IMG/VR virus record: IMGVR_UViG_3300044491_000211
Span: 1 to 27,473 of that record
Reading direction: 5' to 3' (one strand)
From: a virus
DNA: 27,473 bases
The notes under the pieces were generated by a model. That model saw only the letters and a program-made list of their open reading frames with translations, did no database searches and was not told the DNA's origin. Below, one piece after another: positions 1 to 27,473 of this stretch. Every line of letters starts with the position of its first letter. Within the stretch, counting starts at the first letter, position 1. Position numbers and translations under genes: made by a program.

Positions 1-1
1 A

Positions 2-715
2 ACAGGTGGTCAAAATACATTCTTTGGTCAGCAAGCAGGGTATTGGGTGAGTTCTGGTACTAAAAATACCATCATTGGACGCTTTGACGGCAACCAAGGC
101 GGCTTGGACATCCGCACCTCAAGCAACAACATCGTGCTGTCTGATGGGGATGGTAATCCAAACTTAATTGTTGATAACAATGGCCGTTTAATCAGTGGCA
201 CTACCTCTCAGCTAGGTCAAGTTACAATAGAAAATCAGTCAAATAATACTGGTATAAGTGTGAGGCAAACGAGTAGTTCCATAAATTACTCTGCAATAAA
301 TATAATCAATGACTATGCAACAGGGGGTCAAACTGGATTACAAATTAGATTTGGCGATACAAGTAACTCTGAAGTTGGTTCAATTAGAAGTAGTGTATCA
401 TCTACATCATACAACACCTCATCTGACTATCGCCTAAAAGAAAACGTTGTTGAGCTAACAGGTGCAACAACACGCTTAAAGCAGCTAGAACCAAAACGGT
501 TCAACTTCATTGCTGATGCAGACACAACAGTGGATGGTTTCCTAGCGCACGAAGTTCAGGCAGTTGTACCAGAGGCAATTCACGGCACAAAAGATGAGGT
601 CGATGATGATGGTAATCCTGTCTACCAAGGCATTGACCAAAGCAAGCTAGTACCACTCTTGGTCGCTACAATCAAAGAACTAGAGGCACGGATCACTGCC
701 CTAGAAAACGCATAA
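2..715 (+). CDS. Tail fibre/spike C-terminus with S74 intramolecular chaperone (5' truncated by window edge)
   Basis: The reading frame is open from base 2 to the TAA at 713-715, so the apparent GTG at 47 is internal and the gene starts outside the window. The first visible residues (TGGQNTFFGQQAGYW) are typical of fibre shaft repeats. From about base 422 the protein reads SDYRLKENV, followed by a LKQLEPKRFNF segment, a GFLAHEVQ segment and a final KELEARITALENA helix. This is the Peptidase_S74 (endosialidase-type) chaperone, which trimerises the fibre and cuts itself off using the Ser/Lys pair in SDxxLKxNV. The product would sit at the tail tip and bind the host surface. The DNA is visibly richer in A+T than the genes after 1376, which suits an exchangeable host-range gene. 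Confidence 0.9.
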   Translation, partial: TGGQNTFFGQQAGYWVSSGTKNTIIGRFDGNQGGLDIRTSSNNIVLSDGDGNPNLIVDNNGRLISGTTSQLGQVTIENQSNNTGISVRQTSSSINYSAINIINDYATGGQTGLQIRFGDTSNSEVGSIRSSVSSTSYNTSSDYRLKENVVELTGATTRLKQLEPKRFNFIADADTTVDGFLAHEVQAVVPEAIHGTKDEVDDDGNPVYQGIDQSKLVPLLVATIKELEARITALENA

Positions 716-733
716 TCAGAAAAGGAAAAAGCT

Positions 734-1045
734 ATGGCTATCACTTACACTTGGTCTATCTCCAACATGGAGCATGAAATATCAGACGGTGCTGTAATCA
801 CTGCACACTGGTATTGCTTAGGCACTGACGCAGATGGAATTTCTGCACGTTCTTATGGAACAACATCATACACACCAGACCCATCAGCCGCAGGGTTTAT
901 ACCTTACGCTGACTTGACTGAAGAAATAGTCTTAGGCTGGGTACACGGATCGGTGGATAAGGATGCCACTGAAGCTGCTATTGCTGCTAAGATTGATGCG
1001 ATAGCTAATCCAACCACTGCTGACGGAGTTCCGTGGGCAGCATAA
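734..1045 (+). CDS. Small conserved phage protein after the tail fibre
   Basis: A 103-aa protein starting at ATG 734, preceded by an AAAGGAAAAAG-type ribosome site. It opens MAITYTWSISNME, has a W/Y-rich first half that looks like a beta structure (HWYCLGTDADG), and ends in an Ala-rich helix. Short proteins opening this way are common next to tail-fibre genes in marine phages, where they have no known function. Position suggests a fibre-associated or assembly role, but this is inferred from neighbourhood only. It shares the low G+C of the fibre gene. Confidence 0.75.
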   Translation: MAITYTWSISNMEHEISDGAVITAHWYCLGTDADGISARSYGTTSYTPDPSAAGFIPYADLTEEIVLGWVHGSVDKDATEAAIAAKIDAIANPTTADGVPWAA

Positions 1046-1062
1046 CATGAAAGGAGATCAAC

Positions 1063-1269
1063 GTGACTGAAGACAAAAAGGTCATTACGATTGACGATGT
1101 AGAATACACTGAAGATCAACTGAGCGACACTGCAAAGATGTGCATAAATCACATCAATTCGCTAGACCAGAAGATCGGATCTGCGCAGTTTAACTTGGTG
1201 CAGCTTCAGATGGGCAGGCAGGGCTTCATGGCCGAGCTAAAAGCTGCCCTTGAGCCTGACGCGGAATAG
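1063..1269 (+). CDS. Small conserved phage protein, helical
   Basis: A 68-aa protein using GTG 1063, chosen because a strong AAGGAG lies at 1051-1056. It opens with a short beta-like strand (KKVITIDDVEYTEDQL) followed by a long helix (QKIGSAQFNLVQLQMGRQGFMAELKAALE). Similar small proteins occur beside tail-fibre genes in marine phages with no assigned function. It is the last gene before the terminator at 1295-1317, so it closes the fibre transcription unit. Confidence 0.75.
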   Translation: MTEDKKVITIDDVEYTEDQLSDTAKMCINHINSLDQKIGSAQFNLVQLQMGRQGFMAELKAALEPDAE

Positions 1270-1294
1270 CCGCGCAGCATAACGAAAACGCTAG

Positions 1295-1317
1295 GGGCAG
1301 CAAAACGCTGCCCTTTT
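1295..1317 (+). terminator. Intrinsic terminator after the tail-fibre module
   Basis: Perfect 7-bp stem GGGCAGC (1295-1301) and GCTGCCC (1307-1313), loop AAAAC, followed directly by TTTT (1314-1317). It lies 25 bases after the stop of the preceding gene and marks the end of the low-G+C block. Confidence 0.85.
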
Positions 1318-1344
1318 GCGCATCAAATGGTCATGTGTTACACT
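1316..1344 (+). promoter_or_regulatory. Candidate sigma70-type promoter for the tail/ejection operon
   Basis: TTGCGC at 1316-1321 and TACACT at 1339-1344 are separated by exactly 17 bases, just after the terminator and 32 bases upstream of the ATG at 1376. The hexamers are only moderate matches to TTGACA/TATAAT. Confidence 0.4.
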
Positions 1345-1375
1345 GCGGCAAGCGCGCAACACCAACGAGGCAACG

Positions 1376-2857
1376 ATGGCCCTGATTAGATTAGACGTAC
1401 CCGCTGGGGTTTACCGCAACGGAACCGACTTGCAGAGCATGGGCCGCTGGCGCGATGCTAGTTTGATCCGTTGGATCGACGGCACGATGCAGCCGGTCAG
1501 GGGTTGGCGCACAAGATCCAACACCGCCACGAACGCCACGCCGCGTGGAATGCTTACTTGGTCAGACAATACCAATGCCAGACATATTGCCACCGGCACG
1601 TATAACAAGCTCTACGTCTACAACAGCTCCGGCGTGCAATACGACATCACGCCGGTCGGCCTGACCGCTGGCCGCGAAGACGCCATAGCGTTTACCGGCT
1701 TCGGCGGCGGCTTGTTTGGCAGCTACGCATACGGCGTTGCGCGGCCTGACACTGTACGCATCCAGCCAGCCACCGCGTGGAACTTGCAGGCGTGGGGGCA
1801 GTATCTGCTGGCCAACAACGAAGACGACGGCAAGGTTTACGAGTGGCAGCTAAACACCGGCGCGGTCGCCGCGCAAGTCGCCAACGCGCCTGTCGATAAC
1901 AAGAGCATCGTCGTATCAGCTGAGCGCTTCCTATTCTGCCTCGGCGCTGGCGGCAATCCGCGCCTTGTCCAGTGGTCTGACCGCGAAGACAATACGACGT
2001 GGACGCCTGCCGCGACAAACGAGGCTGGCGACCTTGAGCTGCAAACCGAAGGCGAGATTATGGCGGGCGTTTCCGTGCGCGGCCAGACGCTTATTCTGAC
2101 GACGCGTGACGCGCATGTCGCCAACTACATTGGCCCGCCATACGTCTACGGCATTGAGCGCGTCGGGTCTTCCTGCGGGTTGGCTGCAAAGCTTGCATAC
2201 GCCAACGTGGACGTCGGCTGCTTCTGGATGGGCGTGCATGCGTTCTACGCCTACACAGGCGGCGGCGTGCAGGAGATCCAGAGCGACGTTTCTGACTACG
2301 TTTTCAACGACATCAACCGCGCGCAGATCAGCAAGGCGTTTGCCATGTCAAACGGCCAATACGGGGAGGTGTGGTGGTTCTACCCGTCCAGCTCGTCCAC
2401 AGAAAACGACCGCTACGTGGCATATAATTACGTCGAAAATACGTGGTCGATCGGTACGCTATCGCGTACGGCGGGAACAGACGCAGGCACATTCCGTCAG
2501 CCGATGATGGCCGACCCGTCTGACAATAAGATATACGAGCATGAGATCGGGTTTGAGTATGGCGGCCTGACGCCGTTTGCGGAAACTGGCCCCATCATGC
2601 TTGGCTCCGGCGATAACGTTGTCAGCGTGACGGAGATGATCCCCGACGAGAAAACGCAGGGCGATGTCAGCGCCACGTTTAAGACGCGTTTCTATCCCAA
2701 CGGCACCGAGAGGTCATACGGGCCGTTTAGCATGTCAAACCCCACCAGCATGCGCTTCACTGGCCGTCAGGTGCGTATGCGCGTTGACGGCGCACGGCTT
2801 GCCGACTGGCGGGTTGGCATAAACCGGCTTGACGCTGTTGCGGGTGGCCGTAGATGA
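1376..2857 (+). CDS. Tail hub / packaged-DNA stabilisation-like structural protein
   Basis: A 493-aa protein. ATG 1376 is chosen over the upstream ATG-like start at 1316 because that start lies inside the terminator T-run; an AACGAGG ribosome site precedes 1376. The chain opens MALIRLDVPAGVYRNGTDLQ and then shows repeated strands with W and aromatic clusters (IRWIDGTMQPVRGWR, VWWFYPSSSSTENDRYVAYNY), consistent with a beta-propeller-like body. Proteins with this opening are virion components in many podoviruses, with a position and size like the P22 gp10 tail hub/stabiliser (472 aa). It heads an overlapping series of structural genes (ATGA overlap with the next). The structural role is fairly sure; the exact hub assignment is inference. 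Confidence 0.7.
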   Translation: MALIRLDVPAGVYRNGTDLQSMGRWRDASLIRWIDGTMQPVRGWRTRSNTATNATPRGMLTWSDNTNARHIATGTYNKLYVYNSSGVQYDITPVGLTAGREDAIAFTGFGGGLFGSYAYGVARPDTVRIQPATAWNLQAWGQYLLANNEDDGKVYEWQLNTGAVAAQVANAPVDNKSIVVSAERFLFCLGAGGNPRLVQWSDREDNTTWTPAATNEAGDLELQTEGEIMAGVSVRGQTLILTTRDAHVANYIGPPYVYGIERVGSSCGLAAKLAYANVDVGCFWMGVHAFYAYTGGGVQEIQSDVSDYVFNDINRAQISKAFAMSNGQYGEVWWFYPSSSSTENDRYVAYNYVENTWSIGTLSRTAGTDAGTFRQPMMADPSDNKIYEHEIGFEYGGLTPFAETGPIMLGSGDNVVSVTEMIPDEKTQGDVSATFKTRFYPNGTERSYGPFSMSNPTSMRFTGRQVRMRVDGARLADWRVGINRLDAVAGGRR

Positions 2858-3516
2858 CGCAGCAGTACCGCGCACCAGAGCCGCAGGGCGATGACTGGAA
2901 GTCATGGGCGCGGCGCATGATGCTGTATCTTGGCCAGACGCGATCACCGCTTGTGCAGCAGACGGGCGACGAGAGCGCGGCAGAAGATGGCGTGCTGATG
3001 TGGGATCGCATAAACTTGTATCCCGTTGTCAGCAAAAACGGCGAGTGGCGGCAAGTTGTGCTGGAAGACGGCCACGCAGATTTCATGCTGACGTCAGACG
3101 TCACGCCTGTTGCCGCCAACACGGCGTACAAGCTCACATATGACGCGCCCAGCGGCAATGACGGCATCACGCAAGGCACGCCAGCGTCGCGCATTGTGTT
3201 CGAGGAGGCGGGCCAATATGTTGTATCGTTCTCGGCGCAAATATCATCAACGTCAGCCAGCACTGTTCACTTCTACTTCTGGCCAAGCGTCAACGGCACC
3301 AACGTGGCAAACAGCGGCATGACCACTGCGCTGCACCAGAATAACGCCACGCTGGTCACGTCGCGCACGCAGATATTCACGCTTGCGGCTGGTGACTACT
3401 TGGAAGTGAATTACATGATCGACAGCACGTCGGGCTTTCTCAATTACACCGCAGCGTCTTCGCCGGTTCCAGCGATTCCCGCGTCAACTTTAGCGATTAC
3501 GAGGCTTCATGGATAA
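2854..3516 (+). CDS. Virion fibre-like protein with C-terminal C1q/TNF-like jelly-roll
   Basis: A 220-aa protein whose ATG overlaps the previous stop (ATGA, 2854-2857), implying coupled translation. Residues 1-80 form an amphipathic head with WKSWARRMMLYL. From about residue 90 to the end, alternating strands (GQYVVSFSAQIS, VHFYFWPSVNGT, TQIFTLAAGDYLEVNYMID, STLAITRL) follow the pattern of C1q/TNF-like jelly-roll trimers used in phage receptor-binding and head-fibre proteins. It could be a tail appendage or a second receptor-binding protein. Fold assignment is by eye from the strand pattern. Confidence 0.6.
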   Translation: MTQQYRAPEPQGDDWKSWARRMMLYLGQTRSPLVQQTGDESAAEDGVLMWDRINLYPVVSKNGEWRQVVLEDGHADFMLTSDVTPVAANTAYKLTYDAPSGNDGITQGTPASRIVFEEAGQYVVSFSAQISSTSASTVHFYFWPSVNGTNVANSGMTTALHQNNATLVTSRTQIFTLAAGDYLEVNYMIDSTSGFLNYTAASSPVPAIPASTLAITRLHG

Positions 3517-3871
3517 AGAGCTTGAGAGATGCCGCGACTGGATTGAGGCCGCTTTGGAGTATTCCGGCGGCACGCATGACTTCATTGACGTGGCCGAAGG
3601 TATATACAAGGGAACGATGCAGCTCTGGCCAACGCCGAGGGGGTGCATAGTGACCGAAATAGTGGTATATCCGAGGAAGAAAGTTTTAAACGTGTTTCTT
3701 GGTGGCGGCGAGTTGGATCAGATTTTAGAAATGCATGAAGATGTGATAGCATGGGCAAAAGCGCAAGGATGCTCTGCATTGACCATGACGGGCCGGTTTG
3801 GCTGGAAGAAACCACTGAAGGCGCATGGCTGGACGCCACTGCACGCCTCATATGTGAAGGAGTTTGAATAA
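3509..3871 (+). CDS. Small virion-associated protein, GNAT-like pattern (T7 gp13-like)
   Basis: A 120-aa protein overlapping the previous gene by 8 bases (ATG 3509, upstream TAA 3514-3516). It has IVTEIVVYPRKKVLNVFLGGG (paired strands), a long helix, then CSALTMTGRFGWKKPLKAHGW, and closes with an aromatic HASYVKEFE. That layout, in particular the GRxGWxxxLKxxGW segment, resembles the N-acetyltransferase-like internal virion protein gp13 family of T7-like phages, which helps virion assembly without known acetyl transfer. It sits just before the ejection-protein genes, the position expected for such a factor. Confidence 0.5.
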   Translation: MDKELERCRDWIEAALEYSGGTHDFIDVAEGIYKGTMQLWPTPRGCIVTEIVVYPRKKVLNVFLGGGELDQILEMHEDVIAWAKAQGCSALTMTGRFGWKKPLKAHGWTPLHASYVKEFE

Positions 3872-5436
3872 TGTCAGGCGGCAAGGGCGGGTCAACAACG
3901 TCATCAGTTACGATCCCAGAATACATTGAAGAGGCGGCGCGCCGTAACTTGGCAAAGGCCGAAGGCATCAGCCAGATTGGGTACGTGCCATATTACGGGC
4001 CGGACGTCGCCGCATTTACGCCGTTCCAGCAGGCGGGCTTCCAGCAGACCGCTGACGTTGCATCCGCGTTTGGCTTAGCTTCTCCGACAGCTCAAGCAGA
4101 CGTCATGGGTGGCATGGCCCCGCCAACGCAATATGCGGGCGGCGTGTCTGGCTACAGCGCCGCGCCAATGTACGAGCAATCTGTTGCCGAGCTTGCCGCG
4201 CAACGCCCAGCGCAGAAAGATTTTATCGACAGCTTCTTCATTGATCCCGTGACCGGCCAAGTCGGATCACGCGTCCAGCAGCCCGTTGACTATGGCCAAT
4301 ATATGACGGGCGCGCAGGAGCGTGAGCGTGATCGGCAAAACCAGTTGGCCGTCGCAAGAGCAGAATCCGGCGAATATTCCGGCCCGATGACGATGAACCC
4401 CGACGCATCGCCGTCAGACAGAGACAACGCCATGCAGTTCCACGCGACCCACATGGGTCGTGGATCTGATAACTGGCAGACCGCTGACGAAATTATGTTC
4501 CAACAGGGCAAGATTAACGCGGCTGGCTTCCCGATTGACGCGCAGGGCAATGTCATAGTTGGCACCCCAGAAAGCGTTGCGGGGAATATTGGAGACTTCT
4601 TGGCGAAAGGCGGCTTTATCGGTGCCGCTGGCGAGGCGCTTGGCATTCTGCCGTCAACAGGTGAGAAGATCATGACGGCGGCGGGCATGCCTCCCGTGAG
4701 CATAGATGACCCGATGTTTGCGGGCGGCGCTGCTGGGTTTAACGATCCAGACGGCCCAAGCGCAACGCAAATAGCCGCTGAGGCCAGCATGGGGCTTGAC
4801 CCGTTTGGCGGCGCTGGGAGGCCGATTGCCATCAGCACCCCTGCCTCACCGCCGCCGATTTCGGTTGCCCCAAGCCCAGCGCAAATAACTGCTGAGGCAA
4901 ACATGGGTCTTGATCCGTTTGGTGGCGCTGGGAGGCCGATTGTCGGCGTTGACACTGCCCCCATAGTTGGCACAGCTCCGTCTGGATCAAACATATATGC
5001 TCTAACGCCATCAGGAGATGGTTCATACACTTTCAAGGGCGGCAAGGATGTAGAAGGCGGCTCGGCAGGCGGCGGCGGTGTGGAGAAGATCCTGTGCTGC
5101 GCATATTACAATCTTGGCTACCTGCCGCGCGAAATCTGGCGCTTGGATCAGCGTTACGGCGTGTGGCTGCACCGCAATGATCCTGAGCTTATGGAAGGAT
5201 ACCACGCGTGGGCTGCTCCGCTGGCTGAGTATATACAGAAGGATACACGCGGGGCCAAAGTTGCCCGCGCGGTGATGTGGCCCATTGTTAAGGCGTGGGC
5301 GGCAGAGATGGCGCACAAGCAGCGCCCAGAGAAGCACAAGCCGAATGTGGTCGGCAAGATGATTATGGCGATTGGCGAGCCGTTTAGCCGCGTGTGCGGC
5401 ATGCTCAAGCCCCGCGCAATACGAGGAGAAGCATAA
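3871..5436 (+). CDS. Large virion/internal protein with a 38-residue repeat
   Basis: A 521-aa protein; ATG 3871 overlaps the preceding TAA (TAATG). It opens MSGGKGGSTTSSVTIPEYIE, a Gly/Ser lead followed by a helical segment common in podovirus internal or tail proteins that pair with the next gene. The middle is Gly/Ala/Pro-rich and low in structure, with one 24-residue segment present twice (MGLDPFGGAGRPI core). The last 120 residues are quite different: Cys-, Trp- and Arg-rich helices (EKILCCAYYNLGYLPREIW, WPIVKAWAAEMAHKQRPEKH), likely the conserved functional domain. It is probably ejected or tail-internal; the function is not known. Confidence 0.65.
   Translation: MSGGKGGSTTSSVTIPEYIEEAARRNLAKAEGISQIGYVPYYGPDVAAFTPFQQAGFQQTADVASAFGLASPTAQADVMGGMAPPTQYAGGVSGYSAAPMYEQSVAELAAQRPAQKDFIDSFFIDPVTGQVGSRVQQPVDYGQYMTGAQERERDRQNQLAVARAESGEYSGPMTMNPDASPSDRDNAMQFHATHMGRGSDNWQTADEIMFQQGKINAAGFPIDAQGNVIVGTPESVAGNIGDFLAKGGFIGAAGEALGILPSTGEKIMTAAGMPPVSIDDPMFAGGAAGFNDPDGPSATQIAAEASMGLDPFGGAGRPIAISTPASPPPISVAPSPAQITAEANMGLDPFGGAGRPIVGVDTAPIVGTAPSGSNIYALTPSGDGSYTFKGGKDVEGGSAGGGGVEKILCCAYYNLGYLPREIWRLDQRYGVWLHRNDPELMEGYHAWAAPLAEYIQKDTRGAKVARAVMWPIVKAWAAEMAHKQRPEKHKPNVVGKMIMAIGEPFSRVCGMLKPRAIRGEA
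4758..4941 (+). repeat. Direct repeat inside the 521-aa virion protein
   Basis: Copy 1 at about 4758-4827 and copy 2 at about 4872-4941 are offset by exactly 114 bases (38 codons). Both encode MGLDPFGGAGRPI preceded by a QIxAEA segment. Most differences are synonymous third-base changes, so the duplication is old enough to have diverged under protein-level constraint. Confidence 0.85.
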
Positions 5437-6425
5437 TGGCTGGACAAGGTGCAAAGGGCGGCGGTCAGGTCGCAATGCCAGCAGCGCAGGCGATGGGCGG
5501 GCCGCCGATGCCAAGCGCCGGAATGCGTGGCAGTTCAATGAGCAACGTGCCTGCGATACCGGTGATGCCAGCGATGCCAGCGAAGGGCGGTGTGGGCGGC
5601 CAGCCAGCAGCCCCTCTGCCAAGCCAAGCGCAATACGCGCCGCTCGCTCCGCAGGGTCAGTTCAACGTAAATCAGGCAGCGGCTGGCGCATTGCAGCAGG
5701 CAATGGGCGCGACGCAGCAGGGTCTAGGCTTCACGCCGATGGGCATACGCCCGACCGCCTACCGGCCATCGCAGATCGCAGGCACAAGCCTCGCGCCATA
5801 CACCAACCCGTATGAGAGCCAAGTCGTGCAGCAGACGATGCGTGACATTGGCACCGCGCAGGAGCAGGCGCTAAATCTGCAAGGCGCGCAGGCGCAGCGT
5901 GCAGGCGCGTTCGGCGGCTCACGCCAAGGCATTGCCGAGGCCGAGACGCGGCTTGGCTACGGGCAGCAGGCGCTAGACGCCGCGTCAAGGCTGCGCCAGC
6001 AGGGCTACCAGACTGCACTTGGCCTCGCCGGTCAGGATGTCGGCGCTCAGACGGCGGCGGCGCAATTTGCGGCGCAGCAGCGGGCATCAGCTCAGGCGCA
6101 AAACTTGGCGGCGCAGCAGGCTGCAATGGGAACGCGTTTGGGTGCAGCTCAGCAGCTCGCCGGACTTGGCCAGCAGGCATTCGGCACAGGGCAAGCGATC
6201 CAGCAGCAGCAGATGCAGCAGGGTCTACTGCAGCAGATGTTGCAGCAGTCGCTCATCGACGCGGCCAAGGCGCAATATGCAGGCTACACCGGCGCGCCTT
6301 CGGCGGCGCTTGCGGCGCCATTGGCGGCGCTTGGGGCAACGCCAGACCAGTCAACGACGACGAAGTCAATGCAGCCGGGGTTGTTCAACTATCTGCAGCT
6401 TGGCGCAAGCATGTTCCCGAGGTAG
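5436..6425 (+). CDS. Internal virion (ejection) protein A-like, Gln/Ala-rich helical
   Basis: A 329-aa protein. ATG 5436 is used because it overlaps the previous TAA (TAATG) and has GAGGAG at 5423-5428; an upstream in-frame ATG at 5394 lacks both. After a Gly/Pro/Met-rich lead of about 100 residues comes a long Ala/Gln helix region (NPYESQVVQQTMRDIG, GAFGGSRQGIAEAETRLGYG, QQQQMQQGLLQQMLQQS). The GAFGGSRQ segment is common in podovirus internal virion proteins. With the next two genes it makes three successive large proteins of the kind ejected into the host envelope (compare P22 gp7/gp20/gp16 or T7 gp14/15/16). Confident as virion protein, less so as ejection protein. Confidence 0.65.
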   Translation: MAGQGAKGGGQVAMPAAQAMGGPPMPSAGMRGSSMSNVPAIPVMPAMPAKGGVGGQPAAPLPSQAQYAPLAPQGQFNVNQAAAGALQQAMGATQQGLGFTPMGIRPTAYRPSQIAGTSLAPYTNPYESQVVQQTMRDIGTAQEQALNLQGAQAQRAGAFGGSRQGIAEAETRLGYGQQALDAASRLRQQGYQTALGLAGQDVGAQTAAAQFAAQQRASAQAQNLAAQQAAMGTRLGAAQQLAGLGQQAFGTGQAIQQQQMQQGLLQQMLQQSLIDAAKAQYAGYTGAPSAALAAPLAALGATPDQSTTTKSMQPGLFNYLQLGASMFPR

Positions 6426-6428
6426 TAG

Positions 6429-8006
6429 ATGGATTATCGTCAAGCAGCCAGAGACGCAGCCAGCAAATACGGGATAGACCCCGAAATGTTCTTGCGCCTC
6501 ATCCAGCAGGAGAGCAGCTTTAGGCCGGACGTCGTAAGCCCGAAGGGCGCTATCGGCCTCGGCCAGCTCATGCCTGCGACGGCCAAGGAGCTTGGCGTAG
6601 ACCCGACAGACCCGATGCAAAACTTGGAAGGCGCTGCAAAGTATCTAAGCCAGCAGCTAAAGCGTTTTGGAGATCCGTCGCTTGCGCTGGCCGCGTATAA
6701 CGCTGGGCCAACGCGTGTGGCTAAGCTTGGCAGGGTGCCAAATATTGCGGAAACGCAAAACTATGTGAAGACGATTTTAGGAGAAGGGCAAACCACAATG
6801 GCAACTCCAATGGATAGGGCGCGCGAAGAAGAGCTGCGCATGCAGATGCTGGCCAGCGGAACGGCCCCACAAACAGCGCCACGCGCGCCACTGTCAGCGC
6901 TTCGGCAGGATCGCCCGCAGGCAGCGGCAGCGCCGCAGCAGCGCAGAGGCGGCTTCGGCGGCATCATGGATTACCTTGGCACGCCAAGCCCGACGACGGG
7001 TCTAAGTAGAGCGGAGCAGTTTGCTGCGGCGCTCGATCCGCTCATCATGCCGGAGCTGCGTGCTGGCGAGGCGATCAGGGCGCGCGGCACGCAGCGGCAG
7101 GCGGCTGCCAAGCGAAACAAGACGATTGAATACTTGGAGAAATATTCTCCAGAAGCTGCTGACTTGATGCGTGGCGGCTTGCTAAACGCATCAGAAGCGT
7201 TGAAAATATCAAGAGACACAGAGGCGCGGTCTTTGGCTAAGCGTGCATCTGAGGCGCTCCAATCAGGCGACATGCAGACAGCGATGGCGATTTTAACCCA
7301 GCTCTCGCCAACTGCGATGGGCCAGCAGATTGCAGCGCAAGCGGTCAAGCCGCCAAGCGAAATACTGGGCGGCGGCAAATACACCGTGACCTACCCAGAA
7401 GGCAGAAGCGGCGAGCCGGTAATCACCATAAACGAAGACGTGGTAGCCGCAGAGCAGCGTATTGCGCAAGCAGAGCGCGAGGCGAGAAGGGAGGCCACTG
7501 GCTTGCCGACAGACGCAAGGAAGGCAGAAGAAGCTGACTTTGAGGCGATCACGGCAATAGACAATTTGATGCAGGACATATCTGGCATCATTGGTGACTT
7601 TGGGTATGACCCAGCGACAAAAGAGTTTACCGGCCCGCTTGATATTGGCCTTTCTGGGTTTCTTAAAGGAGCCTTTGGTTCAATAGGCGTCGGCGGGCAG
7701 GGCGCAATAGAAACCGCCAAAGCGCGCGACGAATTTGAAAGATTTAAAACGCGACTTGTAAATACAAGCCTACGTTTGAATAAAGGCGTTCAGACTGAAG
7801 GCGATGCGCAAAGAGCGGCAAAAGAGCTTGGAGACGCTCGCACTGAGGCAACAGCATACGCTGCGATCCAAGAGCTTCTAAGGATAAACCAGAGAGCGCG
7901 TGACAATCGCTCTGCGGCGATAGCGCGACGTAGAGAGCGGTTTAAGCTAGACCCAGTTGAGGTTCCAGAAGGCACGGCCCCAGATTTAAAGTGGAGCATT
8001 AAATAA
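6429..8006 (+). CDS. Ejection protein with N-terminal SLT lytic transglycosylase
   Basis: A 525-aa protein starting at ATG 6429, three bases after the previous stop. Residues 1-120 are a soluble lytic transglycosylase domain: catalytic Glu28 in IQQESSF, then [10 protein letters not shown] (about 40-49), and AYNAGP near residue 89. The enzyme cleaves the MurNAc-GlcNAc bond in peptidoglycan with anhydro-sugar formation, here presumably to open the cell wall locally during DNA entry. The remaining 400 residues are helical and include a low-complexity Ala/Gln linker. Position among ejection genes and the fused domain resemble T7 gp16, although that protein is much longer. TAATG overlap with the next gene. 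Confidence 0.85.
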
Positions 8007-10045
8007 TGATTATTGAAATAGACGGCGTTGGCGAGGTCGAAGTTGATGATGCTTTTGCGAATTTAAGTATTAGCGAGCAAAACGCATTTGTTCAAAAAAT
8101 CGTTCAAGACGCCGCGCAAGGCGTGACGTCCAGCGACATGGCCAAGCCGGATCAGCCGCCAGCGGAAACACAGCGGCTGCGTGCTGGCGCTCAGGGGCTT
8201 ACGCTTGGCTTTGCAGACGAGATTGAGGCGGCTTTGCGGAATCCACTTTCAGCAGCGGGGCGCGCTCTTGGTTTATCTGAGGGCAAAAGTTACGAGGAAA
8301 ACCTTGAGCAGATACGCGGAAAATTGGAGGCATATAGAGCCGACAAGCCGCTTGAGGCGATTGGCGCTGAAATCGGCGGCGCTGTAATCCCAACGGCGCT
8401 TGCTGGTCTGCTCACGGCAGGCACAGGCGGCGCTGCAGTTGGCACCACAACCGCCGCAAGGCTTGCGCCGACCATTGCGCGAGCTGCTAAAATTGGAGCC
8501 ATAGAAGGCGGTATAGCTGGCTTTGGCGCCGGTGAAGGCGGTTTGGCTGAAAGAGCCACAAGCGCTGCAACTGGCGCTGCTTTGGGCGGCACGCTGGGCG
8601 CAGCCGCACCTGTTGCGGTGCAGAAGGGTGGCCAGTTTCTGCGTAGAGTCGCAGACAGCTTAGGCATAGGCGGCGAAAAGCGTGCGTTTACGTTTGCGGA
8701 GAGAAAGCTTTTGGAAGCGCTTGAGCGTGACGGGCTAACACCTAGAGAAGCAGCAAAGCGATTAGATGAGGCCCGCCAGCTTGGCATAGAAGATATTACA
8801 GTCGCGGATCTTGGTGAAAACTTACGCGGCGCTGGATGGCGGGCGCAGGCTGTGCCATCCGAAGGGCGTCAAAAAGTTGTCGAGCAATTCGCTGAGCGTC
8901 AGCAGCGTCAGGCAGAGCAAATATCCGAGCAGGCGAGAGACATATCTGGAGTGCAGGGGCCAACTGGCCTTGATTACCTTGATGACCTATCTGCACGCGT
9001 AAGAGCAGAGGCAGAGCCAGCGTACAGAAAGGCGTATGAGATCGAGCTGGATGCAGCACCATTTCAAAGTATGGCAAAAAGCAAGGTCGTGCAGGACGCT
9101 TACAGAAAAGCTGTAGAGATCGCAGACATCGACCCAGACATAGATATATCTGGAATGCCCAAGGATCTGGGCAGATTTTTATCTGCGGAAGCCGCTGCTG
9201 GCGGCGCAGTTGGGATGCCAACTCAAGTAGCGCACCAAATTAAAAAAGGCTTAGATGCTTTGATTGAAGCTGAAACTGACGCAATCACTGGTAAGGTGAC
9301 TTCGCGCGGCAGGGCGTTGACTAAGCTGAAAAAGACGTGGAACTCTGAAATCGTAAGGCAAAATAAGCCATATGAAGCGGCCAACATTCAATTTGCAGAC
9401 AGCGCAAGGCTGAAAGATGCATATAACGCCGGATTTGATTTCACGAAAATATCAGAGAAAGAGCTGGTCAAGCGTGTTGGTAAGATGTCTAAGGGCGAAA
9501 AAGAAGCCTTGCGCACTGGTTTGATTAGCCAAGTTGAAGAGCTTGCATCTAGGACAGGTGACGCAAGTGACTTCGTCAAAACTGTTTTTGGCACACCGAG
9601 AAAACGCGCCGCTCTGAGACTTACATTTGACAACGCAGAGCAGTTTGAGCGCTTCGAGCGGTTTATGAAAATTCAGTCTCAAAAGACGCGTACTGCTCGC
9701 AAAGTTATGGGCGGCTCTGAAACGGCTGAAAGAATGATGCAGAGAGATGACGCTGCCATAGACGCGGCCAGCCTTATCAATCTTGGCATGGGGAATGTCG
9801 CTGGTGCTGCTCAGGGAATGGGCGCACAAGCAATATCACGCGCTCAAGGGATGGGCGAGAAGAGCGCGGCGCAGATGTCCAGAATGCTGTTCGAGCAAGA
9901 CCCAGCAACACAACGCAAAATGCTGGGAAGCCTACTGCAGCGTGAGCAGATGGATGAAATGCAACGCAGACGCATGATGCAGAGGCCTGAATTTTACTCT
10001 GGCCTTCTTGGCGCGACAAGCGGCCTTCTGGCTGGCGGCGATTGA
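8006..10045 (+). CDS. Large ejection protein C-like
   Basis: A 679-aa protein; ATG 8006 overlaps the previous TAA. The first residues ([20 protein letters not shown], then SEQNAFV) form a short motif recurring at the start of podovirus internal proteins. Residues about 120-205 are a long Gly/Ala-rich hydrophobic stretch (GGAVIPTALAGLLTAGTGGA and following), able to insert in membranes, and the rest is charged helix with coiled-coil character. Expected role: part of the protein channel that carries DNA through the cell envelope. No catalytic motif is seen. It ends just before the candidate portal promoter. Confidence 0.65.
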   Translation: MIIEIDGVGEVEVDDAFANLSISEQNAFVQKIVQDAAQGVTSSDMAKPDQPPAETQRLRAGAQGLTLGFADEIEAALRNPLSAAGRALGLSEGKSYEENLEQIRGKLEAYRADKPLEAIGAEIGGAVIPTALAGLLTAGTGGAAVGTTTAARLAPTIARAAKIGAIEGGIAGFGAGEGGLAERATSAATGAALGGTLGAAAPVAVQKGGQFLRRVADSLGIGGEKRAFTFAERKLLEALERDGLTPREAAKRLDEARQLGIEDITVADLGENLRGAGWRAQAVPSEGRQKVVEQFAERQQRQAEQISEQARDISGVQGPTGLDYLDDLSARVRAEAEPAYRKAYEIELDAAPFQSMAKSKVVQDAYRKAVEIADIDPDIDISGMPKDLGRFLSAEAAAGGAVGMPTQVAHQIKKGLDALIEAETDAITGKVTSRGRALTKLKKTWNSEIVRQNKPYEAANIQFADSARLKDAYNAGFDFTKISEKELVKRVGKMSKGEKEALRTGLISQVEELASRTGDASDFVKTVFGTPRKRAALRLTFDNAEQFERFERFMKIQSQKTRTARKVMGGSETAERMMQRDDAAIDAASLINLGMGNVAGAAQGMGAQAISRAQGMGEKSAAQMSRMLFEQDPATQRKMLGSLLQREQMDEMQRRRMMQRPEFYSGLLGATSGLLAGGD

Positions 10046-10070
10046 GCAAATGACGCAAACGCGGTAAGAT
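10042..10070 (+). promoter_or_regulatory. Candidate promoter for the portal-capsid operon
   Basis: TTGAGC (10042-10047) and TAAGAT (10065-10070) are spaced by 17 bases; the -35 hexamer overlaps the stop of the upstream gene. It precedes the portal ATG by 24 bases and sits in the only gap in this part of the structural block. Confidence 0.45.
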
Positions 10071-10094
10071 GCACGAAACGAATAGGACATAAAA

Positions 10095-12185
10095 ATGCAA
10101 CCACAGCCAAAAGATCGCCGTGAAATCGAAAGCATCGTGCAGAACGCGATCAGCGAGGCCGTTGACTTCGTTGAAAGCGAAATCAGCGAAGACCGCATCA
10201 AGTCGCAACGCTATTACGACGGCGAGGTTGATATTGGCCACGAGGACGGGCGAAGCAAAGTTGTGTCAACGAAGGTGCGCGACACGATCCGCTCTGTGAA
10301 GCCAAGCCTGATGCGCATCTTCATGTCCACCGCGAGGCCGGTAGAGTTTATCCCGAAGGGGCCGGAAGACGTTGCGCTGGCCGAGCAGGCCACCAGCTAC
10401 ATCCAGCACGAGTTTACGCGCCTAAACGGCTACCGCGTGCTAAACGACGCATTCCAAGACGCCATGGTGAAGAAGCAGGGCATCGTGAAGGCGTATTGGC
10501 ACGACTACCCCGTTGCGGAAATCTACACCTACACCGACCTGTCTGATGATGAATACACGTTCCTGATCCAAGAAGACGACGTGGAAGTTATCGAGCATAC
10601 CATGGAAATGTCTATCGATATCGACGAGATGGGCATGGACATCGAGCTTCCTGTCCATTCGGTCAAGATTAGCCGCACGGAGATGAAGGGCGAGATGCGC
10701 ATAGAAAGCATCCCGCCAGAAGAATTTTTCGTAAACCGCGACTGCCGGTCATTCGATGACGCATATGTCGTGGCGCACCGTACAGACATGCGCGTTGGCG
10801 ATCTGGTCGAGATGGGCTTCGACTTCGAGGTCATCTCCAACCTGACGCCATTTGACGGCACAAACGACATGTCTGGCGCAGAGGTGCTTGAGCGCCAAGG
10901 CTACGAGGAAGACTTGTCAGACGAAGACGAGCTAGACCCGTCCATGAAGCTTGTGGGCATCACGGAAGCCTACATGCGTATGGATGTGGACGGAACCGGC
11001 GTGCCGGTGCTGTACAAGTTTCTCTGCGGCGGCACATCATATGAGCTGCTGGACTTCATGCCGTGCGACGAGATCCCGTTTGCCAAGTTTGAGATCGACC
11101 CAGAGCCACATAGCTGGTACGGACACAGCCTGTCCGAGCTGGTGGAAAATGACCAAGACGCCGCGACGTCTATTCTGCGTGGCATCTTGGATAACGTTGC
11201 GATGACCAACAATCCCCGCATTGGGATCGTAGACGGCGCAGTAAATATTGACGACGTGCTGAACAACGAGATCGGGTCACTTGTGCGGATGCGCCAAGCC
11301 GGATCTGTGCAGGATCTGAGCGTGCCGTTTGTTGCTGGCCAGACGCTATCTGCGCTCGCATATATGGATCAGCTCACCGAGCAGAAGACGGGCGTCACAA
11401 GCGCCTCTGTGGGGCTTAATCCTGACGCGCTGCAGTCTACCACCAAGGCAGCCGTTCAGGCGTCTGTGCAGGCTGCTGCGGGCCAGACAGAGGTGATGGT
11501 GCGTAACTTGGCTGACGGTCTGCGTGACCTGTTCGGCGTCATGCTGCGCCTGATGAATAAGAATATGGACGAGGAGAAGATGATGCGAATGAACGGGCAG
11601 TTTATCCCCGTCGATCCGCGTGTCTGGGATACGTCTATGGACATCAGCATCAACGTCGGGCTTGGCACTGGCCGCGAAGAAGAAAAGCAGATGGCGCTAC
11701 AGCAGGCATTGCAGATGCAGCAGATGGTTTACCAGCAATATGGCCCGATGAATGGCTTGGTATCGCTGACCAATATCCGCAACACGCTGGCCGACAGTCT
11801 GGCGTTGTCAGGTGTACGCAATGCCGACCGCTACTTTGCGCCAATTACGCCGGAGATCGAGATGCAGATGCTGCAGATGCAGCAGCAACAGCAGGCGCAG
11901 ATGGCGCAGCAGGGTCAGGCGCAAGATCCAAACGCCGCATTCCTGCAGGCCGAGCAGATCAAGGCGCAGGGCAAGATGCAGTCTGACATGATGAAGCTGC
12001 AGCTCGACGCGCAGAAAGCAGCCGCAGATGATGATCTGAAGCGCGATCAGATGGCGCAGGATCTCATGGTGGACGCTGCCAAGGTATATGGCCAATACGG
12101 CACCGCCGTAGACGTGGCGCGCATCAAGGCCGAGCAGGATAAAGTTCGCATGATCGGCGGCATGGCGCAGGGTACGCCACAGTGA
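10095..12185 (+). CDS. Portal protein (P22-type)
   Basis: A 696-aa protein at ATG 10095. The opening SEISEDRIKSQRYYDGEVDI, the segment STKVRDTIRSVKPSLMRIFM, then GYRVLNDAFQDAM and the GIVKAYW strand are characteristic of P22-like portals, and the length agrees with that family (about 700). The 12-subunit ring forms the DNA gate at one capsid vertex and the docking point for terminase and tail. The C-terminal 200 residues are Gln/Met-rich helix (QMLQMQQQQQAQMAQQ), matching the barrel/helix extension of these portals. GTGA overlap links it to the next small gene; scaffold and capsid follow. Confidence 0.88.
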   Translation: MQPQPKDRREIESIVQNAISEAVDFVESEISEDRIKSQRYYDGEVDIGHEDGRSKVVSTKVRDTIRSVKPSLMRIFMSTARPVEFIPKGPEDVALAEQATSYIQHEFTRLNGYRVLNDAFQDAMVKKQGIVKAYWHDYPVAEIYTYTDLSDDEYTFLIQEDDVEVIEHTMEMSIDIDEMGMDIELPVHSVKISRTEMKGEMRIESIPPEEFFVNRDCRSFDDAYVVAHRTDMRVGDLVEMGFDFEVISNLTPFDGTNDMSGAEVLERQGYEEDLSDEDELDPSMKLVGITEAYMRMDVDGTGVPVLYKFLCGGTSYELLDFMPCDEIPFAKFEIDPEPHSWYGHSLSELVENDQDAATSILRGILDNVAMTNNPRIGIVDGAVNIDDVLNNEIGSLVRMRQAGSVQDLSVPFVAGQTLSALAYMDQLTEQKTGVTSASVGLNPDALQSTTKAAVQASVQAAAGQTEVMVRNLADGLRDLFGVMLRLMNKNMDEEKMMRMNGQFIPVDPRVWDTSMDISINVGLGTGREEEKQMALQQALQMQQMVYQQYGPMNGLVSLTNIRNTLADSLALSGVRNADRYFAPITPEIEMQMLQMQQQQQAQMAQQGQAQDPNAAFLQAEQIKAQGKMQSDMMKLQLDAQKAAADDDLKRDQMAQDLMVDAAKVYGQYGTAVDVARIKAEQDKVRMIGGMAQGTPQ

Positions 12186-12424
12186 GCGCCGACATCCGCA
12201 TACAAGCCGACGACGCAAAGCGGCTAAAGAATGACACGGCGTTTCAGACGTTCGTGGACGATGTTCGTGAAGAGCAAATGCGCATCTTCGCCAACAGCGC
12301 AGCCTCCGATATAGAGATGCGCGAGGAGGCGCACGCGATACTGCGTGCGTTAAACAAGATCGGTGACGCACTCGACGCTGCGATTGCAGCAGAGGTCATT
12401 TTAGATCGCAAACGAAGGAACTAG
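12182..12424 (+). CDS. Small helical protein between portal and scaffold
   Basis: An 80-aa protein using GTG 12182, which overlaps the portal stop (GTGA). It is charged and helical (DAKRLKNDTAFQTFVDDV, EEAHAILRALNKIGDAL), with no recognised domain. Small helical proteins in this place are common in podoviruses with this capsid type; a head-assembly role is inferred from position only. Confidence 0.7.
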   Translation: MSADIRIQADDAKRLKNDTAFQTFVDDVREEQMRIFANSAASDIEMREEAHAILRALNKIGDALDAAIAAEVILDRKRRN

Positions 12425-12428
12425 CACC

Positions 12429-13412
12429 GTGGAAGCGACTAGCCTAGATAATGCCATTGAGGCAATGTTGGCCCCAGAGCCAAGTGAAGAAAATCAAAGC
12501 GAAGCAGTGGAAGCAGCTGAAACGCCAACTCAAGACGTTGAGAGCGAAGCAGTTGAAGATGTTGCCGAGGGCGATGATGACGTCGAGGCATCCGGCGAAG
12601 ACATAGAAGACGCAGAATATGTCGAAGATGACCAAATTGATGACGACGACCTAGTAGAGGCGGCTGAAGACACCAATCTCATCCCCGTTAAAATTGACGG
12701 CAAAGAAGAGCATTGGACACTGGATCAGTTAAAGCAATCTGCGGCGGGTCAGGGTTACATCAATCAAAAAATGCAAGAAAATGCTGCCTTGGAAAAGCAA
12801 TACAAGCAGCAGGCTCAAGCATTGGCCCAACAGCAGCAACAAGTCTTGGCTTTATATCAACAAGCCCAGCAAGGTGGTCTGCAAGCCCCAACCCCACCGT
12901 CTAAAGAGCTTTTCGACCAAGATCCGATTGGATACATGGAAGCGAAGCTCACATATGACGAGGCAAAGGCCGCGCACGACCAGCAATTAATGCAGTTGCA
13001 GGGAATGCAGCAGCAACAAGCGCAGCAAAGTCAAGCGGCTAGACAAGCCTACCTTGCAGAGCAAGCGGAGGTGCTGAAGCAGTATATCCCTGAGATCGCA
13101 GATCCCGAAAAAGGCGAAAAGCTGAAGGCGGGTATCATGGACGCAGGCATCCACTACGGCTTCACGCCGGAGGAGATGGCTGGCGTATCCGATGCGAGAT
13201 ATGTGCGGGCGTTAAACGACGCGCGCAAGTATCGTCAACTGGTTGCCAACAAACAGAAGTCACAGTCAAAAGCTGATGGCGTTCGACCCGTTGTCAAAGC
13301 TGGTGCAAAGAAACGCCCAGACGGACAGGCTGCAGCCCGTAAAAAAGCGCATCAGCGCTTGCAGAAGACAGGCTTAATCGACGACGCATTAAGCTTGATG
13401 GTAAAAAGCTAA
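12429..13412 (+). CDS. Capsid scaffolding protein
   Basis: A 327-aa protein with GTG start at 12429, selected for the AAGGA at 12416-12420. The first 95 residues are extremely acidic (many Glu/Asp, as in VEDVAEGDDDVEASGEDIED), followed by a long Gln-rich helix (KQYKQQAQALAQQQQQVLAL and QGMQQQQAQQSQAARQAYLA) and a basic C-terminus (KAGAKKRPDGQAAARKKAHQ). An acidic head, coiled helix and basic tail just before the capsid gene is the usual design of scaffolds, with the basic tail contacting the capsid protein. It would direct procapsid assembly and leave before or during packaging. Confidence 0.82.
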   Translation: MEATSLDNAIEAMLAPEPSEENQSEAVEAAETPTQDVESEAVEDVAEGDDDVEASGEDIEDAEYVEDDQIDDDDLVEAAEDTNLIPVKIDGKEEHWTLDQLKQSAAGQGYINQKMQENAALEKQYKQQAQALAQQQQQVLALYQQAQQGGLQAPTPPSKELFDQDPIGYMEAKLTYDEAKAAHDQQLMQLQGMQQQQAQQSQAARQAYLAEQAEVLKQYIPEIADPEKGEKLKAGIMDAGIHYGFTPEEMAGVSDARYVRALNDARKYRQLVANKQKSQSKADGVRPVVKAGAKKRPDGQAAARKKAHQRLQKTGLIDDALSLMVKS

Positions 13413-13431
13413 GTCTTGAAAGGACGAGAAA

Positions 13432-14388
13432 ATGGCACAGCCGACCAATACATTCGACACATATGATTCCGTGGGAATCCGTGAAGATTTATCTGATATG
13501 ATTTACAATGTAGATCCATTTGACACCCCGTTCTACTCTAAGTCGAGTAAAACAAAAGCACGCAACACTTTGGTTGAGTGGCAAACACAAGCGTTGCGCG
13601 CATCTGCCGTAAACGCCCACATTGAAGGTGACGCAACATCTGCTGATGCCGTTACGCCGACTGTACGCCTCGGAGCGAGAACACAGATCTTTAAGAACGC
13701 TGTGGTGATTTCCGATACCGATGAATCAGTCTCCAATGCAGGCCGCGCCAAGGAAATGGCATATCAAACCTTGCTCATCGCTAAGGAGCAGAAGCTCGAC
13801 ATCGAAAAGGCGTTGTTTGCCAACCAAGGTAACGTTGCAGGCTCTTCAACTGCTGCACGTAAAACTGGTGGTGTACCATCATGGTTGATTACTAACGTAA
13901 ACTTCCAGTCTGGTAACTCTGGTGCAAACCCAACCGGCGACGGCACAGACGCGCGTACAGACGACGGCACACCAACTGCATTCTCGCAGGCCAAGTTTGA
14001 CGACGTTATGCAGTCAATCTGGGAAGAAGGCGGCAAGCCAGATACAGTATATCTGTCAGCCTTCCAGATGAACGTTGCTTTGGGCTTCACTGGTAACAAC
14101 AACCAGCGCTCAGCGGTGCAAGCCGGTGACGAGACTGTGGTCAAGTCGCTCGCGGTATATGTGACACCGTGGGGTACAGTACAGTTCATGCCGTCACGCG
14201 AAAACCGTAGCCGTGACGTGTTCGTGCTGCAAGACAACATGTGGGAATGCGCAGTATTGCGTGGAACCAAGAACGTTGCCTTAGCCAAAAATGGCGATAA
14301 TACTACCCGTCAGGTGACCACAGAGCTGGCGCTTTGCTCGAAAAACGAGAAAGCCAACGGCGCAATTTACGACAACACCACATCGTAA
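13432..14388 (+). CDS. Major capsid protein (SU10/BPP-1-like, HK97 fold)
   Basis: A 318-aa protein at ATG 13432 with GAAAGGACGAG upstream. The start IREDLSDMIYNVDPFDTPFYSKSSK, the VEWQTQAL strand, the TQIFKNAVVISDTDESVSNAG segment and the later FMPSRENRSRDVFVLQDNMW match the capsid family first named DUF5309, now known from phage SU10. Family members adopt the HK97 fold and form the icosahedral shell. Length agrees with the family. It lies directly after the scaffold and is followed by a strong hairpin, so it can be expressed at high level. Confidence 0.9.
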   Translation: MAQPTNTFDTYDSVGIREDLSDMIYNVDPFDTPFYSKSSKTKARNTLVEWQTQALRASAVNAHIEGDATSADAVTPTVRLGARTQIFKNAVVISDTDESVSNAGRAKEMAYQTLLIAKEQKLDIEKALFANQGNVAGSSTAARKTGGVPSWLITNVNFQSGNSGANPTGDGTDARTDDGTPTAFSQAKFDDVMQSIWEEGGKPDTVYLSAFQMNVALGFTGNNNQRSAVQAGDETVVKSLAVYVTPWGTVQFMPSRENRSRDVFVLQDNMWECAVLRGTKNVALAKNGDNTTRQVTTELALCSKNEKANGAIYDNTTS

Positions 14389-14397
14389 TATACTACA

Positions 14398-14423
14398 AGA
14401 GGGGGCGGCTTCACGCCCCCTCT
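14398..14423 (+). terminator. Strong hairpin after the major capsid gene
   Basis: A perfect 10-bp stem (AGAGGGGGCG at 14398-14407 and CGCCCCCTCT at 14414-14423) around the loop GCTTCA. The following GCTTAACG has only a weak T-run, so it may act as a partial terminator or as a 3' stabiliser of capsid mRNA. Confidence 0.7.
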
Positions 14424-14441
14424 GCTTAACGAGGGATCGAC

Positions 14442-14633
14442 ATGAAAAAAGTTACAGTTGTAGGCCACAAGGTACACACGTCAATCGGCAAGCTGGTCAA
14501 AGGCGACAACGCCGAGCTGCCCAACGCAGAGGTTGAAACGCTTATGCGTGTTCGCCCAGACGCAATGAAAGTGCTTGGCGATGTTGAGCCAGCGCCTGCA
14601 CCCGCACCAACGAAACGCGCCAAGAAGAAATAA
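14442..14633 (+). CDS. Small head-region protein with Pro/Ala-Lys tail
   Basis: A 63-aa protein at ATG 14442, GAGGG ribosome site 11 bases upstream. A short beta/helix domain (MKKVTVVGHKVHTSIGKLVK, then ELPNAEVETLMRVRPDAMKV) ends in APAPAPTKRAKKK, a flexible basic tail that could touch DNA or the capsid interior. Not recognised; head decoration or completion is possible from position. Confidence 0.65.
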   Translation: MKKVTVVGHKVHTSIGKLVKGDNAELPNAEVETLMRVRPDAMKVLGDVEPAPAPAPTKRAKKK

Positions 14634-14636
14634 GAC

Positions 14637-14924
14637 ATGGCGAAGATTTCTGAAAATATCGACTTTGAGCATGACCACATGGTCATCAAGCAACGTCACG
14701 ACGTCAGCCAGTCTCTGAGAGACGCGCAGGCCGCGAAAGACGCTGGCATAGGCATGTCAGGCGAAAACCGGCTTGTGGGCTTCGTAGACGGCGCTGTGCT
14801 TGGCGCATGGCTCAAGGAAGCCGGTGTATCATGGTCTGATACGGAGGCGGCCAAGGAAGTCGTCAAGCGTAAGATGATGTCAGGCGAGTTTGCCAAGATG
14901 CGCGTCTGGGAAGGGTCTTACTGA
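14637..14924 (+). CDS. Conserved small head-region protein
   Basis: A 95-aa protein at ATG 14637, three bases after the previous stop. Visible segments are HDVSQSLRDAQAAKDAG, a helix, and GFVDGAVLGAWLKEAGVSW. No known domain is recognised. Similar proteins follow capsid genes in other podoviruses. Its stop overlaps the next start (TGATG), so it is co-translated with the membrane-protein cluster that begins there. Confidence 0.65.
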   Translation: MAKISENIDFEHDHMVIKQRHDVSQSLRDAQAAKDAGIGMSGENRLVGFVDGAVLGAWLKEAGVSWSDTEAAKEVVKRKMMSGEFAKMRVWEGSY

Positions 14925-15157
14925 TGGATGCTGACATGCTTTGGACGGCGGCATTAACTGCCGGATTGGGCCTGATCGGCTGGGTATTGAAGAGCGCTGT
15001 GGACGAGATGCAGCGCCTCAATATTCTGCTAAACAAGACCCGCGAAGAAATGGCCAAGGATTACGTCACCAAGGCAGACAGCACGACCGTCATGGCGCAG
15101 ATCGTGGCGCGCTTTGATCGCATCGAGGAAAAACTTGACCGCCTGATGGAGCGGTGA
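14924..15157 (+). CDS. Small membrane-anchored coiled-coil protein
   Basis: A 77-aa protein; ATG 14924 overlaps the upstream TGA. Residues 6-24 (LWTAALTAGLGLIGWVLKS) form one membrane helix, followed by a heptad-patterned soluble helix (DRIEEKLDRLMER at the end). Such N-terminally anchored coiled-coil proteins are frequent near phage lysis genes; it might be an anti-holin, a spanin-like piece or a membrane tether. Its stop overlaps the GTG of the next small gene. Confidence 0.7.
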   Translation: MDADMLWTAALTAGLGLIGWVLKSAVDEMQRLNILLNKTREEMAKDYVTKADSTTVMAQIVARFDRIEEKLDRLMER

Positions 15158-15330
15158 TCTGCTCGCTCGCCAGCGTAGCCGTTGGCGTGCTTGCCTATGG
15201 GCAGCTTTACACCGCGTGTATATACAGATGCCCATATCCATCCTTCTGGTATCATTATCCGTATGTTATAAGGGTAGAGTATAATAGTGGATGCCCGCGT
15301 TTTGCCGACGTGGGTAGAGATGCGAAATGA
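15154..15330 (+). CDS. 58-aa Cys/Tyr-rich membrane-like small protein
   Basis: A 59-codon frame (GTG 15154 to TGA 15328-15330), too short for usual length cut-offs. Its GTG overlaps the upstream stop (GTGA) and its stop overlaps the downstream ATG (ATGA), exactly bridging two real genes. The N-terminus is hydrophobic (MICSLASVAVGVLAYGQLY), with Cys3 as a possible though weak lipid-attachment site, followed by a compact aromatic segment CPYPSFWYHYPYVIRVEY. It is probably translated through coupling and acts in the membrane or periplasm. A lysis role is possible but unproven. Confidence 0.65.
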   Translation: MICSLASVAVGVLAYGQLYTACIYRCPYPSFWYHYPYVIRVEYNSGCPRFADVGRDAK

Positions 15331-15788
15331 TAGACCCCGCAACTGCAATTATGGCCGCTGGTGCTGCGTTTAACGCAATCAAGAAGGGTTGCCAGATCGG
15401 GCGGGATCTGGAGGGCATGGCAGGCGATCTGGGGCGATGGTCTAAAGCGATCAGCGACTTCGACTTTGCAGCGAAGCGCGTGGAAAACCCCAAGTGGTAT
15501 CAGAATTTTGGCAGCGTAGAGCAGCAGGCGATGGATCTGTTTGTGCAGAAGAAACAGCGCGAAAACATGCGCGACGAGCTGCGCAAGATGATCTCGGAAA
15601 CGCTTGGCCCGTCTGCGTGGCAAGAGCTTATCCGCATGGAAAACGAGATCCGGCAGAAGCAGAAGGATGCGCAGTACAAGCGCATCGAGCGCAAGGAAAC
15701 CATCATCGCGTGGGCGGCTGGCTTGTTTCTGTTCCTGCTCTGCGTGGGCGCGCTGTTTGGCTTTGTCTGGATCGCGGTGAAACGCTGA
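15327..15788 (+). CDS. Phage protein with helical body and C-terminal membrane anchor
   Basis: A 153-aa protein at ATG 15327. It begins with a small hydrophobic helix (MIDPATAIMAAGAAFNAIKK), then a charged helical body (QKKQRENMRDELRKMISETL), and ends with a clear membrane helix (AAGLFLFLLCVGALFGFVWI) and VKR. The layout is like proteins found in marine phages between capsid and lysis genes; no enzyme motif. With a C-terminal anchor and long coil it could span periplasm, but this is speculation. Confidence 0.7.
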   Translation: MIDPATAIMAAGAAFNAIKKGCQIGRDLEGMAGDLGRWSKAISDFDFAAKRVENPKWYQNFGSVEQQAMDLFVQKKQRENMRDELRKMISETLGPSAWQELIRMENEIRQKQKDAQYKRIERKETIIAWAAGLFLFLLCVGALFGFVWIAVKR

Positions 15789-16042
15789 TGGCTGACGGCG
15801 TGTCAGGCATAGGCAGCGCACCGTTTAACGTAGGCAGCGACATACACCAGCAAACGCAGACCCGTGAGCGCATAGAAGCGCATCTGGTGGAGCAGCGGGT
15901 AGCCAAGGAGCATAGGGCCAACCACACGCATCTGGAGGCGCTCAGGGAGCAGAAGTTGGATCTGGGCAAGGGTTATGATAAGTTCGGCACCAAGACCAAT
16001 GCTGACAGGCCGCAAGGCACTAACATCAACATAGAGGTGTAA
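15788..16042 (+). CDS. Small charged phage protein
   Basis: An 84-aa protein; ATG 15788 shares its A with the upstream stop (TGATG). It opens MADGVSGIGSAPFNVGSDIH and continues as a charged helix rich in His, Glu and Arg (REQKLDLGKGYDKFG near the end). The same frame is open upstream to 15494, but that part is antisense-like shadow of the preceding gene. No known domain. Fully embedded in the operon, so likely real. Confidence 0.65.
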   Translation: MADGVSGIGSAPFNVGSDIHQQTQTRERIEAHLVEQRVAKEHRANHTHLEALREQKLDLGKGYDKFGTKTNADRPQGTNINIEV

Positions 16043-16043
16043 A

Positions 16044-16232
16044 ATGGAAAAGCTTTTGGAATATAAGATCATGCCGCGTCTAATGATGGCCGTGATGACG
16101 ATTATGTATATACGCTGCATTGAGTGGGCGCTGACGCAGCCTGACCTTAGCACGCAGCAGAGTGCGCTTATTAGCGTTGTTGCCGGTGCCATGACTGGTG
16201 CTTTTGCCGTGTGGCTGGGATCTGAGAAATGA
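16044..16232 (+). CDS. Small two-TM holin-like protein
   Basis: A 62-aa protein at ATG 16044 with GAGG upstream. Two hydrophobic helices are visible: about residues 10-30 (MPRLMMAVMTIMYIRCIEWA) and about 42-58 (LISVVAGAMTGAFAVWLGSE), joined by a short polar turn. Size and topology fit class II holins or anti-holins. ATGA overlap with the following holin gene suggests a pair acting together to time lysis. Confidence 0.65.
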   Translation: MEKLLEYKIMPRLMMAVMTIMYIRCIEWALTQPDLSTQQSALISVVAGAMTGAFAVWLGSEK

Positions 16233-16573
16233 TTGGCCAGATTATAGGCGCAGTCGGCGGTCTGGCGACAAGCTACCTCGACGGCAAGACGGCAATCCAG
16301 AAAGCGAATGCCGAGATCAAGCTGAAGCAGGCAACCGGCGAGATGGATTGGGAGCAGTCGGCCATCGAGGCCAGCAAAGACAGCTGGAAAGATGAGCTGT
16401 GGACAATCGTTTTCGTGGCCATATTGTGCATGAATTTTGTGCCATCCATGCAGGACGTAATGGCAGAGGGTTTCGCCAATCTTGAGACAACGCCGCTCTG
16501 GGTGCAGTGGGGCATGTATGCGTCCATCGCCGCCAGCTTTGGCATCCGCACAATGAAAGGCTTGAAGAAATGA
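16229..16573 (+). CDS. Holin, GTA/3TM type
   Basis: A 114-aa protein at ATG 16229 (ATGA overlap). It opens MIGQIIGAVGGLATSYLDGK, then a charged helix with QSAIEASKDSWKDELW, followed by two membrane helices (TIVFVAILCMNFVPSM; WGMYASIAASFGIRTMKGLK). This pattern is the 'holin of 3TMs, for gene-transfer release' family, first described in Rhodobacter gene transfer agents and common in alphaproteobacterial phages. It would form the inner-membrane pore that releases the endolysin, whose ATG overlaps this stop. Confidence 0.85.
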   Translation: MIGQIIGAVGGLATSYLDGKTAIQKANAEIKLKQATGEMDWEQSAIEASKDSWKDELWTIVFVAILCMNFVPSMQDVMAEGFANLETTPLWVQWGMYASIAASFGIRTMKGLKK

Positions 16574-17025
16574 CGTTTAAACTATCAGCGCGCAGCCGCG
16601 ATAAGCTGTCAGGCGTGGACGAGCGCATGGCGTCTGTCGTCAACAGCGCAATCCACAGAACCAAGATTGACTTCGGCGTCATCTGCGGGCTTCGCACCAT
16701 CGAGGAGCAGCGCGAGCTTGTGAAAAGCGGCGCGTCGCAGACGATGAAATCGAAACATATAGACGGGTTGGCCGTCGATCTTATGGCCTATGTTGGCCCG
16801 CGTGGATCGTGGGAGCTTAACCTATATGACGACATCGCTGACGCAATGGCAGAAGCTGCGCGCGAGGTGGATGTGCCAATCAGATGGGGTGCCGCGTGGA
16901 CTGTGCCAAATATAGCACAGTGGGATGGCACGATGGAGGACGCGATGAACGACTACATCGACACGCGTCGCGGGCAGGGCAGACGCCCGTTTATCGACGC
17001 CCCGCACTTTGAGCTGATGGTCTAA
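16570..17025 (+). CDS. Endolysin, peptidase M15 (L-Ala-D-Glu / D-Ala peptidase type)
   Basis: A 151-aa protein. ATG 16570 is preferred to an in-frame ATG at 16507 because it makes an ATGA overlap with the holin stop. Zinc ligands are visible: His63 and Asp70 in SKHIDGLAVD, and His146 in APHFEL, preceded by GLRTIEEQRELV, the signature of phage M15 endolysins. It cleaves peptide bonds in peptidoglycan. No signal peptide is seen, so export through the holin pore is expected. Its TAA overlaps the end of the minus-strand nuclease gene. Confidence 0.9.
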   Translation: MTFKLSARSRDKLSGVDERMASVVNSAIHRTKIDFGVICGLRTIEEQRELVKSGASQTMKSKHIDGLAVDLMAYVGPRGSWELNLYDDIADAMAEAAREVDVPIRWGAAWTVPNIAQWDGTMEDAMNDYIDTRRGQGRRPFIDAPHFELMV

Positions 17026-17402
17026 CCTAGCATCGCCTCAATGCTGTCATCCATAGCCTGCCGCGTAAAATCGGCGGGCTTTATGCGTACCGTTTTGCCG
17101 CTTGGCGCGGTGCGCAGTATAAACAATCGTATATCCAGCGCCACATACGCAAATATGTGCGCATCGCCATTTGCGCGTGTGAACACGTAGCGCGCCTCGC
17201 GGTAACGCTCTTGGCGTGGCTCAAGGGTCGCCTTGACCTGCATGGTCAACAGCTCACCGCTGGCCGACTTAACCCAGAGGTCATCGTCCTTCATGTCTAC
17301 CCGATGGCAGCGTATCCCGCGCTGCTCCAGCTCGGCTGCGACGAGAAACTCGCCAGCACGACCGACGTTGATGCTGTTGGCCACGCGCGCAACATACTGC
17401 AT
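17022..17402 (-). CDS. PD-(D/E)XK nuclease-like protein, lone minus-strand gene
   Basis: A 126-aa protein read from ATG at 17402 down to TAG at 17022, tail-to-tail with the endolysin and overlapping its stop. The pattern GRAGEFLVAAELEQRG (Glu18), DDDLWV (Asp41) and QVKAT (Gln55-Lys57) is that of the small PD-(D/E)XK fold group that includes group I intron-encoded and resolvase-like nucleases. No clear Shine-Dalgarno is seen; TATAAAAT lies just upstream. As the only gene on this strand it needs its own promoter and may be a morphogenesis-independent accessory gene: resolvase, superinfection or host-DNA nuclease. Function beyond fold is open. Confidence 0.7.
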   Translation of the reverse strand: MQYVARVANSINVGRAGEFLVAAELEQRGIRCHRVDMKDDDLWVKSASGELLTMQVKATLEPRQERYREARYVFTRANGDAHIFAYVALDIRLFILRTAPSGKTVRIKPADFTRQAMDDSIEAMLG

Positions 17403-17509
17403 TTAAACGATTTTATATAGAGGCGAAAAAAAGTTTACGTCGGGTGCATTTTTTGCTTGCGATATGCTGTGTTATCTTTATGTTAACAATATAAGCAACG
17501 GAGGAAGAT
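17403..17509. promoter_or_regulatory. Divergent promoter region between nuclease and early genes
   Basis: A 107-base AT-rich gap between divergent starts. On plus, TTGCGA (17457-17462) and TATGTT (17479-17484) are 16 bases apart, followed by GGAGGAAG before the ATG 17510. On minus, TATATAAAAT lies close to the nuclease start. GTTAAC (17482-17487) is a palindrome also found in the promoter at 21443. Confidence 0.5.
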
Positions 17510-18079
17510 ATGGCATACGACCCAACGCATGAACATGAGCATAATTACTACCCATCAATTCGCGCCCGCAAGCTGGCCAATGCTGCCCACGCCAATCGCG
17601 TAAACTGGCTGGCGTCTGATGATCGCGCCCAAGAGATCATCGACTTCTTGGCCGACTACAGCCCAGAGGGCGAGGGGTTTTTCCCAGCAGTCAAGAAGGG
17701 CATCAGCACATATGGCCAGCCGACACCCAATATGCGTGACGCTATGGTCAAGACGCTGGACAAGCGCGCCGCTCAAAAGGCTGAGTGGGCCGCCAGAGAT
17801 GGCAAGTGCGAGTTTGTTGGCACCGTAGGAGAGCGCCAAGACTTCGCACTCACAGTCAAGCATATCGCGGAGCTGGAAAGCATGTATGGCATTTCACACC
17901 TTCACATCTGCCGCGATGCTGATGACAATGTTGTCATCTACAAAGGCACACAATATTGGGCCAAAGGCGCTCAAGTAACTTGTACTGCCAAGGTCAAAGA
18001 GCATGGCGTGCGCGATGGCGTCAAGCAGACCATTATCCAACGCCCCACAAAAGTCACAGTCAACGGAGAAGATTATTGA
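17510..18079 (+). CDS. Early phage protein, OB-like C-terminal domain
   Basis: A 189-aa protein at ATG 17510 with a strong GGAGGAAG. The first 90 residues are helical and His/Asn-rich at the start. Residues about 98-188 show an OB-like strand order: FVGTVGERQDFALTVKHIAE, NVVIYKGTQYWAKGAQVTC, then AKVKEHGVRDGVKQTIIQRP. The KEHGxxxGVKQT ending is a familiar motif of alphaproteobacterial phage early proteins. Nucleic-acid binding is likely for this fold, but not demonstrated. First gene of the early operon. Confidence 0.65.
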   Translation: MAYDPTHEHEHNYYPSIRARKLANAAHANRVNWLASDDRAQEIIDFLADYSPEGEGFFPAVKKGISTYGQPTPNMRDAMVKTLDKRAAQKAEWAARDGKCEFVGTVGERQDFALTVKHIAELESMYGISHLHICRDADDNVVIYKGTQYWAKGAQVTCTAKVKEHGVRDGVKQTIIQRPTKVTVNGEDY

Positions 18080-18089
18080 CGCATCGCGG

Positions 18090-18109
18090 GCAAGCGCTGC
18101 GGCGCTTGC
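18090..18109 (+). terminator. GC hairpin in the early operon
   Basis: A perfect 8-bp stem GCAAGCGC (18090-18097) and GCGCTTGC (18102-18109) with a TGCG loop, 11 bases after the previous stop. No T-run follows, so it may be an attenuator or processing site rather than a true terminator. Confidence 0.5.
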
Positions 18110-18155
18110 TAGCCGTGCGCCAAACCGGCCACGAAACTGAAACGGAGAAACCATA

Positions 18156-18698
18156 ATGAACCTTACGCACACACATGAATTTTTAATCACGCACATCACC
18201 GACAGCGGCACCGGCTTTGCGGTGCGCACGGACAACGGCGAGAGCGTCCACATATCGCCGCGTCTGCTCCAGCAGGCGCACGCAAACCTCGACGACATCT
18301 GCACCGGCATCATCGTGCAGAACGCTGTCGAAGAGCAGCGCGAGCGCACGCCGTGGGTGGCCGCATATGTGCAGGAAAGACGCGCAGCGCGTGACGTGCT
18401 GGGCTTAGCGACTGACGCGCCAGCAGAGGCCGTACAAGCGCCCACCGAGGAGCCTAAGCCGATAGACTGGGCCGACGTCCAGCGCAAGATCACTTCGATG
18501 CTCCAGAGCGCCGACGTGACGTATTGCGAGACGGCAGACATCGCTGACGTCGTTGGCGTGGACACGCGCAAGCTATCGCAGCATCTCGATAATATGCACG
18601 CACGCGGCGAGATATGCCGAGCGCATGTAAACCAGCGTGCAAACCAGCAGCGCGCAACCTTGGTGCTGTGGAGCATCAACGCGGATGTGTACAGATGA
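18156..18698 (+). CDS. Putative DNA-binding protein: OB-like N-terminus, winged-helix C-terminus
   Basis: A 180-aa protein at ATG 18156 with CGGAG upstream. Residues 5-50 alternate strands in the way of a small beta-barrel (FLITHITDSGTGFAVRTDNG, VHISPRLL). A charged linker with PAEAVQAPTEEPKP separates this from a helix-turn-helix-like domain at about 110-175 (ADIADVVGVDTRKLSQHLDN, then HARGEICRAHV and a strand ending LVLWSI). The pattern fits a winged helix. It may regulate early transcription. ATGA overlap with the zinc-ribbon gene. Confidence 0.6.
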   Translation: MNLTHTHEFLITHITDSGTGFAVRTDNGESVHISPRLLQQAHANLDDICTGIIVQNAVEEQRERTPWVAAYVQERRAARDVLGLATDAPAEAVQAPTEEPKPIDWADVQRKITSMLQSADVTYCETADIADVVGVDTRKLSQHLDNMHARGEICRAHVNQRANQQRATLVLWSINADVYR

Positions 18699-18844
18699 TC
18701 TGCGCAACATGTGACGGAACCGGCTTCATCGTTTTGCCGCGTTTCGTCAACACGCCGGACAGCGACGCGTGGACAACGGTGCGCTGCCCAGAATGCCAAG
18801 ACGAAGACGACTTCGATTGGCGCAATGAAGAAGAGGAAGAGTGA
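18695..18844 (+). CDS. 49-aa zinc-ribbon protein (DnaJ-type CxxCxGxG)
   Basis: A small protein starting at ATG 18695, which overlaps the previous stop; a longer in-frame start at 18614 lies inside the upstream gene and is rejected. It has CATCDGTGFI near the N-terminus and CPECQDEDDF later, giving two CxxC knuckles able to hold one zinc, and ends in an acidic run (EEEEE). Such ribbons are frequent in phage early regions. Partner unknown. Confidence 0.75.
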   Translation: MICATCDGTGFIVLPRFVNTPDSDAWTTVRCPECQDEDDFDWRNEEEEE

Positions 18845-19374
18845 TGACTAAGCAAGAAAATATTATTTCGATTGTATCCGAGGCCGTAGAAAAGGCTTGG
18901 GAAGGATCAAACAGCGCAAAGGAAGCATCAGGCAAATATCTGGTTATGCTCCAGCAAGATGATGTTTTGCGCGAAGAGGCTACACGCCGCCACTTGGAGC
19001 GCATCGCATATTTGGATGTTGTTGCGCAGCCCAGAGGCTACCGCGCGCGACTTAAACGTGCAGCACATCAAACTGTGCTGAGCAAGGGCGAGACGTCAAC
19101 GCCAGCCGTGTCGCTGAAGAACATGGCACCCGCATATGCCAAGGATATGTTTGAGCGTTGGCTGTTGCCCAATACCGGCATCTGCTTGGGCGATGCGACG
19201 AGCGAGGATCTTGAGCAGGCTATTATGCACGAGACATCCCGCAGCAAGCACCATGAGGGGCAGCGCAGCTTCTATTCTGCCATCAAGGCTCGCGTCACTG
19301 ATGATAAAGTCGTCAGAGATGTTTGGAATATCAGCGAAGTCAAAGCTGAGTATGAACAGGCTTTGGTAGAATAA
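18844..19374 (+). CDS. Conserved early phage protein, helical
   Basis: A 176-aa protein. ATG 18844 shares its first base with the upstream stop and has AGAGGA upstream; a GTG three bases earlier is also possible. It is helical and charged with no recognised motif (LERIAYLDVVAQPRGYRARL; APAYAKDMFERWLLPNTGIC; QRSFYSAIKARVTDDKVVRD). It is the last protein before the structured RNA array, which starts 10 bases after its stop. Co-transcription with the array is therefore likely. Confidence 0.6.
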   Translation: MTKQENIISIVSEAVEKAWEGSNSAKEASGKYLVMLQQDDVLREEATRRHLERIAYLDVVAQPRGYRARLKRAAHQTVLSKGETSTPAVSLKNMAPAYAKDMFERWLLPNTGICLGDATSEDLEQAIMHETSRSKHHEGQRSFYSAIKARVTDDKVVRDVWNISEVKAEYEQALVE

Positions 19375-19383
19375 TGTTTAACA

Positions 19384-19429
19384 GGGGGCCGTGGGAGCCA
19401 CGCAGAAGTGCCAAGTGATCTGCGCCCCC
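19384..19429 (+). repeat. Array unit 1
   Basis: Stem GGGGGC/GCCCCC (19384-19389, 19424-19429). Left interval CGTGGGAGCCA, hairpin GCAGAAGTGC at 19402-19411, right interval CAAGTGATCTGC. The loop is GAAG, not GNRA. Confidence 0.8.
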
Positions 19430-19440
19430 ACCTTACAACA

Positions 19441-19486
19441 GGGGGTCGTGGGAACTGCGCAGAAATGCCAAAGTCACACCGCCCCC
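19441..19486 (+). repeat. Array unit 2
   Basis: Stem GGGGGT/GCCCCC with one T-G wobble (19441-19446, 19481-19486). Left CGTGGGAACTG, hairpin GCAGAAATGC at 19459-19468, right CAAAGTCACACC. Confidence 0.8.
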
Positions 19487-19494
19487 GCCTTATT

Positions 19495-19541
19495 TTGGTG
19501 CCACTCGATCATCGCATTATGCCGAATACTGAGCGCGCCAA
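19495..19541 (+). repeat. Array unit 3 (divergent)
   Basis: Stem TTGGTGC/GCGCCAA (19495-19501, 19535-19541), one wobble. Left CACTCGATCAT, hairpin GCATTATGC at 19514-19522 with a three-base loop, right CGAATACTGAGC. The intervals still measure 11 and 12. Confidence 0.75.
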
Positions 19542-19542
19542 T

Positions 19543-19594
19543 GGGAAGGGTCATTAAATTGGCGCAGCAATGCCAGCTTGTCAGCACCCTTCCC
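19543..19594 (+). repeat. Array unit 4 (9-bp stem)
   Basis: Stem GGGAAGGGT/ACCCTTCCC (19543-19551, 19586-19594). Left CATTAAATTGG, hairpin GCAGCAATGC at 19564-19573 (GCAA tetraloop), right CAGCTTGTCAGC. Confidence 0.8.
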
Positions 19595-19606
19595 AACCAT
19601 TTAACA

Positions 19607-19652
19607 GGGGGCCATGTTCAGGTCGCAGAAATGCCATGCATAGTACGCCCCC
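19607..19652 (+). repeat. Array unit 5
   Basis: Stem GGGGGC/GCCCCC (19607-19612, 19647-19652). Left CATGTTCAGGT, hairpin GCAGAAATGC at 19625-19634, right CATGCATAGTAC. Confidence 0.8.
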
Positions 19653-19663
19653 ACCTTACAACA

Positions 19664-19709
19664 GGGGGTCGTGAATAGCCCGCAGAAATGCCTACGAAGA
19701 TGCACCCCC
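19664..19709 (+). repeat. Array unit 6
   Basis: Stem GGGGGT/ACCCCC (19664-19669, 19704-19709), a compensatory change against units 1 and 5. Left CGTGAATAGCC, hairpin GCAGAAATGC at 19682-19691, right CTACGAAGATGC. Confidence 0.8.
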
Positions 19710-19720
19710 ACCTTACAACA

Positions 19721-19766
19721 GGGAGCCACGCAAATGACGCAGAAATGCCAAGAAGCCCACGCTCCC
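19721..19766 (+). repeat. Array unit 7
   Basis: Stem GGGAGC/GCTCCC (19721-19726, 19761-19766), compensatory. Left CACGCAAATGA, hairpin GCAGAAATGC at 19739-19748, right CAAGAAGCCCAC. Confidence 0.8.
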
Positions 19767-19773
19767 AATTTAT

Positions 19774-19821
19774 TTGGTGCCGCTCAACACGCGCAGAGAT
19801 GCCACTCTACTGGCGCACCAA
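19774..19821 (+). repeat. Array unit 8
   Basis: Stem TTGGTGC/GCACCAA (19774-19780, 19815-19821). Left CGCTCAACACG, hairpin GCAGAGATGC at 19793-19802 (GAGA tetraloop), right CACTCTACTGGC. Confidence 0.8.
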
Positions 19822-19827
19822 CAACCA

Positions 19828-19871
19828 GAGGCCACTCCAAAAACGCAGAAATGTCAGGTACGCTTCGCCTC
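19828..19871 (+). repeat. Array unit 9
   Basis: Stem GAGGC/GCCTC (19828-19832, 19867-19871). Left CACTCCAAAAA, hairpin GCAGAAATGT at 19845-19854 (closing G-T wobble), right CAGGTACGCTTC. Ends 22 bases before the next start codon. Confidence 0.75.
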
Positions 19872-19893
19872 GCACAAAACAAGGAGATCCATT

Positions 19894-20598
19894 ATGGATA
19901 AACGTTACGAAGACCCAACCATTGCCAAGATATATCTGACTTGGCGCAACAGGCAGAACATGGTTCGCGCTGAAGCAAAGCTGGTGTTGCAGATTAAAGC
20001 AATCTGCCGCAGCTTTCGTGACGGCGACATCAAAGAAGCCAATAAGCTATTCGCTCAACTAAAGAAGGGCGAAGGCACAATGGATGAATACGCCGCAACA
20101 AAGCCACTATTTGAGGCAAGGCAGCCGCTCTTAGAAAGCCGCGCCGAGTTTGAAAAATGGCTTGTGGGGCTGGCAAAGGAGCTGCCAGTATCAACGTTTG
20201 TCGATAAGGTAAAAGGCTTTGGCCATTTGGGCTTGGCTGGCATTGTCGGCGAGGTGGGCGACTTTATGGAATACGAAAAGGAGCTTGACGGCATATATAA
20301 GCGCGCTGGGCTTGCCGTGATAGATGGGCAGAGGCAGCGCAAGTGCAGCAATGCGGAGATGGCATTGGCGCATGGATATAGCCCGTCACGTCATTCGGTA
20401 TTCTGGACGATTGGCGACAGCCTGCTCAAGAGCCAAGGTAAAGAAGAAACCGCTGGCCCGTATCGCAGGATATATGACACGCGCAAAACGCTTGAGCGCG
20501 AGCGTGTAGATAGCGATGGCCACGCGCATAATCGTGCAATGCGATACATGACAAAGAAGCTGGTGCGTGATTTATTTGTAGAATGGAAAGCGGCATGA
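19894..20598 (+). CDS. tasA: Nop-like Tas protein (TasA-type, no nuclease domain)
   Basis: A 234-aa protein at ATG 19894, chosen for AAGGAG at 19881-19886; an upstream in-frame start at 19774 lies inside the RNA array. Residues 10-100 are charged helices with coiled-coil character. Residues about 104-180 carry VKGFGHLGLAGIVGEVGDF, then YKRAGLAVIDGQRQR, and GYSPSRHSVFWTIGDSLLKS. This helix-hairpin-helix pattern is shared by the C-terminus of IS110-family transposases and by Nop-domain proteins that hold guide RNAs. The basic end has DGHAHNRAMRYMTKKLVRDL. No DEDD, HNH or RuvC motif is found, so it should bind RNA and direct it to DNA without cutting. With the array just upstream it forms a TIGR-Tas-like locus. 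A degenerate IS110 transposase is less likely: the DEDD half is absent and no element ends flank it. Confidence 0.78.
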   Translation: MDKRYEDPTIAKIYLTWRNRQNMVRAEAKLVLQIKAICRSFRDGDIKEANKLFAQLKKGEGTMDEYAATKPLFEARQPLLESRAEFEKWLVGLAKELPVSTFVDKVKGFGHLGLAGIVGEVGDFMEYEKELDGIYKRAGLAVIDGQRQRKCSNAEMALAHGYSPSRHSVFWTIGDSLLKSQGKEETAGPYRRIYDTRKTLERERVDSDGHAHNRAMRYMTKKLVRDLFVEWKAA

Positions 20599-20687
20599 CC
20601 AAGTGGACGCAAGACATCATCATCGCCGCAGCGATTGCCGCGTCGGTGCTGGGATGGATCGGCGCTGTAAGCATGGGGTGGATGTGA
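20595..20687 (+). CDS. 30-aa single-TM small protein
   Basis: ATG 20595 overlaps the upstream stop (ATGA) and its TGA (20685-20687) overlaps the next ATG (TGATG). After MTKWTQD comes one hydrophobic helix (IIIAAAIAASVLGWIGAVSM) and WM. Its exact bridging of two genes supports real translation. Membrane role unknown. Confidence 0.55.
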   Translation: MTKWTQDIIIAAAIAASVLGWIGAVSMGWM

Positions 20688-20887
20688 TGACCCTAGCAGA
20701 ACCCGTCTTCATGGCATTCGTTATTTTTTCATCACCAGATGAATGTAAGGCGTTTTCCGAATATTACGACTTAGCGCGGATCTTTGAGCCGCAATGCGTC
20801 GAGATGGGCGGCGAGGCAGACTACCGCCGCCCGTGGCCCGACGTCAGACCACAGCCACGGCCAACACAGGAGAATAACAATGGCTAA
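20687..20887 (+). CDS. Small early phage protein
   Basis: A 66-aa protein from ATG 20687, coupled to the preceding small gene; a longer upstream frame is shadow. A hydrophobic segment (FMAFVIFSS) and two Cys are followed by a Pro/Arg-rich tail (RPWPDVRPQPRPTQENNNG). Not recognised. Confidence 0.55.
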   Translation: MTLAEPVFMAFVIFSSPDECKAFSEYYDLARIFEPQCVEMGGEADYRRPWPDVRPQPRPTQENNNG

Positions 20888-21110
20888 ATGGGATCTATCA
20901 AAACTGGAAAACAGCGCCAGCGTGGGCGCGCATATCGACGAGGACAGCAGCACGCCGACGCAGCCAACAAGGCTGATGCTGGTCATGTCGATCAGGCGCA
21001 AGGCAGACATCATGCGTATGGACGCGGGGCGTGGCCCTGAGCGCCTGACGATCAAGCAGCGCGCCGAAGAAATCATGGCGCTCTGCGAGATGCTGGAGAA
21101 GCGGCTATGA
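20880..21110 (+). CDS. Small early phage protein
   Basis: A 76-aa protein at ATG 20880 with AGGAGA at 20868-20873; the longer in-frame start at 20784 is in the previous gene. It opens MAKWDLSKLENSASVGAHID and finishes with a helix (IKQRAEEIMALCEMLEKRL). No domain recognised. It overlaps the next gene by ATGA. Confidence 0.6.
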   Translation: MAKWDLSKLENSASVGAHIDEDSSTPTQPTRLMLVMSIRRKADIMRMDAGRGPERLTIKQRAEEIMALCEMLEKRL

Positions 21111-21439
21111 CGGAACACATGACACCGCTGGAGCGTTGGAAAGAGCTGGCGATCATCGAGAACGCGCGCATGAAGCGCAGGCTGATTGGGCGCGATGACA
21201 TGCACGCGTATGCCCATAAGCCGTGGCCGCTTGAGAAGCTGCGCAAAGAGATCAAGCGCTGCCTGAGCAGGCATAACGAGCTGTCTGTGGGCGACTTGTG
21301 CAGCATGATCGAGCAGGACGCCGTGCATATCGACATTGGCCTGAAGACCATGCGGGAGCGGCGCACAATCGTGAAGACGTCGTTCATCGAGGGCCAGCAA
21401 CTGTACCGCCTGCGCACGCAAGAAGAGTTCGCGTTCTAG
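21107..21439 (+). CDS. Putative winged-helix early protein
   Basis: A 110-aa protein at ATG 21107 (ATGA overlap). Basic helices (NARMKRRLIGRDDMHAYAHK) precede a possible wing/HTH segment, LRKEIKRCLSRHNELSVGDL then QLYRLRTQEEF. Its basic character and short length fit a DNA-binding regulator, but the assignment is weak. It ends the coupled run that starts with the RNA-array gene; a new promoter follows. Confidence 0.55.
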   Translation: MTEHMTPLERWKELAIIENARMKRRLIGRDDMHAYAHKPWPLEKLRKEIKRCLSRHNELSVGDLCSMIEQDAVHIDIGLKTMRERRTIVKTSFIEGQQLYRLRTQEEFAF

Positions 21440-21442
21440 CAC

Positions 21443-21470
21443 TTGCACAATGTTAACGCGGCGTTATAGT
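21443..21470 (+). promoter_or_regulatory. Candidate promoter before the RHH regulator
   Basis: TTGCAC (21443-21448) and TATAGT (21465-21470) are 16 bases apart. The -10 differs from TATAAT at one base. GTTAAC lies in the spacer (21452-21457), shared with the promoter region at 17482. Confidence 0.6.
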
Positions 21471-21493
21471 GGCCCAGACCAACGGAGGTAATT

Positions 21494-21655
21494 ATGAACA
21501 CTGAGATGAAACAACTTGGATCGCGCATCCGCGCCGACGTCTTCGAGGCGCTGCGTGAGCTGTCAAAGCAGGAGCGCATCAGCATGGCAAGCCTGACGGA
21601 GCGCGCCATCCTGCGCCTGCTGGACGAGCATGGCGTGGACGTGCAGCGTGGATGA
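21494..21655 (+). CDS. 53-aa ribbon-helix-helix (Arc/CopG-like) regulator
   Basis: ATG 21494 with GGAGG at 21484-21488. The protein has a short strand (MKQLGSRIRADVFEAL: strand plus helix A) followed by QERISMASLTERAILRLLDE (helix B), the RHH layout of Arc, CopG and MetJ-like repressors, in which the strands of a dimer enter the major groove. It has its own promoter and is short enough to be missed by length cut-offs. It probably controls its own and neighbouring early promoters. Confidence 0.75.
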   Translation: MNTEMKQLGSRIRADVFEALRELSKQERISMASLTERAILRLLDEHGVDVQRG

Positions 21656-21929
21656 TGAGTTCACGCTGACGCCGGAGCAGCAGGCAGAGATGCACGCGGT
21701 TGCCAGCAACACGATGGCCGAGGTCAACGCGCTGATGCGTGACATGCTGGCGATCACCGAGCGCACAGAGCTGCCGGATCTCGCCAAGGTGTATACGCTG
21801 GGCGCTGGATTGCAGTCAGTGGTTGGCCACATGCGCCAGCACGACTGCGACGTGCAGGACGCGATCGCCATGTGCATGGGCATCATATTTGAAACGTACA
21901 GTACGCCGGATAAGGAGGACATGCATTGA
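21648..21929 (+). CDS. Small early phage protein, helical
   Basis: A 93-aa protein taking GTG 21648 (overlap of 8 bases with the RHH gene); an in-frame ATG at 21630 is the alternative and neither has a clear ribosome site, so coupling is likely. It is helical, acidic at the ends and hydrophobic in the middle (KVYTLGAGLQSVVGHMRQHD; DAIAMCMGIIFETYSTPDKE). Function unknown. TTGA overlap with the resolvase gene. Confidence 0.55.
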   Translation: MDDEFTLTPEQQAEMHAVASNTMAEVNALMRDMLAITERTELPDLAKVYTLGAGLQSVVGHMRQHDCDVQDAIAMCMGIIFETYSTPDKEDMH

Positions 21930-22381
21930 GCATTGTGACTTGTGGCATAGACTGCGGCTACCGCACAGGCGGCGTGGCGCTGGTCGGTGAAAACTGGTCG
22001 GAGGTGCATGACCTGCCCGTGTACAGCGAGGGCGGCGTAGACGTCGTGGCGCTGATGGATATTCTCACGTCGGTGGATCGGCTCGATCACATCTGGATCG
22101 AGAGGCAGCAGGCGATGCCAAAGCAAGGCGTCAGCTCGACGTTTAAGCTGGGGTATGCGTTTGGCCAGATCACGACGACCGTGGCGCTGTCGCGCACGCG
22201 CTACACAATGGTGACGCCGGTCGTGTGGAAGCGGGCGATGAACCTGCCAAAGGATAAAGACGCGGCGCGTCGGATGGCGCAGCAGTGGTTTCCCGACAGG
22301 GCGAGCGAGCTGAAGCGCAAGAAAGATGAACACAAAGCAGAGGCGCTCTTAATTGCGCTCTACGGAAGGGGGAAGGCGTGA
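21926..22381 (+). CDS. RuvC-like Holliday-junction resolvase
   Basis: A 151-aa protein with TTG 21926 start, 7 bases from AAGGAGG and overlapping the upstream stop (TTGA). The RNase H-like fold is seen from CGIDCGYRTGGVALV (Asp9), HIWIERQQAMPKQGV (Glu59), then YAFGQITTT and DEHKAEALLIALYG (Asp134/His136). Family members cut four-way junctions symmetrically with two metal ions. In a phage it resolves recombination and replication branches before packaging. It precedes the RecE-like nuclease and SSB-like genes, forming a recombination set. Confidence 0.85.
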   Translation: MSIVTCGIDCGYRTGGVALVGENWSEVHDLPVYSEGGVDVVALMDILTSVDRLDHIWIERQQAMPKQGVSSTFKLGYAFGQITTTVALSRTRYTMVTPVVWKRAMNLPKDKDAARRMAQQWFPDRASELKRKKDEHKAEALLIALYGRGKA

Positions 22382-23178
22382 CCATATCGACAACCATGTC
22401 AAACGAGGAATACCACCTCAGCGACGCGCTCAGCGCCTCTGGCGCCAAGACAATCGCCATGAAGTCGCTGGCGCATTACAAGTATGCCGAGCGCAAGGAA
22501 AGCACAGCATTCGACGTCGGCACGGCCACGCACACGCTGGTGTTTGAGCCGCAGCACGCAAGCACCGTATGGTGCGGGCCGGAGACGCGGCGCGGCAAGG
22601 ATTGGACACAGCATAAGGCAGAAGCCGACGCCAACGGCGCGCTGCTGCTAACGGAAGGCGACTATAAGGTTGCCGTGGACGCGGCAAACGCGGTGCGCAG
22701 CAACAAGGAGGTGGCCAAGCTGCTATCCGGCGATCTGATCTGCGAGGCCAGCATATTTGCGAAGGACGCGCAGACGGGCGTGGATCTGCGCTGCCGTCCA
22801 GACGGGTGGCGTCGTGACATCGGGGCGCTGATCGATCTGAAGACGACCATCGCTCCAGACCCCGAAGGCTTCGCCAAGCAGGTGGCCAACTTCGGGTATC
22901 ACATACAAGAAAGCTTCTACCGCAGGACGATGGGCCTGATCGGCGAGGAGATCGACAGGTTTATCTTCATCAGCGTGGGCAAGGAAGCGCCTTACCCCGT
23001 TGGTGTGTACGAGCTTGACTGGCGCACGCTCAACGAGGGCGACGCGGCAGTTCAACACGCGCTGGAGCAGTTTGCGATAGCGCGTAACACGGGCGTCTGG
23101 GGATACGGGTATGGGGAGCTGCAAACGCTCCAGATACCGCGCTGGGCGTTCAACTTCACCGCGTCACACGGCGCATAA
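22378..23178 (+). CDS. PD-(D/E)XK exonuclease, RecE/DUF3799-like
   Basis: A 266-aa protein with GTG 22378 (GTGA overlap). Nuclease motifs: Glu123 in CEASIFAK, Asp142 in CRPDGW, Asp153-Leu-Lys155 in ALIDLKTT, and the helix FAKQVANFGYHIQESFYRR with Gln168 and Tyr174/181. The opening MSNEEYHLSDALSASGAKTI is typical of the RecE-like exonuclease group, 5'-3' degraders that make 3' tails for annealing. No separate annealase is obvious; the next gene, SSB-like, may partner it. Confidence 0.85.
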   Translation: MTISTTMSNEEYHLSDALSASGAKTIAMKSLAHYKYAERKESTAFDVGTATHTLVFEPQHASTVWCGPETRRGKDWTQHKAEADANGALLLTEGDYKVAVDAANAVRSNKEVAKLLSGDLICEASIFAKDAQTGVDLRCRPDGWRRDIGALIDLKTTIAPDPEGFAKQVANFGYHIQESFYRRTMGLIGEEIDRFIFISVGKEAPYPVGVYELDWRTLNEGDAAVQHALEQFAIARNTGVWGYGYGELQTLQIPRWAFNFTASHGA

Positions 23179-23207
23179 CACAGGCACACAACGTCAAGGA
23201 GACAAAC

Positions 23208-23795
23208 ATGCCAATATCATTCGGAGAAACATCAGACGCGAGCGGCGCGTATATACGGGTCAACCTTCCGCAGAACCGTTGGACGGTAAACAAGGGCGGC
23301 GATCCCGAAGCCATCGACATGGCCAAGGGCATCGCAATCGACATTGCCAACGTGAAGTTCGGGTGGCTCAAGATCGCCGTCGGGATGCGCGACTGGCAGG
23401 AGTGGCCATCGCCTTCGCAGGCAACGCCTAAGCCGACCGAGACAGACGCGGAAGGCAAGCCAGCGTATAAGCAGGGGTTCGACGTGGACTGCTGGATGTC
23501 GGACGGCACCAAGGCGCAGTTCAGCAACAACTCATACGGCACGGGGCAGTTCATCGCCAAGCTGTACAACCAAGCGGAAAACGCGCCGGAGTTTGCGCAG
23601 GGCATGGTGCCGGTCGTCAGCGTCACGACGTCCACGCCTGTCGTGGTCGGCAAGGGAACGTCATACGATCTGGGGTTCACCATCGCAAAGTGGATTGCGA
23701 AACCGGCAGACAGCACGCCGCCCAAGCCGGAGCCGGTGCCAACCGCAGCGGCACCCGTTTCCAGCGTGGTAGACGCAGACGACTTCGGCTTCTAA
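23208..23795 (+). CDS. SSB-like single-strand DNA-binding protein
   Basis: A 195-aa protein at ATG 23208, AAGGAG 13 bases upstream. A strand-rich body (AYIRVNLPQNRWTVNK; FGWLKIAVGMRDWQEW; VPVVSVTTSTPVVVGKGTSY) leads to a Pro/Ala linker and the acidic tail VDADDFGF, similar to the SSB C-terminal tip that recruits partners. Placed after a RecE-like nuclease, a single-strand binding or annealing-helper role is plausible. Family-level identification is not certain. Confidence 0.6.
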   Translation: MPISFGETSDASGAYIRVNLPQNRWTVNKGGDPEAIDMAKGIAIDIANVKFGWLKIAVGMRDWQEWPSPSQATPKPTETDAEGKPAYKQGFDVDCWMSDGTKAQFSNNSYGTGQFIAKLYNQAENAPEFAQGMVPVVSVTTSTPVVVGKGTSYDLGFTIAKWIAKPADSTPPKPEPVPTAAAPVSSVVDADDFGF

Positions 23796-23806
23796 GATAA
23801 CAAGCT

Positions 23807-23830
23807 CCACGCCTGCTTCGGCGGGCGTGG
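23807..23830 (+). terminator. UUCG-capped terminator
   Basis: A 10-bp stem (CCACGCCTGC 23807-23816, GCGGGCGTGG 23821-23830, one T-G pair) capped by TTCG and followed by TTATAAC. It separates the recombination genes from the replication gene. Confidence 0.75.
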
Positions 23831-23860
23831 TTATAACAAAAGTTAAAACGGGGAAGCGGG

Positions 23861-26062
23861 ATGAGCGTAAACTATTTTGCAAAGGTACGGGAAAGCGTCG
23901 TAACCGAGATCGGCATGGCGCCGCAGGGGCGTCGCAACGAGGCGCTGAACCTAGCGGCATACGCGCTGGGTCGGCACGCGCACATGGACGCCGCCAACAT
24001 AGATAGCAGCGTCATAGACTTGCACACGGCGGCCAAGGCAATCGGGCTGCAGGAACACGAAATCAAGGCAACCATTGGCAGCGGGTTCAAGCGTGGCAGC
24101 GAAAACCCGAAGCAACTTGAAAACGATGACGCGGTGCCGTTTCAGCCGAGCGAGATGGACCGCCTGATCGTAAGACTTGCCAGCAAGGATCTGCTGATCC
24201 GCGACGAGGAAACGCGCGCCGAGAAAATCGCAAAGGCGCAAGCCGCTTGGGAGCGCAGCGTGCCAATATCACGCGAGAACAAGGACGCCGTCAGACCGGC
24301 GCTGCTGTACCTGAACAACCGTGGCATGCGCGCAGGCGTGGCAGAGGGCGTCGCGCGGTTTAGCCCCAGCCTGTACGATGGGCCAGCGATACTGTTTCCC
24401 GCGACCAACGCCGAGGGCGACGTCTGCGGCGTGCAGGCGGTGCTGCTAACGCCGGACGGGAAGAAGCGCGAGCATAACAACATCAACAAGTATTCACGCG
24501 GATCACTGGTGGGCAATGCCATGCGGATCGGCGATCAGCACGAGGGCGGCGCGATCATATTGGTCGAGGGGCCAGAGGATGCGCTGAGCGTGCGTCAAGC
24601 GATCATGGGCCACGTCGAGGCGACAATCGTCTGCACGTTTGGCAAGTCTGGCATGAAGACGTTTAACGCGCCGCGCGCATCAGACGTCACGATCTGCGCA
24701 GACCCTGACCTCGACGTGGAGGCGGTTTCCGACGTGCTGCGCGGCGACGGCAGCACCGACGTCCACGTTGTGCGCTTCGACGCGCTGGGCGTGGAAAACG
24801 TAAAGGATGCCAACGACTACCTGCAGGAGGCGGGCGCGCAAAAGCTGCGCGAGGCGCTGGCGCTGGCGAAGCCGGTTGAGGAAGTAAAGCAGGAGCGCAT
24901 CGCAGGCGAGCGCCAGTGGCCAACTGCATATGAGCCAATAGACCCCGCGACAATACCGGCGCGGCGGTGGATCTACGGGCAGCATTACGTGCGAGGCCAT
25001 GTCAGCGTGCTGGCGTCGGCAGGCGGCGTCGGGAAGACGTCTCTGCAGATCGTGGAGGCATTGTGCATCGGAACGGGCAAGCCGCTGCTGGGCGAGGCCA
25101 TACACGAGCCGTGCAAGGTGTGGATCATCAATCTGGAAGACCCGCTGGAGGAGATGCAGAGACGCCTTGCGGCGGCGATGCTTCACTACGGCGTCACCGC
25201 CGAGGAAATACGGGGGCGCTTGTTCCTCGACGCCGGTAGGAGCCTCAACATGGTTTTCGCCAATCAGGGGCGCGACGGGATCGAGGTCAACGACGAGATG
25301 CTCGACTACATGGCGGCCAAGATCAAGGAGAACGACATCGGCATGGTGATGATCGACCCGTGGGTTGGCGCCAACCAGATCAACGAGAACGACAACGTGG
25401 CCATGAACGCAGCCGTCGGTGCCGTCCGTAGCATCTGCGACGAGACAGACTGCGCCGTGGCGCTGGTGCATCACATCCGCAAAGGCAACGGCGACGAGGC
25501 AACCATAGACAGCGTCAGGGGCGCGGGGTCGCTGATCGGGGCGGCGAGGGCGGCGCGGGTCATCAACAAGATCAGCGCCGAAGACGCGCAGAAGCTGGGC
25601 GTGTCAGAGGCGGAGAGCCTCGGCATATTCCGCGTGGACGACGGCAAGGCAAACTTGGCACCGCCAGCCGCGAAGGCGGTCTACCGGCGCATGGTGGGCG
25701 TGCAGCTGCCAAACATGGAATATGTCGGCGTGGCCACTGAATATGCGATGCCGGATCTCTTCGACGGCGTGTCGGCGCGCGACGCGATGAAGGTGCAGCG
25801 CGCGGTGGGCGACGCGGAAGCGCAGGGCGAGCCGCTCCGCGCAAACGTGCAGGCCAAGACGTGGGTCGGCGTCACCGTGGCAGACGTGCTGGGGCTGGAC
25901 TTGGAGAAGCGACACGAGAAGGCGAAGGCCAAGGCAATCGTGGCCAAGTGGATCGAGAACGGCGTGCTGCGCAAGACGTCTGCGCCAAGCAAGCGTGACG
26001 GCAGGGATGTGCCATGCGTGGTGGTGGGTGAATGGATAACGGGAGAGGAGGCGGGGGTATGA
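23861..26062 (+). CDS. Replication protein: PriCT-like, Toprim and RecA-fold helicase
   Basis: A 733-aa protein at ATG 23861. Residues about 24-85 (RRNEALNLAAYALGR ... EHEIKATIGSGFKRG) match the C-terminal domain of phage primase/polymerases. Residues about 231-320 are a Toprim fold: Glu236 in LVEGPED and the DPD at 281-283. From about 360 there is a RepA/DnaB-type motor: Walker A ASAGGVGKTS (385-394), Walker B-like VMIDPW (496-501), and VHHIRKG. The C-terminus has a possible winged helix (AKAIVAKWIENGVLRK). It would unwind and possibly prime the phage DNA; no polymerase is seen in the window. The origin-like repeats follow immediately. Confidence 0.85.
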   Translation: MSVNYFAKVRESVVTEIGMAPQGRRNEALNLAAYALGRHAHMDAANIDSSVIDLHTAAKAIGLQEHEIKATIGSGFKRGSENPKQLENDDAVPFQPSEMDRLIVRLASKDLLIRDEETRAEKIAKAQAAWERSVPISRENKDAVRPALLYLNNRGMRAGVAEGVARFSPSLYDGPAILFPATNAEGDVCGVQAVLLTPDGKKREHNNINKYSRGSLVGNAMRIGDQHEGGAIILVEGPEDALSVRQAIMGHVEATIVCTFGKSGMKTFNAPRASDVTICADPDLDVEAVSDVLRGDGSTDVHVVRFDALGVENVKDANDYLQEAGAQKLREALALAKPVEEVKQERIAGERQWPTAYEPIDPATIPARRWIYGQHYVRGHVSVLASAGGVGKTSLQIVEALCIGTGKPLLGEAIHEPCKVWIINLEDPLEEMQRRLAAAMLHYGVTAEEIRGRLFLDAGRSLNMVFANQGRDGIEVNDEMLDYMAAKIKENDIGMVMIDPWVGANQINENDNVAMNAAVGAVRSICDETDCAVALVHHIRKGNGDEATIDSVRGAGSLIGAARAARVINKISAEDAQKLGVSEAESLGIFRVDDGKANLAPPAAKAVYRRMVGVQLPNMEYVGVATEYAMPDLFDGVSARDAMKVQRAVGDAEAQGEPLRANVQAKTWVGVTVADVLGLDLEKRHEKAKAKAIVAKWIENGVLRKTSAPSKRDGRDVPCVVVGEWITGEEAGV

Positions 26063-26283
26063 TGGCCAGCGAGACGGGTGGCGTCGGGGGCGTTTCCGCA
26101 CGTTCCGCACTTACCGCACTTACGGTGCGGCGTGGTGCCGAGGGTGCGGTAAATACGGCAAGAAATCTTCCGCCGCACCACTTGCATATATATATGCAAG
26201 GTGCGGAGAGAAGTGCGGGCGTATTTATTGGAGGTGCGGAGATCGGTTTGATGGGGATGCGTAGGGGGCATGGTCATGGTTAA
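26059..26283 (+). CDS. Possible 74-aa ORF through the repeat cluster (doubtful)
   Basis: ATG 26059 overlaps the stop of the helicase gene (ATGA), and the frame stays open to 26283. Its composition (Gly, Ala, Arg, Met; repeated SA/TA-L residues) simply mirrors the GTGCGG elements below it, and it overlaps the next gene. It may be translated or may be an accident of an open repeat region; non-coding is slightly favoured. Confidence 0.25.
   Translation: MMASETGGVGGVSARSALTALTVRRGAEGAVNTARNLPPHHLHIYMQGAERSAGVFIGGAEIGLMGMRRGHGHG
26096..26239. repeat. Candidate replication origin: nine GTGCGG/CCGCAC elements
   Basis: CCGCAC at 26096, 26105, 26114 and 26173; GTGCGG at 26125, 26144, 26201, 26213 and 26234. 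The first three are exact 9-base tandem steps, and the third and fourth form an inverted repeat with a TTACG loop. The cluster brackets an AT-rich perfect palindrome. Iterons, an AT-rich hairpin and a place directly after the helicase gene are the usual marks of a replication origin. A packaging or repressor region is the alternative. Confidence 0.65.
26181..26200. repeat. Perfect 20-bp AT-rich palindrome in the origin-like cluster
   Basis: CTTGCATATATATATGCAAG is a full palindrome. It is extended by CCGCAC (26173-26178, plus a CA bulge) and GTGCGG (26201-26206) into a hairpin with 16 pairs per arm set. A likely DNA-unwinding or cruciform site. Confidence 0.8.
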
Positions 26284-26863
26284 GCAGAAAGGGCGTCGCC
26301 CTACGGCAAAGCAGATAGCGTCGAAGGGGACGTTCACGGTTGGTGAAAGGACGGAGCCTATACCGGCGGCTGTCTGGGGTCAGCTGGAGCCGCTGGATCG
26401 GGTGGCGCGGGAGATGACGGAGCGGTGGGGTGACACGCTGCCGTCGCTGGTCACGCCGGATCTGGCAGGCAAGTTCGAGGCAGCCTATGAGGCGCTGAAG
26501 CAGGCGGTCGTCGAGCGTGACGTTGTGCGGACGAATAAGATCGCCACGCAGCTCATGGCGGGGTGGAAGCGCATGGAAGCGGAAGCGGAGGGCGCGGGGC
26601 ATAAGCCGCTGTCGCCGCACGCGTGGTGCGTGGAGCTGGATGGCGGGCAGATCGTGTGCTTCGCAAGGCAGGGATGCGCTGAGCTGCGCAGGCGGTATCC
26701 GCAGTGGGTGGTGTATTCGTTCGAGGATGCCGCGTGCGTGCTGAAGCAGCACTTCAGCGAGGCGTTTTTGCAGAAGGCGTTTGAGACGTTCCCCAACGCG
26801 AAGGTGACGCGTGTGGTGGATGGACATGGCAACGGAAACATAGAGGACGATATACCATGGTAA
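26276..26863 (+). CDS. Uncharacterised phage protein with SSB-Ct-like tail
   Basis: A 195-aa protein; ATG 26276 is better spaced from AGGGGG (26263-26268) than the in-frame ATG at 26270. The start is basic (KQKGRRPTAKQIASKG). The middle is helical (LAGKFEAAYEALKQAVVERD; KIATQLMAGWKRMEAEAEG), followed by a small strand-rich part (AWCVELDGGQIVCFARQGCA) and the end NIEDDIPW, close to the SSB acidic tip. Not recognised; a DNA-associated role is possible. Overlaps the following gene. Confidence 0.6.
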   Translation: MVKQKGRRPTAKQIASKGTFTVGERTEPIPAAVWGQLEPLDRVAREMTERWGDTLPSLVTPDLAGKFEAAYEALKQAVVERDVVRTNKIATQLMAGWKRMEAEAEGAGHKPLSPHAWCVELDGGQIVCFARQGCAELRRRYPQWVVYSFEDAACVLKQHFSEAFLQKAFETFPNAKVTRVVDGHGNGNIEDDIPW

Positions 26864-27126
26864 CGAGGGAAGATATTTTACGCACGGCGGGTGACTTGAT
26901 CACGGGCGACAGGCAGCGGACGTATGGCTCCGCAAAGGCGTCGCACGCGACTATTGCTGGCATGTGGTCGGCGTATCTCGGCGTGGACGTAACCGAGGTG
27001 GACGTGGCGGCGATGATGGTGCTGCTGAAGGTATCGCGGTCGCGCTCAAGCGATCACGCGGACAACTGGGTGGACGTGTGCGGTTACGCTGCGATAGCGG
27101 GTGAACTGGAGGCGTCAGGTGGGTAG
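26857..27126 (+). CDS. DUF6378-like phage protein
   Basis: An 89-aa protein at ATG 26857. The sequence TREDILRTAGDLITGDRQ, then TYGSAKASHATIAGMWSAYL, DVAAMMVLLKVSR and DNWVDVCGYAAIAGEL follows the widespread phage family DUF6378, whose function is unknown. It is the last gene before the non-coding control region. High confidence in the family, none in the function. Confidence 0.82.
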   Translation: MVTREDILRTAGDLITGDRQRTYGSAKASHATIAGMWSAYLGVDVTEVDVAAMMVLLKVSRSRSSDHADNWVDVCGYAAIAGELEASGG

Positions 27127-27145
27127 GGTAGCCTGCGAAGCGTTT

Positions 27146-27223
27146 GGGCGTCTCACAGCGGCTCTGAGGGAGCGTGAGGGCGTGTTTAGCCTCTGCGGCA
27201 GACACGCCGACGCTCAGACGCCC
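27146..27223 (+). other. Long imperfect hairpin / structured RNA
   Basis: GGGCGTCT (27146-27153) pairs with AGACGCCC (27216-27223), GAGCGT (27170-27175) with ACGCTC (27210-27215), and GGCGTGT (27179-27185) with ACACGCC (27202-27208). The 16-base side insert can fold on itself. It lies right after the last gene; a terminator without T-run, or a functional RNA leader, are possible. Confidence 0.55.
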
Positions 27224-27242
27224 GCGCGCGGATACATCAACC

Positions 27243-27256
27243 TGACCAACTGGTCA
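27243..27256. promoter_or_regulatory. Operator palindrome, copy 1
   Basis: TGACCAACTGGTCA is a perfect inverted repeat (TGACCA and TGGTCA, centre AC). It ends 12 bases before TATAAT, where it would cover the -35 zone of that promoter. Confidence 0.6.
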
Positions 27257-27262
27257 ACATGG

Positions 27263-27280
27263 GTGCGGTATAATGATACC
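27263..27280 (+). promoter_or_regulatory. TATAAT promoter element
   Basis: A perfect TATAAT at 27269-27274 sits next to GTGCGG (27263-27268) and inside GGTAT-AATG-ATACC. No good -35 is seen at normal spacing, so use may depend on the upstream operator. Confidence 0.45.
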
Positions 27281-27368
27281 ACTCTGCAATGCGGCAATAT
27301 CGCCAGCGATACAACCATAGGTAGGTGTAAAACGCTAACATGCTGATATTGCTACATAATAAATTTAA

Positions 27369-27384
27369 CATAATAACGATTATG
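27369..27384. repeat. AT-rich hairpin
   Basis: CATAAT (27369-27374) and ATTATG (27379-27384) form a perfect inverted repeat with the loop AACG, in the most AT-rich part of the window. Confidence 0.5.
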
Positions 27385-27403
27385 CGATTCCAGCTGCAGA
27401 TCC

Positions 27404-27417
27404 TGACCGTTTGGTCA
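27404..27417. promoter_or_regulatory. Operator palindrome, copy 2
   Basis: TGACCGTTTGGTCA keeps the TGACC-N4-GGTCA pattern of copy 1, including flanking CC on the left and A on the right, 161 bases away. Confidence 0.6.
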
Positions 27418-27423
27418 AATTTA

Positions 27424-27453
27424 CCCCCCCCCCACTTCGCGCTTCGACGGGGG
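27424..27453. repeat. C10 run with facing GGGGG
   Basis: Ten C at 27424-27433, then CTTCG twice, then GGGGG at 27449-27453. Can form a C5/G5 hairpin. The run length is easily altered by sequencing or replication slippage. Confidence 0.5.
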
Positions 27454-27473
27454 CGTGTGTGTATAGAGAAACA

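What the first reader, a model, noticed from the sequence alone, without database searches (positions are those of the whole stretch)
19384..19871. Nine-unit array with rigid geometry: a probable TIGR guide-RNA array in a podovirus
In all nine units the distance from the outer stem to the invariant C before the GCA hairpin is exactly 11 nt, and from the hairpin to the closing outer stem exactly 12 nt, while the bases in those intervals mostly differ. Fixed length plus variable sequence on both sides of a conserved loop is what a dual-spacer guide array should look like. Published TIGR-Tas systems have this logic (two spacers per unit split by a loop repeat and bounded by edge repeats). The 11 + C + 10 + 12 core is 34 nt, near the 36 nt I recall for processed tigRNAs. 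Only sequence is shown; activity is inference.
Basis: partly seen in the sequence, partly recalled or inferred. Interest (0 to 1): 0.96.

Follow-up and report, generated by a model that had tools for sequence, protein, structure and literature searches.

The report
Phage guide-RNA array aimed at rivals
A marine virus of bacteria carries nine small RNA guides next to the protein that should use them, and one guide exactly matches an essential gene of rival viruses that infect the same kind of bacteria, which gives a rare candidate answer to what such "TIGR" systems naturally aim at.

Summary
The nine-unit array (19384-19871, + strand) is real and is a TIGR array of the published stem-loop kind. 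Each unit is: palindromic outer stem, box C (YCR), 9-nt spacer A, conserved loop (CGCAGAAATGCCA, one 12-nt exception), 9-nt spacer B, box D (CR); core 36 nt (35 in unit 3). Its effector lies directly downstream (19894-20598): a 234-aa solo Nop-domain TasA (profile E 1.7e-15 to TasR 9MTY; structural Z 16.2 to TasR, 14.6 to TasH). In 54 related loci I found 447 units, 299 distinct. Spacer positions are almost random (1.83-1.99 bits) and differ at 48% of sites between phages whose tas genes differ at 3.5%. Boxes covary as base pairs. New result: read in the published geometry (A + reverse complement of B), unit 3 (CTCGATCAT|CTCAGTATT) matches exactly in 18 IMG/VR contigs. Seventeen are at one site of a T7-like primase-helicase. 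The site has 0-1 mismatch in all nine cultured Autographiviridae roseophages examined, and INPHARED holds no other 17-18/18 match. The likely role is RNA-guided, nuclease-free blocking of competing phages. Targets of the other spacers were not found; transcription, processing and binding are untested.

The parts
19384..19871 (+). Stem-loop TIGR array, nine units
   Evidence: Sequence; same array in 54 related loci
19384..19429 (+). Unit 1: stem GGGGG/CCCCC; spacer A TGGGAGCCA (19392-19400), spacer B AGTGATCTG (19414-19422)
19441..19486 (+). Unit 2: A TGGGAACTG, B AAGTCACAC
19495..19541 (+). Unit 3: A CTCGATCAT (19504-19512), 12-nt loop CGCATTATGCCG, B AATACTGAG (19525-19533). Exact paired target in the primase-helicase gene of Autographiviridae roseophages
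19542..19595 (+). Unit 4: stem TGGGAAGGG/CCCTTCCCA; A TTAAATTGG, B GCTTGTCAG
19607..19652 (+). Unit 5: A TGTTCAGGT, B TGCATAGTA
19664..19709 (+). Unit 6: A TGAATAGCC, B ACGAAGATG (most recurrent pair in the closest relatives, 7 arrays)
19721..19766 (+). Unit 7: A CGCAAATGA, B AGAAGCCCA
19774..19821 (+). Unit 8: A CTCAACACG, B CTCTACTGG
19828..19871 (+). Unit 9: A CTCCAAAAA, B GGTACGCTT
19894..20598 (+). tasA: 234-aa solo Nop-domain TIGR-associated protein without a nuclease domain; preceded by an AAGGAG ribosome-binding sequence
   Evidence: phmmer to TasR 9MTY E 1.5e-11; profile 1.7e-15 TasR, 0.006 TasH; AlphaFold model pLDDT 81.5; Foldseek and VIA top hits TasR, TasH
18841..19374 (+). 177-aa conserved protein directly upstream of the array; candidate partner, function unknown
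   Evidence: At the same place at about 50% identity in the tas-bearing viral loci with enough flank and in L086 by profile, E 1.7e-13; no match in 50,697 phage records; no known family

Best explanation
This is a TIGR-TasA system of the stem-loop kind, carried by a phage of marine Rhodobacteraceae. The array is probably transcribed with its flanking genes and cut in the linkers into nine hairpin RNAs. Each RNA sits on a TasA dimer, one protomer holding the edge C/D boxes and the other the loop C/D boxes. Spacer A pairs with one DNA strand and spacer B with the other at an 18-bp site. Because TasA has no nuclease, binding most likely blocks transcription or replication at the site. The targets are competing phages in the same host cells: unit 3 is directed at the primase-helicase gene of Autographiviridae roseophages. 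Shown here: array, effector homology, spacer hypervariability in place, box covariation, and the exact match of one spacer pair. Inferred: transcription, processing, binding, blocking without cleavage, and that other spacers aim at other rivals.
For: Effector: TasR homology E 1.5e-11, profile 1.7e-15; model aligns over residues 1-234 to TasR 106-296, Z 16.2, then TasH 14.6 and IS110-family recombinases 12. Array: 447 units in 54 loci, 430 of them 9/13/9; spacer entropy 1.83-1.99 bits at all 18 positions. Box D2-C1 pair covaries in the edge (GC 171, AT 67, GT 50 of 299; Fisher p 1e-28) and in the loop (GC 223, AT 35, GT 30; p 6e-26). Spacers differ at 48% of sites, boxes and loop at 4.9%, tas at 3.5%. 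Target: 18 exact IMG/VR hits, all with gap 0 though gaps of 0-2 were allowed, 17 of them at the same helicase codons LDHLSI; 13 distinct sequence contexts overall. Nearest cultured relatives are roseophages; nine of nine carry the site with 0-1 mismatch. In INPHARED the only full-site matches (17-18 of 18) are roseophages CRP-171, -113, -114 and -118, although 3,419 records hold a homologous helicase. Twelve shuffled pairings of all 256 pairs gave no exact hit; calculated expectation 0.007. The match ends at the 9+9 borders. No self-target in the own or sibling genomes.
Against: The target is one of the most conserved codon stretches of an abundant gene, which raises the chance of a fortuitous match. 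Fourteen other target sequences gave no full-site match in INPHARED, and the other pairs gave none above chance in 25 roseophage-type genomes. Two frequent pairs had no match in 385 alphaproteobacterial genomes. No promoter or terminator consensus was found. Host assignment rests on phage-gene similarity only. Nothing has been shown experimentally.
Confidence: 0.85

Rival explanations
1. A genuine TIGR-TasA system, but the unit 3 match is fortuitous, because a random 18-mer happened to equal a highly conserved codon stretch of an abundant marine phage gene. The natural targets are elsewhere (host genes, plasmids, unsampled phages).
For: Single target among 256 pairs; six patterns were scanned in IMG/VR; other scans gave chance-like hits such as TTGTTACCA|ATCATAGAT in unrelated contigs.
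Against: Exact match ending at both spacer borders, zero gap, same gene in 17 contigs, and in INPHARED only roseophages match the full site. None of the 16 other phages of alphaproteobacteria checked comes closer than 4 mismatches, nor does RHph_X2_25.
Confidence: 0.13
2. TIGR-TasA acts on the phage's own biology (regulation, integrase help, DNA bending, genome segregation) rather than against competitors.
For: TasA has no nuclease; PMC12045711 discusses DNA bending and ParB-linked roles for TasA.
Against: No own-genome or sibling-genome target above shuffled pairs; near-random spacer turnover fits changing external targets better.
Confidence: 0.07
3. Structured repeats without guide function (attC-like recombination hairpins, attenuators, RNase decoys).
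For: Strong stems; variable inner loops.
Against: Fixed 9+9 spacers, C/D box covariation in edge and loop, and an adjacent Nop-domain effector in all loci.
Confidence: 0.02

Closest known systems
TIGR-TasA with stem-loop array (PMC12045711, Fig. 7, Peromyscus leucopus gut contig)
   Same: Solo Nop protein, tandem hairpin units with two spacers flanked by C and D boxes, variable palindromic edges
   Different: Here the loop is a true repeat of fixed length and near-constant sequence, spacers are almost always 9+9, box D reads CG or CA rather than the UG described for TasR arrays, a 177-aa gene is conserved upstream, and a natural target candidate is identified
TIGR-TasR (PDB 9MTY) and TIGR-TasH (9W02, 9VZX, 21KL)
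   Same: Homologous Nop and coiled-coil protein; 36-nt core; A and B pair with opposite strands at an 18-bp site
   Different: No RuvC or HNH domain here; edge repeats are stems rather than short repeats
IS110-family recombinases with bridge RNA (IS621 8WT6, ISCro4 9T56)
   Same: Related RNA-binding domain (Z about 12)
   Different: No DEDD nuclease domain here; many small guides instead of one bridge RNA
Archaeal box C/D sRNP (Nop5, 3PLA)
   Same: Nop fold, C/D boxes, paired guide segments
   Different: Weaker structural match (Z about 7.6); no fibrillarin or L7Ae partner recognised; the matched target is DNA of another phage
CRISPR-Cas
   Same: Array of variable guides next to an effector
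   Different: Two short spacers per unit, no Cas protein recognised, spacers replaced in fixed slots

Membership tests
TIGR-Tas | Nop-domain Tas protein related to TasA/TasR/TasH | tested here: met
TIGR-Tas | Array adjacent to the tas gene, tandem units with two short (8-12, mostly 9 nt) variable spacers | tested here: met
   430 of 447 units are 9/13/9 (pattern allowed 8-10 with preference for 9); array ends 22 nt before tasA
TIGR-Tas | Box C and box D flank each spacer, pair with each other and covary | tested here: met
   motifs YCR and CR
TIGR-Tas, stem-loop subtype | Variable palindromic edges forming a stem around each unit | tested here: met
   56 different stem sequences
TIGR-Tas, dual-repeat subtype | Constant short edge repeats | tested here: not met
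   Edges are variable stems
TIGR-Tas | Processed tigRNAs bound by Tas | not testable with these tools
   Needs small-RNA sequencing
TIGR-Tas | A and B match opposite strands of one adjacent DNA site | tested here: met
   One unit only: exact gap-0 match for unit 3; binding not tested
TIGR TasR or TasH | N-terminal RuvC or HNH nuclease | tested here: not met
   Model residue 1 aligns with TasR residue 106
IS110 transposon | DEDD transposase domain with one bridge RNA | tested here: not met
   234-aa protein has only the Nop-like part
CRISPR-Cas | Cas effector with single-spacer repeats | tested here: not met
   Units carry two spacers separated by a loop; no Cas family among the neighbouring proteins searched

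The most novel reading that the evidence does not exclude
A phage uses a nuclease-free, RNA-guided dual-spacer system as an anti-competitor weapon. Guides in fixed array slots are swapped or mutated in place and aim at conserved replication genes of other phages of the same host, here the primase-helicase of Autographiviridae roseophages. This would be inter-viral RNA-guided interference and a natural TIGR target.
Probability: 0.65. Interest if true: 0.92.

Novelty: new member of a known kind. Interest (0 to 1): 0.86.

Why it matters
The TIGR discovery paper (PMC12045711) says that genuine spacer targets, the role of nuclease-less TasA and the origin of spacers are open. This phage family gives a handle on all three: a TasA system in phages related to cultured roseophages, hundreds of natural spacer alleles in otherwise near-identical genomes, and one exact or one-mismatch 18-bp target in nine cultured phages available for test. 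It also suggests that phages carry guide arrays against each other.

Tried and rejected
(1) By eye the A + rc(B) alleles of one slot looked like codon variants of coding sites. A variable-column test for 3-base periodicity did not support this (p 0.97, 0.95, 0.74), so it is not used as evidence. (2) Self-targets in flanks and own genome: none above shuffled pairs. (3) IMG/VR scans of other pairs gave 1, 0, 0, 7 and 1 hits, judged chance: a terminase of an apparently unrelated phage, unrelated contigs with an IYDDGNK-coding stretch, no second spacer match. (4) Alphaproteobacterial genomes, 385, two pairs: no match. (5) Rfam: no family. (6) Single-sequence fold of TasA was poor, pLDDT 41; replaced by the 23-sequence alignment. 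(7) The upstream gene versus the Rhizobium-phage upstream gene by profile comparison: full-length but weak (probability 15%, E 0.0017), left open. (8) Promoter and terminator consensus: none. (9) Attributing the L116 hit (T7-like RNA polymerase) to targeting: one contig only, not claimed.

Full report
What is there. The window is a 27.5-kb linear fragment of a virus record. Its only close DNA relatives among 50,697 phage records are Roseobacter phages, and its portal resembles that of a 39-kb Octadecabacter phage. Between a 177-aa gene (18841-19374) and a 234-aa gene (19894-20598), all on the + strand, lie nine hairpins (19384-19871). Read with the TIGR vocabulary of PMC12045711, each unit is outer stem, box C YCR, 9-nt spacer A, box D C[G/A], loop, box C [C/T]CN, 9-nt spacer B, box D C[G/A], outer stem. 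Box to box this is 36 nt (35 in unit 3), the length of published tigRNAs.

The effector. The downstream protein has no significant Pfam match but finds TasR (PDB 9MTY; the 331-aa protein of the paper) at E 1.5e-11 with a shared SDGHAHNRA stretch. A profile of 23 relatives gives TasR 1.7e-15 and TasH 0.006. The alignment-based AlphaFold model (pLDDT 81.5) has as its best PDB matches TasR (Z 16.2, rmsd 2.7 A, 189 residues), TasH (14.1-14.6), then IS110-family recombinases (about 12) and, at about 7-8, Prp31 and Nop5 (Foldseek agrees on TasR and TasH). Residue 1 aligns with TasR residue 106, so the nuclease domain is absent and the protein is a TasA.

Relatives. IMG/VR holds 18 loci with 98-100% identical TasA and a further set at 33-85%; a Rhizobium phage and a Rhizobium contig carry distant versions that also show hairpin arrays by eye. 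In 54 loci I parsed 447 units, 299 distinct; 430 have 9/13/9 geometry. The 18 spacer positions carry 1.83-1.99 bits of entropy, the loop 0-1.3. The second base of box D and the first of box C are G-C, A-T or G-T in 288 of 299 units at the edge and 288 of 299 in the loop, with strong covariation (Fisher p 1e-28 and 6e-26). The units are related by descent, so these p-values overstate independence.

How spacers change. Among close relatives the slots stay fixed (same stems in the same order, 6-11 units), but spacers differ at 48% of sites against 4.9% in boxes and loop and 3.5% in tas. Of 585 slot comparisons, 63 have the same pair, 43 share one half exactly, 49 differ by at most three bases in both halves, 97 have one close half and 333 are unrelated. 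Close alleles show ordinary transition-rich changes (33:18). Spacers therefore turn over in place, whole, by half, and by point mutation, unlike leader-end addition in CRISPR arrays.

A natural target. The published rules (A pairs with one strand, B with the other, 8-nt 3' overhangs, gaps of 0-2 bp tolerated) imply the target string A + reverse complement of B; the orientation is my deduction from the overhang rule. For unit 3 this is CTCGATCAT|CTCAGTATT. IMG/VR has 18 exact matches, all with gap 0. Seventeen fall on the same in-frame codons (LDHLSI) of a T7-like primase-helicase in divergent contigs, the 18th in a T7-like RNA polymerase gene; there are 13 distinct sequence contexts. The closest cultured relatives of two representative target proteins are Autographiviridae phages of Roseobacter. 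All nine of these genomes carry the site at that gene, exact in CRP-171 and CRP-113 and with one mismatch in the other seven. Across INPHARED, blastn with this target finds only CRP-171, CRP-113, CRP-114 and CRP-118 at 17-18 of 18 over the site, although 3,419 records encode a homologous helicase. Sixteen other phages of alphaproteobacteria and RHph_X2_25 come no closer than 4 mismatches. The match stops at both spacer borders. Tail-gene segments of the window are 95.5% identical to CRP-1, whose host FZCC0023 is also the host of five of the nine targeted phages, so a shared host is plausible.

How sure. Against 22 roseophage and related genomes, 256 real pairs gave one pair with exact hits; 12 x 256 shuffled pairs gave none; the calculated expectation is 0.007. 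Those genomes were partly chosen because of the hit, so the unbiased points are the IMG/VR concentration in one gene and the roseophage-only result in INPHARED. The site is a very conserved codon stretch, and six different spacer patterns were scanned, so a fortuitous match is not excluded (about 13%). No second target was found.

Mechanism. Most likely the array is transcribed with its neighbours (no sigma-70 consensus was found), hairpins are released at linkers as reported for the stem-loop array of the paper, and TasA-tigRNA binds the 18-bp site. Without a nuclease it would act as a block, here on a gene the rival needs for replication. All steps after the sequence match are inference.

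Membership and novelty. All testable defining features of TIGR-Tas are met; the subtype is stem-loop with a true loop repeat, a form the paper describes as a possible intermediate. I therefore call it a new member of a known kind. What is new, as far as the held literature shows, is the natural target candidate, the population-scale view of spacer turnover, and a conserved upstream gene that may be a partner.

Noticed in passing
window 18841-19374; L086 2226-2714; other tas loci: A 170-180-aa protein is conserved directly upstream of the array in the tas-bearing viral loci with enough flank, including a contig whose TasA is only about 52% identical, and has no match in INPHARED. It may be a TIGR accessory protein or merely a syntenic neighbour.
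   Followed up: partly
window unit 1 (19392-19400); L013, L018, L009, L017 arrays: The 9-mer TGGGAGCCA is spacer A in window unit 1 and, exact or with one change, spacer B in several relatives next to partly similar partners, as if one target had been taken in both orientations.
   Followed up: partly
L024 5300-6900, L089, L090, L093, L086: Rhizobium phage RHph_X2_25, a Rhizobium esperanzae contig and a distant viral contig carry divergent TasA genes with their own hairpin arrays (different loops and box sequences), so stem-loop TIGR systems are wider in alphaproteobacterial phages.
   Followed up: partly
L116 5505-5522: The one unit 3 hit outside the helicase lies near the start of a T7-like RNA polymerase gene, on the opposite strand.
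   Followed up: no
L094-L100: The pair TTGTTACCA/ATCTATGAT, shared by two tas lineages in 10 arrays, matches 7 viral contigs, 6 with a 2-bp gap inside IYDDGNK-coding DNA; probably chance.
   Followed up: partly
window 1-157 and 679-715: Two segments of a tail gene are 95-97% identical to the tail gene of roseophage CRP-1, suggesting recent exchange or a shared host.
   Followed up: partly
L109, L110, L119 versus L072, L057: Two metagenomes (3300025138, 3300048033) contain both a contig with the unit 3 target and a tas-bearing relative of the window phage.
   Followed up: no
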